Part shown: in pieces, positions 1 to 64,000 of the stretch
Layout: each line of letters starts with the position of its first letter
Position numbering within the stretch: the stretch's first letter is position 1
Origin: Betaproteobacteria bacterium
Lineage (GTDB): Bacteria > Bdellovibrionota_B > Oligoflexia > Silvanigrellales > Silvanigrellaceae
Assembly (NCBI GenBank): GCA_016868315.1
Contig: VGHE01000003.1
Location: 186,001-250,000 of the forward strand
DNA length: 64,000 bases
Direction of reading: 5' to 3'
Position numbers and translations under genes: made by a program
The notes under the pieces: generated by a model
Database searches by the model: none
Told to the model about the DNA's origin: nothing
What the model saw: the letters and a program-made list of their open reading frames with translations, nothing else

Positions 1-524
1 AAGAAACTTTTCCCTGGATTGGCGACCTCGTGCGGAACAACGTGAACAATGTTTCGAAACTCGGACGCGGAACAAGCGTCGATGGCCTGGCCTACAGCCC
101 GAACGACGCAGTTGCACCACTCATCTGCTTCGACGCCATATCATCGGAGCTCACACGCGCCCAATCTACCCGCGGAAGTGCAACCATCTACGTGAACCAG
201 GCCAATTTCTTGTGGATGTGGCGCAGCACTGCAGCATTCCAATTCGTGCAACTCGGCCGCTTCCGCGCAGTCGAAAACGGGCGCAGTTTCATACTCTCGG
301 CCAACACAGGGCCAAGCGTGGCCTTTAGCCCCGCGGGTGAACTTCTCATTGCACCGCTTGGACTTATGAGCCGCGGCTTTGCCAGTGCAAAGCTCCCTGT
401 TCTCGAACACAAAACTCTCTTCGCAGAATGGGGAGAAAGGCCTTTAGTTTTGCTTGGTCTACTTGCTTTCGCTGTGCAGCTCTTTATGGCTCGGCCGCAA
501 TCCCGGAGCAATTCAAGGTCATAG
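1..524 (+). CDS. lnt: Apolipoprotein N-acyltransferase, 3' part (partial)
   Basis: This is the last ~174 codons of a gene entering from the left edge. Its frame is open from base 3. The product transfers the third acyl chain onto the N-terminal Cys of lipoproteins in the inner membrane. Visible family features are the catalytic-Cys segment (ICFDAISSE), the core that reads RFRAVENGR...ANTG, and the usual C-terminal hydrophobic helix (LVLLGLLAFAVQLFMA) that ends the nitrilase-fold domain. Catalytic Glu and Lys would lie upstream of the window. The stop TAG at 522-524 overlaps the 3' end of the convergent PHP gene by 41 bp. The many lipoproteins in this window give the enzyme substrates. Confidence 0.9.
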   Translation, partial: ETFPWIGDLVRNNVNNVSKLGRGTSVDGLAYSPNDAVAPLICFDAISSELTRAQSTRGSATIYVNQANFLWMWRSTAAFQFVQLGRFRAVENGRSFILSANTGPSVAFSPAGELLIAPLGLMSRGFASAKLPVLEHKTLFAEWGERPLVLLGLLAFAVQLFMARPQSRSNSRS

Positions 525-2133
525 GCGAGGTCAGGGTCAGCTTCTCGCCTTCACGCCCATGCAGCAAACGAATAACCATATCCCACGTTTTTTTTCCGTG
601 CCTTCGATCCGCCGCACAGATGCCGGGGGTTATTGGCACAATGACTTCAAGAGCCTCATCGTTCTGTGCAAAAGGCTCATCGAAAATCCATGCGAATGGT
701 TTGCCAGTGATCATGCCATTGTTAAACAGCTTGTCCCACCGGGTGGCTTTTATGCTCTGCGGTGCGCAATTTTTCTCTTCGACCGCACTTTGTTTTGAAT
801 GGCCAACAAACATTCCACCCGAAGGGTTATTGAGAAATGTGAGGTGCCTCAATTTCTCACCATCCACAAGCAAATCGAAGCGGCATAGGCGGTATTTGAA
901 GTGGTTTGGATCGTACATCCGCACACGCACAAATCCACCGCCACGATGAAGTGATCGGGCATCGATGGTATCGCCGAGTGTTCCCAAAAATGTTTTGTCG
1001 CTTGTATAAACTCCCACGCCAAGCTGCAGCTGCGGGCTCTGTGTTGAATAAAAACGACGCGCACGCAAAGCTTCTAAAACATTCTCGCGGCTCAAACCAT
1101 CCATGAGCAATGCAATTCGATTCCCATCCGCAAGCCCCCAAAACGCACTGTGGTTGTCCTGAGAAGCCAACGGCCCGACCTTCCAACCCTGCTGCAAAGC
1201 TTCGTCGAGGTATGACTTCGATCCGGAATATCCTTTCAAAGACCGTCGCCATACATTTTTATGAATAAACTCAACTCCAACAAATTTATCTTTCACGCGC
1301 GCATCGAATTTGAAGTGAGAGAGATCAAACCAGTTTCTGTAGCGATGAAAACCGGGATGCGCAAAAATGGCGAGTGCTTGCTCCTGTCCAGGCTGTGCCA
1401 ACCACTCAAAAAGCCCTTTCCAAGTCGGAGTTGTCAACGCACTGATCCAGTCATTTGAATTCAACACAACAACATGCCCAAACAGCGTATGGCTGTATTC
1501 AAATCCTGCTAGCGCAACGAATTGTGGAGTTGATTCCTGGAGTGCGGTATTGCGCTGCTCGTGCCAATGTGAATCAAGCCGATTAAACCAGTATTCGGAG
1601 TGATCGGTAACCGCAAAGAAATCGAGTTTTGCAATATCGCGTGCCGTTTTAAAGGCCGCCTGCGCTGTCCCAAGACCGTCAGATGCAAACGTGTGTGCGT
1701 GCAGCAAACCAAAATAAGCACGCAGCGGCTTTTCCGGAAGAAGACGCAGATGTTCTCGATTTTTTAATTGCAGCAATAGAGAATCGACACCCAGGCTGGA
1801 TTCAACATTATATAGAAAACCACCGAGGTCGATGGCCGACATTTGTGCACTGAGGTGTGCGGGCTGCGCGTAACGCGCCAAATTGCGGATGTCGAAAAGG
1901 TTCTGGATGCCCGGAGCAGAGGAATCCACAGCCACCTCTGGCCACGTGAGGCTGCGCAATTGCGGCTCGGCAAAAATCCCGCGGATCGCAGCCGCACCTT
2001 TCTGAAAATTTTCAGCTCCCCGACTCGCTTGAGTGTTGGCCTTCGCGCTAGACTGAGCGAGGGCTCCGACACAGAGTGCAATGAAGGAAATAGTGGTGAA
2101 ACCAGAAGACACTCGTCTTGCCGACCTGCACAT
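484..2133 (-). CDS. Secreted PHP-domain metallohydrolase (CehA/McbA- or DUF3604-like)
   Basis: About 549 aa from the ATG at 2133. A signal peptide (hydrophobic core FTTISFIALCVGAL, then AQSSAKA) is followed by a helical region and a PHP domain. The PHP metal motif is YFGLLHAHTFASDG, with further ligand motifs AVTDHSEYW, GFEYSH, FAHPG and QDNHSAFW. Related exported PHP proteins are metal-dependent phosphoesterases or hydrolases of unknown substrate. The frame is open to 2340, but longer starts would run under the divergent membrane-protein gene. ATG 2133 or GTG 2112 gives a clean signal peptide, and neither has a strong ribosome binding site. The 3' end overlaps lnt tail to tail. Confidence 0.8.
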   Translation of the reverse strand: MCRSARRVSSGFTTISFIALCVGALAQSSAKANTQASRGAENFQKGAAAIRGIFAEPQLRSLTWPEVAVDSSAPGIQNLFDIRNLARYAQPAHLSAQMSAIDLGGFLYNVESSLGVDSLLLQLKNREHLRLLPEKPLRAYFGLLHAHTFASDGLGTAQAAFKTARDIAKLDFFAVTDHSEYWFNRLDSHWHEQRNTALQESTPQFVALAGFEYSHTLFGHVVVLNSNDWISALTTPTWKGLFEWLAQPGQEQALAIFAHPGFHRYRNWFDLSHFKFDARVKDKFVGVEFIHKNVWRRSLKGYSGSKSYLDEALQQGWKVGPLASQDNHSAFWGLADGNRIALLMDGLSRENVLEALRARRFYSTQSPQLQLGVGVYTSDKTFLGTLGDTIDARSLHRGGGFVRVRMYDPNHFKYRLCRFDLLVDGEKLRHLTFLNNPSGGMFVGHSKQSAVEEKNCAPQSIKATRWDKLFNNGMITGKPFAWIFDEPFAQNDEALEVIVPITPGICAADRRHGKKTWDMVIRLLHGREGEKLTLTSPMTLNCSGIAAEP

Positions 2134-2149
2134 CCAGAACCAGCGGCGA

Positions 2150-3880
2150 ATGCACTTCCGACTCAGCGCACTGTGCACTTTGGCCTTGTTTGTGTGCGCT
2201 ATCATCACTCTGTTCTCGGCTCCGGTCACGTGGAATGAAATTTTTCTAACCGCTTCATTGAAGGACATCAGCACGTTTCCGTCAATGCCAGCCGGAGCTT
2301 TGTTGATTCCCGAGGCAAATGCTCCCATCACAATCCCCAAGCCTCTCCACTATGCACCTTGGCTCACTAGCACTGTTGGATCACTTTCATCAGCTCTCTC
2401 TGCCCTGCCGAGTCTCACAGCAATATTTATTCAAACCCCCAAAATTCTTGCGCTGCGTCTGTTTACGCTGCTTTTAGCTCTGCTGGCTGCACCCGTACTT
2501 TTGCAAGGCATTGTGCTTGGGGCTGACACCGAAACAAACTCGCAAAAAACTTTCGCGCCGCGCAGCCCACTGGAAACCACCGCTCTGTGCGCACTTGTGC
2601 TCTTTTTTGCGCGCATCGGGGGCGTCGAACAGCTGCTCGTGATCCTCGCCCTGAGCTTGCTTTGGTGGCAACCAACGCGCTTCACTGCAGGTTTTACCAA
2701 ACCCTGGCACAAGCGCATTCAAATCTTAGTATCGGCTATGCTGCTTGCACTGTCTCACTCCCAAACCTGGATTTACTCTATATGTTCTGCATCTTTAATC
2801 TTCTTTTTCCTCAATAGGCATGCATTGCTCTGGTTTAAGCAGCATTTTATTTGGTTTGTGGCCGGCTGTGGTGTGATCTTTGCATTCCTTTTTCCTGCGC
2901 TCTCTTCCTATGAGGGGTTGGTACACAGTTTCACGGTGCGCTGGCTTTATGAATACAACATGCGCCAGAGCCTGTGGGGATGGCCAGGAAGCTCGGTTGT
3001 TTTCCGTCTTCTTTCATTTTACCTGATGATTTTAGCTCTGCGGCGCGGACTCGCGACCTTTCGGGAAACGAAGGGCAACGGTACACCCGAACAGTTTATG
3101 ATCTGCCTCTCGTTTGCGGCAGGAATCTTCCTCGCCTTCCAACAAATCAATCCGACCTTTGAAGATTTTCTTCTCCATCTGGCTCTCTTTTACTTTTCGA
3201 AACATGTCCGGCACAAATCCTCTCCACCCACAGCCAGCCCTCAGTTCAAGCCCTCACCTCGGCTTGACCGACTGCTCCGCACTGCTGACACTTTCCTCCT
3301 TGGAATCTTTCCTGCAACCACTGTTGTCTTGGCCTCGCTGTGCATCTTCTTGTTCATCTCGCCCTCTGCAAACGTCTTGCGAGAAATTCAGGTCTGGTTG
3401 TCCACTCTGCAACAAGCCTTCGCTGCAAGTAAAATAGAGCTGAGCATGTACGCGACTGTTTCATTGGCCGTCTTGACTCTCCTGTTCAGAGCCAAGATTG
3501 CACAGAAATCGCGTCCTGCAATATCAGTGCTTATGGCTGTCGTCTTTTTGCATTTAGGAAGCGTGGTTCGCTCTCACTGCATTTGGAAACCTTATTCGCG
3601 TCTCGTGCAAGCGATTCCGGATACACACACATTTCTCTACCTTCCGCCGCTTGCCCCATTCGTCGCATTACAGACCTCAAAACACATGAAACATATGGCT
3701 GTTCCGGTTCAAACAGGTGATGCTGGCGCACCGCTAGACGGAACAGTGGTTCTCGTTCTCCCTTCTCATATATCGGATCTTTGTCAGGCCATGAATTGGA
3801 ATCTTGCGGAGACTCATGGCATCTTTGCAGTGTGCACTCTGGGGCGAGACTCTCTCTGGAAAATGGTTCTGCTGAATTGA
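2150..3880 (+). CDS. Polytopic membrane protein of unknown function
   Basis: About 576 aa from ATG 2150; an in-frame ATG at 2081 would add 23 residues but overlaps the divergent PHP gene. The N-terminus (FRLSALCTLALFVCAIITLF) is hydrophobic, and roughly ten to twelve membrane spans follow through residue ~460. The last ~100 residues are more polar. The overall shape, with a first loop after TM1 carrying charged and aromatic residues (TWNEIF), recalls GT-C type glycosyltransferases, but I see no convincing catalytic motif. Only 15 bp separate it from the beta-helix gene downstream, so they may be co-transcribed. Function not recognised. Confidence 0.75.
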   Translation: MHFRLSALCTLALFVCAIITLFSAPVTWNEIFLTASLKDISTFPSMPAGALLIPEANAPITIPKPLHYAPWLTSTVGSLSSALSALPSLTAIFIQTPKILALRLFTLLLALLAAPVLLQGIVLGADTETNSQKTFAPRSPLETTALCALVLFFARIGGVEQLLVILALSLLWWQPTRFTAGFTKPWHKRIQILVSAMLLALSHSQTWIYSICSASLIFFFLNRHALLWFKQHFIWFVAGCGVIFAFLFPALSSYEGLVHSFTVRWLYEYNMRQSLWGWPGSSVVFRLLSFYLMILALRRGLATFRETKGNGTPEQFMICLSFAAGIFLAFQQINPTFEDFLLHLALFYFSKHVRHKSSPPTASPQFKPSPRLDRLLRTADTFLLGIFPATTVVLASLCIFLFISPSANVLREIQVWLSTLQQAFAASKIELSMYATVSLAVLTLLFRAKIAQKSRPAISVLMAVVFLHLGSVVRSHCIWKPYSRLVQAIPDTHTFLYLPPLAPFVALQTSKHMKHMAVPVQTGDAGAPLDGTVVLVLPSHISDLCQAMNWNLAETHGIFAVCTLGRDSLWKMVLLN

Positions 3881-3895
3881 CGAGGACTGCACGCG

Positions 3896-5071
3896 ATGTC
3901 GGCTGCCAGCAACACGTTACTCAGCATTCTCGGCTTTACTGAAGACAAGCTCAGGCTCGTCATCCGCAAAAGCACGAAGGTGCCTTCAACTCTAGCCAAC
4001 ACCAAGCACTCCGAACTGGCGAGCGCACTTGCGCAGCTCAAGGTCACTGCACCACCTCACAAAAACACCATCAATATTATTCGCGAAGCAGCGCGCACGG
4101 GTGCTCACAGCGGTGACGATTTCGAAGTGTGCCAGGGCGAGGCACCTCAGGGTGCCGCACCAGGGCGCTGGGAATGGGTCGAATCTTTACGACGCCCCGC
4201 CGATCACGCTGTTAAGAGCGAAGTCGTTATGCGTATCGTTCCGCCAGCTCCTCCACGTCCCGGAGTTGACCTCCTCGGCGCACCCATTCCTGCCAAAGAG
4301 GAACCCACGCCCCCGCCCGTTGTGTTGAATCTACCGCCCGAGCTCGAACTCCAGGCCAATGGCGATATCGTTGCGCGTGCATCCGGACAACTCAAAGTCG
4401 AAGGTGAGAACGTTGGTTTTGAGCCCGTTTTTGTCGTCGACAAAGCACATGCACCTGAGTACTCGGTCTGCGAGTTTCACTCCGATGTGCATGTGATGAG
4501 CGATCTTATCGGCAGCATGAAATGGCGTGTGTTTGGCAAGCTCGAAGTTGAGGGACACTGGCAGGCACCCGACATTGAAGTCTTCGGCGATGTTATCGCC
4601 AAAGGTGGCATACAGACCAACATGATTGGCACGCTGCGCTTCTGGCACAATTGCCAGACCACCTACATTCAGGTCAGCCAGGTCGGTATCTTGGGAAATC
4701 TCGTTGTTGAAAACTCTGTTCAACTTTCTGAACTGCGCATCGGTGGAGATATGACCTGCACCTCCAACCCTGGCGCCATTCTTGGTTCAACACTGCAGCT
4801 CTACGGCGGACTGCGAGCCAACAAGGTTGGAAGCGAAAACGGCCAAAAAACCAAAATTGTACTCCTGGGTGGAGAAGAAGCACGTACGTCGCGCATCGAA
4901 AGACTTCTTCAGGGAACAATGATCACATACCGAGGCGAAACTTTTGCTGCAGCCGTAGATACCTCTTTCGATTCCTCGGCACCACCCACAGCCGTGGTGG
5001 ACGGGGGAAGCAACAAAGATGCAGCAGCCCCCACAGCCCCCGCAGAAGCACCCCCAAAGCAAGAAACCTGA
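3896..5071 (+). CDS. FapA/DUF342- or bactofilin-like beta-helix protein
   Basis: 391 aa with no signal peptide, so probably cytoplasmic. Residues ~60-150 form a Pro-rich globular or linker part. Residues ~155-330 show the repeating short hydrophobic/Gly pattern of a right-handed beta-helix (for example EVFGDVIAKGGIQ, VGILGNLVVENSVQLSEL, RIGGDMTCTS), as in the DUF342 (FapA) family and bactofilins. The C-terminal ~40 residues are Ala/Pro-rich and disordered. DUF342 proteins are linked to polar localisation or flagellar assembly, while bactofilins polymerise as scaffolds; which applies here cannot be told. A GAGG element precedes the ATG by ~10 nt. It follows the membrane-protein gene by 15 bp. 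Confidence 0.7.
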   Translation: MSAASNTLLSILGFTEDKLRLVIRKSTKVPSTLANTKHSELASALAQLKVTAPPHKNTINIIREAARTGAHSGDDFEVCQGEAPQGAAPGRWEWVESLRRPADHAVKSEVVMRIVPPAPPRPGVDLLGAPIPAKEEPTPPPVVLNLPPELELQANGDIVARASGQLKVEGENVGFEPVFVVDKAHAPEYSVCEFHSDVHVMSDLIGSMKWRVFGKLEVEGHWQAPDIEVFGDVIAKGGIQTNMIGTLRFWHNCQTTYIQVSQVGILGNLVVENSVQLSELRIGGDMTCTSNPGAILGSTLQLYGGLRANKVGSENGQKTKIVLLGGEEARTSRIERLLQGTMITYRGETFAAAVDTSFDSSAPPTAVVDGGSNKDAAAPTAPAEAPPKQET

Positions 5072-5086
5072 GTCAGCCACTCGAGC

Positions 5087-5581
5087 TTAGTTGCAGGCGA
5101 GTTTGAATCCTCGATCACAGGCACAGCGCTTGAATTGCTGCGCCTCCTCGGTGCGACCTTTTTGCGTGTATAAGCCAGCAAGCTCCAAACAGGCGCGCGA
5201 GAGACCTTTGACCGCCGTCTGTGGGGAAGGACACTGACTCAACGTTCCATCCATGAGGCAAGCGCGGACAAAATAAGCGATGGCCTCATCGGTACGCTTG
5301 CCACGCTGGGCTTCATAAGCCAATTGACTGCATGCTGACGGCTTGCCCTGATCGCACAGATTTTTAAGTGAGCTTTCCCACTCAACTCCCCCACTCGGTT
5401 GTTGCGCGGTGGAGTTATCGGCAGCATCGGGAGCAGTATTTCCGGAACCTGGCGATGCACCGGCATCGGCGGGCGTGATGGCCACCTCAGGACCAACTCC
5501 AGCACGATCGCGCTTGGTTTGCGGCTGACAGGCACAGACGGTGAGGCTCAAAGCAAGCAGCGCTCTCATTTTCACAAACAT
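5087..5581 (-). CDS. Small lipoprotein with Sel1/TPR-like C-terminus
   Basis: About 164 aa. The N-terminus MFVKMRALLALSLTVCACQ is a lipoprotein signal with a lipobox ending at the first or second Cys. A disordered Ala/Pro/Gly stretch follows. The C-terminal ~90 residues contain regularly spaced Cys residues and Ala-rich helices (CDQGKPSACSQLAYEAQRG, ARLMD-like pairs, RGFKLACN) resembling Cys-containing Sel1/TPR repeats. The frame also has a TTG at 5602 and an ATG at 5569. I chose ATG 5581, but 5569 gives a shorter signal peptide and is equally possible. It starts ~25 bp after the tesA stop on the same strand, so it is likely co-transcribed. Function unknown. Confidence 0.65.
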   Translation of the reverse strand: MFVKMRALLALSLTVCACQPQTKRDRAGVGPEVAITPADAGASPGSGNTAPDAADNSTAQQPSGGVEWESSLKNLCDQGKPSACSQLAYEAQRGKRTDEAIAYFVRACLMDGTLSQCPSPQTAVKGLSRACLELAGLYTQKGRTEEAQQFKRCACDRGFKLACN

Positions 5582-5605
5582 GGTTCCAAACTTCACGAGC
5601 AAACC

Positions 5606-6376
5606 TCACTGCGCCACGGAGTTGGATTTACCGCTCTGCCGCAAGACATTCGACAGCACTGGCCAGATGTTGTCAGCAATTTTTCGCGCACCATCAGCGT
5701 TGGGATGAATGCCATCTTCCAAAACAAAACGTTCATCCAGTGCAACACCTTCAAGCATGAACGGCACAAGCGGAACGCGGTGCTCTCGCGCAACCCGCGG
5801 AAAGACGGCTGTAAAACGGGCGCGATAGTCATCAGGAAAGTTGTGAGGTAACTGTTGACCCACAAGCACAACTTTAATTGAAAGTGATTGTGCTCGCGTG
5901 ATGATTGCGCGCAGATTGCGCTCCATTTCATCCACCGCAAGCCCACGCAGTCCGTCGTTCGAACCCAATGCCACGACCAGAACCCGCGGCTTAGATTTAA
6001 GCGCCCAGTTGAGCCGCGACAAAGCCAGGGTCGTTGTATCGCCACTCACTCCCGAATTCTGTACAATCCACGGTAACTGCCGTCCGCCAATTTTCTGTTG
6101 GATGACCGCAGGAAACGTTTCTTTCATACTGAGACCAGGGCCGGCAGTGAGACTGTCTCCCAGGAAGGCTACAACCCGTGGACTCTCTGAACTTGTTGAC
6201 GTCTGCACCTCAGCCACAGGAGCCTTCTGCATTGCACGCTGCACCACCAAGTTTGTGCATGCGGACATTGCGAGGGCAAGAGACATCAGCACTCCCAAAC
6301 CACACACTTGCGACAGGGATGTGTACCTTCCTGCAGAAAGGACATTGACCAATGATAGAGATTGAAAACGTAACAA
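5606..6376 (-). CDS. tesA: TesA-type SGNH arylesterase/lysophospholipase, predicted lipoprotein
   Basis: An SGNH (GDSL) hydrolase that cleaves acyl esters or thioesters in the periplasm. All four blocks are visible: block I FLGDSLTAGPGL with the nucleophile Ser, block II NSGVSGDTT, block III ALGSNDGLRG, and block V with the catalytic Asp and His in LEDGIHPNADG. The signal sequence ends LALAMSACTN, a good lipobox, so this version is likely membrane-anchored. The start is uncertain. TTG 6376 has a purine-rich GGAGAGGGG upstream but overlaps the divergent ybbA by 25 bp; TTG 6352 or GTG 6307 are alternatives. The divergent arrangement tesA / ybbA-ybbP matches Escherichia coli. Confidence 0.88.
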   Translation of the reverse strand: MLRFQSLSLVNVLSAGRYTSLSQVCGLGVLMSLALAMSACTNLVVQRAMQKAPVAEVQTSTSSESPRVVAFLGDSLTAGPGLSMKETFPAVIQQKIGGRQLPWIVQNSGVSGDTTTLALSRLNWALKSKPRVLVVALGSNDGLRGLAVDEMERNLRAIITRAQSLSIKVVLVGQQLPHNFPDDYRARFTAVFPRVAREHRVPLVPFMLEGVALDERFVLEDGIHPNADGARKIADNIWPVLSNVLRQSGKSNSVAQ

Positions 6377-7041
6377 AGGAGTACCCCTCTCCCGAAGGAT
6401 TGCGACTGCGTATCCTCGACTCCATCAATGCTAATATACCATTGGGGAGTCAACTTGGGGTTGTCGGAAGATCTGGCAGTGGCAAAACCACCCTTCTGTC
6501 GATGCTCGCAGGCCTGGAACGCCCGTCCTTGGGAACAATCCGAATCAATGGCTTTCCGGTTTCAAGCGCCGGGGAAGCAGAACTCTCACGTTTTCGGGCT
6601 CGAGAAGTGGGCTTCGTGTACCAGACCTTTCAACTGCTCAAGCACCTGAGTGCCCTCGAGAATGTCTTGGTGGCGGCAGAAATTGCCGGTCATCCCAATG
6701 CCCGCACAGCGGCGCAAGATGCGCTGGAGTGGGTTGGCCTGAGCACACGCCTTAAGCATCGCCCCGACCAGCTTTCGGGTGGAGAGCAGCAGCGGGTTGC
6801 CATTGCGCGAGCGATTGTCAACAAACCCAAACTGCTGCTGTGCGACGAACCCACGGGCAACCTCGATCCACAAAGTGCAGACCAGATTTTCCGGCTCATC
6901 AGCAGCCTTTCGCTCGAGCTCGGGGCAACTTTGTTTTTTGTCACCCATGATTACGCGTTGGCGCACCAACTGACAGGGCGCATCGAATTGGAACGCGGTC
7001 AGCTGTCGCGGCTGCAACTTTCGTCTGGGAGCATGGCATGA
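6352..7041 (+). CDS. ybbA: YbbA-type ABC transporter ATP-binding protein
   Basis: 229 aa, a LolD/MacB-class ATPase. Walker A is GRSGSGKTTL, the Q-loop is VYQTFQLL, the signature is LSGGEQQRVAIARA, Walker B is LLLCDEPTG, and the H-loop is FVTHDYAL. It partners with the FtsX-type permease encoded next, overlapping it by 4 bp (ATGA at 7038-7041). In E. coli the same pair sits divergently from tesA, and a role in exporting or extracting hydrophobic molecules from the inner membrane is proposed but unproven. The ATG at 6352 lies within the 5' region of tesA, so the two divergent promoters must overlap coding sequence. Confidence 0.92.
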   Translation: MIEIENVTKEYPSPEGLRLRILDSINANIPLGSQLGVVGRSGSGKTTLLSMLAGLERPSLGTIRINGFPVSSAGEAELSRFRAREVGFVYQTFQLLKHLSALENVLVAAEIAGHPNARTAAQDALEWVGLSTRLKHRPDQLSGGEQQRVAIARAIVNKPKLLLCDEPTGNLDPQSADQIFRLISSLSLELGATLFFVTHDYALAHQLTGRIELERGQLSRLQLSSGSMA

Positions 7042-9698
7042 GGCAGTGGTTCTGGCCCGCCCTGAGTCGCGAATTGCGCTCCTCTTGGAGCCGGTTGTCA
7101 CTCTCGGCGCTCGCACTGATCTTGGCGACAGCCGCCATGACGTCAATCATTCTGACCGATGCACGCCTGTCCCAACAAACCAAAAAACAAGCCGACCTCG
7201 TGCTTGGCGGCGATGCTGAAGTTTTCGATGTACGTTTGCTTCCTGATTCTTTACTCGACAAAATCCAAAGCTCGGCCAAGGTGTCTCGCAAGAGCCGCAT
7301 TACGACCTTCGTCACGATGATGAATGCGAGTGCAGGCGGCAGGCCGCGTTTGGTGGAAGCCATCACGATTGATGAATCCTGGCCTCTCGTTCCCGGCATG
7401 AAAGTACAACCCTCACCTGCCTACGAACGCCTTCAGCAAGGTGGGGTTTGGATCGAACGAGCTCTCGCGGCAAATCTTGAGATACAACCCGTGAAGGAAC
7501 CTCTCGGACGCGAGCTCGGCGAAAAAACATTGCAAAAGCTTCTTAACGAGCGAAAGGCCATACGCATCGGAAAAAAGATTTTTCCTGTGGTCGGACTCGT
7601 GGAAAAAGATCAAATGCGTGACTTTGCCAGCTTTGCAATAGGTGCTCGCATCTACATGGCGCGCGAAACAGCCCTGCGCCAACGTTTCATTTCAGCTCAA
7701 TCACGTGTGCGCGACAAATTCATTGTCCAATTCGCGCAAGGAATCACCCTCAGCGAAGGCATGAAATGGCTCAGTGCCGAAGTTGCAACACTCGGTGCTG
7801 CGCAACCCAACCTGCGCAGCAAAGAAGACGCTCTGAGCGGTGCATTTAAACCCGCGCGCAGTCTTTTTGTCTTTTACGACGCCATTGGTTTCTCATTGTT
7901 GGTTCTGCTCGGACTCGGTTGTGCGCAGGGAATTCATTCCTATTTGAGTCGCAAACATACTGATGCACAAATCCTCACCATGCTTGGAGCACAGCGCATT
8001 CACACTGCTCTCCTCTACGTTGGTAACGTTCTGGTCATCGCCGTATTCTCTCTGGCTCTGGGAACCTGGTCGGGACTGATGCTCTTCCAGACCCAGGTTC
8101 TACCGCGCTTGTTCAAGCTCACACCAGGGCTGAGTCCAGAGCTCGCACAGATCGATCTTGCGGCCATGGGGATGCGGTTCTTCATCGGCGTGCTGGTGCT
8201 GACGTTGGCACTTATCCTTCCAGGCGCAATGCTATTTCTAAAAAGAAAATCAACTCGAACTGACTTTCTCATCACGCGTGCGCCTACTTTCAGCGAGCGC
8301 CTCAAGATCACAGGTTTCAGAGCACTCTCGAATCTTGAAAAATTTCCCGATCTGGTTTGGCTCGGTGCGGCATTTCTATTGTCATTCCTCATTTCGAGTG
8401 AATCATTGCTGAACACATTGCTAGTTCTATTTCTCACGGCCGTTTATCTTCTCGTCCGCCTCAGCATCAGAGCAATTGCGCGATTCAGTCTCAATTCGCC
8501 TTTTCGCTTGCCGCTGTTTTTTCGCCTGGCCAGCAGCGAAATCGCCTCTCGCCCAACACAGAGCACACTGAGCCTGCTGCTTTTCTGCCTGTCAGCCTGC
8601 CTTGTGGTCTTTCTCTGGGATTTGCGCAGTAATATTGTTGGTCAGCTCACCAGCAGCTTCGCCTCCGGCACCCGACCAAATATTTTCGTTCTTGACTCAC
8701 CCCCAGAAAGCGAAAACAGCGTGCGCGAGATCCTCAAGTCAGGAAATGCTGCTGGTATTTGGAGTGAAAGGCTCACGCGTGGACGCATCGAAAGCATCAA
8801 CGGCAAAGATCCCGAACAATGGATGGAAAACCTCAGCATCACACAGGAGTCCCTGCAGCGTGCAAAGCGCCTTCTCAACCGCGAGCAAAACCTAACCTCG
8901 CGCACCACAACGGGCGCAGACGAACAAATCGTTGAAGGTAAATTTTGGAGCGACAGCTCAGTTAAGAATCCTCAAAATGAAGTCTCTGTTGAAAAAGGCA
9001 TCGCCGAACTGCTCAAAATCCAGCTCGGAGACCAAATCACCTTCAACATCCAGGGCGTTTCCATCAAGGTCAAAGTCACAAGCCTGCGCCGCGTTCGCTG
9101 GCAAAGTTTCCGTCCAAATTTCTTGTTTGTACTCCATCCCAGCGTGTTACACGAAGCGCCTTTTTCTGCATTAATTGCAGCAACCATTCAGGAGAACAAA
9201 TCACGTAACGAAACCATGAGTGCGCTTTTTCAAAACCATCCCGGACTCACCAGCATCGACGCAAACGAGTTCAGTGTTCTTGCTCAACAGCTTGTGACTG
9301 CGGCAGTTGATATCGTCAGAACACTGAGCCTAATGCTGTTTGCAGGTGCACTTCTCAACACCTGTCTGACTGCCTGGACGTCTTTTTCGATGCGCTCCAC
9401 GAACTTTTCTTTGTACCGCTGTCTCGGGGCAAACAATGCACTGGTCATGGGTTCCTGCCTCACGGAATTCGTTCTGATGGCCGTGGTCGGTTGTGTGATT
9501 GGACTCAGCGCAAGCTGGGCTTTGAGTGCAGTGGTTGAAACCTCGTTACTGACAGCCGATGATCAGCTCAACACCTCACTTCTTCCAAGTCTATCGGTCG
9601 GAGCTACAATCCTGCTGCTCTCTGCGCTCATTGGCGGGATTTCCGCTCTCTTGATTTTGAGACAGGCACCTTTGCGGGTGCTGCGCAGACCCTACTGA
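7038..9698 (+). CDS. ybbP: YbbP-type FtsX-family ABC permease
   Basis: 886 aa, slightly longer than E. coli YbbP. An N-terminal span (LSALALILATAAMTSIIL) precedes a periplasmic domain (~45-260). An FtsX core (~275-400) carries three spans, followed by two central spans (WLGAAFLLSFLISSE and LLNTLLVLFLTAVYLLV). A second periplasmic domain (~540-750) and a C-terminal FtsX core (~755-880) complete the duplicated, ten-span architecture typical of this family. It is translationally coupled to ybbA. Its stop lies 1 bp from the stop of the convergent PLP-enzyme gene, with no room for an independent terminator. Confidence 0.9.
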   Translation: MRQWFWPALSRELRSSWSRLSLSALALILATAAMTSIILTDARLSQQTKKQADLVLGGDAEVFDVRLLPDSLLDKIQSSAKVSRKSRITTFVTMMNASAGGRPRLVEAITIDESWPLVPGMKVQPSPAYERLQQGGVWIERALAANLEIQPVKEPLGRELGEKTLQKLLNERKAIRIGKKIFPVVGLVEKDQMRDFASFAIGARIYMARETALRQRFISAQSRVRDKFIVQFAQGITLSEGMKWLSAEVATLGAAQPNLRSKEDALSGAFKPARSLFVFYDAIGFSLLVLLGLGCAQGIHSYLSRKHTDAQILTMLGAQRIHTALLYVGNVLVIAVFSLALGTWSGLMLFQTQVLPRLFKLTPGLSPELAQIDLAAMGMRFFIGVLVLTLALILPGAMLFLKRKSTRTDFLITRAPTFSERLKITGFRALSNLEKFPDLVWLGAAFLLSFLISSESLLNTLLVLFLTAVYLLVRLSIRAIARFSLNSPFRLPLFFRLASSEIASRPTQSTLSLLLFCLSACLVVFLWDLRSNIVGQLTSSFASGTRPNIFVLDSPPESENSVREILKSGNAAGIWSERLTRGRIESINGKDPEQWMENLSITQESLQRAKRLLNREQNLTSRTTTGADEQIVEGKFWSDSSVKNPQNEVSVEKGIAELLKIQLGDQITFNIQGVSIKVKVTSLRRVRWQSFRPNFLFVLHPSVLHEAPFSALIAATIQENKSRNETMSALFQNHPGLTSIDANEFSVLAQQLVTAAVDIVRTLSLMLFAGALLNTCLTAWTSFSMRSTNFSLYRCLGANNALVMGSCLTEFVLMAVVGCVIGLSASWALSAVVETSLLTADDQLNTSLLPSLSVGATILLLSALIGGISALLILRQAPLRVLRRPY

Positions 9699-9699
9699 A

Positions 9700-10833
9700 T
9701 CAGCATTCCGAGCGCGCCAGAGCGGCGCGCAGGTCGGAAAGCAGGTCATCCACATTTTCAAGACCAAGACTCAGCCGAACCAGCTGCTCATCGATCCCGA
9801 GTGCATGCTTTTCTGCATCACTCATCCAACGGTTGGTGGTCCACCACGGAAGGCAGGCCGTTGTTTCAGTGCCACCTAAACTGGGAACATCGGAGACCAT
9901 TTTAAGGCAACGCATCAGGCGTGGAACATCGACCTGTGCTGCGAATCGAATAGCAAGCATTCCAGAGTAGCCACGCATCCAAGGAAATGACTCTGCTTGC
10001 AAGGAACCGTGATAAACACGCTCAACCCCTGCAAGCTCGGCTGCACGTGCAGCAAAAATTCGCCCGGTTTCATTATGCGCCTGCATCCGTACGTTCAAAG
10101 TACGCATCCCCTTAAGAAGCTGCATACAACCTGTGGTCGATAGGAAACCGCCCACGTACATCGCTTGAGCAGCTATCTGTTCGGCAAGTGAACGCTGGCA
10201 GGCCACTGCACCGCACACCAAATCGGAATGACCATTGAGATATTTGGTTGCACTTTCCACCACAACATCGACACCTTCTACGAGCGGTGTGCAGTTGATG
10301 GGGCTGGCAAAAGTGTTGTCACACACAAGCAGTGCACCTGAAGTGCGCTTAGCCTGCAGCGCCAAACGAACATCTTGCACAATACAGTAGGGATTCGAGA
10401 TGGTTTCGTAAAAAAGCACGCGCGTGTTGCTGCGCAAATGCTTATGCCATTCCTCGAGGGGTGCAAACGTTGATTCAATACCCCAGCGCGCAAGAATCTT
10501 CTGACAGAGACCCTGAGTGGCGCCGTAACAATTTTCCTGAACAAGAATATGGTCGCCTGGTTGAAGCAAGGAGGTCATTACGGCGTGAATTGCTGCTATT
10601 CCAGAGGAAAAGACGAGAGCTTCATCGGCGCAGTGCAGCGCGGCAATAACAGAACAGACTTCAGCATGATTGTGGGTATTGGAGAGGCGAGCGTAGACGG
10701 GCAGTTCATCAATTCTTTCGGTCGAAAAAGTCACTGACTGCTCGAGGGCGCCCACGAGTCCGCGCCCCACACGGTGTTCTGCACCGACATGTTGGAGCTG
10801 TGAAGCCGGCGCAAATTCAATTGACGAAGTCAT
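9700..10833 (-). CDS. Cys/Met-metabolism PLP-dependent enzyme (cystathionine gamma-synthase/beta-lyase family)
   Basis: 377 aa, a fold-type I PLP enzyme of trans-sulfuration. The cofactor Lys is K197 in ESATKYLNGH. Other family marks are the phosphate-binding FSSGIAAIHAV, the Asp of VCDNTFASP that contacts the pyridine nitrogen, and GGTETTACLP with LVRLSLGLEN near the C-terminus. Whether it is a synthase, beta-lyase or gamma-lyase cannot be decided from motifs. I start at ATG 10833, which has GAGG ~10 nt upstream; a GTG at 10869 would overlap the preceding gene by 23 bp. It is the last gene of a three-gene minus-strand operon after the MutS-like ATPase and thiamine pyrophosphokinase. Confidence 0.85.
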   Translation of the reverse strand: MTSSIEFAPASQLQHVGAEHRVGRGLVGALEQSVTFSTERIDELPVYARLSNTHNHAEVCSVIAALHCADEALVFSSGIAAIHAVMTSLLQPGDHILVQENCYGATQGLCQKILARWGIESTFAPLEEWHKHLRSNTRVLFYETISNPYCIVQDVRLALQAKRTSGALLVCDNTFASPINCTPLVEGVDVVVESATKYLNGHSDLVCGAVACQRSLAEQIAAQAMYVGGFLSTTGCMQLLKGMRTLNVRMQAHNETGRIFAARAAELAGVERVYHGSLQAESFPWMRGYSGMLAIRFAAQVDVPRLMRCLKMVSDVPSLGGTETTACLPWWTTNRWMSDAEKHALGIDEQLVRLSLGLENVDDLLSDLRAALARSEC

Positions 10834-10846
10834 AATGCAATAACCT

Positions 10847-11611
10847 CTATTCTTCTGTCGAGGAGACACGAATCACGAGCACTGGCTCGTGCACGTTTAA
10901 AGGAATAATTTTGAGCGGAGGCTGTTTCACCACATTGCTAAGCCCATGCGAGGCCTGACGCAAAGAAAAAGAACCGCTGAACTCAGCCCCGTGAATTTCT
11001 ACTTTAGATTGACTCGGAAGCCGCAAGGAAGTCACAGAGAACTGCTCTCCCACAGCCAAGTGTCCATCAACTGGGAGTGTGGTCAGAAGTGCATCAGGTC
11101 CAAGCGCGTAGGCTGCAGGACATCCCATTCGTGTCAGCGATTCGCAGAACTCGAGCAAATTGACAATCTCATGATCAAGACGACCACCCAGTGCACCATG
11201 GACTTCGATCCAGGCAGCGTGCAATCCATCATCTGCAGCATGGCGCAGGTCGTACTCAAGCAGCGAGGTGATCGCTGCACAATCAGAAAAATCTTTGCTC
11301 TCGTTGTAGAGATGCTCTTTCCAGCGCCCCTCAAACCGAGCCGCCGTATTTGCTCTGATCTCCTTGCCGTGCTTACCCAAAGAATCGCCGTCGCCGCACC
11401 AAGAAACACTCTGAATGAGAGAGTGTTGTTGCGCAGAAAGCTTTTCATACCAATTCAAAAAAACCTGTAACCCGGCATCAGCAATATAAACATGCACAGG
11501 CTTAGCCGCTAAAAATGATTGCGCATGCGGCTGCCAATGAGTCCAGGGCGAGGCGTTTTCGCCCGGAGAACGAGACGAGGGACCAGCAAGAAAAACAACA
11601 GCTTTGAACAT
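10847..11611 (-). CDS. thiN: Thiamine pyrophosphokinase-like protein
   Basis: 254 aa. It would transfer pyrophosphate from ATP to thiamine to make thiamine diphosphate. The signature pieces are the acidic motif SKDFSDCAAI and the substrate-binding GALGGRLDHEIVNL, which match the catalytic domain. A C-terminal beta domain (~185-250) fits the thiamine-binding part. The N-terminus (MFKAVVFLAGP) is the first Rossmann strand. ATG 11611 follows a strong GGAGGTGA, so upstream in-frame codons are untranslated leader. Spacing to the MutS-like gene upstream (14 bp) and the PLP enzyme downstream (13 bp) indicates one transcript. The Asn/Asp substitutions seen are within normal family variation. Confidence 0.85.
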   Translation of the reverse strand: MFKAVVFLAGPSSRSPGENASPWTHWQPHAQSFLAAKPVHVYIADAGLQVFLNWYEKLSAQQHSLIQSVSWCGDGDSLGKHGKEIRANTAARFEGRWKEHLYNESKDFSDCAAITSLLEYDLRHAADDGLHAAWIEVHGALGGRLDHEIVNLLEFCESLTRMGCPAAYALGPDALLTTLPVDGHLAVGEQFSVTSLRLPSQSKVEIHGAEFSGSFSLRQASHGLSNVVKQPPLKIIPLNVHEPVLVIRVSSTEE

Positions 11612-11625
11612 CAGCTCACCTCCCA

Positions 11626-13599
11626 TTAAACCGAAGGATTGAAATTCAATTCCACAGGCAATCCCGCTTGTTTCATGATAATAAGCGCATTTGTAGTGGG
11701 GCAAGGTCCAGATCGGAGAAGATAATCAAATTCAAGCTTACCGTCTGCCCCAACAGTCTCGCGCAAATGAAAATTACGCACACCGGCGACCTGCTTTTCG
11801 AGCGAAGTCAAAGCCAAATCATGCGTTGTCAGAAGGCCGAGAGCACCCGTACCGAGCAAAGCCGAAATCACTTGCCACGAACCAAGAAAACGTTCGCGGT
11901 TGTTGGTACCACGGAAGATTTCATCGATGAGGAAAAGCTTACGGCCAGACGCAGAGGGTTTCTCCTGAAGACGTGCCAGAACTGCAGCGAGCCGCCTGAC
12001 CTCCGCGTAAAAATAACTCGCTCCTGATTCCAAAGAGTCAGAAACCTGAATGGCGCAAAGGATCTCGAGTGGCGCTGCGCGGAAAGTACGTGCACACACC
12101 ACCGTTCCCATTTGTGCAAGAAGAACATTAATACCTACGGCGCGCAGCAAGGTGCTCTTACCTGCCATGTTGCTTCCCGTTAGAAGCAAACAGCGGTCAT
12201 TTGAATTCAAATGAACCTCATTGCCCACACGATGCGAAGCATTGATCAGAGGATGTGCTAATGATTGAGTCTCGAATGCATCCGAACTGAGCTCAGGCCA
12301 ACAGTAGTCAGGATTCTCTAGCCGAACACGCGCCAATGCTGCTTGAAAATCGAATTCAACAACCTCCGACCACCACTGCTCAAAGCGACCATCAATCAGA
12401 CGATGCGCAACAAGTGTGACTGCAAAAGTCAAAGCGTCGTAGGGAATAATGGCATTGAGAAGCAACCAGACAATCGGATTGCGACGCACCTCGCCCAATT
12501 CAAATGTTGTGCGGAGAAAACGGAAACGCCGGCCAGCAGAGACGGGCACGATGGCTCTATGGCTTTTGTCACCTGGCACCCGCCGAGCAACATCCTCGAG
12601 TGCAGCAAGAACCCGGAGTTCACGCAAACCCAACGCCCCTGTTGAATTCTGAACCCGCCGACGCCAGGTTTCCCAGAACAAAGCTCCTATTACAAGCACC
12701 GGAAAATACAGTGTCAGAGGCTGCATAAGATGTGTTGCATCAGCCGTAGCCAGGAAAACGCGCAAAGCAGGAATAAGGTAAAGAACCCAGAACGCTGCCT
12801 GGGCTGCAACCATGCCCCACACAAGTGCTTCATGAAGGCTGCGTTGTGCAGGGGTCAACTCGCTTGTCTTCGCCTCCGCAGCAGAAGCCGGCGCAGCAGC
12901 ATCGCTTTGTTCTGGCGGTTCCTCTTCACGCAAAGGACGCTCGAGCTCTTTAGACCAACTGCCCATGCGATATGATTCCCAACGACGCAAGGCTTTGCTT
13001 TGCGATGCAAGCTGAGCGACTGCCTCACGACGCCGTTCGTAGGCCTCGCGAGGCAGCGCATCTTTGCCACGCAAGAGCATCTCTGCCGCCAGACGCTGTG
13101 ACCCTTCGGCCAGGGTGCAGGTGTCTATCCACAGTGGAACAAGCCCGGCCAAATCAAGATCGCTTCGGTAAGGATGCTCTGCCTCGGTGCTCATAGCTTG
13201 TTGCCAGCGTTCCTGCGCAGCGTGTGCGCGCAGCTTCCTCAGAGCGTCCCAATCACGCTCCAGTCGCAGAATTTCGGCATGAAATACTGAAGCCAGACCT
13301 TCACAACGCGCACGAACGCGTTTGAGACGGTCGTGAACTGCCGAGAGAATAAAAAACACAACAAAAAACCCAAACCAACCCAAAAAAACCTGAGACGCAT
13401 CGAAGCTGCGGTAGTATCCCACCAGCATCATCACGAGTAAGACGGCCAGAAGAAGACGAAAAAGCGCGAAATTCTTTTCGCGCCGTGTCCAAACAGCAAG
13501 CCTTTGCTCGACGCGGGATTGAGCTTTTTCTAAACGAGAACGTCTTTTTTCGAATGTCGACTGCGTGCGCTGTAAAGCTTCATTGGAACGTGTCATCAT
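11626..13599 (-). CDS. Membrane-anchored MutS-family ATPase
   Basis: 657 aa. The C-terminal third is a clear MutS ABC-type ATPase: Walker A LLTGSNMAGKSTLL (~473-485), the family motif SDSLESGASYFYAEV (~521-534), Walker B KLFLIDEIFRGTNNRER (~554-570) and the switch His in LLTTHD. The N-terminal mismatch-binding and connector domains of MutS are absent. Instead there are a charged coiled coil (10-43) and four hydrophobic spans at ~45-62, 70-88, 259-283 and 292-309, so the ATPase is tethered to the membrane. Such shortened MutS-like proteins occur in several phyla and have no established repair role. First gene of a three-gene operon; AAGG lies ~9 nt before the ATG. Confidence 0.85.
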   Translation of the reverse strand: MMTRSNEALQRTQSTFEKRRSRLEKAQSRVEQRLAVWTRREKNFALFRLLLAVLLVMMLVGYYRSFDASQVFLGWFGFFVVFFILSAVHDRLKRVRARCEGLASVFHAEILRLERDWDALRKLRAHAAQERWQQAMSTEAEHPYRSDLDLAGLVPLWIDTCTLAEGSQRLAAEMLLRGKDALPREAYERRREAVAQLASQSKALRRWESYRMGSWSKELERPLREEEPPEQSDAAAPASAAEAKTSELTPAQRSLHEALVWGMVAAQAAFWVLYLIPALRVFLATADATHLMQPLTLYFPVLVIGALFWETWRRRVQNSTGALGLRELRVLAALEDVARRVPGDKSHRAIVPVSAGRRFRFLRTTFELGEVRRNPIVWLLLNAIIPYDALTFAVTLVAHRLIDGRFEQWWSEVVEFDFQAALARVRLENPDYCWPELSSDAFETQSLAHPLINASHRVGNEVHLNSNDRCLLLTGSNMAGKSTLLRAVGINVLLAQMGTVVCARTFRAAPLEILCAIQVSDSLESGASYFYAEVRRLAAVLARLQEKPSASGRKLFLIDEIFRGTNNRERFLGSWQVISALLGTGALGLLTTHDLALTSLEKQVAGVRNFHLRETVGADGKLEFDYLLRSGPCPTTNALIIMKQAGLPVELNFNPSV

Positions 13600-13713
13600 T
13601 CAGTTCGCCTTCAGTACATGGAAATCCGGGTGCTGTGCATGATACACAATGAGCTAGAGTTTGTAACAGTTTCATGATTCCAACCCCGTGCAGGGCAGGA
13701 GCAACCGCCTCAA

Positions 13714-15210
13714 ATGGTCGCAGAACACAATTCCCCGTCCGACACCGTTGTCGCCCAAACCCAGCACAACACCACACGACGCGTTGCAATCGTTGGAGCT
13801 GGCTGCACGGGGCTGCGTCTTGGCCTGCTTTTCAAAAAATGGAACGAGAACACGTTACCCGAAAACAAAGTGGAAGTTGTAGTTTATGAGGCACGCTCGC
13901 TGCCTGGCGGTTTCTTGCGCAGCAACAAGAGCCCAACTGGCGTTCTGGTTGAATCAGGTGCACAGGGAGTTCTGTCGACCCGTACGATGTTCCTTCAGGC
14001 TCTTGAAGAGGTTGGGTTGACACCCGCCGACGTCATTGCAGCCCCCCGTTCAGGGACTCAAGCTGGACGCTATTTAATCAAACCCTCAGGCACGCTGACG
14101 CGCCTTTCACCCCTGACACTGTTGCGCTCAGGGCTCTCCGCGCCTGGCGATCTCTTTCGGCTGCTTATTGAGATTTTCAAGGGGCGCCCCATCCGACCGC
14201 CTCACCCTGACGAAAGCCTCTATCAATTTTTTAGCCGTCGCTTTGGGCGCTTTTGGGCAGAGAACTTTGTGCTACCTTTCGCCACAGGCATCTGGGGCGG
14301 AGCCGCAGAAAAACTGCTTCTGCGTCATACCTTTCCGCAGCTGCAAGAACTCGAATTGAAGCATGGTAGCCTGGTGCGCTTTGCACTTATTGCTGCATTG
14401 AAAAGAATATTCGCAACTCGAAAGAACAAAAGCTCTCTTTCACAGCGCTGGCCCAAAGGCCTGCTGAGCTTTCCCAATGGGATGCAAACTTTCATCGAAA
14501 AAATGCGCGACACTCTTGAAAATTCGGGACAGTGGCAGAGTTTGCGCATGAATCAACCCATTCACTCATTGCAACTGACACCGGAAAGGAAACACCTCAT
14601 CAACGGCACAGAGTGCTTCGATTTTGTTTTTTGGACATCTGCGCCGTGGAATTCTCCAGAGCTCGATTTTGCGCACCCCGAAATGAGGAAAGAATGGGAT
14701 TTTTTACAGAATACTCCCACTCACAGTTTGGTTGTCGTGAACATCAGCGGCGCACGATCTCAGCTGACCCGCGACGGTTTCGGTGCATTAGCTCCACGTG
14801 CATCAGACGGCTTGCTGGGAATCTTGTTTGTGCATTCCATTTATCCTCAGCACGTTCCTGCTGATAGATTTTCGTACCGGGTTCTTTTGGCAGGAGATCG
14901 CAACCCTGACATGATCTCCTGGAGTGACACGGAGCTCACCAAATATACTTTCAAACAACTCAATCATCTCAGTCTGCTCGACTTACCACCTGAACAATGC
15001 TCGGTCGAAGTGGTGCGCTGGAATCGTGCCATAGGAATTGCGGATCTTGGTCACGACGAGAGAATGGCAGCACTTTGGCGCCTTCAGGCTCACATGCCTG
15101 GCCTATATTTTGCGGGTATCTACAAAAAAGGCGTCGGGGTTGCCGACGCCTTGCAGAGTGCTCAAGATGCGTTTGATGACTGGGTTAGCGCACTTCGCCC
15201 CAGCCCGTAA
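13714..15210 (+). CDS. hemY: Protoporphyrinogen oxidase, HemY type
   Basis: 498 aa, an FAD-dependent oxygen-requiring oxidase that converts (copro)protoporphyrinogen to the porphyrin in haem synthesis. The N-terminal dinucleotide-binding motif VAIVGAGCTGLRLG, the second motif VVVYEARSLPGG and FAD contacts such as ATGIWGGAAE are visible, as is the C-terminal LYFAGIYKKGVGVADALQS that closes over the flavin. An AGGAG element lies 12 nt before ATG 13714. Its last 26 bp overlap the convergent clpP gene, and the DNA encoding KKGVGVADA also forms a terminator for clpP on the other strand. hemH follows 740 bp downstream, so the two late haem steps flank clpP. Confidence 0.92.
   Translation: MVAEHNSPSDTVVAQTQHNTTRRVAIVGAGCTGLRLGLLFKKWNENTLPENKVEVVVYEARSLPGGFLRSNKSPTGVLVESGAQGVLSTRTMFLQALEEVGLTPADVIAAPRSGTQAGRYLIKPSGTLTRLSPLTLLRSGLSAPGDLFRLLIEIFKGRPIRPPHPDESLYQFFSRRFGRFWAENFVLPFATGIWGGAAEKLLLRHTFPQLQELELKHGSLVRFALIAALKRIFATRKNKSSLSQRWPKGLLSFPNGMQTFIEKMRDTLENSGQWQSLRMNQPIHSLQLTPERKHLINGTECFDFVFWTSAPWNSPELDFAHPEMRKEWDFLQNTPTHSLVVVNISGARSQLTRDGFGALAPRASDGLLGILFVHSIYPQHVPADRFSYRVLLAGDRNPDMISWSDTELTKYTFKQLNHLSLLDLPPEQCSVEVVRWNRAIGIADLGHDERMAALWRLQAHMPGLYFAGIYKKGVGVADALQSAQDAFDDWVSALRPSP
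15121..15150 (-). terminator. clpP intrinsic terminator embedded in hemY
   Basis: On the minus strand an 8-bp perfect stem GGCGTCGG/CCGACGCC (15130-15150) with a 5-nt loop is followed by six Us, 34 nt after the clpP stop. It sits inside the hemY coding sequence. Confidence 0.85.
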
Positions 15211-15769
15211 TCACGCGCGAAATAAGCCCGTATTCCATAGCCTCTTGCGCGTTCATCCAGTAGTCGCGCTCAACATCTTTGCGCAGACGCTCAAGCGATT
15301 GGCCAGTTTCTTTGTTGTAAAGCTCAACAAGTTTTTCACGTGTCTTCAGGATTTCACGCGCCGTGATGTCAATGTCGGTGGCCTGGCCCTGCACCGTGCC
15401 TCCAATCAATGGCTGGTGAATAAGAATGCGGCTGTTGGGCATGGAATAACGATGAGCTTTGTCGGCACCCAGCAAAATAACTGTGGCAATGGACGCACAC
15501 AAACCAGAAACCACGCACTTCACGTTCGGACGAATGAAACGCATCGTGTCGTAGATGGCAAATCCGGAGTTCACTTCACCGCCTGGGCTATTGATGAACA
15601 TCCAGATATCCTTTTGAGGATCCGCAGCCTCGAGTGCAAGGAGAGTTTCAATGGTTTTCTTCGCCACAGCAGCATTGATAGGCTCACTGAGCACCATTAA
15701 CCGCTGTTGGAACAAATGCTTCGTTGTATTTCCCTCGAGCAACTCTGAAAGTTCTTCAATCTTTGGCAT
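15185..15769 (-). CDS. clpP: ATP-dependent Clp protease proteolytic subunit
   Basis: 194 aa, the usual ClpP length. The serine-protease triad is in place: Ser93 in GLCASIA (the GxxAS block), His118 in MPNSRILIHQP, and Asp169 in ERDYWMNAQEA. The oxyanion/Gly-rich strand SPGGEVNSG is conserved. ClpP forms a 14-mer degrading proteins delivered by ClpA or ClpX. ATG 15769 with GGAGA 6 nt upstream is preferred to the ATG at 15814. The 3' end overlaps hemY by 26 bp. aat at 36.7 kb adds N-degrons that in other proteobacteria are delivered to ClpAP, so the two may act in the same pathway. Confidence 0.95.
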   Translation of the reverse strand: MPKIEELSELLEGNTTKHLFQQRLMVLSEPINAAVAKKTIETLLALEAADPQKDIWMFINSPGGEVNSGFAIYDTMRFIRPNVKCVVSGLCASIATVILLGADKAHRYSMPNSRILIHQPLIGGTVQGQATDIDITAREILKTREKLVELYNKETGQSLERLRKDVERDYWMNAQEAMEYGLISRVITGWGEVR

Positions 15770-15819
15770 GGGATTCTCCGATGCACCAAAATGGACAAAA
15801 GTAACAAACCGCACCCCTC

Positions 15820-15848
15820 ACTATACGCACCCGCATCCTGAGCAGCAA
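15820..15848 (-). promoter_or_regulatory. Candidate sigma70-type promoter of clpP
   Basis: Reading the minus strand, TATAGT (15825-15820) lies 17 bp after TTGCTG (15848-15843). The -10 matches 5 of 6 consensus bases and the -35 only 3 of 6. It is placed ~50 bp before the clpP ATG. Confidence 0.35.
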
Positions 15849-15951
15849 CGCCCTTTGTGCAGTGTCGCCCGAACAAAGACTTGTCATTGTGTCAGGAACT
15901 GCCGTAGGCACTTTTGTACGACCCACGAACGTTGACCGAAGGAGTGAGAAC

Positions 15952-17202
15952 GTGAAGACTTCCAGCAACATGAATACAAGTAAACGTGTTTTGTTGGCAC
16001 TCTACAATATGGGTGGCCCTGCCGGGCAAACCGAGGTCGAACCTTTCCTCAGGGCGCTGTTCACCGACCCAGATCTCCTCGACATCCCCTTTGGTCGCTG
16101 GCTGCAGAATTTTGTTGCCGACAAAATCATCCGCAAACGCCTCGAGGAGGTTAAAGCGCGATATCGTCTCATGGGAGGCGGTTCGCCCCAACTGCCCATC
16201 ACCGAGCGCGTAGCCGAAAAACTCAATGCATTTCTGCGCAACGCAACTCACAGCGATGCTCCGCTCTCTATCGCAACGCCAGGCACCTCGCCTGAAGCAC
16301 ACAAAGCGCCTTACGAAATCGTGGCAGTGACACCGCTGTTTCGCTACAGCGAACCACGCGCCGAAACAATTTTGGATCTCTGCTTGAAACACAATGCTGA
16401 TGAGATGTGGCTTGTTTCACAGTATCCGCAGTGTGCACGTGCAACCACGGGAACCAGCCTACGCGAGCTCGGGCTTGTTCAACGCAAACAAAATAAGTTC
16501 TCTAATATCAGAGTCCGCTCACTCGCGAGCTACGGAGACGACCCAGATTTTCTCGCCATGTGGTGCGAACGCCTGCGCCAGAGTTGGGCTCAATTGCCTC
16601 AGGGCAAAAGACATCTGCTCATCAGTGCCCATAATCTTCCGCTCAGCTACGTCGCCGAGGGCGATCCCTATCCTTCGCAAATCCGCCGCACGGCTCAAGA
16701 GGTCACGCGTCGCCTTGGACTGCATGAAGGACTCGATTGGACACTCTGCTGGCAAAGTGCCGTAGGCCCCGTGCGTTGGATGTCTCCCACCACCGAGGCA
16801 AGCATCGAAAAGATCTGCGCTGAGGGCGTTGAACATGTGCTGGTCTGGCCGGTGGCGTTTGTTTCGGATCATATCGAAACACTGGTAGAAATTGACCTCG
16901 AGTATGCAGAGATGGCTCACAAGAGAGGTTGTAAAACATTCTCACGGGTGAAGAACTTCGATAGCGATGATGATTTTATCAGCTTCCTGGGTCGGCAAAT
17001 TATCCGCGCAGCAGGCGATCTTCTGCACAACAGCTCAACCCCACTCTTGCGCGATTTCAAAGAGCGCAGAACCGGACCTTTTTGTGCGGCACAACCGGGT
17101 GGCTGCCTGTGTGCGAATTATTATCTCTCCGGCCGCGCCGGTCTTGAGCGCGGAAAGCTGCTGCCTCGCCTTGACGAAAACAGCAAACTGGCGTCAACCT
17201 GA
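15952..17202 (+). CDS. hemH: Ferrochelatase
   Basis: 416 aa from GTG 15952, which has AAGGAG 7 nt upstream; a more distal in-frame ATG at 15862 lacks such a site and ATG 15970 is an alternative. The enzyme inserts Fe2+ into the porphyrin at the end of haem synthesis. Visible marks are LLALYNMGGP at the N-terminus, RYRLMGGGSPQ, the catalytic His region LLISAHNLP and the acidic helix VAFVSDHIETLVEIDLEY. The C-terminus is extended and carries three closely spaced Cys residues (GPFCAAQPGGCLC), reminiscent of [2Fe-2S]-containing ferrochelatases. acpS follows in the same direction. Confidence 0.93.
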   Translation: MKTSSNMNTSKRVLLALYNMGGPAGQTEVEPFLRALFTDPDLLDIPFGRWLQNFVADKIIRKRLEEVKARYRLMGGGSPQLPITERVAEKLNAFLRNATHSDAPLSIATPGTSPEAHKAPYEIVAVTPLFRYSEPRAETILDLCLKHNADEMWLVSQYPQCARATTGTSLRELGLVQRKQNKFSNIRVRSLASYGDDPDFLAMWCERLRQSWAQLPQGKRHLLISAHNLPLSYVAEGDPYPSQIRRTAQEVTRRLGLHEGLDWTLCWQSAVGPVRWMSPTTEASIEKICAEGVEHVLVWPVAFVSDHIETLVEIDLEYAEMAHKRGCKTFSRVKNFDSDDDFISFLGRQIIRAAGDLLHNSSTPLLRDFKERRTGPFCAAQPGGCLCANYYLSGRAGLERGKLLPRLDENSKLAST

Positions 17203-17247
17203 GGAGTGCCATTCGAGCGGCTAAGAAGTGAGGCGAGCGCACCAGGC

Positions 17248-17676
17248 ATGAACAATCAGCATTCCAACCAACAACAAAACTCCGTTTCTCTGCCTGCTGT
17301 GCGGATAGGAACCGACCTTGTTGCGGTGCAGCGCATTGAAAAAGCCATTGCACGTGAAAGCTTTCTGAAAAAGGTTTTTCATCCCCGCGAAATCGAACAG
17401 TGCAGCACCAAAACGCACCCGAGCGCTTCGTATGCCGCCCGTTTTGCAGCCAAAGAAGCCTTTTTTAAAGCCTTGGGGACGGGGCTGTACACACAGGGCA
17501 TGGGACCACAAGACGTCTGGATCGAAAACGCAGAGAACGGTCGCCCGAAACTTTGTATTTCGCCAGAGGCATCTGCCCTCTTGCGCACTTTGGGCTCAAA
17601 CGTTGTCACCGACGTGTCGCTCGCCCACGATGCTCAAATGGCCATTGCAACGGTTATCTTTCAAATCATTCCATAA
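17248..17676 (+). CDS. acpS: Holo-[acyl-carrier-protein] synthase
   Basis: 142 aa. It transfers 4'-phosphopantetheine from CoA to the Ser of apo-ACP. The Mg-binding IGTDLVAVQRIEKA and the second motif YAARFAAKEAFFKALGTG are both present. The C-terminal strand VSLAHDAQMAIATVI corresponds to the SxSH segment. The first ~16 residues (Asn/Gln-rich) are extra. ATG 17248 is taken as start; an in-frame GTG at 17206 would also be possible and has no better ribosome binding site. It lies 45 bp after hemH on the same strand, probably co-transcribed. Fatty-acid genes accB-accC lie immediately convergent. Confidence 0.92.
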   Translation: MNNQHSNQQQNSVSLPAVRIGTDLVAVQRIEKAIARESFLKKVFHPREIEQCSTKTHPSASYAARFAAKEAFFKALGTGLYTQGMGPQDVWIENAENGRPKLCISPEASALLRTLGSNVVTDVSLAHDAQMAIATVIFQIIP

Positions 17677-17699
17677 AAAAAAGACCCGAAAGGGTCTTT
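17674..17699 (-). terminator. Intrinsic terminator of efp-accB-accC
   Basis: An 8-bp stem AAAGACCC/GGGTCTTT (17680-17699) with a GAAA tetraloop is followed on the minus strand by a run of eight Us. It lies 33 bp beyond the accC stop and directly after acpS, so it may also stop acpS transcripts although the plus-strand tail is poor. Confidence 0.88.
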
Positions 17700-17731
17700 G
17701 ATTCAAACAGCAGCGCCCGAGCACCCATCGC

Positions 17732-19084
17732 TCAGGTTGCTTTGTTTTTGACAAATCCCGCACGCTCGAGAAAGCGAGTCGAGTGACGGCTATTGCGGAA
17801 CTCGGGATGAGCAAGCACATCGAGATGGAATGGAATATTGGTGCGGATTCCATCGATAATATACTCGCGCAGCGCCGACTCCATTTTTGCCAAGGCTTGC
17901 TCGCGTGTGTCAGCATAAACAATCAACTTAGCCACGAGTGAATCGTAGTGGGGTACAACCGTGTAACCATGGTAGGCAAAGCCATCGACGCGCACACCGA
18001 AACCACCAGGCACGCTGTAGTTGTTGATGAGCCCCGGCCACGGAGCAAAGGTTTTGGGATCTTCGGCGTTGATACGGCATTCAATCGAGTGGCCTTTGAT
18101 TTTGATGTCTTCCTGGCGGAACGGCAACTTTTCGCCAAAGGCAACTCGAATCTGCCACTGCAAGAGGTCTATGCCGGTGACTTGTTCGGTCACGGGATGT
18201 TCGACCTGAATACGTGTGTTCATTTCCATGAAGTAGACGTTTTTGTCGTCATCCATCAGAAATTCCACCGTGCCTGCCCCGTGGTAGCCGACCTCACGCG
18301 CCAAAGCGAGTGCATAACCACCCACCTTTTCACGCAACTCCGGAGTGATGTGCGGACAGGGTGCCTCCTCAATCACCTTCTGATGGCGACGCTGCACACT
18401 GCAATCGCGCTCGCCGAGGTGAAGGACGTTACCGTGTTTGTCGGCCAGCACCTGAATTTCCACGTGACGCGGATTCTCAAGATACTTTTCAAGATAAACT
18501 TCTGAATTGCCAAACGCCGCAGCAGCTTCGGTACGGCAATTCAAGTATGCTTTTTCGAGCTCGGCATCGTTGTAGACAATTTTCATGCCGCGACCGCCGC
18601 CCCCGCCGCTCGCTTTGAGGATCACGGGATAGCCGATTTCACGCGCCGTCCGACGCGCGGTTTCCTGGTCAGGCAATGCACCGTTGGAGCCCGGCAAAAA
18701 CGGAAGCCCTGCACGCCGAGCAACCGCACGCGCAGCAACCTTTTCACCGAGGTCGCGCATCTGTTCTGGTGTCGGGCCAATGAAAGTAATTTCACATTTG
18801 CGAACTACATCTGCGAAGGCTGCATTCTCGGAAAGGAAACCATAGCCCGGATGAATGGCATCGGCACCACTGATTTCAGCAGCAGCCATGATCGCCGGAA
18901 TATTCAAATAACTTTTTTTGCTTTCCGCTGGACCAATACAAATTGCTTCATCGGCCAACTTTGCATGGAGGCTGTGTTTGTCGGCTTGCGAGTAAACCGC
19001 TACAGTTTTCATGCCCAGCTCACGGCAAGCTCGGATAATCCGAACCGCAATCTCACCCCGGTTGGCAATCAATACTTTTTTCAT
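17732..19084 (-). CDS. accC: Biotin carboxylase subunit of acetyl-CoA carboxylase
   Basis: 450 aa. It carboxylates biotin on AccB using ATP and bicarbonate. The N-terminal [19 protein letters not shown], the ATP-grasp Gly-rich loop [11 protein letters not shown], the catalytic segment [16 protein letters not shown] and the C-terminal ECRINAEDP are all intact. Length is typical for a free-standing AccC. It lies 24 bp downstream of accB with GAGG ~10 nt before the ATG, and is the last gene of efp-accB-accC. A second biotin carboxylase, fused to its own carrier domain, is encoded at 61.5-63.6 kb for a different substrate. Confidence 0.97.
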
Positions 19085-19108
19085 GGTGCGCTTGCCTCGT
19101 CGAGTGAA

Positions 19109-19657
19109 TCAGGGGCGAATGACGAAAAGAGGTGTGCCAAATTCCACCGGCTTGGCGTTCTCAACGAGAATACCAACCACTTCGCCGTCGATTTCGCTTT
19201 CAATTTCGTTCATGAGTTTCATCGCCTCAACAATGCAAAGGGCTTGCCCCTTTTTCACACGTGTGCCGATCTCGACAAATGAAGGCGAATCCGGTGAAGG
19301 AGACCTGTAGAATGTGCCCACAAACGGACTGCTCACAGTGGTGCCCTCAGGAATGGCCTTGGGTGCTGCAGCGCCTGTTTGTGCAGCGGGTGCAGCAGCC
19401 ACCGGGGCAGAAGCCTGCGCACCGTTAGAGCTTGCAGATGCAGACAGGGATGGCGCGGCAGCAGCTGCTGCAACACCTCGTGCTGCGGCCTGTGCTTCTG
19501 AAGAGTGCACCGCGCCAGAAAGCGAGGTGAGAGCAGTTAGGGCTCCCGCATTTTTGGCGAGAGCGATCTTCTCTGGTCCGGTTTCCGCCTGTACAACGTC
19601 GACGCCATACTGCGCCATGAGGGACATCAACTTTTCCACTTTGCCAAGATCGATCAT
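19109..19657 (-). CDS. accB: Biotin carboxyl carrier protein of acetyl-CoA carboxylase
   Basis: 182 aa. The N-terminal helix (1-35) is followed by an Ala/Ser-rich flexible linker (~45-100) and a biotinyl domain (~108-182) whose biotin acceptor is K147 in [10 protein letters not shown]. The thumb-like insertion seen in AccB-type carriers is present around [17 protein letters not shown]. The protein carries CO2 between AccC and the AccAD transferase, which are not in the window. It starts with ACGGAG ~11 nt upstream, 80 bp after efp. Confidence 0.95.
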
Positions 19658-19737
19658 AGAGACATTTCTCCGTCAGAATCTCAATCAGAATGAAGAAAAA
19701 AGCGCGGCCGGGTGAGCGGTTCCGCGTTTAAGTAGGT

Positions 19738-20316
19738 TCACTTGCCTTTCACACTGACGCGGTCAGCGTAAGTGTTATCTCGGGTATCAATGCGCAGAAT
19801 ATCGCCTTCGTTGATGTGGAAGGGCACAGAAACAACCAGACCGGTTTCGAGTGTTGCCTGTTTTGAACCACCCGTTGCGGTGTCGCCGCGCACTCCCGGA
19901 GGAGTTTCAACAACCTTCAATTCGCAGAAGGTCTCGGTTTCGCAAGCGATTGGCTTTCCTTGATAGTAAAGCACCTTCAGCACGGAGTTTTCGAGCAAGT
20001 AGTACTTCGTATCGCCGACGTAATCTTCCGTCAGAGAAATCTGCTCGTAGTTGGCCTGATCCATGAAGTGGAAGCCTTCCGAGTCGCGATAAAGATACTG
20101 CATATTGCGCTCTTCGGTATCTGGCTTGGCAACCTTGTCGCCGCTCTTAATGTTTTGCTCAAGTACCTGACCCGTGCGGAGATTCCGCATTTTGGTGCGC
20201 GTGAACGCAGCGCCCTTGCCAGGGTTGACGTGCTGGAAATCGACAATCACCCATGGGTCATTGTTCATCTCGATTTTGAGGCCACGACGGAAATCACGGG
20301 TTTCGTACATTGTCAT
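19738..20316 (-). CDS. efp: Elongation factor P
   Basis: 192 aa with three beta-barrel domains. EF-P binds beside the P-site tRNA and rescues ribosomes stalled at polyproline. The modified tip Lys is conserved as K34 in NPGKGAAFTRTK, implying beta-lysylation by an EpmA-like enzyme elsewhere in the genome. The C-terminal signature GDILRIDTRDNTYADRV is intact. ATG 20316 has GAAGGAG 9 nt upstream, so the longer frame to 20361 is rejected. It heads the classical efp-accB-accC cluster. Proline-rich proteins such as the barrel protein at 31.9-33.8 kb would be natural clients. Confidence 0.95.
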   Translation of the reverse strand: MTMYETRDFRRGLKIEMNNDPWVIVDFQHVNPGKGAAFTRTKMRNLRTGQVLEQNIKSGDKVAKPDTEERNMQYLYRDSEGFHFMDQANYEQISLTEDYVGDTKYYLLENSVLKVLYYQGKPIACETETFCELKVVETPPGVRGDTATGGSKQATLETGLVVSVPFHINEGDILRIDTRDNTYADRVSVKGK

Positions 20317-20451
20317 GTATGGAATCTCCTTCGGTTGCCGGGTTATCACCGCTGCCGCCAAAAAGCAAACTCCAAAAACTCAACAACACGCTGTTTTCCA
20401 AGACAAACAGATGGTTTACACTCGCCGCACTGAGTCGAGAAAGGATCGCTG

Positions 20452-21315
20452 TTGCCAGGATTTTCGAAAACGCTGAAATTCCCTTTCAGCACACACACCC
20501 GCTGGTTTTTCCTCTGGGCGGCCGCTCAGGCCGGTGGCTTGATCGTGGCCAGCCAGGCATTCGCGCAACAAAAAGGAGCAAATCCTCCCGGAAATGAAAC
20601 CATCGACTCCCCCCCGGAATCTATCCGCTCTCGCAAATCACCTGCAGCTCGCTCGAGTTCGGGTGGCGAATCTCGAACACCCAGGACTCAAAAACAAACC
20701 GGCGCAGTCAGCTTTGGGAGCGGAATTTATATTCCACTCACACGCCCAAACTTGTCGCTGTCCTTCTCTGCACTGAACCGGCATACCGAGCTGACCATCC
20801 GTCTGGCCGGATCCTACACCTCACTGTCTGAAAGCTTTCAGGAAGCCGCCGCCAGCAATGAATCTTACGCCAGTAAAATCAGCAAAGCTGATGCCTACTT
20901 GTGGGATCTTGATTTGGCTGTCCCCGAGTTGACCATTCTTCTGCCGGCGAGTTTTTATGTTGCAGCGACAACTTTCGGACGCTACTCCCGCTGTGTTTCC
21001 AACTACACCACAAGCAATGACTCCCCGCTGCTTTTCACTGGTTGGTCCTTGGCTGTCGGTGCTGGTGGGCGCGCTGGCTACCGATACCCCCTCTCTGGCG
21101 ACAATTTTTTTCTGGATTTCTATGGAGGCTTGACCTGGCCGGTCTGGTCTGCGGGTTCGGCAGAAGTCTCGTATTTAAACCTTAACACGCAAAGCAACCA
21201 AACTTTTTCGGAATCCGACCTTGATGCCATCCGCGATTCACTGCAAGTCTATTTGAAAGGCCTTTCTTACCAGGTCACCACAGAGGCGGGTATTCGCGCC
21301 GCATGGAGGTTTTGA
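20452..21315 (+). CDS. Putative outer-membrane beta-barrel protein
   Basis: 287 aa. The start is a TTG with AAGGA 6 nt upstream. A long signal peptide (WFFLWAAAQAGGLIVASQAFA) precedes a disordered Ser/Pro/Arg-rich stretch (~40-85). Alternating polar/hydrophobic strands then run to the C-terminus, which ends with an aromatic (RAAWRF) as in many outer-membrane barrels. Roughly eight strands would fit. No family was recognised. It directly precedes potABCD. A GGAGG in its final codons serves a 15-codon leader ORF before potA, so translation of this gene and potA is probably linked. Confidence 0.65.
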   Translation: MPGFSKTLKFPFSTHTRWFFLWAAAQAGGLIVASQAFAQQKGANPPGNETIDSPPESIRSRKSPAARSSSGGESRTPRTQKQTGAVSFGSGIYIPLTRPNLSLSFSALNRHTELTIRLAGSYTSLSESFQEAAASNESYASKISKADAYLWDLDLAVPELTILLPASFYVAATTFGRYSRCVSNYTTSNDSPLLFTGWSLAVGAGGRAGYRYPLSGDNFFLDFYGGLTWPVWSAGSAEVSYLNLNTQSNQTFSESDLDAIRDSLQVYLKGLSYQVTTEAGIRAAWRF

Positions 21316-21364
21316 AGTGTCTGCCATTCAAACAGCACGCCTCACGGATGCTCCCAACCCATGA
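21305..21364 (+). CDS. 15-codon leader ORF overlapping the potA start
   Basis: GTG 21317 is preceded at ideal distance (7 nt) by GGAGG (21305-21309, included in this span). The ORF reads MSAIQTARLTDAPNP and its TGA (21362-21364) overlaps the potA ATG as ATGA. potA itself has no recognisable ribosome binding site. The arrangement suggests that ribosomes terminating on the leader re-initiate at potA. A coincidental ORF cannot be excluded. Confidence 0.5.
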   Translation, partial: GGFEVSAIQTARLTDAPNP

Positions 21365-22455
21365 ATTCAGCTCTTCTGGCCGCAGATTGCATTTCCGTCC
21401 GGATGGGCGAGCGCGTCATACTCAATGAAGTGTCGCTTGAGGTGCGCGAAGGGGAATTTTTTTCGCTTCTCGGCCCCTCTGGCTGCGGCAAGACCACCCT
21501 GCTGCGAATCATCGCCGGCTTCTCGCAGCCCTCCTCTGGAAGATTGATGTGGCAGGGGAAAGACGTCACCCGACTTTCTCCCCAGCACCGCGATCTCAAC
21601 CTTGTGTTTCAAAATTATGCGCTTTTCCCGCATCTCAATGTGTTTGAAAACGTCGCCTTCGGGCTGAGGATGCAAAAGCAGAGTGAACCGGTGGTGCAGA
21701 CCCGTGTTCGCGAAGCTCTCGCATTAGTAAGAATGGAAAGTCATGCACTGCGTCGCGTGACTGAACTCTCGGGAGGCCAACAGCAACGTATTGCGCTCGC
21801 ACGAGCCATCGCGCCGCGGCCGCGGATGGTTCTGCTCGATGAGCCCCTGGGTGCTCTCGACCTGCAACTGCGCAAAGATATGCAGTGGGAACTCAAGAGT
21901 CTCCAGCGCCAACTGGGCATGACGTTTCTTTACGTAACACACGATCAGGAAGAGGCCTTCGCCATGTCCGATCGCATCGCCATTCTGAGTGGCGGCAACA
22001 TCGAACAGGTGTCCACTCCTGAAATCCTTTATTCACGTCCCAGCACCAGATTTGTTGCACAATTCATTGGTACAGCAAATTTCATTCCGGTCGACAAAAT
22101 GTCAGCACACAAGGCACGGCACCTCAGCTCGGGACTTGAATTTGATATTTGCACCTCTGATGAGCGCGACTCTGCGGGCAACTTTCCCCTCAAGGGCGAA
22201 CTGCTGTTTCGCCCTGAACAGTTGTGCCTTAGAAAAACAGCATCGGCCGCCACATGCCTTCCCGTGACCATCCAGATGCGCCAGTTCCTTGGGGCTGTAG
22301 TCCGCTATCACGTGGAAATTCCTGGCTCCAAACCTGGGCTCCTGACCATCGATCACTCCTCGGTGGGACACGACACCTTTGCTCCGGGAGAATCTGCCTA
22401 CGTGGAACTCGCCACTGCGAATCTCTGTTTTTTCAAGGAGCAATCGCGGCGATGA
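21361..22455 (+). CDS. potA: Spermidine/putrescine ABC transporter ATPase
   Basis: 364 aa. Walker A is GPSGCGKTTL, the Q-loop is VFQNYALFPHL, the signature is LSGGQQQRIALARAIA, Walker B is MVLLDEPLGALD, and the switch is YVTHDQEEAF. The C-terminal ~120 residues form the TOBE domain of the polyamine/iron/molybdate import class. The order ATPase-permease-permease-binding protein matches potABCD. Polyamine specificity rests on the whole set and on the PotD-like binding protein. ATG 21361 overlaps the stop of a short leader ORF and lacks its own Shine-Dalgarno. potB starts within its stop codon. Confidence 0.93.
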   Translation: MNSALLAADCISVRMGERVILNEVSLEVREGEFFSLLGPSGCGKTTLLRIIAGFSQPSSGRLMWQGKDVTRLSPQHRDLNLVFQNYALFPHLNVFENVAFGLRMQKQSEPVVQTRVREALALVRMESHALRRVTELSGGQQQRIALARAIAPRPRMVLLDEPLGALDLQLRKDMQWELKSLQRQLGMTFLYVTHDQEEAFAMSDRIAILSGGNIEQVSTPEILYSRPSTRFVAQFIGTANFIPVDKMSAHKARHLSSGLEFDICTSDERDSAGNFPLKGELLFRPEQLCLRKTASAATCLPVTIQMRQFLGAVVRYHVEIPGSKPGLLTIDHSSVGHDTFAPGESAYVELATANLCFFKEQSRR

Positions 22456-23297
22456 GATGGTGGGGGATGCCGGCAAAAATCTGGATGAGCTGCTTCATCC
22501 TTCTTCCCTTTCTCTGGCTCGCCCTGCTGAGTCTCCAACAGACGCCCGCCGTGAACGCTCCCCGGCAGGTCGACCTACACCAGTACGCGCGTGCACTTTC
22601 GCCGCCATTCAGCAATATCATTTTCAACAGTGTGCTCACATCACTCCTCGCTGCTCTGCTTGTTCTGCTCATTGCTTTGCCTCTCACCTGGCGCATATCG
22701 CGCATGCCTCAAAGAAAGAGAAATCTCTGGCTGGCTCTATTTACCATCCCTCTCGGACTCAATTTCGTCGTTCGTGTTTATGCTTGGTTTGTTCTGTTCC
22801 GGCCGGAAGGCCTGCTCACAAAAATGCTCTTGGATCTTGGGTTCGATGTTGCACTGGTGAGTTCACAGCTGGGAGTGTTCATCGGACTTATCTATGGCTA
22901 TCTGCCTTTGGTGTTTTTGCCGCTCTACAGTATTTTCGACAAACTCAACCAGAGCCAGATAGAAGCAGCACAAGATCTCGGGGCAAATCTGCTCCAACGC
23001 TGGTGGCACATCATTCTGCCCGAAACAAGGCTCGGATTGATGGCCTGCTTTCTCTTCGTTTTTGTTCCTATGCTTGGAGAATATCTGATCCCCCGTATGA
23101 TTGGCGGTGGACTGGTGGCCACGCTCGGTACGCAAATTGAAAGCCAATTCCTGGGCAGCGGGCGCCCCAACTGGCCATTTGGGGCAGCACTCAGTCTGTG
23201 CCTCCTTGCAGCCGCAGCGCTGGTTCTTCTCGTAGGTTTTTCTCTTTTGAGGTGGCAAAAATCGGAGCGAAAAGCATCATGGTCACTCGACCTTTAA
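22452..23297 (+). CDS. potB: Polyamine ABC transporter permease, PotB type
   Basis: 281 aa with six membrane spans: the first is ~10-30, followed by the BPD_transp_1 core. The EAA loop that contacts PotA is visible as EAAQDLGANLLQRWWHIILPE. ATG 22452 overlaps the potA TGA (ATGA) and has AAGGAG 11 nt upstream, so the frame upstream of it, which runs inside potA, is not used. It forms a heterodimer with PotC. Overlapping genes suggest strict co-translation. Confidence 0.92.
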   Translation: MRWWGMPAKIWMSCFILLPFLWLALLSLQQTPAVNAPRQVDLHQYARALSPPFSNIIFNSVLTSLLAALLVLLIALPLTWRISRMPQRKRNLWLALFTIPLGLNFVVRVYAWFVLFRPEGLLTKMLLDLGFDVALVSSQLGVFIGLIYGYLPLVFLPLYSIFDKLNQSQIEAAQDLGANLLQRWWHIILPETRLGLMACFLFVFVPMLGEYLIPRMIGGGLVATLGTQIESQFLGSGRPNWPFGAALSLCLLAAAALVLLVGFSLLRWQKSERKASWSLDL

Positions 23298-24136
23298 AAA
23301 TCGAAAAGCTTTTCTTCGGAACATGGAGCCTGCTGCTGCTGGTTGCTCTGTATTTACCGGTGGTGTTTTTAGTTATCTTCGGATTTAACTCAGGCTCTTT
23401 TGCACTCCGCTGGGAGGGCTTTTCTCTGCGCTGGTACGCCTCCACGTTGGAGAATCCGGAGATGATCAGCGCTCTTTTCAACAGTCTTCTGGTGGCCAGC
23501 ATCAGCACTGTTTTGGCCGTGACCCTCGGCTTTTTTTACGCGTTATGGTCGCACCGCCACTCCCAAACTAAGCTCACCGGAGCAACCGATGCCCTCATGA
23601 CCCTACCTCTGTTCATGCCCGAAATTGTCATCTCAATTGGCCTTCTCGTGGTGGTGGCGCAAGTTTTGCGACCCGGTGCAGAGCTGTTCGGACTGCAGCT
23701 CGATTCCATGAATGCAGTTATCCTGGGGCACACCACCTTGGCTCTGGGATACGCAGCGCTGGTTCTGCGCAACCGCTTCCGCAGTTATGACCTGCAACAA
23801 GAGTTGGCGGCCATCGACCTTGGGGCGACACGCAAGCAGGTCTTCTTTCAAGTCATGGTACCGCAATTGATGCCCGGCTTCGCTGCAGCATCCTGTCTTG
23901 CGTTCGCGGTCTCGCTCGATGACTTCTACGTCAGCTATTTTCTCTCGACCGGGGGAAGTTCGCTCCAGACCTTGCCTCTCTTCATCTGGTCACTCCAGGG
24001 ACGGCGAGCGATGACACCAGAAATCAACGTGGTATCATCCCTGCTGTTGTGCATTGCAATGTTCTTTTTTGCAGCAGGTCTGCTGCTGAGCCGGAGTGAA
24101 CCCCAAGGTAAGCATCCAAAGAGGAGCGATTCATGA
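23279..24136 (+). CDS. potC: Polyamine ABC transporter permease, PotC type
   Basis: 285 aa with six spans. The first is LLLLVALYLPVVFLVIFGF, then the typical FNSGSFALRWEGFSLRWY segment of PotC. The EAA-type loop is AAIDLGATRKQVFFQVMVPQLMPG. The start at ATG 23279 (GGAG ~11 nt upstream) overlaps the end of potB by 19 bp. The end overlaps potD by 4 bp. The protein pairs with PotB to form the channel. Confidence 0.92.
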   Translation: MVTRPLKIEKLFFGTWSLLLLVALYLPVVFLVIFGFNSGSFALRWEGFSLRWYASTLENPEMISALFNSLLVASISTVLAVTLGFFYALWSHRHSQTKLTGATDALMTLPLFMPEIVISIGLLVVVAQVLRPGAELFGLQLDSMNAVILGHTTLALGYAALVLRNRFRSYDLQQELAAIDLGATRKQVFFQVMVPQLMPGFAAASCLAFAVSLDDFYVSYFLSTGGSSLQTLPLFIWSLQGRRAMTPEINVVSSLLLCIAMFFFAAGLLLSRSEPQGKHPKRSDS

Positions 24137-25236
24137 GAAACGTTAAAATTCTTGGCGCATTTGTTGCTGCTGCCGTTGTTGGCGGTGTTGGACTTTTTGC
24201 TCTCAAAAACAAATCTTCCGGCCAACGTACACTGCATCTTTACACTTGGACAGATTACATCGACAAGCAAGTGCTTGCTGAGTTCGAAAGAAAGCACAAT
24301 GTGCGGGTCATCGAGGAAACCTTTCCCAGCAATGAAGTGATGATCTCGAAACTAAAAGCGGGTGGAGCTGGCTTTGATGTGATCGTGCCCTCCGATTATA
24401 TGATCGCAACCATGAAGCAGGACAATCTCTTGCTTAAGCTCCCGCGCGAGAAGATCCCCAATCTGACCCATCTCTCCGAGCGTTTTAAAAACGTGAGCTA
24501 CGATGCTGGTGGTGAATACGTCGTCCCCTATATGTGGGGTACAACTGGAATTGCTTACAACTCGAAGAAAGTTGAGAATCCACCGAAAAGTTGGAAGGAA
24601 TTTTTCGAGACCACACGCGCGCAGACTGCAGAAAAACGCATTAGCTTGCTCGATGATCCGCGCGAGGTCATTGGTGCAGCACTTAAGGCCAATGGACTGT
24701 CGTTGAACTCTACACAAACAGAAGAGCTCTCAAAGGCGAAAATGACTCTCCTGACCTTCAAGCCCTTCGTCAGCCGTTTCGATACCATGAGCTACAAAGA
24801 CCTTCTTGCCTCGGATGACCTTTGGATGGCGCAAGCGTACAGTGGTGACATCGTCAAGATGCAAGCCCAAAATCCAGAGCTCCGCTACGTCATTCCAGAA
24901 GATGGTGCGACCTTGTGGGTCGACAATCTCGCCATCCCGGTCAGTGCGCGCAATCCTGAGCTGGCTGCAGAATTCATTAACTTCGTCATGGCACCCGAAA
25001 TCAATCAGAGAATTGCACTCAGTATCCATTATGGAACCACAAATGAGAAGGCGCGGGAAATGCTGCCTGCCTCTGAACTCAACAACGCGGCCATCTATCC
25101 ACCCAAAGATGTTGAGGCGCGTCTCGAGCTCTTCACAGATCTCGGCAACGCGGTTGAAGCCGTGGACAACGTTTGGGCAGAAATCCGCGCATCCGACGCA
25201 GTGCCTGCAGAACCTCCATCAGCACAACGCCAATAG
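24133..25236 (+). CDS. potD: Polyamine-binding protein, PotD/PotF type
   Basis: 367 aa, periplasmic class-I-like solute-binding protein. Matches to the family include LYTWTDYID at the first strand, FDVIVPSDYMI, and VVPYMWGTTGIAYN, with Asp and aromatic residues that clamp the polyamine amines. The N-terminus (ILGAFVAAAVVGGVGLFAL) is hydrophobic but lacks a lipobox and a clear AxA site, so the protein may stay anchored by an uncleaved helix. The ATG has AGGAG 6-8 nt upstream and overlaps the potC stop. Confidence 0.92.
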   Translation: MRNVKILGAFVAAAVVGGVGLFALKNKSSGQRTLHLYTWTDYIDKQVLAEFERKHNVRVIEETFPSNEVMISKLKAGGAGFDVIVPSDYMIATMKQDNLLLKLPREKIPNLTHLSERFKNVSYDAGGEYVVPYMWGTTGIAYNSKKVENPPKSWKEFFETTRAQTAEKRISLLDDPREVIGAALKANGLSLNSTQTEELSKAKMTLLTFKPFVSRFDTMSYKDLLASDDLWMAQAYSGDIVKMQAQNPELRYVIPEDGATLWVDNLAIPVSARNPELAAEFINFVMAPEINQRIALSIHYGTTNEKAREMLPASELNNAAIYPPKDVEARLELFTDLGNAVEAVDNVWAEIRASDAVPAEPPSAQRQ

Positions 25237-25284
25237 GCGGGTGCTTCAGAGCTGCGGCTGATTGGGGATGACGGGGGGACTGTC

Positions 25285-26613
25285 GTGATTAGTATTCTGA
25301 GTGATTTTCTTGGACGCAAATCTGAACCTGCTGCAGCCGTGCATCTCGAGGTTTGGTTCAAGGCTCTAGCATCAGTCCTGCATCATATTTCTCACCTTTC
25401 ACCCTCGATGAATTTTGAGTCGTTTTGCCGCCATGCGACAGATGCGCTGTGTCATGGTCTCGCACCCCTGCAGCCAGTCGCGGCTCACTTTCGGATCGAC
25501 GTCTCGACCTCACATCTGTGGCTGCCCGACTCAACATTCAAGCTCGATACTTTCTTTCGGATGCAGAACCGCGTTCTCATGAACAGTCAGACGCGCCCTG
25601 TCGAGACTTCGCGGGAAGAACTTCACAAAACAATCTGTGTGATTCCCTACGAACTGCACAAGCAGGCCATTGAAATCGTCATTTATCACAAAGACGATGC
25701 ACGACCTTTCCAAGCCATCATTGCACCCGTTTTGCAGGGCTTAACACGCGCGATAATGCAGGCTCTCACACTTCGGGAAGACCACTTGATTAAGAAAGTC
25801 GAGTGGGAAAACCAGGTCGAGAAAATTCTGGGCTCCCGTCTTGCCGATGCCATCCACCAAGTGCAGTCGCCGTTTCTTTTCGCTCAGCACCTGCGTGGTT
25901 TCCGTTTGTCGAGCGCAGAGGATGGGAACGAACATTTCTTTCTCAACTTCAACAGCGCACAAGACATCTATCGTGCTGTCATGCTGCGCGTGAACAACAA
26001 AAAGAAACACGAGAGAACTGCCGCCTCGCGCACGATTGCATTTTTTGCCAGTCTGGCCGCTCAACTGCGTCTTTTCGAAAGCAACGGCACGCAAGCAAAC
26101 TTCTCAGAGTTCTGCGCGCACCTCTCGAATGGCGTAAACAGCATCGCGCATCTGCTCAGCATGCAGGAGACTCTTTCTGTTGTTCTCATCGAGCTCTCAC
26201 AAAAGTCAGGGCAGGTCAAATGGCATAATGCAGGATTTCCTGTACCATTGATATTTGGAAAACATGCCGATTCGCTTACTTTGCCGGCAGCCCTTCCCCT
26301 CAAACCTATCGTCCCTGGCGAACCGCATGATTGGCAAGTCCACCACAGCCTGACACTCCCAACGAGCACAGGGCTTTTGTTCTACGGTGAGGGAGTGACC
26401 AAGCGCATGTCAGAAATTCATTTGTCACACTCAACACTGTTAGACCGACTGCGCACCATCACTAATGCAGCGCAACTGATTATCGAGGCAGAGAAATCTC
26501 TCTCCAAGGCTGACTCCACCCGCGTTGTCTCTGCAAGCGTTACGGGGTGGGATCAGTTGCCCTATGATGTGAGTCTGTTGGCTCTTTGCCACGCGCCTGC
26601 CAAAGCACTCTAA
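25285..26613 (+). CDS. Degenerate SpoIIE/PP2C-like protein
   Basis: 442 aa, no signal peptide. The N-terminal ~160 residues look like a GAF-type sensory fold, followed by a helical linker. Residues ~180-395 fit the SpoIIE/RsbU phosphatase fold: VVLIELSQKSGQVKWHNAGF corresponds to the strand pair ending in NAGHNP, and GLLFYGEGVTKR to the block that normally reads LLLYTDGVTE. The metal-binding Asp of TDG is replaced (YGEG), and the upstream GDVSGHG block is not recognisable, so catalysis is doubtful. GTG start with a GGGGGG stretch 5-9 nt upstream. It lies 48 bp after potD and probably shares its transcript. Confidence 0.6.
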   Translation: MISILSDFLGRKSEPAAAVHLEVWFKALASVLHHISHLSPSMNFESFCRHATDALCHGLAPLQPVAAHFRIDVSTSHLWLPDSTFKLDTFFRMQNRVLMNSQTRPVETSREELHKTICVIPYELHKQAIEIVIYHKDDARPFQAIIAPVLQGLTRAIMQALTLREDHLIKKVEWENQVEKILGSRLADAIHQVQSPFLFAQHLRGFRLSSAEDGNEHFFLNFNSAQDIYRAVMLRVNNKKKHERTAASRTIAFFASLAAQLRLFESNGTQANFSEFCAHLSNGVNSIAHLLSMQETLSVVLIELSQKSGQVKWHNAGFPVPLIFGKHADSLTLPAALPLKPIVPGEPHDWQVHHSLTLPTSTGLLFYGEGVTKRMSEIHLSHSTLLDRLRTITNAAQLIIEAEKSLSKADSTRVVSASVTGWDQLPYDVSLLALCHAPAKAL

Positions 26614-26623
26614 CAGAGAAAGT

Positions 26624-28711
26624 TTAGCTCGCTTGAGCGATATCTTGCACAATCCCTGCATCCTTCACATGCGCGCCTGGCAAAACAAAGTAGAAACGAG
26701 TCATCTTGCTTTGACGGTCAAAACCAATTTTACCGTTATTGCGTTGTACAAGTCGCTGACAAAAGCCTAATCCAACCCCCATACCGTGAACTGAACCTTT
26801 GGTGGTCACGGGCACATCAAAAAGCTTGTTGAGAACCTCCGGCGAGGGACCTATGCCGCTATCAAGCACACTGATCTCAACAGGAGGCTGCAACGCATCA
26901 ATCGAAACAGACTGAAAAGGTACACTCACCACGCGGATCCAGGGCTTTTCCTGACCTGCAACGGCATCCACAGAGTTTGAAATCAAATTGGCAAAAACTT
27001 GCACCACGTCGCTACGGCGAGCACGCACAGTGCGCGCATTCTCAAAGTCAACCTCAACAAAACCGAGAAAGTTTTGAGTCTTCACTTCGAGCATCTTGAG
27101 GGCATCTTCGAGTGCAGCCTTGAGATCCACATCGACAATATCTTCATTTTGCCCCTCGGCAGACATTGATTTTATTGCGCGAATGGTTTGTATTACGGAG
27201 TCAATCAATCTGAAAATTTCATTCACTTTAACAAGAACAGGCTCCGAAACTTTGGCGAATGATGGCTGCGGTGATTGCTGCTGCAACGTGATTTCATCGC
27301 GAATTCTTTCTGCCTTTAGACGAATGGCAAACACTGGATTGAGGACTTCGTGAGACGTATATCGTGCCGCCATGGCCAAGGTTTTATCCCTCACGCTCGA
27401 CTCTAAGTGAGAATGCGCGGCTTCGAGGCTTTCAAGTGCTTCTTGCTTCTCTATCATGGTGCGACGCATCTTTTCAGACAATACAAATGAAAGCAGAATA
27501 GACTCTAACGTGGCACTGAGAAGCACGATGTTCAGCGTGAAGGTGGTGGACGGGAGCCAACCAAACATCTTAATGCAGTAGGCTGCAGCGCCTGCAAAAA
27601 GAACCGCCTCTGCAACAATAAATAGATCAGCGACACGCCCGTAATTTGGTCGAGCGCGCCATGCTCGGCTCAACCCCAAGGTCAACGCTGCGAGCGCACA
27701 CAGATTCGCTTGGATGGAAGCGAAGAATCCGCCCTCAAAAAGCTGCAAAACAAACCCAAGTCCACAGAGCGATGCAAAGAAAATCCAAATCATTTTTTCA
27801 ATGCGGGTCATCGGTGTCTGTTTAAACAAGCTGTAAGAGAAGGCGATGTAACTCAGACTCACCAGATTAATAAGAATATTGGCCGAGTTATAATGCAACC
27901 AAAGAGTATCTGGCCACAAGAACATATGCCCCGTGCCGTTAATGGATGCAGCCATCAGCGCAATCGACGCAACATACACACCATAAAAAAGAAACTCATT
28001 CTCGCGGCGCGCCACACCCACCATAATGTTGTAAAGAGACAGCAACAAAAGACCACCAAACAGGCTTGCTAGAGGTACAAGCTCGCGAATCACTGAGCTC
28101 AAAAATACTCTTTCATCGAGCAACAAAAAGGGAACATTCATAACGTGTGCTTTGAGCCGCACGAGTGCCTGGTAGCGCTGTCCAGGTTGTACTTGGAGAG
28201 AAAAAGAGACGTGCCGCACGTCGTTCAGATTCTGAGAACGCGGTAGAAGTTTGTCGGTGAAGACCTGGGTCTGACCCAAGCGAGAGCTTTGCTCGCCTTG
28301 ATTACTTACAATTTCGGTCAGCGAGCCGTTGATATAAGTGTGACGCAATTGCAAAACAAAGGATGAGGCACGAGCGTCGGCAGGATTGTCGAATTGCATC
28401 CAGACCCACACCCCCTCGCGCAGATACCCAAGATCCAGCTGCCCTGTTTCGCCACCGGTTGGTTTGAATTGACCCGCACGCAAAGCTCCAAACGCCTGCT
28501 CGACGCTCAACTCCTGACCCACGGGCTCCTTTAGATAGTGCAAAGCGACCTTTTCGGAAGTCACCTCCGAATGATTCATGAGGTACGAGGTTACAAGAAG
28601 GAAGGTGAGTGCGGTGAAAAAAACGAGCAAGTAACCACCGCGGTCATTCCCCTTTTCTCCTGAATGATTTTCAGAGCTCGTTCCGACCGAAGTCAGGTGC
28701 CTTTGTGTCAT
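26624..28711 (-). CDS. 7TMR-DISM sensor histidine kinase
   Basis: 695 aa. A membrane anchor (~27-45) leads to a periplasmic 7TMR-DISMED2-type beta domain (~60-200), seven spans (~210-415), a coiled-coil, and the kinase core. The phospho-acceptor is His454 in YTSHEVLNPV, the N box is VFANLISNSVDA, and the G boxes are VLDSGIGPSPE and GMGVGLGFCQRLV. DISM domains typically bind carbohydrate-like ligands. No response regulator is adjacent, so the partner is elsewhere. ATG 28711 follows AGGGGG at 5 nt; the more distal in-frame start lacks one. Its 3' end lies 10 bp from the convergent pseudo-phosphatase gene. Confidence 0.9.
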   Translation of the reverse strand: MTQRHLTSVGTSSENHSGEKGNDRGGYLLVFFTALTFLLVTSYLMNHSEVTSEKVALHYLKEPVGQELSVEQAFGALRAGQFKPTGGETGQLDLGYLREGVWVWMQFDNPADARASSFVLQLRHTYINGSLTEIVSNQGEQSSRLGQTQVFTDKLLPRSQNLNDVRHVSFSLQVQPGQRYQALVRLKAHVMNVPFLLLDERVFLSSVIRELVPLASLFGGLLLLSLYNIMVGVARRENEFLFYGVYVASIALMAASINGTGHMFLWPDTLWLHYNSANILINLVSLSYIAFSYSLFKQTPMTRIEKMIWIFFASLCGLGFVLQLFEGGFFASIQANLCALAALTLGLSRAWRARPNYGRVADLFIVAEAVLFAGAAAYCIKMFGWLPSTTFTLNIVLLSATLESILLSFVLSEKMRRTMIEKQEALESLEAAHSHLESSVRDKTLAMAARYTSHEVLNPVFAIRLKAERIRDEITLQQQSPQPSFAKVSEPVLVKVNEIFRLIDSVIQTIRAIKSMSAEGQNEDIVDVDLKAALEDALKMLEVKTQNFLGFVEVDFENARTVRARRSDVVQVFANLISNSVDAVAGQEKPWIRVVSVPFQSVSIDALQPPVEISVLDSGIGPSPEVLNKLFDVPVTTKGSVHGMGVGLGFCQRLVQRNNGKIGFDRQSKMTRFYFVLPGAHVKDAGIVQDIAQAS

Positions 28712-28971
28712 GGTTCCCCCTTGAACCACCTGGGTTCGGCACCACTGAATAAAAACACAAAGAAAACACAATTACGTTGCAATTACATTGACATACAGCA
28801 CGAAAGTGAATCAACTGTATTGAAATACTCTGGAACCACACCTCTTCCTGAATTCCTCAATAAATTCATACAATCAGCCGGAAAGTCCAGAAACAGCCCT
28901 TGCCAAATACCTCTTTGTTGGTACTGTACGCAGCACTTGAAGCCCTTAATATTGTCTGCAGGGAGTTCCTT

Positions 28972-30372
28972 ATGAGAGTTCTGCCACTCACTCTGGCTCT
29001 GGTCGTCGGTACATTTCAGTTTACAGCACAAGCCGCAGTGATCGGCGTTGTCGACTCCGGCGTTGACTTCAAACACCCAGACATCGCTCCGCACACATGG
29101 GTCAATCCAGGTGAAATTCCCAACAACGGTCTCGACGACGAACAAGACGGATACGTTGACGACGTCAACGGCTGGAACTTCGTTGAGAACAACGCAATGC
29201 TGCTCGACAGCAAGTATCTAAACACCTTCCCACCAGAGACACCGCGCTTCTTTGAAATTCAGAAACGTCTGCTCGAAGGCACCGCGACCGATGAAGACAA
29301 AGCGTGGCTGAAGGAAAACTTGGATAAGCCTGAATTCCGCAAAAAGCTCGGCATTTTCGGAAACTTTGTGCACGGAACGCATGTGGCTGGAATTGCATTG
29401 CGGAAGAATACCCAAGCTGACCTCCTCGGTATCAAAATGATTCCCACCGAGAATCCGCTTGCTCCAAACTCCGCCTACGGCATCCGCGATAACGCACGCG
29501 CTGCTTCACGCTTTGTTTCTCGCGTCTGGAACACGGTCTGGCCTGTGCTGCGCGATGCTGGCTTGAAAGCAGGTCTGTCGAAACTGGCAGAGCTGCAAAG
29601 CACACAGTTCACCAAGGTGGCGTTGTATCTCGCAGACAAGCGTACCGATGTTGCGAACTACTCTTTGGGAGTCAGCACTGCGGCTGCATCGAACATCGTC
29701 AAGCCTGTCCTGAAGGCTGTTTTGGGTCGCGAACCAACTGAAGAAGAAATCAAAAACTATGCATCGTTCTTCGTTGCACGCGTCTCAGAGAATGCACAGA
29801 AATGGGTTGCTCTTGCACCTGACACGCTGTTTGTGATTGCGGCAGGCAACGACGGAACCGACAACGACGTTCTTCCCACGGCACCCGCAAATGCAAAGGC
29901 GCCCAACACAATCACCGTGGCAGCAACTCTGGGTCGCACCCGTTTGGCACAATTCTCCAACTACGGCCGCCAGATGGTGGACGTGGCTGCGCCCGGAGTG
30001 GGCATCACCTCTGCTCTGCCTGGTGGTGGTGAACTCGTGCTGAGCGGAACAAGTCAGGCTGCGCCTTACGTTGCACAGGTCGCTGCTGCAATCAAAGACG
30101 CCAACACCGATCTGAGCGTCCACGACCTCAAGCGCATTCTGATGGGCACAGTCGATACGCGTGACTGGCTGGCGGACAAGGTGAAGAGCTCAGGCATCGT
30201 CAACCGCGATCGCGCGGTTCGCGCGGCTGAATTGTCGAATAAAATGAGCGTCGCTCAGGCCATCATCCAAGCCAACAAAGACATTGCGGATCTCGAAACC
30301 CCCTACGAGCGCGTTCTCTCTGCCGAAGACGAAGCACTTCTGTGGGCTCCAGAGCTGCCTATCGGGCTCTGA
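28972..30372 (+). CDS. Subtilisin-like serine protease (S8), secreted
   Basis: 466 aa. A signal peptide (1-~21) is followed almost at once by the catalytic domain. The triad is Asp28 (VVDSGVDFKHPD), His134 (VHGTHVAGIAL) and Ser361 (LSGTSQAAPYVA), with oxyanion Asn293 (IAAGNDG). There is a ~100-residue Asp/Glu-rich insertion between Asp and His, including calcium-like DDEQDGYVDDVNG. The Asp is only ~6 residues after the predicted cleavage site, so there is no I9-type propeptide. AGGGAG lies 6 nt before the ATG. The last ~60 residues form a helical C-terminal tail. Stop is 2 bp from the convergent LolA-like gene. Confidence 0.9.
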   Translation: MRVLPLTLALVVGTFQFTAQAAVIGVVDSGVDFKHPDIAPHTWVNPGEIPNNGLDDEQDGYVDDVNGWNFVENNAMLLDSKYLNTFPPETPRFFEIQKRLLEGTATDEDKAWLKENLDKPEFRKKLGIFGNFVHGTHVAGIALRKNTQADLLGIKMIPTENPLAPNSAYGIRDNARAASRFVSRVWNTVWPVLRDAGLKAGLSKLAELQSTQFTKVALYLADKRTDVANYSLGVSTAAASNIVKPVLKAVLGREPTEEEIKNYASFFVARVSENAQKWVALAPDTLFVIAAGNDGTDNDVLPTAPANAKAPNTITVAATLGRTRLAQFSNYGRQMVDVAAPGVGITSALPGGGELVLSGTSQAAPYVAQVAAAIKDANTDLSVHDLKRILMGTVDTRDWLADKVKSSGIVNRDRAVRAAELSNKMSVAQAIIQANKDIADLETPYERVLSAEDEALLWAPELPIGL

Positions 30373-30374
30373 TT

Positions 30375-31139
30375 TCAACGCACCACATTGTTGATGTTGA
30401 AAATTGAATCGTCGTGCGACTCCTCGCGCGGCGATTCGTATTTTATGGTGGTTATATTCTTTGGAAACGCGGCGTCCACAATCACCATCTGACTGACGAA
30501 AGGAATCTTCTTTCCACCGCTCACCAGGGAGTTGTTGTATTCGAACGTCGCAGTCTTAAAGAGCTCACCGCTCAAAGTCAGAAATTCGGCCTTTAACGCA
30601 AGTTTTTTATCTTTTGAAATCCAGTAACGGATCTTGTCGTACGTAACATTTTTGTCGCGTGCCTTGAGGTTCAACAGATAGGCAGCTGTGCTGCCCAGAA
30701 CCACCTCTTTATCAAAGCTGGCGTTATAATCACGAGCATAATTGGTCGATGCAATATCGCCATTTGCAGCCTGACCCGAGAGACGCTGCCGTGCCGAAAT
30801 TGCAACCGGCTTCTTTATTCCAGGCTTGAGAAACCAGAGATTTCTATTGTTGAAAAGAACGACTTCGCCTTTACAACGAGGCGGATTCACGCACTCCGCA
30901 AGGGCGTTTACCCCCTTGGCACGGACTTCATACTTTGAGGTTGAGGTCTCATCATCCTCGACGGTATCAATCGTAATGTTCCAGGTCACACCCACAGCTA
31001 AACCGCCACGAAAGCGATCGGAGGCTTTCATCAGCTCTTCGACGTTGGGTGACGCAAAGGCTGCAATAGGATAGATGAACAAAGCGATGCATCCAACGGT
31101 TTTAGGCACCATTCGTGTCGCGATACAGCCTTCACTCAT
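30375..31139 (-). CDS. LolA-like periplasmic lipoprotein/lipid-sorting protein
   Basis: 254 aa. A signal peptide (KTVGCIALFIYPIAAFA) precedes a single beta-rich domain with a LolA-like order: the helix NVEELMKASDRFRGG, then long strands with WNITIDTV, KYEVRAKG, LWFLKPG, YLLNLKARDKN, YWISKDKKLALKAEF and NITTIKYE. This fits the outer-membrane lipoprotein-sorting superfamily used with LolCDE-, MacB- or MMPL-type machines. ATG 31139 has AAGGAG ~8 nt upstream. It is the last gene of a three-gene set with the ATPase 30 bp upstream and the barrel protein before it. Permeases are divergent at 34-36.7 kb. Confidence 0.75.
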   Translation of the reverse strand: MSEGCIATRMVPKTVGCIALFIYPIAAFASPNVEELMKASDRFRGGLAVGVTWNITIDTVEDDETSTSKYEVRAKGVNALAECVNPPRCKGEVVLFNNRNLWFLKPGIKKPVAISARQRLSGQAANGDIASTNYARDYNASFDKEVVLGSTAAYLLNLKARDKNVTYDKIRYWISKDKKLALKAEFLTLSGELFKTATFEYNNSLVSGGKKIPFVSQMVIVDAAFPKNITTIKYESPREESHDDSIFNINNVVR

Positions 31140-31169
31140 CACAATCTCTCCTTCAAAATACATTCGCGT

Positions 31170-31880
31170 TCACGACGCACGGTTGAGAACGGCATCCGAT
31201 TCAACAATCAGTCCGTCCTGCAGACGAACAACGGTGCGAACGCGACCCATAAGCTTCTCGTCGTGGGTCGAAAATAGAAAAGTCACTCCCGTGCGCGCAT
31301 TAATATCCAGCATCAAATCAATAATTTTATGAGCTGTAACAGAGTCCAGATTTGCGGTGGGCTCATCTGCAAGAACAAGCGCAGGTTGGGTCACGAGGGC
31401 ACGGGCAATAGCAACACGTTGTCGTTGACCCCCCGAAAGTTGGTCAGGCAGATGCTTCTGAAAATCCGAGAGACCTACTTTTTCAAGCGCCTCACGCACG
31501 CGCTGTGTGCGAGTGTGCTTGTCCACCTGTGCTTGTATGGTCAATGGTAACTCGACGTTGTCGAAAACATTGAGAACCGGAATGAGATTGAAAGTTTGGA
31601 AAATGAACCCAATTTTTAGATTGCGGAGTTCACTTTTTTCATTATCGCTCAGGTTCAGAACCGAGCGCCCCTCAAGTAGAACCTCACCAGAATCCGGAAC
31701 ATCAATGCAACCAACCATGTTGAGGAGTGTGCTCTTACCCGAGCCAGACGCACCGACAACCGCGGTGAAGTCGCCCTGCGCTAAGCTGAAATTTACCCCA
31801 CGCAGTGCAGGTGTTGTGGTCTTTCCAAGCTGGTAGCCTTTATGGACATCTTTCAGCTCAATGAGACATTTACCAGACAT
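31170..31880 (-). CDS. LolD/MacB-class ABC transporter ATPase
   Basis: 236 aa. Walker A is GASGSGKSTLLN, the Q-loop is IFQTFNLIPVL, the signature is LSGGQRQRVAIARALV, Walker B is LVLADEPTANLD, and the switch is FSTHDEKLM. It belongs to the o228/LolD-MacB group that powers mechanotransmission machines rather than import. ATG 31880 follows GGGG at ~7 nt and overlaps the preceding barrel gene by 11 bp. Cognate FtsX-type permeases are very probably the two divergent genes at 33993-36719. A second ATPase of this class, ybbA, has its own adjacent permease. Confidence 0.92.
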   Translation of the reverse strand: MSGKCLIELKDVHKGYQLGKTTTPALRGVNFSLAQGDFTAVVGASGSGKSTLLNMVGCIDVPDSGEVLLEGRSVLNLSDNEKSELRNLKIGFIFQTFNLIPVLNVFDNVELPLTIQAQVDKHTRTQRVREALEKVGLSDFQKHLPDQLSGGQRQRVAIARALVTQPALVLADEPTANLDSVTAHKIIDLMLDINARTGVTFLFSTHDEKLMGRVRTVVRLQDGLIVESDAVLNRAS

Positions 31881-33795
31881 GTTTATGCCCCAATGAAAGA
31901 GAAAAACGGCGAGCGACTGCAGCAGCAGAGACATTCTCTCCGTGATAACCGCCGAGCGACGCGAAAAACACTGTGTTGTCTGAGAACAGGTATTCGCCGT
32001 ACGCGACAAATAACCCGGATGAATCTTCAAAAGGCTTCAGATAACGAACGAGCGAGGTCCATTTGTTCTGTGGACCGAAATTATTGCGACGCGCCGCGAA
32101 CAGAACTCCATACTTCGACTGAGATTCAGCTCCGGGCTGAAAAAACAAGGGCAGGAAAGGAGAATTCCCGCGTTCGAGCGTTTGCGCATCTTGGAGGGTT
32201 GCGTCATCGAGACCAACACTGTTGACATAACCTTCCGCGCGCACTTCCATATTGTCAGGAAGTGAGTAGCGCGCCCCAACAACGAGTTCAAAGTTGGTCG
32301 CTTCTTTTTTCAATTCCGGTAAGTCGTAAACGATAAAAGAATTCGTCTGCGCACGCCCAGGAACATTTATGCGCGTTGGCAAAGCCAGGTCTGCCCCCTG
32401 AAATTGAGCTGCATCTGCATAGATCTGTAAATTATCGGACAAGGAATAGGTCGCATACTGCCCGACAAAAGGAAAACCCTGTTTCTCGGCAACCCCGAGC
32501 ACAATACCAACAGAGTTAGCTGCGTTATTCCAGGAATACTCAGGTTTAATTAAAGCGCGTCGCCCTGCAAATATTCGCGGTCTTTCTTGCTGTTCGGGTT
32601 CATATTCAGCCATCGCAACAACACTCAGCTGTTGGCCTAAACTAAAATTCATCCGCACAAGGTCGCGGGTCTCAACCTCACTCTGAGGATTGCGAATCAG
32701 TGTATCTGCCAAACGAGTCGGCCTGAAAATCCAGTTACTCGGACTCCTGAGTTCTGCTGGCCCCCACTGAAAGTTCTGCTTTCCAGCTGTGAGTGAAAAT
32801 TGTGCTGATGGCTTAAGGACAGCGAATATCTCGCCAACGTTGGCCGTAAACTGACTCGTGAGTTGGTCTTTACCACTGAGTTTACTTGCACGTTCATGAG
32901 CGAGAAGGATTCGGCTACGAATATTCAACTGGAAGCTTCGACCGTTGGATAGCTTCACACTCGGATAAATTTGATCCCGCAAAACAAACCAGGGCACAAG
33001 AATCGCATCGTTCGAAAATGACCCGAAATCAACCGCAGGCATGGCCAGCGCAGCGGTGATAATATTTTCAAGACCGGCTGAGAATTTGATGTCGGATTTA
33101 TCCTGAAAATAGGAAGGCACGGGAGGTTCTTTCGGCTCCGGCTTGGGCTTGGATTTAGACTTGCTTTGCTTTTTAGAGGAGTTTTTCTGTTTTTTGGTTT
33201 TCTTTTTCTCGGTCGGCTCGCTCTCCTGAGGAGAGCTCGATTCATCTGGTTTTACGCTCTCCGGCGGCACCTCTGCGTCCGGTTTGAGTTCGGTCATTGT
33301 ACCCGACTTCGGTTCACCCACTTCCGGCTGCCCGCTCTTTTCCTGAGAAACTGCGCTCTCGGGGTTCTGTGTTGGCTCAGTTGTCGCATTGGGCGGCGTG
33401 AAATCTTCGGTCGCAGGAGGTGTCATCCCCCCGTTTTCTGGTGCACCGAAGGCGTCCGAATCGGGATTGGATGGTGCAGAGCTCGGAGCGGCTGGAGCTG
33501 GTTTGCTGCGTGGTGCAGAGTATCCCGAGGGCGGCTGATAGAAATCTGATTCTGTGCTCCCGCTGCTCTCGCTTACGGGATCAATGCCATCGAAATTCTC
33601 GGGCTCGTTGCTCTGGCTTGCCCCACTGCTTTCCGGTGATGATCTCTGCGGACTGGATTCAGAGCTTTCGCTCTCAAAAGGAATTTCGATCGGATACTCA
33701 GTTGGTGCCTCGTTTCCTTTCGCAGCAGCGCTTATGAGCGCAAAAGGAAGAACGTGCAGACAATAGACAGACACTCTGATTTTTGTCGGAAGCAC
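31870..33795 (-). CDS. Outer-membrane beta-barrel protein with long Pro/Ser/Lys-rich linker
   Basis: 641 aa. Signal peptide 1-~25; disordered Ser/Glu/Pro-rich segment ~27-196; a Lys-rich patch ~197-222 (EKKKTKKQKNSSKKQSKSK); then a C-terminal barrel domain ~236-641 rich in alternating strands, with family-like pieces GKQNFQWGPAELRSPSN and WNNAANSVG and a terminal aromatic (GHKHVW). A porin-like domain of this type often sits with LolA-like proteins. The linker could span the periplasm or bind peptidoglycan. It is first in the operon with the ATPase and LolA-like genes, so I infer an envelope-spanning transport role. Polyproline content makes it an EF-P client. Confidence 0.7.
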   Translation of the reverse strand: MLPTKIRVSVYCLHVLPFALISAAAKGNEAPTEYPIEIPFESESSESSPQRSSPESSGASQSNEPENFDGIDPVSESSGSTESDFYQPPSGYSAPRSKPAPAAPSSAPSNPDSDAFGAPENGGMTPPATEDFTPPNATTEPTQNPESAVSQEKSGQPEVGEPKSGTMTELKPDAEVPPESVKPDESSSPQESEPTEKKKTKKQKNSSKKQSKSKSKPKPEPKEPPVPSYFQDKSDIKFSAGLENIITAALAMPAVDFGSFSNDAILVPWFVLRDQIYPSVKLSNGRSFQLNIRSRILLAHERASKLSGKDQLTSQFTANVGEIFAVLKPSAQFSLTAGKQNFQWGPAELRSPSNWIFRPTRLADTLIRNPQSEVETRDLVRMNFSLGQQLSVVAMAEYEPEQQERPRIFAGRRALIKPEYSWNNAANSVGIVLGVAEKQGFPFVGQYATYSLSDNLQIYADAAQFQGADLALPTRINVPGRAQTNSFIVYDLPELKKEATNFELVVGARYSLPDNMEVRAEGYVNSVGLDDATLQDAQTLERGNSPFLPLFFQPGAESQSKYGVLFAARRNNFGPQNKWTSLVRYLKPFEDSSGLFVAYGEYLFSDNTVFFASLGGYHGENVSAAAVARRFSLSLGHKHVW

Positions 33796-33992
33796 CCAAA
33801 AACCTCCTCATGCATCGATGCTAAGCATAACGGGTTGAGCCGATGCTCGAGGCAGAAACTTTGCCTGGGAAGCCATTTTTTTTTGCCCGCTTAGGGGGAA
33901 AATGTGTCACCTGAGACAAAGACAATGCATTTTTTTCACCCTGCTGTTACCTTGGAGTGCTACTCTTTTTCAGAGATCCGGAGACTGCACCC

Positions 33993-35363
33993 ATGACGAC
34001 ACGCCTGGCGTTGGCGTTCAAGAATCTGGGACGGAACCGCCGCAGAAACCTTGCCACGGCAAGTGCAATCGTTCTGGGCTATGCCGGCCTTATTCTTTTG
34101 GGTGGGTTTGTCACACGCATTGAGAAATTTTTCCGTGCAACTTCGGTCTACGTAAACCACATTGGCAGTCTCTCGATTTACAAGCCTGAGGGGGTCGAAA
34201 AACACCTTCTCAAACCTAGGAAATATAGCCTTTCACCTGACGAGCAAATGAAAGCCAGACAGGTTCTTGAGCGCATCTTTCCGCAACATGAGGGAATCGG
34301 TGCGAGTCTGCACGGATTTACCCTTGTCGGAAATGGTTGCAAAACCTGGCCGGTGCGTATCTCGGGGCTAGAACCGGCACTGGAAGAAAAGCTCCTCAAG
34401 CATTGGGCCGTGGAAAAGTACGCCCCGGAGCTGCTAAACTCTCGGCGTGGAAAAGCGCTCTGGGAATTCAAGAACATGATTCCCATCCTTGTAACAGAGA
34501 AGGTCGCGCGTAACCTGGGCAAAGACAACCTGAACCTAGACCATTCTCTGCCATCGAGCGCACCTGCCTCAACCACGGTTCCGGATTGCAATGCTGCTGA
34601 TTTCCGCGCACAGAGTTCGAATGACCCGAACGTACAGCTGGCAGGGCGAACCTTCCAAAACAACTTTTCCGCTATCGACGCGGAGATCGTTGGATTTTAT
34701 TCCAGCGGACTGGAACTCCTCGAGGAATCTGCAGCCCAGCTGCCACTTGAGGCTCTGCAAAAACTTTACGAGACCGAAGCGGTCACCAAAATGGCTATCT
34801 ACTTGCCGTGGGATACACCTGTTGAAGAGAATGCAGCGCTTCTGAATTCAGAACTCAAAAAAGCAGGGCTCGATTTGGAAGTGCATCACTTCAAAGAATT
34901 TTCAGTCAATCCCTTCTATGCAGGATTCATGAATCTGATTTACGTCATGTCGGCCTTTTTCCTCACCCTTGCCGTTTGTGTGGTGACGCTCACTGTTTCC
35001 GACACCATGACCATGAGCGTGCTCGAGCGTTCCAAAGAAATCGGCACGCTGCGCGCAGTCGGTTTCAAAAAGCAACAAATCAGCCGCATGTTCTCTGAAG
35101 AGGGAACACTGCTTGGTCTTTTGAGCCTGCCCGTTGGTCTGCTGGTGGCCTGGACAGTGACCTTGATCGTCAACGCAGCCAAAATCCTATTCGAGGTTCC
35201 AGGTATTTCGACACGCCTTGAGGTTGTGCTTGAAATTGACCCTGTCCACTGCGCCGTTGCCGGTGTTTTACTCGTTACGGTAACAAGCATCTCCGGCTGG
35301 ATAACCTCCGTTCGAACCAGCCGTCGTCAAATTGTCAAACTGCTGCAATCTCATGTTTCGTGA
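33993..35363 (+). CDS. FtsX/LolC-type ABC permease (first of two)
   Basis: 456 aa. One N-terminal span (NLATASAIVLGYAGLILLGGF) is followed by a MacB-like periplasmic domain of ~280 residues and a C-terminal FtsX core of three spans. The core contains the coupling helix RSKEIGTLRAVGFKKQQISRM, which docks on the ATPase. ATG 33993 has GGAG ~10 nt upstream; the in-frame GTG at 33957 is less likely. It lies 48 bp before a second permease of the same class, as LolC/LolE do. The gene is divergent from the barrel-ATPase-LolA set. Confidence 0.9.
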   Translation: MTTRLALAFKNLGRNRRRNLATASAIVLGYAGLILLGGFVTRIEKFFRATSVYVNHIGSLSIYKPEGVEKHLLKPRKYSLSPDEQMKARQVLERIFPQHEGIGASLHGFTLVGNGCKTWPVRISGLEPALEEKLLKHWAVEKYAPELLNSRRGKALWEFKNMIPILVTEKVARNLGKDNLNLDHSLPSSAPASTTVPDCNAADFRAQSSNDPNVQLAGRTFQNNFSAIDAEIVGFYSSGLELLEESAAQLPLEALQKLYETEAVTKMAIYLPWDTPVEENAALLNSELKKAGLDLEVHHFKEFSVNPFYAGFMNLIYVMSAFFLTLAVCVVTLTVSDTMTMSVLERSKEIGTLRAVGFKKQQISRMFSEEGTLLGLLSLPVGLLVAWTVTLIVNAAKILFEVPGISTRLEVVLEIDPVHCAVAGVLLVTVTSISGWITSVRTSRRQIVKLLQSHVS

Positions 35364-35411
35364 GTTCGGTGCCATGTTCGCCGAGATGAGGTCTCGGGCA
35401 TTGAGGAGCGT

Positions 35412-36719
35412 ATGAAATCTTTTAAGATGGGAGTCCGAAACACTCTCAACAACTGGCGACACTCGCTCGGCTCGATGCTCTCTGTGGCCATCGGCTTTGC
35501 AGCACTCACCTTGTTCAACGGCTACATCAGCGTTGTGCAGGACATGTACGAAGACAACTATCGCCAGCGCAGCATGTTTGGCGACGTCATGATCGAGAAG
35601 TCGCGCAATGGGAAAGCCATTGATTTCGAGGATTCGCGCATCAATGAAAAAGAACAACAATTTATCGAAAACTTCATCACTGAGAACCGGTCTTTAGTCG
35701 ACCAACACGCTCGTTTTCTGATTGTCAGCGGGTTTGCCAACAATGGCAAATCGAGTGCGATCTATTGGGGGTTCGGCTATGACCTCGAAAAAGGGCGACA
35801 GTTACGCGATCCAACCTGGCCTTGGAACAGCAAGGCAGGCAAGCCTCTTGACCTGCAGTCTGAGGATGCAGTCATGCTCGGCGAGGACATTGGAGACACC
35901 TTCGGTTGTGTGCCCGAACGCAACGAACGCCTACTCACAAAAGTCGGAGGCTACACGGCCGTAGAGCGCCCCTTCCGTTGTGAACGCCCCAACCTACAAC
36001 TGACCGTAACAACCGACTCCGGGCAGGTGAATGCTATGGCAGTTACGATTGGTGCGCTCGGAGGAGTTGGGCTCCGTGGTATCGACTCCTGGTACCTAAT
36101 GATGTCACTTCCCAAGGCTCAAGCTCTGCACGACACGCGCGACATTTCTCACATCCGCCTGCGCCTCAAAGATAAAAAAATGTTCGGAACATTTGTTGAA
36201 CGTTTCAACTCCGCAGCAAGTTCTGCACAACTCGAATTGAGGGCATTCGACTGGCGCGAACATATTTTGGCTCGCGTTTATAAACGTACCATGAGTCTAT
36301 TTTTAATTTTTCGTGACCTAGTGAGTGCAGTTATTCTCACCATCTCAGGAATGTCAGTGCTTAATGCTATGGTCAAAAGCGTCAATGAACGCCAACGTGA
36401 AATTGGAACGCTGCGCAGCCTTGGATTTCGAGGAAGCCGCATCATTTCCATCTTCACCACCGAAGGAGTTGTGATTGGTTTATTTGGCTCGGCCGTGGGC
36501 GGTGCACTGAGTGTGGTCGCATCACTCTTTCTTAACCGTGTCGAATTCATCTACTATGCTGGCTTCCTCTCCGATCCCGTTCCGTTTGTGATTGGCCTTG
36601 TTCCACGCCTGTATCTTTACTCGCTTTTCATTCTCTGCTCGATTGCAGCTATTGCATCATTTTTCGCTGCCCGCCGTGCGGTTAAAATCAGTATCCCTGC
36701 CCTGCTGAGTTCAACCTGA
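35412..36719 (+). CDS. FtsX/LolE-type ABC permease (second of two)
   Basis: 435 aa with the same layout as its neighbour: one N-terminal span (SLGSMLSVAIGFAALTLFNGY), a periplasmic domain of ~230 residues, and three C-terminal spans. The coupling helix is VNERQREIGTLRSLGFRGSRI. The two differ throughout the periplasmic domain, consistent with an asymmetric heterodimer. GAGGAG lies ~4 nt before the ATG. aat follows after 11 bp and may be co-transcribed. Confidence 0.9.
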   Translation: MKSFKMGVRNTLNNWRHSLGSMLSVAIGFAALTLFNGYISVVQDMYEDNYRQRSMFGDVMIEKSRNGKAIDFEDSRINEKEQQFIENFITENRSLVDQHARFLIVSGFANNGKSSAIYWGFGYDLEKGRQLRDPTWPWNSKAGKPLDLQSEDAVMLGEDIGDTFGCVPERNERLLTKVGGYTAVERPFRCERPNLQLTVTTDSGQVNAMAVTIGALGGVGLRGIDSWYLMMSLPKAQALHDTRDISHIRLRLKDKKMFGTFVERFNSAASSAQLELRAFDWREHILARVYKRTMSLFLIFRDLVSAVILTISGMSVLNAMVKSVNERQREIGTLRSLGFRGSRIISIFTTEGVVIGLFGSAVGGALSVVASLFLNRVEFIYYAGFLSDPVPFVIGLVPRLYLYSLFILCSIAAIASFFAARRAVKISIPALLSST

Positions 36720-36730
36720 AAGAAAATGCG

Positions 36731-37315
36731 ATGCTGCCCTCAGAACTGACCCCCGAAATCGTTTTGTTTGCCTACGGCCAAGGCTGCTTTCCGATGCCGG
36801 ATCCAAGCACCGGCAATATCAACTGGTATCGTCCCGACCCACGTGCCGTCATACCGCTCGAAGGCTTCCACGTCGGTCGCACATTAAAACGTGTCCTCAG
36901 CAAGCAAAACTTCACTATTCGCACTAACAACTGCTTTGAAAAGGTTATGCGCGCCTGTGCAGCTCGAGAGGATACATGGATTACCGAGGACTTCATTCGC
37001 ATTTACGGACTACTAAACGCGCTCGGTTTTGCGCATTCACTTGAGGTCTTCCACAATGACGAGCTTGTTGGTGGCGTGTACGGCGTGTCTTTAGGTGGCG
37101 CGTTCTTTGCAGAATCGATGTTTCATGCAACCTCCAACGCTTCAAAGGTTGCCTTGTTTTATCTTGTCGAACATCTCAAAAAAATGAATTTTGTGCTTCT
37201 CGAGTGCCAGTTTCTTACCCCCCACTTAGCCTCACTCGGAGCGATCGAAATTTCCGATCACAGCTATATGTCGCAACTTGCCTCTGCTTTGGAACTGGAA
37301 AACGTCGCTTTTTGA
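36731..37315 (+). CDS. aat: Leucyl/phenylalanyl-tRNA-protein transferase
   Basis: 194 aa. It adds Leu or Phe from charged tRNA to proteins beginning with Arg or Lys, creating N-degrons for ClpS-ClpAP. Family motifs are YGQGCFPMPD, INWYRPDPRAVIPL, the GNAT-fold loop GGVYGVSLGGAFFAESMFH and LLECQFLTPHLASLGA. The sequence is slightly shorter than E. coli Aat (234 aa) at the N-terminus, but the catalytic Glu/Gln region is present. No strong Shine-Dalgarno precedes ATG 36731. Confidence 0.95.
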   Translation: MLPSELTPEIVLFAYGQGCFPMPDPSTGNINWYRPDPRAVIPLEGFHVGRTLKRVLSKQNFTIRTNNCFEKVMRACAAREDTWITEDFIRIYGLLNALGFAHSLEVFHNDELVGGVYGVSLGGAFFAESMFHATSNASKVALFYLVEHLKKMNFVLLECQFLTPHLASLGAIEISDHSYMSQLASALELENVAF

Positions 37316-37463
37316 GAACCACGAACCTGCACATTCGTTCCACCCTTGCCCCGGCGCAAAGGCCTACCTTGATGTTCTCCGTAAGATTCTTGAACAGAGC
37401 TGCTCGAATTTCTATGCGGAGCAAGTTATCCTTTCATCATATTCAGATGCCTACACACCGGGG

Positions 37464-38366
37464 ATGTCTCGCATGCAGAAAAAGAAAACAGCTGCCCTCG
37501 TTCTGACAACTGCTACAGCAGCTGTTGGCGTAGGACTCTGGGGGGCACAGCACTCGCGCTCCTCGTTTCCCGAACCAGATGCTCCGGTCGCACCCACCGG
37601 GCTCGCAGACGCGACACCCTCCGATGCACTTTCAGGAAACAATCCCACAACGGCGCAAGGAAATGCGCAGCAAAGCACTGCCGCAACTCCTGGTCTAAGT
37701 AAGAGTCAAAGTGGAGCAAGAATCGAACAAGGAGACGCGCCAGGCTCAGGAGAATTCAGCCGTGCTGATTTTTTCAAACCCCAAGACTGGGGTGCAGATT
37801 TGAGTGCCCTTGCTGCTGCAGAGCCACAGAATCTAAAGTTTAATGCGGCCTGCAAGAATCATCCGCGTAACAATCCAAACCTCTCACCCACAGAATGGGC
37901 TGAAGGCTTCACACTCACCCAAGCACAGCAGCGCTGGCCTGCGGCCAACACACACGTCATCGACTGGAACCAGTTTTGGCAAGTCAAAGATGTTGGCTAC
38001 CAGGTGTCCATCCGCTGGAACTTTGAAACACCACCCCTCTACAGCGTTGTGGGCCATTCCTTTGCCATCAATAGTCCTGATGGCTATGGCGCTCCCGCAT
38101 TTCCAGAAAAAATGCAAATCACCTGGGATGAGGCCAAAAACTTCGTTCAGACTTGGGAGAAGAAAATTCTTGCGGAGGGAGGCAAACCGGGAACCAGAAC
38201 GATGTCTCTGGCTGAGAAACCATTCCGACCTGCCGAGGTGTCGCCTCAGGACATAGAGCGAGCGGAATACGCAAATGGCAGAGTGCGCGCAGCGCAAACC
38301 GGAAAAATGAGTTGCAACACCCTCTTCAACGACTTGAGCACGCTCACCTGTAGCTGCTGGTTTTAA
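37464..38366 (+). CDS. Exported protein of unknown function
   Basis: 300 aa. The N-terminus MSRMQKKKTAALVLTTATAA carries Lys residues and then a hydrophobic helix ending around residue 27, a signal peptide or membrane anchor. A disordered Ala/Ser/Gln-rich stretch follows to ~105. The C-terminal domain (~125-300) is rich in Trp, with PNLSPTEWAEGFTL and WNQFWQVKDVGYQVSIRW as landmarks, and ends in three Cys (SCNTLF, TCSCWF). No family recognised. The frame is open back to 37278 under aat; ATG 37464 or 37473 fits the signal. Its end is 29 bp from the convergent M23 peptidase. Confidence 0.65.
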   Translation: MSRMQKKKTAALVLTTATAAVGVGLWGAQHSRSSFPEPDAPVAPTGLADATPSDALSGNNPTTAQGNAQQSTAATPGLSKSQSGARIEQGDAPGSGEFSRADFFKPQDWGADLSALAAAEPQNLKFNAACKNHPRNNPNLSPTEWAEGFTLTQAQQRWPAANTHVIDWNQFWQVKDVGYQVSIRWNFETPPLYSVVGHSFAINSPDGYGAPAFPEKMQITWDEAKNFVQTWEKKILAEGGKPGTRTMSLAEKPFRPAEVSPQDIERAEYANGRVRAAQTGKMSCNTLFNDLSTLTCSCWF

Positions 38367-38395
38367 TGCCAGCCGAAATCAGCCTTCCCAGCGCA

Positions 38396-39472
38396 TTAAG
38401 GCAAAAGCGACCTCGGATTCAAGACTCTTCCACCACGCCGGATTTCAAAGTGAAGATGTGGGGTGATTCCCGCACCTGAGGCATTGCCGGTGCGTCCAGC
38501 GGTCGCAATGCGGGCACCTTTTTCGACGTATGTTCCATGGCTGTAGGTAAATGAACTCAAATGTGCATAGCGGGACAAGTATCCGCCCTCATGCCGCACA
38601 TCGACCACCTTGCCATACGCACCTTCCCAAGCAGGATCGACGATTGTTCCCGACCGCGAAGCGTAGACGGCCTCACCAACTGCTGCAACGATATCGATCC
38701 CCTGATGCCCGCGTCCGGATGCACGCGGAGCATTAAAGTAACCACTTCCACCGGAATCATTACGTATGGTGCGCCCACGTGTCGGCCACTGCCAAGAGCT
38801 ATTACTATTGCGCGGGGAAGACCCCGGGCTCGTTAATCCGCCCTGTCCCTGACCGGGAGTTTTCTTCTGCGGATCGGCAAACAACTCGCGCGAGAAGTCG
38901 GCTGAAAAAACCAAGAAACTTTCTTTTTGCAACAGCGCACAATTAAGGAGCTCTTGGGGTGTTTTGCTGACCACAGCCTCTTCCTTCCCTTCACTCAATA
39001 AAGAGTTTGGAGCCACCAGAGGTGAGTTCGGAGTCACCAAGGGTGTGGGAGTTGGCACAGGGTTGGGAGTAGCCGCTTCGGTCTCATTGGAAACGCGCGT
39101 GAGCCGCCCCACTTCACCAGAGGGCAAACGTATTTCGCTCAGAGAAAAGACTCGCCAGTGACCTATTCCCTCAGGTTTTATTGCATCGGCAACGAGTTGG
39201 GTTCCCTCCGGAATCAGGCAAACCTCATTTGAGCGTGAGCTCGACTGCAGCATGTAGGTCGTTAAAGCTGTGTTCTGCTTTGCTGTGAGTCTCTCGAGCA
39301 CATCTGCGTCGTTGTCAGGTGTAACGGACATTTCAATCGAGTCTGGATTCTGGAGGAGCGGTTTGCAGGCGCTCACAAGTGCCGCCGCCGCAAACACTGT
39401 GACAACAAGACTTCTGGCGTTTCTGATTTCCACAGCCGAAAAGAACTTCCGGCGAGAATTCACACGAAACAC
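38396..39472 (-). CDS. M23-family peptidase lipoprotein (LytM/NlpD-like)
   Basis: 358 aa. A lipoprotein signal (VVTVFAAAALVSAC) is followed by a domain of ~150 residues, a Pro/Thr/Asn-rich linker, and a C-terminal LytM domain. Zn ligands appear in GRGHQGIDI and in the final HLHFEIRRGG. The complete ligand set suggests an active peptidoglycan endopeptidase, unlike NlpD or EnvC. GTG 39472 has GGAGG exactly 5 nt upstream; a TTG at 39502 is in frame but has no such site. It lies 57 bp after the NodB-type deacetylase, so both peptidoglycan-directed enzymes may be co-transcribed. Confidence 0.88.
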   Translation of the reverse strand: MFRVNSRRKFFSAVEIRNARSLVVTVFAAAALVSACKPLLQNPDSIEMSVTPDNDADVLERLTAKQNTALTTYMLQSSSRSNEVCLIPEGTQLVADAIKPEGIGHWRVFSLSEIRLPSGEVGRLTRVSNETEAATPNPVPTPTPLVTPNSPLVAPNSLLSEGKEEAVVSKTPQELLNCALLQKESFLVFSADFSRELFADPQKKTPGQGQGGLTSPGSSPRNSNSSWQWPTRGRTIRNDSGGSGYFNAPRASGRGHQGIDIVAAVGEAVYASRSGTIVDPAWEGAYGKVVDVRHEGGYLSRYAHLSSFTYSHGTYVEKGARIATAGRTGNASGAGITPHLHFEIRRGGRVLNPRSLLP

Positions 39473-39529
39473 ACACACCTCCCAAAATAAACCAGTCAGC
39501 AATGAAAAGTGGACTTAACTTCAGCCGCC

Positions 39530-39898
39530 TCAGCGCGCCAGTGAGGCAAAGAATCCTCTCGACCAGCGGTTGCTCTCGCAGACAGGTGACGTGGGATTGG
39601 CGCTTGCCGCCCTGCACGCTTTCACCTGCGATTGAGCAAATGGGCCAAAAACGTTTTCGCCTTCCACACAGATATTCAAAGCTGAATCAAACGATGCGCC
39701 CACAGGACAACGACCAGCACCATGCAACCAGAGCGCCAATCCACGCGACCAGCGCGCATTGCCGCAAGCATCACCGCCGCCTTTTTCACGACAGGCTGCA
39801 ATCATGCCTTGAGTGAATGGTCCGGAAGCTTCGGTCTCAGAGACACAAAGTTTTCCACCTTGAGTGCCCACATCGGTTGGAGAGAATCCTGCAGGACA
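39530..39898 (-). repeat. Two tandem Cys-rich protein repeats (coding)
   Basis: Residues 278-340 and 341-399 of the deacetylase share the layout CPxG...C...GPFxQ...AC...C...RWSRG. They suggest a small disulfide-bonded module, perhaps carbohydrate-binding; no known domain was recognised. Confidence 0.75.
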
Positions 39899-40729
39899 AG
39901 ACAGCGCAGGTGGCGGTGCATCGCCCGTGTTGGTACGGCGTGCCAATGCAGCAGAAACCGTGGGAATGCTCTCGAGACTCACAAACCGATAGCGCTCATT
40001 TTTCAAGCGTGGAACCATATTCTTGACCATGTCGACAGTGCGCGAGTGCATGTCATGCATCAACACAATTCCACGACCAAGGTCACGAATTTCATTCATG
40101 TAGCCATCCGCACATGTCTCAACAGAATCATTGAACGCCCAGCATGCCCAATCGGCAGCTGTATTCAAACGCTTGTCTGTTCCCTCGGTACGGACACCGC
40201 CAATATCCCAGAAAATCGAACCGACGTACTTCGTCAGACCTGCGCTATTGAGAACAGTCGCGACTTTGCCATTCCAGTCACCATAAGGAGCACGAAAGAG
40301 AAACACACCATCAGTCACATATTTCTTGATGAGCTCATCGGTGCGACGTACCTCGGTCACCGGATCCGTGGCTGTTGTCATCCGCGGATGGCTGTAGGTG
40401 TGATTTGCGAGGCGATGGCCATCTGCGTGCAATTGCTTGAGCACTTCGGGGTAGGCGGCAGCGGCACTGCCCTGAATGAAGAACGTTGCCTGGACTCCTT
40501 CTTCCTTCAAATAGCGCGACAATTCAGCGGTGCGTGGCCCTGGGCCATCATCGAAGGTCAGGCTCAACGTACCATCGGCCATCCCGGTGCCATAGAGCTG
40601 GGAACCCGAGAAATCCTGCACTGAGGAACTCAGCGGTGTACCACTGCAGCCCACAGCAAAGAGCGAGAGCAACAAGCCGCTGATGAGACGTGTGAGAGAA
40701 GTGAAGCGAGAGAGATTGTGGTTTGTCAT
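39530..40729 (-). CDS. NodB-type polysaccharide deacetylase lipoprotein with tandem Cys-rich repeats
   Basis: 399 aa. The lipoprotein signal ends LLSLFAVGC. The NodB domain (~50-260) has TFDDGPGP with the catalytic and metal Asp pair (60-61), metal His110 and His114 in ANHTYSHP, RAPYGDWN, and the catalytic His in VLMHDMHS. The last ~120 residues are two tandem repeats (278-340 and 341-399), each with four Cys, GPFxQ and C-x(3)-RWSRG. The likely substrate is peptidoglycan or another N-acetylated glycan. AGGAACAGCT precedes the ATG. Terminators of the upstream operon lie ~140 bp before it. Confidence 0.9.
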   Translation of the reverse strand: MTNHNLSRFTSLTRLISGLLLSLFAVGCSGTPLSSSVQDFSGSQLYGTGMADGTLSLTFDDGPGPRTAELSRYLKEEGVQATFFIQGSAAAAYPEVLKQLHADGHRLANHTYSHPRMTTATDPVTEVRRTDELIKKYVTDGVFLFRAPYGDWNGKVATVLNSAGLTKYVGSIFWDIGGVRTEGTDKRLNTAADWACWAFNDSVETCADGYMNEIRDLGRGIVLMHDMHSRTVDMVKNMVPRLKNERYRFVSLESIPTVSAALARRTNTGDAPPPALSCPAGFSPTDVGTQGGKLCVSETEASGPFTQGMIAACREKGGGDACGNARWSRGLALWLHGAGRCPVGASFDSALNICVEGENVFGPFAQSQVKACRAASANPTSPVCESNRWSRGFFASLAR

Positions 40730-40863
40730 AGCTGTTCCTCATGCATCAGAAAATCTCAAAGAATGACTCGGTGAGACGAGCTAAGCATGATTCGAGCCAA
40801 TAAAAACATCAATCATTTCAGCGCATCCACAACGCACGGCTGTGCAAGAGTTAAACAGTGTTC

Positions 40864-40919
40864 AAAAAAAATCCCGGCCAAAGCCGGGAAGATGACTAAA
40901 AATCCCGGCCAAAGCCGGG
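40864..40919 (-). terminator. Two tandem identical intrinsic terminators
   Basis: Two copies of the hairpin CCCGGC-CAAA-GCCGGG (stems 40873-40888 and 40904-40919) stand 31 bp apart. On the minus strand the first reached is followed by five Us and the second by eight. They end the 43132-40947 operon. Confidence 0.9.
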
Positions 40920-40946
40920 TGTCGATAGGCGGTCTGTTTGCACTCT

Positions 40947-41486
40947 TCAGCGGAACATCACACCTGCAGCCAAAACGTCGCCTTCTTGATAATCAGGAGC
41001 CAAACTGGTGGCCTCCTTCTTCTTACCGTTGGGGTAGACAAGCTCCATGCGTCGAATGCGATTGAGGTTCAAAGAGCCATCGCAAATCAACACATCGGAT
41101 TCAATGTTGTTTTCTAGCAGCGCAACATCCCCTGAGGCACAGCCTGTGCGCAGGTGCAGAAATTTAAAGTCCTTCGCAGCAATCGTATAAAACGGTTCGC
41201 CGCCTTCAAGACTTTCGTAGAATTGAATCACTGCTCCCGAATCAGGTTCGACCTGTTTTCCACCGCCATCAAAGCTTAAGAGAATCTTTTGCGGCAAATT
41301 CGCCGGCAACGCAGACAATGCGTATTGTGCTGGGAGCGGTGTGACGATGGTCTTTTCTCCAACGACAAACACCTTTTTGTTAGGCACACGACTTCCGCAC
41401 GATGTTGGAATAATTACGCTGGACATCCACATTGCAATTCCGAGCGCACCTGCCAGGGCAAACTTCTTTTGCTTGTTGGAATTCAT
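40947..41486 (-). CDS. Putative lipoprotein, unknown function
   Basis: 179 aa. The signal peptide (FALAGALGIAMWMSSVIIPTSC) ends with a Cys in a non-canonical lipobox (IPTSC). The mature part is beta-rich with two further Cys (TGCASGD, DVLICDG) that could pair. The C-terminus EGDVLAAGVMFR has an aromatic near the end but is too short for a barrel. It overlaps the upstream gene by 4 bp (ATGA), so the two are translationally coupled. The arrangement suggests that both work together at the cell surface. No family recognised. Confidence 0.65.
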   Translation of the reverse strand: MNSNKQKKFALAGALGIAMWMSSVIIPTSCGSRVPNKKVFVVGEKTIVTPLPAQYALSALPANLPQKILLSFDGGGKQVEPDSGAVIQFYESLEGGEPFYTIAAKDFKFLHLRTGCASGDVALLENNIESDVLICDGSLNLNRIRRMELVYPNGKKKEATSLAPDYQEGDVLAAGVMFR

Positions 41487-43132
41487 TGCGCACCTCGGAT
41501 CTCAAAAGTCGAAAGACGTGTGAAGTTATTGGTCGTGCCATCGGACGAAAGCTTCACTTCAATGGCATCGATATCCCCAGAGCAATCCTTGACGTCGAGA
41601 GCAAATAAGCTCGCTGAATTCTTCAGCTGAGCAGAGTAATCCACATAGGTGGGCTTGGGTTTTCCGGTTTTGTAACACGCAAGCTCAAGTTTTAATCCAC
41701 GCAGGTCTTCAGTGTTCTTCGATTGCGCGCTCCAACCCGCGAGAACTTGTTTGACAGGTTTGCCTGCCTGAAAACCTTTCAGTGTCTTGAATTCGATGAG
41801 CCGGGTTTGGTCTGGTGCATAGAGAGTCACACCGGTGAAGTCATTGTACATGTATGCATCACCCTGGATTTGAGTGACCGAAGTCACCTCGATCCCAGAA
41901 TTCAAATTATTTTTATCCTTTAGCGAAATGAGATAAACCTCGCTCGGGTTGCCGCGTTTGATACCCACAACACGCCCATCGCCTACGGCACTCATGGGGC
42001 CAACCACGACAGCGGGAAACACTTCGCACGAGCCACCACCTGTTGCGCAGTCAGTGCCACCCGCTGCAACACAGCTTTGCCGTGCCACAGAAAAACTTCC
42101 GGCAGAATTGCTGCTACCAAAGATGACGTCGTTTTGGGGGTCATGAGCAAAGGTATAGGCTCCACCTGCAGAAACAATGTTACCTTTCAAGTCACCGGCA
42201 AGTGCGTAGCTTAACCCACGTGCGGTTGCCATTGTGTATCCACAGACGCGTCGGTTGGCTGCTCCAATGGCACCATTGGGCACGTCGCCCAGAGATAGCT
42301 CGTTCATCGTTTCAACGTTTACACCCCAAGCTCCCGAACCCGAGCCGCCACCGAGATAAAAAGCCTTTTTGGTTTGATCCATGAAGGAGCCATACGCGGC
42401 GAAGTTGCCCACACCCCCGAATCCGCCAACGCCTTGAGAGAGCGCACCGTACTCCCGCTCCTGTTTGCGAGTCTCGTCGATCCCATTTGGCTTCGTGCGG
42501 TCGATCGGAATCCGCACGAATTTCTTGTTTCCGCCGGAAGTTCCATAAGCCATGCCGATATACGGCTGATTTCCGATCTTGAACGATGTCACTGAAAGTC
42601 TGCTTTGTGTGCGCATATCCGGCGGGTCGTAGATTTTGACTGCCGTTCCCGGCTGATCGCGCTTGGCCAACCACACCCCGCGAGAGGCTTGGTCGAAGTT
42701 GGTGCGTCCAATGAGGAGCCCCAATTCGCTCACGTATGTTCGGTTACCACGGCTACTCGAAGAGAACGTCCATTCCGTTTTGGGATAACCTGGTTTGTTG
42801 AGCTCAATGCGGGTCGCCTTGTTGTCTGTCACCACCCAAGCCTCGGCGTCGGACGCCACCGACTGGAACGGCACCCCTCCGCTGAACGTTGCTGAGGAAT
42901 CTGAGCGGGGCACAGCTTCGCCTTTGGCTCTTACGCCACCCGTTGGGCTCTTTTTTGGGGCTTCTGCTCCGAGAGTCTTCTTTGCCGCCTTCGCCGCCGG
43001 CGTGCCCGAGTCGTAGCTGTTATCGTTGGTGCACGCTGCAGCAACGCATATCAGCGCAGCAGAGCCTAGACAGAGCATGCACGATTTTCTGCGGACTCGA
43101 CTGACAGACTCGGCTCTGAATGGTCTTTTCAT
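41483..43132 (-). CDS. Putative lipoprotein, beta-propeller-like, unknown function
   Basis: 549 aa. The signal peptide ends LICVAAACTN, a plausible lipobox. An Ala/Lys-rich disordered stretch (~40-75) follows. Residues ~90-420 show regularly spaced beta strands with WVVTDNKATRIEL, GVWLAKRDQPG, KAFYLGGGSG and KNDVIFGSSNS-like segments, consistent with a WD40/NHL-like propeller or repeated beta-sheet. The C-terminal ~110 residues look like a separate beta-sandwich (ACYKTGKPKPTYVDY, FEIRGAQ). Cys-rich loop CVAAGGTDCATGGGSC lies near residue 350. A GGGGGA Shine-Dalgarno precedes the ATG. Coupled to the next gene by ATGA. Confidence 0.6.
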   Translation of the reverse strand: MKRPFRAESVSRVRRKSCMLCLGSAALICVAAACTNDNSYDSGTPAAKAAKKTLGAEAPKKSPTGGVRAKGEAVPRSDSSATFSGGVPFQSVASDAEAWVVTDNKATRIELNKPGYPKTEWTFSSSSRGNRTYVSELGLLIGRTNFDQASRGVWLAKRDQPGTAVKIYDPPDMRTQSRLSVTSFKIGNQPYIGMAYGTSGGNKKFVRIPIDRTKPNGIDETRKQEREYGALSQGVGGFGGVGNFAAYGSFMDQTKKAFYLGGGSGSGAWGVNVETMNELSLGDVPNGAIGAANRRVCGYTMATARGLSYALAGDLKGNIVSAGGAYTFAHDPQNDVIFGSSNSAGSFSVARQSCVAAGGTDCATGGGSCEVFPAVVVGPMSAVGDGRVVGIKRGNPSEVYLISLKDKNNLNSGIEVTSVTQIQGDAYMYNDFTGVTLYAPDQTRLIEFKTLKGFQAGKPVKQVLAGWSAQSKNTEDLRGLKLELACYKTGKPKPTYVDYSAQLKNSASLFALDVKDCSGDIDAIEVKLSSDGTTNNFTRLSTFEIRGAQ

Positions 43133-43252
43133 AGCTCAAAATCCCCCTCTTCTTGAAACGTATCGGAACTTTGAGCTTAAAATTAACTAACAAAAAACAC
43201 GCAAATAATTATCTGATTTTACAACAGAAAAACGCATCCACGATGCGATACA

Positions 43253-43290
43253 ATTAAGCCCCACCATCGTAGGCGATGGTGGGGCTTAAT
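43253..43290 (-). terminator. Strong 17-bp inverted repeat after nrdB
   Basis: A perfect stem, ATTAAGCCCCACCATCG pairing with its complement (43253-43269 and 43274-43290), with a TAGG loop. No T-run follows on either strand, so it may be a Rho-assisted or mRNA-stabilising hairpin for nrdB, 89 bp past its stop. Confidence 0.6.
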
Positions 43291-43378
43291 AAGTAATAAT
43301 TCCAGAACCTTCGATAAGCCCAAGTCTCAGAGCAGTTGACTGCTCGAACCCTATAACGAGCCCCATCCTGCGCTTGGC

Positions 43379-44365
43379 TCAGTTCCAGTCGAGCGACACC
43401 GAAGCCTGATACTCCGTTACGCGGCTCTCAAAGAAATTCTTTTCTTTGGGCAGATCCATGATTTCGTTCATCCACGGAAAGGGAGTGTCTTCAATTCCGA
43501 ACAGCGGCTCAAGACCAATGGATTCCAGGCGGCGATCCGCGATGTAACGAATGTAGCGCGAGAACTGCTCTTTGCTCATGCCCAACACATCGCGCGGCAA
43601 GCAGTCAGCAACGAAGGCATCCTCGAGCTCAACCACGCGCGAAACGTTGTTGCGCACAGCTTCCTTGACCTCGGCGATCCAAGCCTCTGGATACTCGGCA
43701 ATGTATTGGTTGATGAGTTTAGTACCAAAGCGGCAATGCAGCGATTCATCACGCACGATGTACTCGAGCTGCTCGGCAGCACCCACCATCAGATTGCGGC
43801 GCTTGAAGTTCAGCAGCAACACGAATGCGCTGTAAAATTGCATGCCTTCCATTCCAATGTAGTACGCGCAAAGGTTCTCGAGGAAAGTTTTCTTGCCTTG
43901 CAGACTTTCAGTGCTGAAGTTTGGATGCATAACACCGTTTAAAAATGCAGCTTGAAAATCATGTTTGTCTTTGATGGTGCCAAAGCGCTTGAACTCGGAG
44001 AACACTTCCTTTTGATCCATCGAGAGTGATTCTACGATGTGTGCGTATGACCAAGAGTGAATGCTTTCCTGAAAGGCCTGGCCGCAGAGGTACTGGCGCA
44101 CTTCGGGATTGGTCAGATGGCGGTAAATTGCCATCACGATGTTATCGCCCACAAGCACATCGGTGTTTGCAAAGAAGCTCAGAATCTTCTTGATGAGGTG
44201 TTTTTCATCGGCAGTCAGAGTGGTGTTGCTCTTCCACTGCTGGATATCCGACGCCATCGAGATTTCTTGAGGAAGCCAGTGGTTCTTGCAAAGGTTCTTG
44301 AATTCATCCCATGCCCATGGATATTCAAATGGCATTAGTTGGGTTTGTGTGGCGTTCAACAACAT
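43379..44365 (-). CDS. nrdB: Class I ribonucleotide reductase, beta subunit
   Basis: 328 aa. Diiron ligands are visible: Asp in FFANTDVLVGDN, Glu and His in QESIHSWSYAHI, Glu in MEGMQFY, and Glu/His in RDESLHCRFG. The radical Tyr is four residues after the first ligand His (HSWSY), so this is a tyrosyl-radical (class Ia-like) R2. The C-terminal tail (EYQASVSLDWN) is the peptide that docks on NrdA. AGGAG lies 9 nt before the ATG. It is separated from nrdA by 69 bp containing an intrinsic terminator hairpin, so part of its supply depends on read-through or an own promoter. Confidence 0.95.
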   Translation of the reverse strand: MLLNATQTQLMPFEYPWAWDEFKNLCKNHWLPQEISMASDIQQWKSNTTLTADEKHLIKKILSFFANTDVLVGDNIVMAIYRHLTNPEVRQYLCGQAFQESIHSWSYAHIVESLSMDQKEVFSEFKRFGTIKDKHDFQAAFLNGVMHPNFSTESLQGKKTFLENLCAYYIGMEGMQFYSAFVLLLNFKRRNLMVGAAEQLEYIVRDESLHCRFGTKLINQYIAEYPEAWIAEVKEAVRNNVSRVVELEDAFVADCLPRDVLGMSKEQFSRYIRYIADRRLESIGLEPLFGIEDTPFPWMNEIMDLPKEKNFFESRVTEYQASVSLDWN

Positions 44366-44394
44366 GTCTGTGTTGCTCCTGTGAGTGACAAATG

Positions 44395-44427
44395 AAAAAA
44401 TGCTGCAGCATTCAGGGCGCTGCAGCA
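44395..44427 (-). terminator. Intrinsic terminator between nrdA and nrdB
   Basis: On the minus strand a 9-bp stem TGCTGCAGC/GCTGCAGCA (44427-44401) with a 9-nt loop is followed by six Us (44400-44395). It lies 8 bp after the nrdA stop and 30 bp before the nrdB ATG. Confidence 0.8.
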
Positions 44428-44434
44428 GACCCGG

Positions 44435-46852
44435 TTACTGACAGCTCTCGCAATCAGGATTTTCGATCGAGCAAGCTTTCGCACCCTCTTGGGTTGAACC
44501 CATTGCGGCACCTGAGGTTGTAGTCATGCCAGTTGAAGATCCTGCATTAATGCTCGATTTTTCAACTCCTGTCGCAGCCTTGGTGCGCAGATAGTAGGTC
44601 GTTTTGAGGCCAGAATGCCATGCATAGCGGTACATCTCATCCAAACGCCGCCCCGATGGTGCACCCAAGTACAAGTTCAAGCTCTGAGCCTGGTCGATAT
44701 AAACCTGGCGCGCCGCGGCACAGCGGATCAGTTGCTCGGGCTCAACATCAAATGCAGTCTGGTAGAGTTCCTTGAGATCATGCGGCAGGTCGAAATTCTG
44801 GATGGAACCATCCGCACGTTTGAGTTCGCGCGCGAGCTGAGCATTCCAGAGATTACGGCTCTTGAGATCTTCAATCAGATACTCGTTGATGACCGTGTAG
44901 TCCCCACCGAGGTTGGTTTTTACGAACAGGTTCTTGTAGCTCGGCTCAATCGATTGTGTACATCCCGCGATATTCGAGATGGTGGCCGTGGGTGCAATGG
45001 CCATGCACAGACTGTTGCGCATGCCGCCCTTCACCTTCTCACGCACAGAATCCCATCCGAGCTTCGCAGGGAAGCCGTCGCCGCCGAGAAGATCGGCTGC
45101 AAACACCGTCTCGTTCTTGCTGTTCGTAAAGAATGCGGGAACCTCTGGAACACGCACATGAGAGCCGAGTTCCTTCACAGTATCCTGTGGCAACTTGCCT
45201 TGTGCCCACGCGGAGCCTTCGAACGACTCGTACTTTCCGCGCTCACGCGCGATATCTGCCGAGGACTCAACTGCATGATAGCTGATGTGTTCCATGATTT
45301 GAGCAGAAAGCATAACTGCGCCCGGAGAGCTGTAAGGAATGCGCTTCATGTAGAGCACATCTTGGAAGCCCATGAGGCCGAGCCCGACCGGACGGTGGCG
45401 CTCATTGGCACGACGCGCCGACTCGATGGGGTAGAAGTTCTCGGTGATCACGTTGTCGAGCATGCGCATTGCAGCGCGGACAGTCGTGCGCAGAGCTTCG
45501 TAAGGCTGAGGCTGTTGGAAGATAGCCTTCAGGTTCACAGAGCCGATGTTGCAGACCGCTGTTTCCTCTGAACTGGTGTTCAGGGTGATTTCGGTACACA
45601 GGTTGCTTGAATGCACAACTCCAACGTGGCGCTGAGAACTGCGGATGTTGCAAGGATCCTTAAACGTGATCCAGGGATGGCCGGTTTCAAACAGCATCGT
45701 CAACATCTTACGCCAGAGAGTCACAGAAGAAACCTTTTTAAAGTTCTTCACTTCGCCGCGCTCTGCTGCAGCTTCGTAGGCTTCGTAACGTGCCTTGAAC
45801 TCGGCGCCGAAAGTATCATGCAACTCTGGCGCCTCGCTCGGGCAGAAGAGAGTCCAGTCGGCGTTTTTCTCAACACGCTCCAGGAAAAGATCCGGAACCC
45901 AGTTGGCCGTGTTCATATCATGAGTACGGCGACGCTCATCGCCTGTGTTCTTGCGCAGCTCAAGGAAGTCTTCGATGTCGAGGTGCCACGTTTCAAGATA
46001 CGCGCACACAGCTCCCTTGCGCTTGCCGCCTTGATTCACCGCAATTGTAGATGAGTCTTGAACCTTAATGAACGGGATAACGCCCTGGGAGCGTCCGTTG
46101 GTTCCTTTGATCCAGGAACCGCTTGCACGGATCGAAGTCCAGTCGTTGCCAAGGCCACCGGCAAACTTCGAGAGCAGCGCGTTGTCCGAGTACTGGCGGT
46201 AGATGTCGACGAGGTCGTCCTGAGTGGTGGTCAGGAAGCAGCTCGACATCTGTGAACGATTCGTTCCCGCGTTAAACAGAGTTGGCGTGCTCGGCACGTA
46301 AAGCATTTGCGAAATAACGTCGTAGAACTCAACGGCGCGCTTTGATGCTTCTTTGTTGTCCTTCTCGGCAAGAGCCATCCCCATAGCAACACGCATCCAG
46401 AAATGCTGGATGTCCTCATAGCGGTTGCCTTCCTTGTGAAGGAGGTAACGGTCGTACAGGGTATGCGCACCGAGGTAATCAAACAGATAGGTGCGCTCCG
46501 GTTTGATGTGCTTCTGCAGGTCTTCAAGGTTAAGTTCAACCAGCCGTGGGCTCATGTGCCCCTGGTCAATACCGAACTGCACATATTGGCGCAGCGTAGG
46601 ACGCAGCTTTTCACCCTCAGGCTTGCTCACGGGTGCAGTGTCTGTGCTTAAACCGAGTGTTTGCAGGGTTTCAACGCGCAACTTTTCCGCGAGCACGGCG
46701 GCTGCCAAGAATGAATACTCTTTACCCATTTCAATTTTCGGGCGCAGATCGAGGATGATGTTCTCGAGCGAGCCAGTCAGGTTGACGTTTGAGAGGTCGA
46801 GGCCTTGATTTGAGACGCGTGGGTGAAAGAGCCGGAATGCAGAGTTCGCCAT
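44435..46852 (-). CDS. nrdA: Class I ribonucleotide reductase, alpha subunit
   Basis: 805 aa. It reduces ribonucleoside diphosphates. The redox Cys is in SSCFLTTTQ, the catalytic loop NLCTEITLN carries Asn, Cys and Glu, and the second redox Cys is in ETAVCNIGSVNLK. The C-terminal swinging tail pair is CESCQ, preceded by a Gly/Ser/Thr-rich stretch. The N-terminus has only ~30 residues before the core, so the ATP-cone that sets overall activity in E. coli NrdA is missing. ATG 46852 has AAGGAG 7 nt upstream; 45 bp further open frame is unused. Confidence 0.95.
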   Translation of the reverse strand: MANSAFRLFHPRVSNQGLDLSNVNLTGSLENIILDLRPKIEMGKEYSFLAAAVLAEKLRVETLQTLGLSTDTAPVSKPEGEKLRPTLRQYVQFGIDQGHMSPRLVELNLEDLQKHIKPERTYLFDYLGAHTLYDRYLLHKEGNRYEDIQHFWMRVAMGMALAEKDNKEASKRAVEFYDVISQMLYVPSTPTLFNAGTNRSQMSSCFLTTTQDDLVDIYRQYSDNALLSKFAGGLGNDWTSIRASGSWIKGTNGRSQGVIPFIKVQDSSTIAVNQGGKRKGAVCAYLETWHLDIEDFLELRKNTGDERRRTHDMNTANWVPDLFLERVEKNADWTLFCPSEAPELHDTFGAEFKARYEAYEAAAERGEVKNFKKVSSVTLWRKMLTMLFETGHPWITFKDPCNIRSSQRHVGVVHSSNLCTEITLNTSSEETAVCNIGSVNLKAIFQQPQPYEALRTTVRAAMRMLDNVITENFYPIESARRANERHRPVGLGLMGFQDVLYMKRIPYSSPGAVMLSAQIMEHISYHAVESSADIARERGKYESFEGSAWAQGKLPQDTVKELGSHVRVPEVPAFFTNSKNETVFAADLLGGDGFPAKLGWDSVREKVKGGMRNSLCMAIAPTATISNIAGCTQSIEPSYKNLFVKTNLGGDYTVINEYLIEDLKSRNLWNAQLARELKRADGSIQNFDLPHDLKELYQTAFDVEPEQLIRCAAARQVYIDQAQSLNLYLGAPSGRRLDEMYRYAWHSGLKTTYYLRTKAATGVEKSSINAGSSTGMTTTSGAAMGSTQEGAKACSIENPDCESCQ

Positions 46853-47236
46853 ATGTTGCTCCTTGCAGGCGGTTGGGTCTTCCCATGACGAAGGCAATTT
46901 CCGAGTGCGCCGTGTGTGGTATAAATGTCCTATACCTTACATTTGTGCAGGGTCAGAAGATTGTCTTGTCATATATAGTGGTACAGTAGCCCAAAAAACA
47001 CTGTCAATAGCGTAGGAAGACTTTTCGCGGTCCGTTTTTTTAATTGGCTGATTGGACAGGAATTTTCCGCATTCGTATCAAGTTTCGAAAAATTCAACAA
47101 TCTTGCTCGCAATACAGGCGAAAAACTTCGTGCATAATCAGGGACCAGCAGTTGCTCCATGGACATCCAACATCGTCCTCCTGTAGAAGTGCACTACGTC
47201 ACAAATTGCCTCACACTTAAGCTTGAAAGAGAGACG
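46853..47236. promoter_or_regulatory. Intergenic region upstream of nrdA (384 bp) with candidate promoter/NrdR site
   Basis: No gene is supported in this stretch unless the small downstream ORF begins at 47159. On the minus strand a perfect -35 hexamer TTGACA (47007-47002) is followed by the AT-rich palindrome-like CACTATATATG (around 46970-46982), one base short of the NrdR-box consensus core. A second AT-rich element GGTATAGGACATTTATACC (46939-46920) is itself an inverted repeat. Together they resemble the two operator copies that flank nrd promoters. The assignment is tentative. Confidence 0.4.
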
Positions 47237-47515
47237 ATGAGCAGCACCGTGCATCACTGGGACTTTTTCGGTCCCGAGGCCGCAAAAACCGCGGAGCACT
47301 TTAAAAAACACATGACCGAATTCACCCACAAACAAGAGTGTGTGCCTGTTGCAGAAGGCTTTTTCAGCGCCCACGCAAACCATACATGCTACTGGATTGA
47401 AATCGCAGATCCACAGATCGCTGCAGAAACCAAAAAAAAAATGCGCCCACAGCGCAGTTTGCCTCGCACAGATCACGAAGAGATTATCTCTGAGTTGGTG
47501 AGCAGCTCCTCCTGA
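47237..47515 (+). CDS. Small protein, unknown function
   Basis: 92 aa, no signal peptide. The sequence is helical at the start (GPEAAKTAEHFKKHMTEFTH), then has a beta-like middle (VAEGFFSAHANHTCYWIEI) and a charged C-terminus. His and Cys are frequent. ATG 47237 is preceded by AAAGAGAG; an in-frame ATG at 47159 would add 26 residues without a better site. It is divergent from nrdA and convergent with the exported protein at 47.5 kb. No family recognised. Codon use resembles its neighbours, which favours a real gene. Confidence 0.55.
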   Translation: MSSTVHHWDFFGPEAAKTAEHFKKHMTEFTHKQECVPVAEGFFSAHANHTCYWIEIADPQIAAETKKKMRPQRSLPRTDHEEIISELVSSSS

Positions 47516-47543
47516 GCCGCAGACCACAAGCAAATCAGTTCAC

Positions 47544-48911
47544 TTACCGTGCTGGTGCAGGAGCCGCAGCAGGTGCTGCAGAAATCGGTGCGGGCAACGG
47601 TGGGCGCATCTGTGCAACCAGCGCCTTTTCATCGGCGTGTTCAAACACAGCTCGAACAAGTCCTAGCGGAACGTACTTAAGAGCATCGATGAGAAGAGCC
47701 TTGCTGTTGCTTTCCAGGGGCTCACCGTTATCAAAGGACGCATTCAATTGGGTTACGAGATCCCTCTCGGAATTCTGAACTCTACAATCCGAACCGGGGC
47801 TACTGCAGAGCTGCTTGATTGCATCCAGCCCCATGCCCACAAGCACGAGTGAAGAGGTCACCATAGATTTTCCTTGGCGTAAGGCACGCACGGCCATGCG
47901 CATCATTTCCACCTGCGCGCGCGCCTTCACAAGCGACTGCGTCCGGGTTGATTCATCCAGAAAGGGCTCAACCACAGTATTCAAGTAACTCGCGATTCCA
48001 AATCCGTTGGCCTTGAAAACCAGCCCCCGGTTGACAGTCACATTCACGTTGCTTGTCTTGAAAATACCGCTGTAGGTGGCCGTATCAAAGATGTTCCAGC
48101 CTCCACGCACAGGCTCCCACGTGGTCGACTGCCCCGCCTGAGGAATGCGCAGAGACACATCATGGAAACGAGTGTTGAGCTTGCTCTCTTTAAACTCAAA
48201 TTTGCCGATCACCGGATTGGTTGAAATCGCAGAGCCGCTCAGGGTGAAGTCAACCAAGCGCACCTTCAACCCAGTCTCGTTGCTGCTCAACTGTGGTGGC
48301 AGCTGCCCCTCATCGGTCAGAACCTGGTATAGACAGCGCGCTCGTTTGAATCCGCCAAAGAGTCCCTTGGCCACACCATTCCGTCTGACCAAGGGCAGGC
48401 CTGCCTCAATCACAGGGAGCCCAACCTTGAGCCCCTCCCCACAGGTGCGATGGAGAAGATCGTTGTAGCCTTTTGAAGCCAAGCTCAGCCCAAGGACACC
48501 CAAACCAAGACTCGATTGAAGCAATGTACTGGGCACTTGGATGACGAGTGTGAGACACTCCCCCGGCTTCAACCCCGAACAAAACTCGGGTTCCGCCTTG
48601 ACCGCAAAAAGCGACGCATCGGATTTGATGAGTCGAGGATCTTCTCCGCTCACGGTTGGCTCTGTGTTTGCCGAGACCTGCTCGATTTCTGGCTCAACCT
48701 CAAGACGCTCCTCATTGATTGAGGGACTGCGGCTGTCGATATCCTGCTCGCCCGTCTGAGCCAGCGGCTCGCGGCTGATACGCACATTTCCCGGATTGCA
48801 GGCTGTGGGCGTACTCACCAGTGTCACTCCGGTCAAGAGGCCCACTCCGAGACACAGAGCCTGAGTGATCTTCCTTTTACCAGATGCATTGTTGAAGTTG
48901 TCCATTGCCAT
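47544..48911 (-). CDS. Exported protein, probable lipoprotein, unknown function
   Basis: 455 aa. The signal peptide (ITQALCLGVGLLTGVTLVSTPTAC) ends in PTACN, a Cys with Pro at -3. A Glu/Ser-rich disordered stretch (~40-95) follows, then a mixed domain (~105-300) with Cys pairs (FCSGLKPGEC, RTCGEG) and a helical C-terminal part with LKVRLVDFTLSGSAIS and IFDTATYSGIFK as landmarks, ending in an Ala/Pro tail. ATG 48911 has GGGGAG ~9 nt upstream; the longer frame to 49067 is rejected. The nuclease gene across the divergent intergenic region shares the same unusual PTACN signal ending. Function unknown. Confidence 0.6.
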   Translation of the reverse strand: MAMDNFNNASGKRKITQALCLGVGLLTGVTLVSTPTACNPGNVRISREPLAQTGEQDIDSRSPSINEERLEVEPEIEQVSANTEPTVSGEDPRLIKSDASLFAVKAEPEFCSGLKPGECLTLVIQVPSTLLQSSLGLGVLGLSLASKGYNDLLHRTCGEGLKVGLPVIEAGLPLVRRNGVAKGLFGGFKRARCLYQVLTDEGQLPPQLSSNETGLKVRLVDFTLSGSAISTNPVIGKFEFKESKLNTRFHDVSLRIPQAGQSTTWEPVRGGWNIFDTATYSGIFKTSNVNVTVNRGLVFKANGFGIASYLNTVVEPFLDESTRTQSLVKARAQVEMMRMAVRALRQGKSMVTSSLVLVGMGLDAIKQLCSSPGSDCRVQNSERDLVTQLNASFDNGEPLESNSKALLIDALKYVPLGLVRAVFEHADEKALVAQMRPPLPAPISAAPAAAPAPAR

Positions 48912-49074
48912 ATGCTTGTCTCCCCTGCGTGCCGACCAGCGAGCGGGTCTGCAACCAAAGCCGAGAGCAACTCCTGTGCCAATCTGGCTGCCAAGAACAA
49001 TGAACAATTGCTTGGGTCTTTCAAACCACTTCAGCTCGAGCCTCTGACCAAGGATTTTACACTGCACTTATTAT

Positions 49075-49091
49075 TGATAATCACTGATAAT
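49075..49091. promoter_or_regulatory. Direct repeat TGATAAT-CAC-TGATAAT, candidate operator
   Basis: Two 7-bp repeats with a 10-bp period lie in the 300-bp space between the divergent genes at 48911 and 49211. Spacing of one helical turn suits a regulator bound twice on one face. The repeat resembles half of a Fur box but is not palindromic. Confidence 0.35.
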
Positions 49092-49210
49092 TTGAAACTT
49101 TAGTGAAATTTATCGCTCGACCAACACAAAAAACCGTGCTAGCCGAACACGTCACGGCAGCCGAGCGTTGACGCCGCCGTCGCATGTCCCCAAGCGCAAG
49201 GAATTGAATC

Positions 49211-51478
49211 ATGATTCTGAACGTTGGCAAAAACGCGACACAGGTTGTTATCTCGATTCTCGCTGCAACTTCACCTACGGCCTGCAACAAAACTCAATCA
49301 GCAACGCAATCGCAGCTTCTAGCTGCGCCCACTCAGCCACGCGCCGAAGAGCTTCAACAACTCATAGCGCGGGTAAAGTTCACCTCACCTTTTCTGAACT
49401 CACTCCTTTTGCACGACGCGCCTTCCACGCGCCAACCAGGCCTCACCAGCGCGTATCAAATCAACCTTACTCAAACCTCGGAGCAATTGATTGGAATGAT
49501 CCGCGCCTCTGAGTTGGTAGCGTTTCGCGCGAGTGCAACATCCCGCTCCGGCGAACAGGTAGAGTGCCGAAATCTCCTACAGGCGAGCTCAGCGAGTGAA
49601 AAGAACTCGCTCACGTTGTCTTTCTCTTGCAACGGAATGACTGTAACGGTTGCACTCGATCGTCAACCTGTTGCTGCAGAGCGGATCGGTGCCTGGCAAA
49701 CCCGGCAGGCAATCAGTGCGCAAAGCACACTTCTGCTGCGCAACAATCTCGACAACATCGCAGTCACTCTGCTGCAAGACAAAGTCATTCTCGACTCCGC
49801 AAGCCAGACCATTCGATATCCAATCAGCGCAACAGAGCGCGAAAAATTTCTTTCTGGGAAAGACACAATCAAACTGACTAACGGCTCTGCGCAATGCCTC
49901 CGCGCACCGTGCACTGAAAATTCTGAGCTACAGACTTTGCAGCTCACCGCATCAGGTGAGCTTGTGCTTGAGTCATCATCTCCCTCGGACACGAATCTCA
50001 GAGTCTTTAAACATCTACCGCAGCGCACGGTGCGTGTTGCAAGCTACAATGTCGAGAACTTCTGGGACGACCTACCCAACAACAGTTCCGCCTACGACGA
50101 CTATTCAGAAGCATTCTCGAATTGGCACAGCGGCCGCTTCGCTGAAAAGAAAACCGAACGGATCCGCACAGCACTCGTGGCTGCAGGGCTGCCCGAAGTC
50201 GTGGCACTTCAGGAAATTGAAAGCGCGGCCAACCAGAGCCGCTCACTCGAATTACTCAAGCCCGTTTTGAGTGAGCTCGGCTACAACCACTATGCTTTGG
50301 GACAACAGGCACAAGACAATCCCACTGCAGTCACTACTGCCGTTATAAGTAAACTCCCACTCGCTGAAAACACGCGCATAGACTTCCTGTTTAAGCCCCA
50401 GGAAATGGAGGCCGAAGCACAGAAAGATTTCATTGGTGCCTCGCGCGATCCGCAACGGGTAAGTGTGATTCTCCCGGAAGGCTCTGTGTTCACCCTGCTC
50501 AACAGCCACTGGAAAAGCAAACGCGACAAATCACCCTGGGGTGATGTGATGAGACGGTCTTTGGCAGAACTGATGCGCAAACACATTGAATCGTTGCGCA
50601 CCAGCGAGGGCAAAGCTGCTGCGGCCATGATTGTCGGAGATTTCAATGCTGACTACCGCGAAGAACCTGTGCACGGTGGACTGCAACTCGCACAATCTCT
50701 GACCGAAGCGCGTTTGGCAAAGCAGCCCGAGAAACTCGTGCCGTTGTGGTTAACTCTCTCTGCTGGTGAGCAAGGCGACTATCCGCACGACTCTCACTTT
50801 CAGGCGCTCGACAACATCATCATCACCCGCTCAATGCTTCAGGATGGTGCTCTTGTCCTTGGTGCTGCACTTCAGGTGGTGGGACGTTCGGGCACTACTG
50901 CCGCGGTGCTCAGCAATGGCGATGGTCTGCCCCTGCGCTCGCAGCTCCGCAAATACAAAGACTCTGCAGGTCAGATGCGCACAACGCACTTCGACGTAGG
51001 ATTCTCCGATCACCTGCCCATCGTGGCACATTTTGATCGGGCATCTCAGGGGCAATCGAACCCAACAGCGCAACTTTTTGCCGAAAGCATCGAGACACAG
51101 AAGATCTCGGAATTGCCACAGGTGGAAATCGAAGGTGCCTCGTGCCAACAAGACAAGAAAATACAATCCCCTGAGAGCCTGGCCAATGTGCAACAGGGAG
51201 AGTGTGTTACGTTGAGCGAAGTCGCTCTGCAGATGCAAAAAACAGGCCTGCACCACATTTATGTGCAGCTCAACGGCACCACAGAAAATGAACAGCCGAG
51301 CGAAAAAGTTGTCATTACTGCCGACAGAGCCTTTGGTGCCAACAAAAGCTGGCTCCGCGGCACTCTGCAGTCCTCTGCAGGAAAAACTCTGAAATTCGTG
51401 CGTGGAAGAATTGGAGTGGTCGAAGGTTACAAGGCGATTTTCATTCACACACCTGGCTCGGATATCGCTTTCGAGTAA
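49211..51478 (+). CDS. Exported EEP-family nuclease/phosphatase
   Basis: 755 aa. The signal peptide ends SPTAC, possibly lipidated. Residues ~30-270 form an unrecognised beta-rich domain. Residues ~275-615 are the endonuclease/exonuclease/phosphatase fold with SYNVENFWDD, VALQEIES, the catalytic NSHWKSKR, GDFNAD and SDHLPIVAHF blocks. The C-terminal ~130 residues, after a linker, have Cys and a beta pattern like an OB-fold (GECVTLSEVALQ, IGVVEGYKAIFIH). Such multi-domain EEP proteins are often extracellular DNases. AAGGAATT precedes the ATG. The stop is 17 bp from the spoVR stop on the other strand. Confidence 0.85.
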   Translation: MILNVGKNATQVVISILAATSPTACNKTQSATQSQLLAAPTQPRAEELQQLIARVKFTSPFLNSLLLHDAPSTRQPGLTSAYQINLTQTSEQLIGMIRASELVAFRASATSRSGEQVECRNLLQASSASEKNSLTLSFSCNGMTVTVALDRQPVAAERIGAWQTRQAISAQSTLLLRNNLDNIAVTLLQDKVILDSASQTIRYPISATEREKFLSGKDTIKLTNGSAQCLRAPCTENSELQTLQLTASGELVLESSSPSDTNLRVFKHLPQRTVRVASYNVENFWDDLPNNSSAYDDYSEAFSNWHSGRFAEKKTERIRTALVAAGLPEVVALQEIESAANQSRSLELLKPVLSELGYNHYALGQQAQDNPTAVTTAVISKLPLAENTRIDFLFKPQEMEAEAQKDFIGASRDPQRVSVILPEGSVFTLLNSHWKSKRDKSPWGDVMRRSLAELMRKHIESLRTSEGKAAAAMIVGDFNADYREEPVHGGLQLAQSLTEARLAKQPEKLVPLWLTLSAGEQGDYPHDSHFQALDNIIITRSMLQDGALVLGAALQVVGRSGTTAAVLSNGDGLPLRSQLRKYKDSAGQMRTTHFDVGFSDHLPIVAHFDRASQGQSNPTAQLFAESIETQKISELPQVEIEGASCQQDKKIQSPESLANVQQGECVTLSEVALQMQKTGLHHIYVQLNGTTENEQPSEKVVITADRAFGANKSWLRGTLQSSAGKTLKFVRGRIGVVEGYKAIFIHTPGSDIAFE

Positions 51479-51480
51479 AG

Positions 51481-51503
51481 AAAAAAGCCAGCACTCAGCT
51501 GGC
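51481..51503 (-). terminator. Intrinsic terminator including the spoVR stop codon
   Basis: On the minus strand GCCAGC-TGAGT-GCTGGC (51503-51487) is followed by six Us. The 5' arm encodes the last two codons of spoVR and the stop TGA starts the loop. It also lies 3 bp beyond the stop of the convergent nuclease gene. Confidence 0.85.
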
Positions 51504-53033
51504 CTCTTCGGTCGTCACCGGTTTTTCGATGCGCGGCTCGCCACCATCATAAATCAGCAAGCGTGGCTCGCCCTCAAGAATTGTACTCAAATTCACAGGT
51601 CGGTTCCAAATCTTGAAGAGGCTGCGCATAGTTTCCATGGCCCAGTCAATCTTCAGATCTTTGCCCTGATGCTCGTGCGACATCAAGAGCTCTCCCCGGT
51701 TCCGGAAGTTGCCGTCAACCACCTCAATGATCGGTTGACCAAAGTTGGTTAGTGCATCGAGGAGCTCTTGTTTGATCTGAGGGAAATCCCGATCGCTGAT
51801 GACAGCCTGACCCGTGCGCCGATCGGCAGCCCAGGTGAAAAGCTTCGCGTCTTCGCAGAAGTCCTCATCCAGGAACTCATCGATGAAGGTGATGTCGTTG
51901 TGGTACTTACGCACTTCGAAGAGCTTCTCACGCCCGCGGTTGGTTTGTGTATCCCAGGAACGACGCTGCGCAGGGTCATCGCACAGCATGTAGTCGAGGC
52001 CATAGCGGCCTTTGTTCCAACGGGTTTCAATGTGTCGCATCAGCTCAACACCAACTTTGTAGGGATTGAGGCGCATACCAGAGGTCGCCGTAACACCCGC
52101 ATAGTGGTCGCAGTAATCGATGACTTCAGAGTCGTTCAGCACAAATTGGGTCATCAGTTTGGAGTGCCAGTATACAGCCCAGCCCTCGTTCATGATTTTG
52201 GTCTGTCCCTGCGGCGCGAAATAGTAAGCTTCCTCGCGCACAATCGAAAGAACATCACGCTGCCAAGCAGAAAGTGGTGCATGTTCAATCAAGAATTGCA
52301 GCACATCACGGCGAGGGGATTCGGGGAAACGCTTTTCACGCTCGGCCTCACGGATGATGCGCTCCTGCTGCTCCTTCAGATATCCTTCTGGGTTAATGTA
52401 CCCATCCATATAACTGCGTTGAGTTGGTAACTTTGGGACAGGACGTTTCTCTGGCGGCAGGGAATCATCCGCATCGCGCCCTGCCTTTGGCTCACGCCGA
52501 ATATGCGGAGCGTGTTGATCGATAAGGTTTTCGAGAGTCAGACAGGTATCGATGAAGGATTCGACCTCATCGTGCCCAACCTCTTCGATATAGCGACGCA
52601 CTCGGCTGCCATGGTTGGCCATCTCGTCCAACATCTTTCTGTTGGTGTGCGAGAAGCAATAATTGTTTTTGAAGAAATCGCAGTGGCCATAGACGTGAGC
52701 AATCACTGTTTTTTGATCCACGAGCGAATTGCTTTTCAAAAGATAGGCATAGCAAGGGTCGTTGTTAATGACCATCTCGTAAATCAGACTCAAGCCATAT
52801 TCATAGCTCTTCGACAGATGCTCATATTCCATTCCAAATCGCCAGTGCGGATAGCGCGTTGGAAAGCCACCGTACGAGGCAATCTCGCTCATCTGCTGGT
52901 AATTTACCATTTCAAAAATAACAGGAAAGAAATCGAGACCCAGATTTCGGCTCTGAGACTCAATCTCCATGACAATGTTTCGGAGTTCGGGAGTCAACTC
53001 ACTGGTCAGACGCGGATCCATCACCATGGTCAT
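51495..53033 (-). CDS. spoVR: SpoVR family protein
   Basis: 512 aa. Family hallmarks are the N-terminal [29 protein letters not shown] region, the [12 protein letters not shown] motif, and LNPYKVG with GMRLNPY. In E. coli the homologue is YcgB, in Bacillus it is needed for the spore cortex, and in Myxobacteria it affects development. Its biochemical activity is unknown. The gene is translationally coupled (ATGA, 53030-53033) to yeaH and ends inside its own terminator. The presence of the partner genes prkA and yeaH strongly supports the assignment. Confidence 0.95.
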
Positions 53034-54133
53034 TTTCCTTTGCCGAGAAAAACCTTGAGTGCATTCATGATGCCATCGCGGTCTTTGATCTGGTGGGTCA
53101 CCACTTTTTCTTGGTTCTCGCCGAAGTGCTTCTCAAGATCTTTCAGGAATTGGCCACTGCCGTAGCGGCTCTCGACCTGACCGTAACAGAACAGATTTGA
53201 GGTGGGGAGGAGCACGTTGTCAAGCAACAACATACATTCGTTGGTGTCGTTGCCACTCCAATTGTCACCATCAGAAAAATGGAACATGTAAATGTTCCAC
53301 TCATCGAGAGGATATTCTTCCTTGATGATCTTCTCGCACAGCTTGTACGCACTCGAAATAAGCGTACCGCCGCTCTCCTTGGTGTGGTAGAAGGTTTGCT
53401 CATCAACCTCACGCGCCACAGCATCGTGAATGATGAAGCGTGTTTCAATGTTGTCGTAGTTGCGCTTAAGCCAGGTATCGAGCCAGAAGGAGGTCAGCCG
53501 CACAATCTCTTTTTGCTCGTCACCCATCGAACCAGACACGTCCATCATGTAGATGATAACTGCGCTTGCTTCGGGATTCTCTTCAATTTTGAAACTACGA
53601 AAACGTTTGTCTTCCTTGATAGGAATGACCTTGGGTGCGTGAGGAGAGTAGTCACCCGAAGCAATCTGGCGTTTGAGCGCTTCTTTGTAAGTACGCTTGA
53701 AGTTGCGCAGACCCTCAGGACCCGTCTTGAGAACTCCGTGATAGCGGAACTTGCGCGATTTGACGTTCTTCTTGCCTTTGTCCTCGATGCGCGGAAGTTG
53801 CAACTCCTCCGCGAGAATGTCGGCAAGTTCCTCGAGCGAAACATCAACTTCGAGCCCGTGTTCACCGGGATTTTGTCCTGCCTCGCCCTCGCCTGGCTGG
53901 GGCTGGCCTTGATTGAGCGGATCGCCCGGCTGACCATCACCCTGTCCCACGCCCTTCTGTTGGTTTCCGCCAAACTGGAAACGTGGCAAATCGATGCGCG
54001 GAAGGGGAATGGTGACCTGCTTGTTCCCCTGACGACCAATCAGCTCGCCCGAGGAAATGAAGCGCTTGAGGTTGTCCTTGATACGTCCACGCACAATCCT
54101 TCGAAAGCGGTTGACGTCGGTTTCCATCTTCAT
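53030..54133 (-). CDS. yeaH: YeaH/YhbH family protein (DUF444, VWA domain)
   Basis: 367 aa. The N-terminal part (1-95) is charged and Gly/Pro/Gln-rich (linker with [20 protein letters not shown]). The VWA-like domain holds the MIDAS motif MMDVSGSMG, with further ligands in DAVAREVDE and SGGTLISSA. The family always accompanies PrkA and is required with it during nutrient stress. ATG 54133 has GAGGAG ~8-10 nt upstream. It lies 55 bp after prkA and overlaps spoVR by 4 bp. Confidence 0.95.
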
Positions 54134-54188
54134 GCCATTCTCTCCTCAGGCGCGCCACTCGGTGCTCAACAAACCCTTAGCAAAAGCA

Positions 54189-56252
54189 TCAGTTCGATGA
54201 GCGCTTCACGTCGCCACGCGCAAAGATGCTGGCCACAAAATGCAGCGCATCATTCGAGCAGATATCACAGTAGCCGTAGTTCTTGATCAGGCGGTTCTTG
54301 ACGACATCAATCTTAGCCTGGGTTTCCTTGTCGACCACATTCGACACCAAGCTTGTGAGCTTGATGGTGTCTTTTTGATCTTCAAAAAGCTTCAACTCCA
54401 GAGCTTTGTGCAAGCGCTCGTTGGTCTTGTAGTCGAAGGTCTTGCCCTCGAGTGCGAGTGCGCCGATGTAGTTCATAATCTCACGCCGGAAGTCGTCTTT
54501 GCGGCTTTCCGGAATGTCGATCTTTTCCTCAATGCTACGCATCAAACGCTCATCTGGCTCTTCGCTCTGGCCCGTGTACTTATTCCGGACACGTTCCTTT
54601 TGAGTGTAAGCCTTAACGTTGTCGATGTAGTTACCACACAGCTTCGCAATCGCCTCTTCATCAGCAGAAATCGCACGCTGAACCTCGTTCTTCACGATGT
54701 CTTCGTATTCCTGCTTGACGTTTGCAAGAAGTTCTCTGTAGCGCTTCTTGGTCTCTTCATCACGAATAAGCGAATGGTTCTTCAAACCACCTTCGAGCTC
54801 ATTGAGAACAATAAAGGGGTTGATACAGCCATTGCCGCGGTCATCCACAAGTGCGTTGGAAATTTTATCTTGGATGTAACGAGGTGAGATGCCATCCAAA
54901 CCTTCGCGCATTGCTTCCTTGCGCAACTCCTTGATGTTGTCCTCAGTGTAACCTGGCAGCGTTTTGCCGTCGTACAGTTTGAGTTTTTGCATCATGGTGA
55001 GGTTAGCCTTCTTAGGCTCCTCAAGGCGCGTCATGACAGCCCACATTGCAGCTGTTTCAATCGTGTGTGGCGCAATGTGAATGTGCGGAACGCTCTCAGG
55101 ATTGAAGTCCTTGCGATAGATTTTGGTCTCTTCCTTCAACTTGGTGATATAGGGAACGTCGATTTTCACCGTACGGTCACGCAACGCTTCCATGAACTCG
55201 TTGTTCTGAAGTTTGCGATATTCGGGCTCGTTGGTGTGTCCTACAATCACTTCGTCGATGTCAGTTTGCGCAAACTTCTTTGGCTTAATGCGGTGCTCTT
55301 GCGACGCACCGAGCAAATCGTAGAGGAAAGCCACGTCGAGCTTGAGCATTTCCACGAACTCAACCATACCGCGGTTGGCAATGTTGAACTCGCCATCGAA
55401 GTTGAACGCACGCGGATCCGAATCGGAACCGTATTCTGCAATCTTGCGGTAGTTCAGGTCACCGGTGAGCTCGGTGGAGTCCTGGTTCTTTTCGTCTTTG
55501 GGCTGAAATGTTCCAATACCAACGCGGTCTTTTTCCGAAAGCAGCAAGCGACGCACGCGGATGTGGTTCTTAACCACACGCTCCCAATCGCCACCGTATT
55601 GCTTCATCAGTTCGTTGAAGATGAAACGGCAAGCCGGATCGATATTGCCTTCAACGTAAATTTTCTGATCAAAAGATTTGCCCTTGTTGAGGTAGCTGAG
55701 CACTTTTGCACGCGCTTCCTCGGGAATCAAACGCAGAGGCTCTTCATGCATGGGGCACGCCATCGTGTCTTCCATGTTGAGGCGATCTTTGAGGTTGATC
55801 CAGTCATAGGTGTAGAGCGCACCATCGGCCTGGTAAGAGTACCATTCAAGCCCCTTCTTCAGGAGACGTGCAATAGTCGACTTGGCTGAGCCCACTGGTC
55901 CGTGCAGCAGGAGTACGCGCTTTTCTGGACCATAACGCAGACTAGCCGCCTTGAAGAAATTCACCAGTTTCACAAGATGAACATCCAAACCAAACACAGC
56001 ATCTTTGCCGTTGTTCAGGGGATCATCAAAGAATTTGTAATGCACAAGCTTCTTTTTGTGCTCAACATAGTCATAGGTACCAAAGTGCATAATCATGTCA
56101 TGCACGCGCTGGAATGCTGTGCGGCAGATTTTCGGATTTTTCTCTACTAACTCGAGATATTCCGCAAAGCCCCCGCTCCAATTCAGCTCGTTGTAGTTCG
56201 TTGGGCTGTAAGCATCGCGGACGATGTCGTAGATTTTATGAGTCTGTTGCAT
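54189..56252 (-). CDS. prkA: PrkA/YeaG serine protein kinase (AAA+ type)
   Basis: 687 aa. An N-terminal region is followed by an AAA+ module: Walker [19 protein letters not shown], a Walker B-like FVEMLKLD and the sensor part [25 protein letters not shown]-terminal kinase-like domain ends the protein, with the conserved [17 protein letters not shown] segment. PrkA is expressed at starvation in E. coli (YeaG), at sporulation in Bacillus. ATG 56252 has GGAGG 4-6 nt upstream, so the frame to 56285 is unused. It heads the prkA-yeaH-spoVR operon. Confidence 0.96.
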
Positions 56253-56402
56253 GGCTCCTCCAGCAGCGCGAAACCACCCCAGCACAGCACCGACCGCCTT
56301 GGCACATGTGACATCGAGTTCGCTTGACTCAAGAGTAAACCATGAAAATCAAAGAGGTCAAACCGTTAAGGAAACAGCGACAGAAACACCACGGAGAAGA
56401 AA

Positions 56403-58235
56403 CTACTGAACCGCCGTCTGGTAGAGCGATTCAATTTCTGGCTTTCGAGTTTCGTTGATCTTCAAGCGGTTTAGACTACCACTAGGCAGCTTTTCACCGA
56501 GTGATTCCTGGAAAGGTTTTTCGAGCACCAAAAATTTCTTTATAGTTGCATGACGCGGAAGAGTTTCATTTACATTGCCAATACGTTGCTGAACCAGCTC
56601 GCGCATCTTCTCCGGGTTAACCCTGAACTCCGCCTGAGCGTCCGGCGAAAGAACAACCAGAGCCGACAAAAACGGCATCTTATCGCCAACGATACAAACG
56701 TCCTGGATTTCCGAGGATTCACGCAACAACTGCTCAAGTCTGAGAGGCGAAATCGTTACACCACCCGCAGTGACGAAAAGATGCCGACGGCGACCCGTAA
56801 TTTTGAAACCAAACGGGGTCATCTGCGCAACATCCCCAGTATCTTGCCAATGACCAGAAGAGGCAAAGGCCGGATGGTTGAGGCGGTACTCGAGCGAAGA
56901 ATTCTGCCCCAACCGGAATGACACGTGCGACAAAGGGTTACCAATCAAGTTGAGATGCGCAGCATTAAATGTATTGGCCGAGAGCAACCCAGCAGCAGCC
57001 GTAACGCCATATGTTTCCACAACAGGCACACCCATCTGCCCGAGTATCTCGACATGGACTTCACGTGCCGGAGCCAACCCGTGCACAACCAATTGAAGAT
57101 CTGCGAGAGTGTAGCGAACGAATTCCTTGCCAATGGCATTCCGGCTCGCCCAGAGCAATGTCCGAGAAGCTGCATCAAAGACAGTTTCAGGCAGCTTCAA
57201 CGCTCTTCCCGTCTTCAAATAATTACGCATTTTGTCGAGGCGCGAGCCAACCGCTAAGCGCGGGCTAAAACCTGGAGCATGCAAATGCTCATTGACGTGC
57301 CCCGACAATTTCTCGAGCTCAACCGGGCTGGCAAAGATGACAGTCGGACGAAGGATCCGCAGGTGCGATTCCACTTCACCACCCTGCTGAGGGAATCCGA
57401 CAACACCATTTTTGAGCAGCGCACAAATACGGGAGAGATGTGAAAACGGATTACCAAGTGGCAAGACTTCAAGAGTCTTCCAAAACAGATCCGCTGGTGT
57501 GTTAAGATGAAGGAGCAGATGGTTTGCTGTCACAACAAGAGCATCAAGCGAAAGAGACTCCGGCTTTTGAAAGCCATCATGACCAAACGAGATAAAATTA
57601 AAGCGCCCCACCCGATCAGGCAAATCTCCTTCAAATCCAGGCAAAGAATTGGTTTGACGTTTTGCCTCACGCAGCTCCGGCGCGGTCTTGTACCAACGAA
57701 ACAAACCCAGAAGCGCTGGCTCGGGCGATTTTTCACGCACGCTCCAGTGCTGACCCGAGAGGTCAAAAATTGCGATATTTAAACCCTTAAGTTGCTGCGC
57801 GAAACCTTGGATGTCTGTCGCAACAGCCACACAACCAAAATATTCGAGACACCATCGTATGTCTGCATGTGACGCATGCAGAGGCATGAACATCACATCA
57901 AAGCCTGCAAGCACCGCTGCAAACGAAGCTGCGAATGTGGTGTAAGTATTGCGACTCAAAAAGAGTACAGCTGGGCCTCTGGCTGAAGCGCGCCCCTGAG
58001 CCGTAACGAGCCCACCAAGCGCATCCTGCCAGTTGCGACAGGCTTTACCCAAATGAGCAAGAAAATCGCGACCGGAATATTGATTCCAGGTTCCTTCAGC
58101 ATATGCGCGTGCAATAACTTGCTCCGTGCGAACAGACTGGCGCAGAAGAAGCTGAAAAAACTGTTCATTGCCGTTAAAGAGTTGAACAAGCTCTTCGTCA
58201 CTGGGAAATTTTTCAAGATGAATCGGATTGTTCAT
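56403..58235 (-). CDS. AMP-binding (acyl-CoA synthetase-like) enzyme with altered P-loop
   Basis: 610 aa, ANL superfamily layout of long-chain acyl-CoA synthetases: VETYGVTAAAG corresponds to the YGxTE block, HWQDTGDVAQMTPFGFKITGRRRHLFVTAGG to the ribose-binding and hinge blocks, and KLPSGSLNRLKINETRK to the C-terminal catalytic-Lys segment. The normally invariant Ser/Thr/Gly phosphate loop is present only as ISFGHDGFQKPE (214-226), lacking the Ser/Thr cluster. Activity may be altered or lost. ATG 58235 has GAGAGTGG just upstream; TTG 58259 would overlap the metallophosphoesterase gene by 4 bp. Confidence 0.8.
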   Translation of the reverse strand: MNNPIHLEKFPSDEELVQLFNGNEQFFQLLLRQSVRTEQVIARAYAEGTWNQYSGRDFLAHLGKACRNWQDALGGLVTAQGRASARGPAVLFLSRNTYTTFAASFAAVLAGFDVMFMPLHASHADIRWCLEYFGCVAVATDIQGFAQQLKGLNIAIFDLSGQHWSVREKSPEPALLGLFRWYKTAPELREAKRQTNSLPGFEGDLPDRVGRFNFISFGHDGFQKPESLSLDALVVTANHLLLHLNTPADLFWKTLEVLPLGNPFSHLSRICALLKNGVVGFPQQGGEVESHLRILRPTVIFASPVELEKLSGHVNEHLHAPGFSPRLAVGSRLDKMRNYLKTGRALKLPETVFDAASRTLLWASRNAIGKEFVRYTLADLQLVVHGLAPAREVHVEILGQMGVPVVETYGVTAAAGLLSANTFNAAHLNLIGNPLSHVSFRLGQNSSLEYRLNHPAFASSGHWQDTGDVAQMTPFGFKITGRRRHLFVTAGGVTISPLRLEQLLRESSEIQDVCIVGDKMPFLSALVVLSPDAQAEFRVNPEKMRELVQQRIGNVNETLPRHATIKKFLVLEKPFQESLGEKLPSGSLNRLKINETRKPEIESLYQTAVQ

Positions 58236-58255
58236 GTGGCCACTCTCGGGGGAAA

Positions 58256-59227
58256 TCAAACAGCGATACGCGGCGAAGGCCCCCTAAGAACTATCACATT
58301 TTTGTTGAGGTCAAAGTAACTGCGCTTAGCATCGACCTGGACAGCGTCATCGAGCTCAGGGAAATAACCGGTGAGCTGACGGCCATATGTGCATCCTGTG
58401 TCCAAACCAACACAAATCGGCCGACCTGAAGGCAACGTTTTGCGAAACAAACCCTGCTTCGCATCGTGACCAAAGACAATCAGTTCTGGCCCCGTATGAA
58501 GTTCGTGCCAGCGAAACTTGTCACTGACATCCGGACGCGCACGAGTGGCCACGTGTGGTGCAGGCAATTCCGGCGCGGATCCCTTAGGAGTCGGCCGGCC
58601 GAGCGCCTGCTTTTGCTCTGCTTCCGCGAGCATCTCAGCGCGGTAGCCCGAGGGCACAAGAAGAAGTTTTCCACGTGTACTGGGATTGTCCCAGCGCACA
58701 TAGCGGGCAGTCAACAGCATGCGCTCAGGAGTCGCAGCTACACCCGCGACTGGGTCGATACCGGCATGCACAATCAGCATGGGGTATTCCGCTTCCCAAC
58801 CCTTACGCTTACGCGCGGGCTTCACGCTCGTCTTGATGGCGTGCGGAAGCGCGTTAACGAAATCAAACAAAGCACGGCGGTGATGCCGCACAAGATGCAA
58901 GGTTTGCTGAGTGTGCTCAGGCAGGGATTGCATTCCCCGACGCTGCGCCTGAACCAGAGCAGCCCACAGAGCCCAGTCGTGATTTCCTTTTATACAAATA
59001 GCATCGAATTCATGAATGAGATCGAACACACCGACAGGGTCGGGTCCCTTGGTGAAGAGGTCACCCACGAGAACAAGCTGAAAATCAGACACGCGCTGAC
59101 GCGCTTTGTTAACCAGTTCCCGCAATTCACGCGCACACCCGTGAACGTCTCCCACAATAAAAAGGGGGCGACGCTCCGCAGAACCGGGCAAGTCTTTGAT
59201 GACTATGTTGCGAGCCGTGTCTTGCAC
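58256..59227 (-). CDS. Calcineurin-like metallophosphoesterase
   Basis: 323 aa. The dimetal motifs are complete: GDVHGCARE, GDLFTKGPD, GNHDWALW, the His of LIVHAGID and FGHDAKQG. Spacing and the leading LFIVGDVHG resemble the PP2A-like/ApaH group, so substrates could be phosphoproteins or dinucleoside polyphosphates. An Ala/Pro-rich insertion occurs near residue 215. GTG start with AGGTGA ~6 nt upstream. The stop is 20 bp before the AMP-binding enzyme, suggesting co-transcription. Confidence 0.9.
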   Translation of the reverse strand: MQDTARNIVIKDLPGSAERRPLFIVGDVHGCARELRELVNKARQRVSDFQLVLVGDLFTKGPDPVGVFDLIHEFDAICIKGNHDWALWAALVQAQRRGMQSLPEHTQQTLHLVRHHRRALFDFVNALPHAIKTSVKPARKRKGWEAEYPMLIVHAGIDPVAGVAATPERMLLTARYVRWDNPSTRGKLLLVPSGYRAEMLAEAEQKQALGRPTPKGSAPELPAPHVATRARPDVSDKFRWHELHTGPELIVFGHDAKQGLFRKTLPSGRPICVGLDTGCTYGRQLTGYFPELDDAVQVDAKRSYFDLNKNVIVLRGPSPRIAV

Positions 59228-59296
59228 AAATCACCTGTCCAACTTCAAAACACCAATTGTGTTAATGGTAACAGGTGAGCCTGAGCTCGGCAACGT

Positions 59297-59338
59297 ACAA
59301 AAAGCCGCAGCGTCAGAACAAAGCTGACGCAAGCGGCT
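59297..59338 (-). terminator. Intrinsic terminator of the NlpC-like lipoprotein gene
   Basis: On the minus strand AGCCGC-(TT)-GCGTCAG and its complement (59338-59303) form a 13-bp stem with a small internal bulge and a 7-nt loop, followed by five Us. It is 19 bp after the stop of the 59358-60122 gene. Confidence 0.85.
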
Positions 59339-59357
59339 CGTGTGCGTGTTGACCGAC

Positions 59358-60122
59358 TCAGCGAGATGCGCTTGCTACACTTTGACCCGAGAGGGAATTG
59401 GGCTCCTGCTCTTCCGGCTTGACATTTTCATCTTCTTCCACCGGCTCGTTGTCCTTGCCCTCGACTTTTGGTTGTTGCTGCTCTTGCTTCAATTGAGCCG
59501 CAAGTGCTCGCCAATCTTTTTCGAATGCACGATGGCGGCGGCAGGCATACACTTTTCGTGCAAGCAAATTGCTGCGTCTGCGCAACTCACCCTTAAAGTA
59601 GGGACGACCATCGACGTAGTCGGAGGAAACATCCATGATGACGTTGTTAGGCGAATGAAACTTACCTTGAGGCTCCTTAACATCGACCATCATGATCCAG
59701 TGATCTGGGTTGCGCCCTGGATAGGCAAGTAAGACCACGTCACCTGGCTTTAAACCTCCAGAACAAGAGGTAAAATTCAACATATCGTAATCAAACTGAT
59801 AAACGAGCACTCCGTATCCAACAGAGCGGTGCGCTTGCCCGATGAAGCCGCTGCAATCTGTGACCGTCTTTTGGTAGCTGCCCAAACTATACCGGCGCAC
59901 ACCCTCGCCAAATGACTGCGCGGAGGCCAAAAAGCGTGCAATACGTTCAGGGATGACGCGGCCATCTGACGATTTCGAATAGGCGATTGGCTCTCTTTTA
60001 TCGAAAAACGGAAGTGCCTGTTCCTCGTTGAGCTCGGGAGCAGCCCCACAAGATGAGAGAAGCCTAGCACACAGCAACAAGAAACCGCCCGCAAGCAATT
60101 TCAGCGTCCTGATGTTCATCAT
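59358..60122 (-). CDS. NlpC/P60-like lipoprotein
   Basis: 254 aa. The lipoprotein signal ends ARLLSSCG. The NlpC/P60-like domain (~60-185) carries catalytic Cys90 in VTDCSGFIGQAH and His141 in NPDHWIMMVD, and the turn LKPGDVVLLAYPGRN between them. The probable activity is hydrolysis of peptidoglycan peptides in the periplasm. A third polar residue is not obvious. The last ~60 residues are Gln/Glu-rich and disordered. Its own terminator lies just downstream. The ~200 bp upstream separates it from the acyl-CoA dehydrogenase gene. Confidence 0.8.
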   Translation of the reverse strand: MMNIRTLKLLAGGFLLLCARLLSSCGAAPELNEEQALPFFDKREPIAYSKSSDGRVIPERIARFLASAQSFGEGVRRYSLGSYQKTVTDCSGFIGQAHRSVGYGVLVYQFDYDMLNFTSCSGGLKPGDVVLLAYPGRNPDHWIMMVDVKEPQGKFHSPNNVIMDVSSDYVDGRPYFKGELRRRSNLLARKVYACRRHRAFEKDWRALAAQLKQEQQQPKVEGKDNEPVEEDENVKPEEQEPNSLSGQSVASASR

Positions 60123-60319
60123 GGTTGAGTCCTCCGCACCGGGTCGTGTTGTATGCGGAGTCCGAAGCAGGTTTCAGGCCAGCCCAAAAAACCAGATAAA
60201 CATTGAACAAAAACAACAAGAAACGTCGCAATCCGGGCGTTTCTTAAAGTGGTTAGGGTTTTTACACCCCGGGGCAATTGTCTTTTCCGTGAGCAATATT
60301 CAATCGAACAGAGCGTGCT

Positions 60320-61462
60320 TCAACGGGTTTTGCGCACAAATTCCTTGATAATCACGCTGCGGAGAATTTCGCTCGTACCACCGCCAATTTCAAGCAGCTT
60401 GGCATCACGCATGAGGCGCTCGACCGGGAACTCACGGATATAGCCGTAGCCACCAAGCACCTGAATCGCATCCAAGGCAACCTTGGTCGCCATCTCTGAA
60501 GCGAAGACCTTGGCTGCCGCAGCCTCTTGATTCGCACGACGGCCTTCGTCGACGACATGTGCTGCTTCGTACACAAGAGCACGTGCAGCACGATAGCCGA
60601 TGTACATATTCGAGATCTTCTCGCTCACGGCTTGGAAGTTAACAATGGACTCACCAAACTGGCTGCGCTCTTGCGCGTATTTCAAAGAGTGATCGAGACA
60701 TGCGCGCGCAATTCCGAGGCTCATTGCAGCCAGACCAACACGTTCGATATCAAGGTTTTTCATCATGTGCTTGACCGTCGAGCCTTCGTCACCCACGCGA
60801 TTTTGAACCGGAACGCGACAGTTGCGGAACACCAATTCGCCCGTTGGGCTTGAGCGCATGCCCATCTTAGAAAGCTTTTTGCTCACGCTGAATCCCGCAA
60901 AGCCGCTCTCGACAATAAACGTTGTCAGATCCTGACGTCCCTCGCCCGTGCGCGCATATACAAGAAACACATCACCAATGGGTCCGTTGGTGATGAACAT
61001 TTTTGTTCCGTTGATAACGTAATGGTCGCCCTCGCGCACCGCACGGGTGGCCATACCCACTGCATCAGAGCCCGCCCCGGGCTCGGTCATAGCCATTCCC
61101 GAAACCAACTCACCGGTGACACAACGAGGTAAATAGCGCTCGCACTGTTCCTTTGAGCCATTCTGAGCCAGGTTATGAACAAAGAGAAGACTATGTGCGA
61201 GATAGGAAAGACAAGTCCCGGGCTCCGCGTAACTGAGCTCTTCCATGACCGAGACCATCGCCTTCGCGCCCAAATTAGCGCCGCCGAATTCTTCCGGAAT
61301 GGTGATTCCGAGAATGCCCAGGTCACCGAGCTTCTTGAAAATTCCCGGTGCCAAGCGCTCTTCACGATCGAGCTCGTCAGCATGTGGAGCGAGCTCCTTG
61401 GCAGCGAAGGCACGCACAGATTGCGTCAGTTCTTTCATCTCAGCGGAAAAGTCGTGTTTCAT
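60320..61462 (-). CDS. liuA: Acyl-CoA dehydrogenase, isovaleryl-CoA dehydrogenase-like
   Basis: 380 aa. FAD-binding segments AMTEPGAGSDAVGM and MFITNGPIG are clear. The catalytic base is probably Glu240 in NLDIERVGLAA, the position used by isovaleryl-CoA dehydrogenase. The medium-chain Glu position near the C-terminus is Gly (EIGGGTSEI), again as in isovaleryl-CoA dehydrogenase. It would oxidise isovaleryl-CoA in leucine degradation. AGGAG precedes the ATG by 7 nt. It follows the biotin-carboxylase gene by 29 bp, consistent with a liu-type operon. Confidence 0.88.
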   Translation of the reverse strand: MKHDFSAEMKELTQSVRAFAAKELAPHADELDREERLAPGIFKKLGDLGILGITIPEEFGGANLGAKAMVSVMEELSYAEPGTCLSYLAHSLLFVHNLAQNGSKEQCERYLPRCVTGELVSGMAMTEPGAGSDAVGMATRAVREGDHYVINGTKMFITNGPIGDVFLVYARTGEGRQDLTTFIVESGFAGFSVSKKLSKMGMRSSPTGELVFRNCRVPVQNRVGDEGSTVKHMMKNLDIERVGLAAMSLGIARACLDHSLKYAQERSQFGESIVNFQAVSEKISNMYIGYRAARALVYEAAHVVDEGRRANQEAAAAKVFASEMATKVALDAIQVLGGYGYIREFPVERLMRDAKLLEIGGGTSEILRSVIIKEFVRKTR

Positions 61463-61491
61463 GGTCTACTCCTGTGCCTCTTCGGGTCACT

Positions 61492-63582
61492 TCATTCCTG
61501 ATCTTTGATTTCTGCCAAAACTTCCGGTCCTGCAAGTGTAACTCCGGGTTTCACCCTCACTCCCGCAACCACCCCAGAGCGCGGGGCTCTGAGTTCCAAT
61601 TGCATCTTCATGGACTCAAGGACAAAGAGAAGATCCCCCTCAGAAACCGTATCGCCATCGGCAACACGAACCTCAAGAACCTTACCGGCCATGGGGGCTT
61701 TGAGGAAGGTTTCGCTGTCTCGCCCCTGTGCGGAAAACTCGAGCTGCGCGCGCGAGTCATCGGGCCACTCGAGCGTGAGTGTTTCACCAAATACTGTAAT
61801 TTGAATATGTTGCGCACGAGGGCGCGACATTGTGCAGCCTACTTCGCAGGCTGTCAGCCCGCCCGCCAAGGCTCGGAAAACCATCGAACTGAGTGAAAAT
61901 GTGCTTCTCTCCAAAGATTCAGAATCGAGACTTCTCAAAAGATCAACCAACCCTCGTCCGCTCAATTTGTACTCATGCGGAGCAAGACCAGGCTGCACAT
62001 CAATACCTCCATTTTCGGCAACTGACCCAACATTCAGCCCTGATTGAGCCAACGCAACCTTGTGAGGGAGGAGTGCTGCAAAACGATCGCCCAAAACCTG
62101 CGACGCGCTCCTGTGCGGGTAAAAGTGACTCCATTGTGCAGAGCGCAACAACAAAGCGTCGGCCAGTGCACGCCGAACGTCAAGCCTCTCAAAAAAAGCG
62201 ATCAATTTTTCAGGAATCAAAGAGCGGTTCAGTTCATCTACATGGGTGCCAATCCAAGCCGTTGAGACATTGCCTTCGATATAGTCCGCGTGCTGCGCAA
62301 CGGCGGTCAGGAATGGAAGATTGGTCGTGCATCCATGAACTGTGGTTTTTTCTAGGGCTCGTGCCAACAGTTCACAAGCAGCCGCTCGCGTCGCGGCATG
62401 TGCGATAACCTTAGCAATCATGGAGTCGAAGCGATCATTAACTCGGCCTCCCTCAACGACTCCCGAATCAACACGCACTCCCGGTAAATTAGCTTCGCGG
62501 TAGACAACCAAAGGGCCGGGTGTTGGCAAAAAGCCCGAACGCGGATCCTCAGCTAAAAGACGCGCTTCAATAGCGACCCCACGTGGGACGGGCACCACAA
62601 AAACATCGGGGCGTGGAAAGCCCTCTGGCCACACACCAAGCGCGAGTTCAAATTGTGCACGCACTAGGTCAACACCATAAACCAATTCGGTGACAGGATG
62701 CTCCACCTGAAGACGCGTGTTCATTTCAAGAAAGAAGAATTCGCCCGAATCACTTAACAAAAACTCAACCGTGCCCGCGCCGCGATATTTGGTTTCTGCA
62801 ACCAGTGCCATTGCGGCGCGTCCCATTTTCTCGCGCAACTGCGTATCGACAACCGGACTGGGGGCTTCTTCAAGGACTTTTTGATGTCGGCGTTGCAGCG
62901 AACACTCGCGCTCGCCCCAAAAAACACCACCGCCCTGTCCATCTCCAAAAACCTGAATCTCAACATGGCGCGGAGCAACAAGGTAACGCTCCACAAAAAC
63001 AGTTGGGTCATTGAAACTGGCCAGGGCTTCCTGCGATGCACGCGCAATAGCATCCGGGAGATCTTTGATATTCTCCACAATCCGCATGCCACGACCACCA
63101 CCACCGCCACTCGCCTTCACCAGAAACGGCGCGACTATCCCGCGCTGAGTGAGAACTTCAGACCACTTCTCCACCGCAAGTTGTTTGAGCTCTTGGCTGA
63201 GCAGAGCTTCGAGAGTTGGCACTCCACAGCGGCGCGCAAAACTTTTCGCAGATTCTTTGCCGCCCATGGCGCGCATGTTCAGCGGTGTTGGTCCCACAAA
63301 CGCAATTCCAGCATCTTCCACGAGCTGCGCAAAATCCGCGTTTTCGGACAAAAAACCATAGCCCGGATGAATCAAATCAGCGCGCCATGAGCGTGCGGCA
63401 TTCACAATCGCTTGAGCATCGAGGAAACTGCTCACCTCAAGCACGGCATCAGCTTCAAAGCGCACTGGAGCGTCACAATCTTCAGGCGTAGAGATGACTG
63501 CAACTTTCCACCCAAAGTCTCGTCCGGAACGCATAATTCGGCGTGCAATTTCTCCGCGGTTGGCAATCACAAGACGCTTCAT
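61492..63582 (-). CDS. liuD: Biotin-dependent acyl-CoA carboxylase alpha subunit (probable 3-methylcrotonyl-CoA carboxylase)
   Basis: 696 aa. The biotin carboxylase module (1-~445) has the N-terminal [20 protein letters not shown]-grasp [13 protein letters not shown] and [18 protein letters not shown] linker domain (~450-600) and a C-terminal biotinyl domain with the acceptor Lys659 in ESMKMQLEL follow. Length and fusion fit methylcrotonyl-, propionyl- or geranyl-CoA carboxylases; the flanking isovaleryl-CoA dehydrogenase and hydratase favour 3-methylcrotonyl-CoA. ATG 63582 has AGGAG 7 nt upstream and overlaps the hydratase stop (ATGA). The beta subunit is not in the window. Confidence 0.88.
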   Translation of the reverse strand: MKRLVIANRGEIARRIMRSGRDFGWKVAVISTPEDCDAPVRFEADAVLEVSSFLDAQAIVNAARSWRADLIHPGYGFLSENADFAQLVEDAGIAFVGPTPLNMRAMGGKESAKSFARRCGVPTLEALLSQELKQLAVEKWSEVLTQRGIVAPFLVKASGGGGGRGMRIVENIKDLPDAIARASQEALASFNDPTVFVERYLVAPRHVEIQVFGDGQGGGVFWGERECSLQRRHQKVLEEAPSPVVDTQLREKMGRAAMALVAETKYRGAGTVEFLLSDSGEFFFLEMNTRLQVEHPVTELVYGVDLVRAQFELALGVWPEGFPRPDVFVVPVPRGVAIEARLLAEDPRSGFLPTPGPLVVYREANLPGVRVDSGVVEGGRVNDRFDSMIAKVIAHAATRAAACELLARALEKTTVHGCTTNLPFLTAVAQHADYIEGNVSTAWIGTHVDELNRSLIPEKLIAFFERLDVRRALADALLLRSAQWSHFYPHRSASQVLGDRFAALLPHKVALAQSGLNVGSVAENGGIDVQPGLAPHEYKLSGRGLVDLLRSLDSESLERSTFSLSSMVFRALAGGLTACEVGCTMSRPRAQHIQITVFGETLTLEWPDDSRAQLEFSAQGRDSETFLKAPMAGKVLEVRVADGDTVSEGDLLFVLESMKMQLELRAPRSGVVAGVRVKPGVTLAGPEVLAEIKDQE

Positions 63583-64000
63583 GGGGTGCTCCTGAGCACT
63601 GTTGCATCCATTGAAGCGCACCACTGCGGCTGCTTCTTGTCGAAGAATTTTGCCAGTCCGTGCTGCCCCTCTTCCGAACAGCGAGCTACCGCGATCGCCT
63701 GCGCTGTGTGCTCGAAAAGACCCGGATCGGGCAGCGGAGAAATTTTACGGAGGAGATCTTTGGTGCGACGCACTGCATTCGGTGCTGCGAGAAGATGCTC
63801 GCTGACTGTTGCGGCAAGCGCCTCTTTAAAACCCGTTTCACCCGACGCGGCATCAACCACATGTTGAACAAGCCCCAGGTGAAAAGCCTGTTCTGCATTC
63901 AATCGCATGCCTGAGAGCATCACAGGCGCTGCGCGCCCTGTTCCCAATTTACGCACGATGTATGGGCTAATCACCCCTGGAACGATACCAAGGCGTACCT
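63579..64000 (-). CDS. liuC: Enoyl-CoA hydratase, partial (probable methylglutaconyl-CoA hydratase)
   Basis: The gene runs off the right edge; ~140 C-terminal residues are present. The crotonase-fold motif VRLGIVPGVISPYIVRKLG, the segment RLNAEQAFHLGLVQHVV, and the C-terminal helices matching the fold support it. The catalytic Glu residues (one or two lie upstream) cannot all be checked. It overlaps the carboxylase start by 4 bp. In leucine degradation the hydratase follows the carboxylase reaction, so the order of genes makes biochemical sense. Confidence 0.9.
   Translation of the reverse strand, partial: VRLGIVPGVISPYIVRKLGTGRAAPVMLSGMRLNAEQAFHLGLVQHVVDAASGETGFKEALAATVSEHLLAAPNAVRRTKDLLRKISPLPDPGLFEHTAQAIAVARCSEEGQHGLAKFFDKKQPQWCASMDATVLRSTP

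Follow-up and report, generated by a model that had tools for sequence, protein, structure and literature searches.

What does a locus transport that encodes a LolA-like periplasmic protein and a LolD/MacB-class ATPase together with two FtsX-type permeases and an outer-membrane barrel? We analysed such a locus in a 64,000-nucleotide stretch of DNA (the window) from contig 3 of a draft genome (27 contigs, 3.24 Mb). Among its named relatives, one Silvanigrella MAG and one Silvanigrellales MAG stand closest. We favour, with a probability of roughly 0.6, a dedicated trans-envelope export cassette in which a hydrophobic, lipid-like molecule would be passed via the LolA-type carrier to the barrel.

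Layout of the locus

All five open reading frames lie at the positions and on the strands described in the initial annotation, with the LolA-like, ATPase, and barrel genes co-oriented and the two permease genes divergent (Table 1). The minus-strand order is barrel, ATPase, LolA-like, while permease 1, permease 2, and aat follow one another on the plus strand. Likely start codons are found at 31139 (LolA-like), 31880 (ATPase), and 33993 (permease 1), the last being placed by comparison with orthologues. The start of the ATPase gene and the 3′ end of the barrel gene share an 11-nt overlap, which suggests translational coupling. The gap between the divergent units is presumed to hold the promoters of both; it contains no consensus sigma-70 promoter, and the count for this region falls below the shuffled mean.

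The aat gene (leucyl/phenylalanyl-tRNA protein transferase; window 36731-37315) starts 11 nt past permease 2 and is probably co-transcribed with it; its position is kept in both congeners. At the opposite end, an S8 subtilase gene (window 28900-30372) converges on the LolA-like gene, with the stop codons only 2 nt apart, and this arrangement is likewise kept in both congeners. A gene for a 7TMR-DISM sensor histidine kinase (window 26624-28771) adjoins the subtilase gene.

Table 1. Features of the locus, in window coordinates
Feature	Position	Strand	Basis
LolA-like periplasmic carrier (PF17131), 254 aa	30375..31139	-	apparent signal peptide, without lipobox
ABC ATPase, LolD/MacB class, 236 aa	31170..31880	-	NCBIfam LolD score, ABC motifs
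Outer-membrane barrel protein, 641 aa, unnamed family, C-terminal Trp	31870..33795	-	alignment and AlphaFold model
Barrel domain, residues 229-641, the conserved part	31870..33111	-	alignment, model
Ser/Pro/Glu-rich linker with Lys-rich patch, residues 30-228, genus-specific	33112..33708	-	composition; absent from ~440-aa relatives
Intergenic gap between the two divergent units	33796..33992	.	sequence
Permease 1, FtsX type, LolC/LolE fold (model), 456 aa	33993..35363	+	FtsX match, model, LolE Z 25.7
Permease 2, FtsX type, 435 aa	35412..36719	+	FtsX match, LolE sequence match, alignments

The five genes are conserved together

An alignment of the LolA-like protein, scanned against ~85,000 species genomes, yielded 76 loci. 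Close orthologues occur at 46 of these, or at 35 once loci truncated at a contig end are set aside; in 30 of the 35, the genes for the ATPase, two permeases, and the barrel all lie beside the LolA-like gene. The LolA-like orthologues of other families share 46-83% identity with the window protein. Across the Bdellovibrionota, the orthologues of the five genes are co-directional and mostly form a single operon, in several other families in the order barrel-ATPase-permease 1-LolA-like-permease 2, and in Bdellovibrionales-named genomes usually with the barrel last. Because relatives carry these genes as one operon, chance neighbourhood is ruled out, and the five genes are a real, conserved unit belonging together. 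A profile of the barrel, searched against 58 genomes of the phylum, detects relatives in 16. Betaproteobacterial loci (Azoarcus, Zoogloea, Ferriphaselus) usually encode a single permease, in the order ATPase-permease-LolA-like-barrel.

The divergent layout is common to the window and its two congeners and, judged from these sequences, is a genus-level rearrangement. The ATPase gene is also present in the congener where its absence had been suspected. In a related genus, permeases and ATPase are encoded at one site and the LolA-like protein and barrel at another. The initial annotation had reckoned with a set that disperses in relatives or a carrier-barrel pair that serves another exporter. The set is conserved; in a few genomes, however, the LolA-barrel pair has no ABC transporter next to it.

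The ABC transporter and its carrier

Both permeases carry an FtsX domain at the C-terminus (E 4e-15 for permease 1, 1.7e-15 for permease 2). The model of permease 1 (pLDDT 86.6) best matches LolE (rmsd 5.0, 371 aligned) and LolC (Z 23.6), followed by MacB (Z 18.2) and FtsX (Z 17.6), and hence predicts a LolC/LolE-type fold. Permease 2 matches LolE by sequence over its C-terminal half (E 6.8e-17). As first noticed from the sequence, the two proteins differ in their periplasmic regions; these are clearly distinct, and permeases 1 and 2 sort into two orthologous groups. Each has two conserved periplasmic cysteines (Cys116 and Cys199 in permease 1, Cys166 and Cys190 in permease 2), which may form a disulfide. 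The periplasmic domain of permease 1 is modelled with a strand pair (213-219/225-236), a possible counterpart of the Hook with which LolC recruits LolA.

The ATPase matches ABC_tran (E 4.8e-35) and has intact Walker A, signature, Walker B, and H-loop motifs. It scores 237.6 bits against the curated LolD model TIGR02211, under the cut-off of 307.75, which the bamA-linked LolD of the same genome also does not pass (272.9 bits). Against the curated LolC/E model TIGR02212 (cut-off 362.45), the permeases reach 45.7 and 62.4 bits and the bamA-linked LolC/E of this genome 227.4 bits. The LolA-like protein belongs to PF17131 (E 1.7e-27) and has no match to the LolA family PF03548 at E <= 1. Its closest solved structure is 3buu (NE2245 of Nitrosomonas, E 4.6e-39), with which it shares the stretch GQ-x-ANGDIA. 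None of the five proteins has a lipobox. Since it does not pass the curated Lol family models, we do not file this system as Lol.

The MacB-like side of permease 1 (Z 18) would also suit a pump that expels toxic hydrophobic substances (solvent- or antibiotic-like) and uses the LolA-like protein as periplasmic adaptor. A precedent is AmeABCD of Castellaniella, in which a LolA-superfamily protein, a barrel, and an RND pump provide tolerance of apolar monoterpenes (PMC6394551). Together with the DUF1302/DUF1329/RND cassettes, AmeABCD resembles the window locus in combining a barrel and a LolA-superfamily periplasmic protein with an inner-membrane pump. In contrast, the pump is an ABC transporter here, and neither the barrel nor the carrier has the respective Pfam match (DUF1302, DUF1329). 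No RND/MMPL pump is present at the window locus, where the scanned neighbours are the subtilase, the 7TMR-DISM histidine kinase, and aat. Moreover, the LolC/LolE fold outscores MacB for permease 1, and no regulator or resistance genes lie beside the locus or recur in relatives, which makes efflux of toxic compounds quite unlikely.

An unnamed barrel with a channel-type fold

The 641-aa barrel has no significant Pfam or NCBIfam family match. At Pfam E <= 1 it gives no OprD, AlgE, or Omp85 match, just weak OMP_b-brl and SH3_7 matches; DUF1302 (PF06980) matches neither this barrel nor the scanned relatives. Its sequence has no meaningful match among solved structures. In contrast to the sequence comparisons, the AlphaFold model of the barrel domain (mean pLDDT 89.7, pTM 0.86) finds Occ, AlgE, and other porins as its best 50 structural matches, Omp85 not being among these 50. 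Occ/OprD channels are closest (Z 23.6, rmsd 3.2, 309 aligned), and AlgE reaches Z 22.5. The model thus indicates an Occ/AlgE-type channel fold that is not obviously Omp85-like. This likeness (Z 20-24 over about 300-320 residues) is one of fold, at 7-13% identity and without an OprD or AlgE family match, and a shared fold is no proof of shared function.

A 17-row alignment of barrel relatives shows that those outside the genus have ~440 residues and lack the N-terminal linker. The N-terminal ~200 residues of the window barrel are rich in Ser, Pro, Glu, and Lys and are not conserved outside the genus. The Pro/Glu linker and Lys-rich patch singled out at the outset are therefore real but confined to the genus, and a functional role for them, absent as they are beyond it, is unsupported.

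In a small-profile comparison, the window barrel and two paralogous barrels of the same genome (see below) gave weak scores only, whereas a profile built from 33 barrel rows recovers both paralogues at 8e-13 and 1e-12 and leaves non-barrel decoy ORFs undetected. Among plasmid cassettes, this profile also finds the barrels of those in E. coli (7e-17), Rahnella (4e-14), Aliiroseovarius (5e-11), and Enterobacter (1e-6), while Paraburkholderia and Vibrio barrels are marginal (about 1e-3).

The closest fold being that of the Occ/OprD uptake channels, the pathway might run in the retrograde direction: A misplaced lipid or a hydrophobic nutrient would enter through the barrel and be moved inward by the carrier. 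Mla, a lipid ABC system, is arguable in either direction. However, type VII permeases resembling permease 1 are exporters or extractors, and the relatives adjoin biosynthetic rather than catabolic genes. Uptake is thus quite unlikely, and we assume the export direction from the ABC class.

A standard-looking Lol set elsewhere in the genome

Whether the genome also has standard Lol genes could not be told from the locus. A LolC/E-type permease and LolD are encoded immediately upstream of bamA. The genome also encodes another permease of the LolC/E type, and a PF03548 LolA lies at C6:69751. LolB is absent, with no match over the cut-off anywhere in the genome; many bacteria with a genuine Lol system also lack it. 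Two more cassettes, on contigs 15 and 1, comprise an ATPase, two permeases, a LolA-like protein, and a ~480-aa barrel. Given the separate standard-looking Lol set and the two paralogous cassettes, the window locus is not the housekeeping lipoprotein pathway. The separate set, the absence of LolB, and the paralogous cassettes are as expected for specialised pathways. The earlier idea that a barrel replaces LolB consequently holds for the position of the barrel at the outer-membrane end, but not for a simple replacement within the housekeeping pathway, for which the genome has its own genes.

The locus could instead be a second Lol pathway for special lipoproteins, e.g., surface-exposed ones, with a barrel that receives the lipoprotein and displays it at the surface. 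Such a pathway has been proposed for Borrelia BBJ23-29 (PMC13078400), and it agrees with the LolC/LolE-type fold of permease 1, the LolD-class ATPase, the LolA-superfamily carrier, and the genome-wide absence of LolB. Yet besides the standard-looking Lol set, the lack of any conserved lipoprotein gene found beside the operons, the likeness of the barrel to channels of the porin class and not to an insertase, and the fatty-acid/polyketide-type clusters that house relatives (see below) render a lipoprotein pathway unlikely.

Gene clusters of relatives point to a lipid-like cargo

Plasmid cassettes with ATPase, permease, LolA-like, and barrel genes occur in Enterobacter, Rahnella, E. coli, Paraburkholderia, and Aliiroseovarius, surrounded by genes for ketoacyl synthase, ACP, FabZ, malonyltransferase, phosphopantetheinyl transferase, or similar. 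The Enterobacter set includes acpS, SDR, FabZ, ACP, a GcvT-like aminomethyltransferase, two ketoacyl synthase genes, the ABC ATPase, and malonyltransferase. Compared by composition only, it matches what is reported for cyl operons, which serve the synthesis and export of a polyene lipid (PMC6985545). On the Enterobacter bugandensis plasmid pEC105227L (L173:7036-21883), the ABC/LolA-like/barrel module replaces the Gram-positive exporter of this cyl-like gene set; a Rahnella locus (L168) likewise combines the module with a gene set similar in composition to the streptococcal cyl operon. An IncK2/Z mobilizable E. coli plasmid from a healthy person (L174:7879-19075) carries ABC, FtsX, LolA-like, and barrel genes in a FAS-like cluster, whose enzymes are SDR, ACP, ketoacyl synthase, PfkB kinase, and crotonase.

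Similar surroundings are found for further LolA-barrel pairs. In a Bacteriovoracaceae MAG (L104:483-12889), LolA-like and barrel genes lie near those for an AMP-binding enzyme and a PKS-NRPS protein of 1999 aa, and another pair (L143) adjoins ketoacyl synthase genes. The genome of the window itself has a fourth LolA-like gene on contig 6 at ~50-56 kb (L037:3955-10147), with a barrel just under the DUF1302 Pfam cut-off. This pair, which has no ABC transporter, adjoins a DUF3419 protein and a diacylglycerol-kinase-type protein. Members of DUF3419 include betaine-lipid synthesis enzymes, and the locus is a candidate lipid synthesis-and-export cluster.

For the window cassette, the fatty-acid/polyketide-type context of its relatives points to a lipid or polyketide-like cargo. 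Of the two cargoes initially proposed, lipid is thus favoured and lipoprotein is the less likely reading. The cluster-borne relatives are distant (27-35% identity in the LolA-like protein), and most have a single permease. No biosynthetic enzyme directly adjoins the window locus, and neither a consistently linked enzyme nor any recurrent neighbour gene was found across the Bdellovibrionota operons; therefore, the window system may carry something other than its cluster-borne relatives do.

Model and comparison with known systems

The conserved set, the modelled barrel, and the LolC/LolE-type fold predicted for permease 1 bear out a Lol-like five-gene system with an outer-membrane barrel end. 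In the export cassette that we favour, permeases 1 and 2 would assemble with two ATPases into a heterodimeric type VII transporter of the LolCDE/MacB class. Driven by ATP, this transporter would lift a lipid, lipid-linked, or polyketide-like compound from the inner membrane and load it into the LolA-like carrier. The carrier would then cross the periplasm and hand the molecule to the Occ/AlgE-class barrel, a putative receiver in the place of LolB, which would release it into the outer leaflet or to the exterior.

With the E. coli LolCDE-LolA system, the locus shares two FtsX-type permeases (LolC/LolE fold predicted for permease 1), a LolD-class ATPase, and a LolA-superfamily carrier. It differs in that all four of these components score under the curated Lol models or lie outside them, LolB is missing, a barrel belongs to the set, and the genome holds a separate Lol set. 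Borrelia BBJ23-29 (PMC13078400) similarly unites a LolA-like carrier, a type VII ABC transporter, and a barrel in one cluster. There, however, the barrel is of the Omp85 type (predicted to be Occ/AlgE-like here), one permease is proposed to be homodimeric, and two TPR proteins are present, for which we found no match among the five proteins or the scanned neighbours. The aryl polyene export proteins ApeL/ApeM/ApeN also include a LolA-like carrier, there for a lipid-anchored product proposed to be outer-membrane-bound, but use an RND pump and a LolB-like protein where the locus studied here has an ABC transporter and a barrel. We found no published description of an ABC/LolA-like/porin-type-barrel combination in the open-access literature.

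Lipid delivery to and across the outer membrane is only partly understood. The conserved set names each station, namely inner-membrane extractor, carrier, and outer-membrane receiver, and thereby makes the question directly testable, while the unnamed barrel family gains a predicted partner and job. More broadly, the chain from a heterodimeric LolCDE-like ABC transporter via a LolA-type chaperone to an unnamed Occ/AlgE-type channel could be a widespread lipid-export route, stand-alone in Bdellovibrionota and the export module of fatty-acid/polyketide clusters elsewhere, a generalization to which we give slightly less than even odds. If true, it would explain how some Gram-negative polyene/polyketide-type clusters export their hydrophobic products. 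The label "outer membrane lipoprotein-sorting protein" on PF17131 members may often name the wrong cargo. In addition, plasmid pBdHAGR2 of Bdellovibrio sp. HAGR004 (L172:6103-9695) encodes a LolA-like protein, an ATPase, a permease, and a 388-aa hypothetical protein that is a possible barrel.
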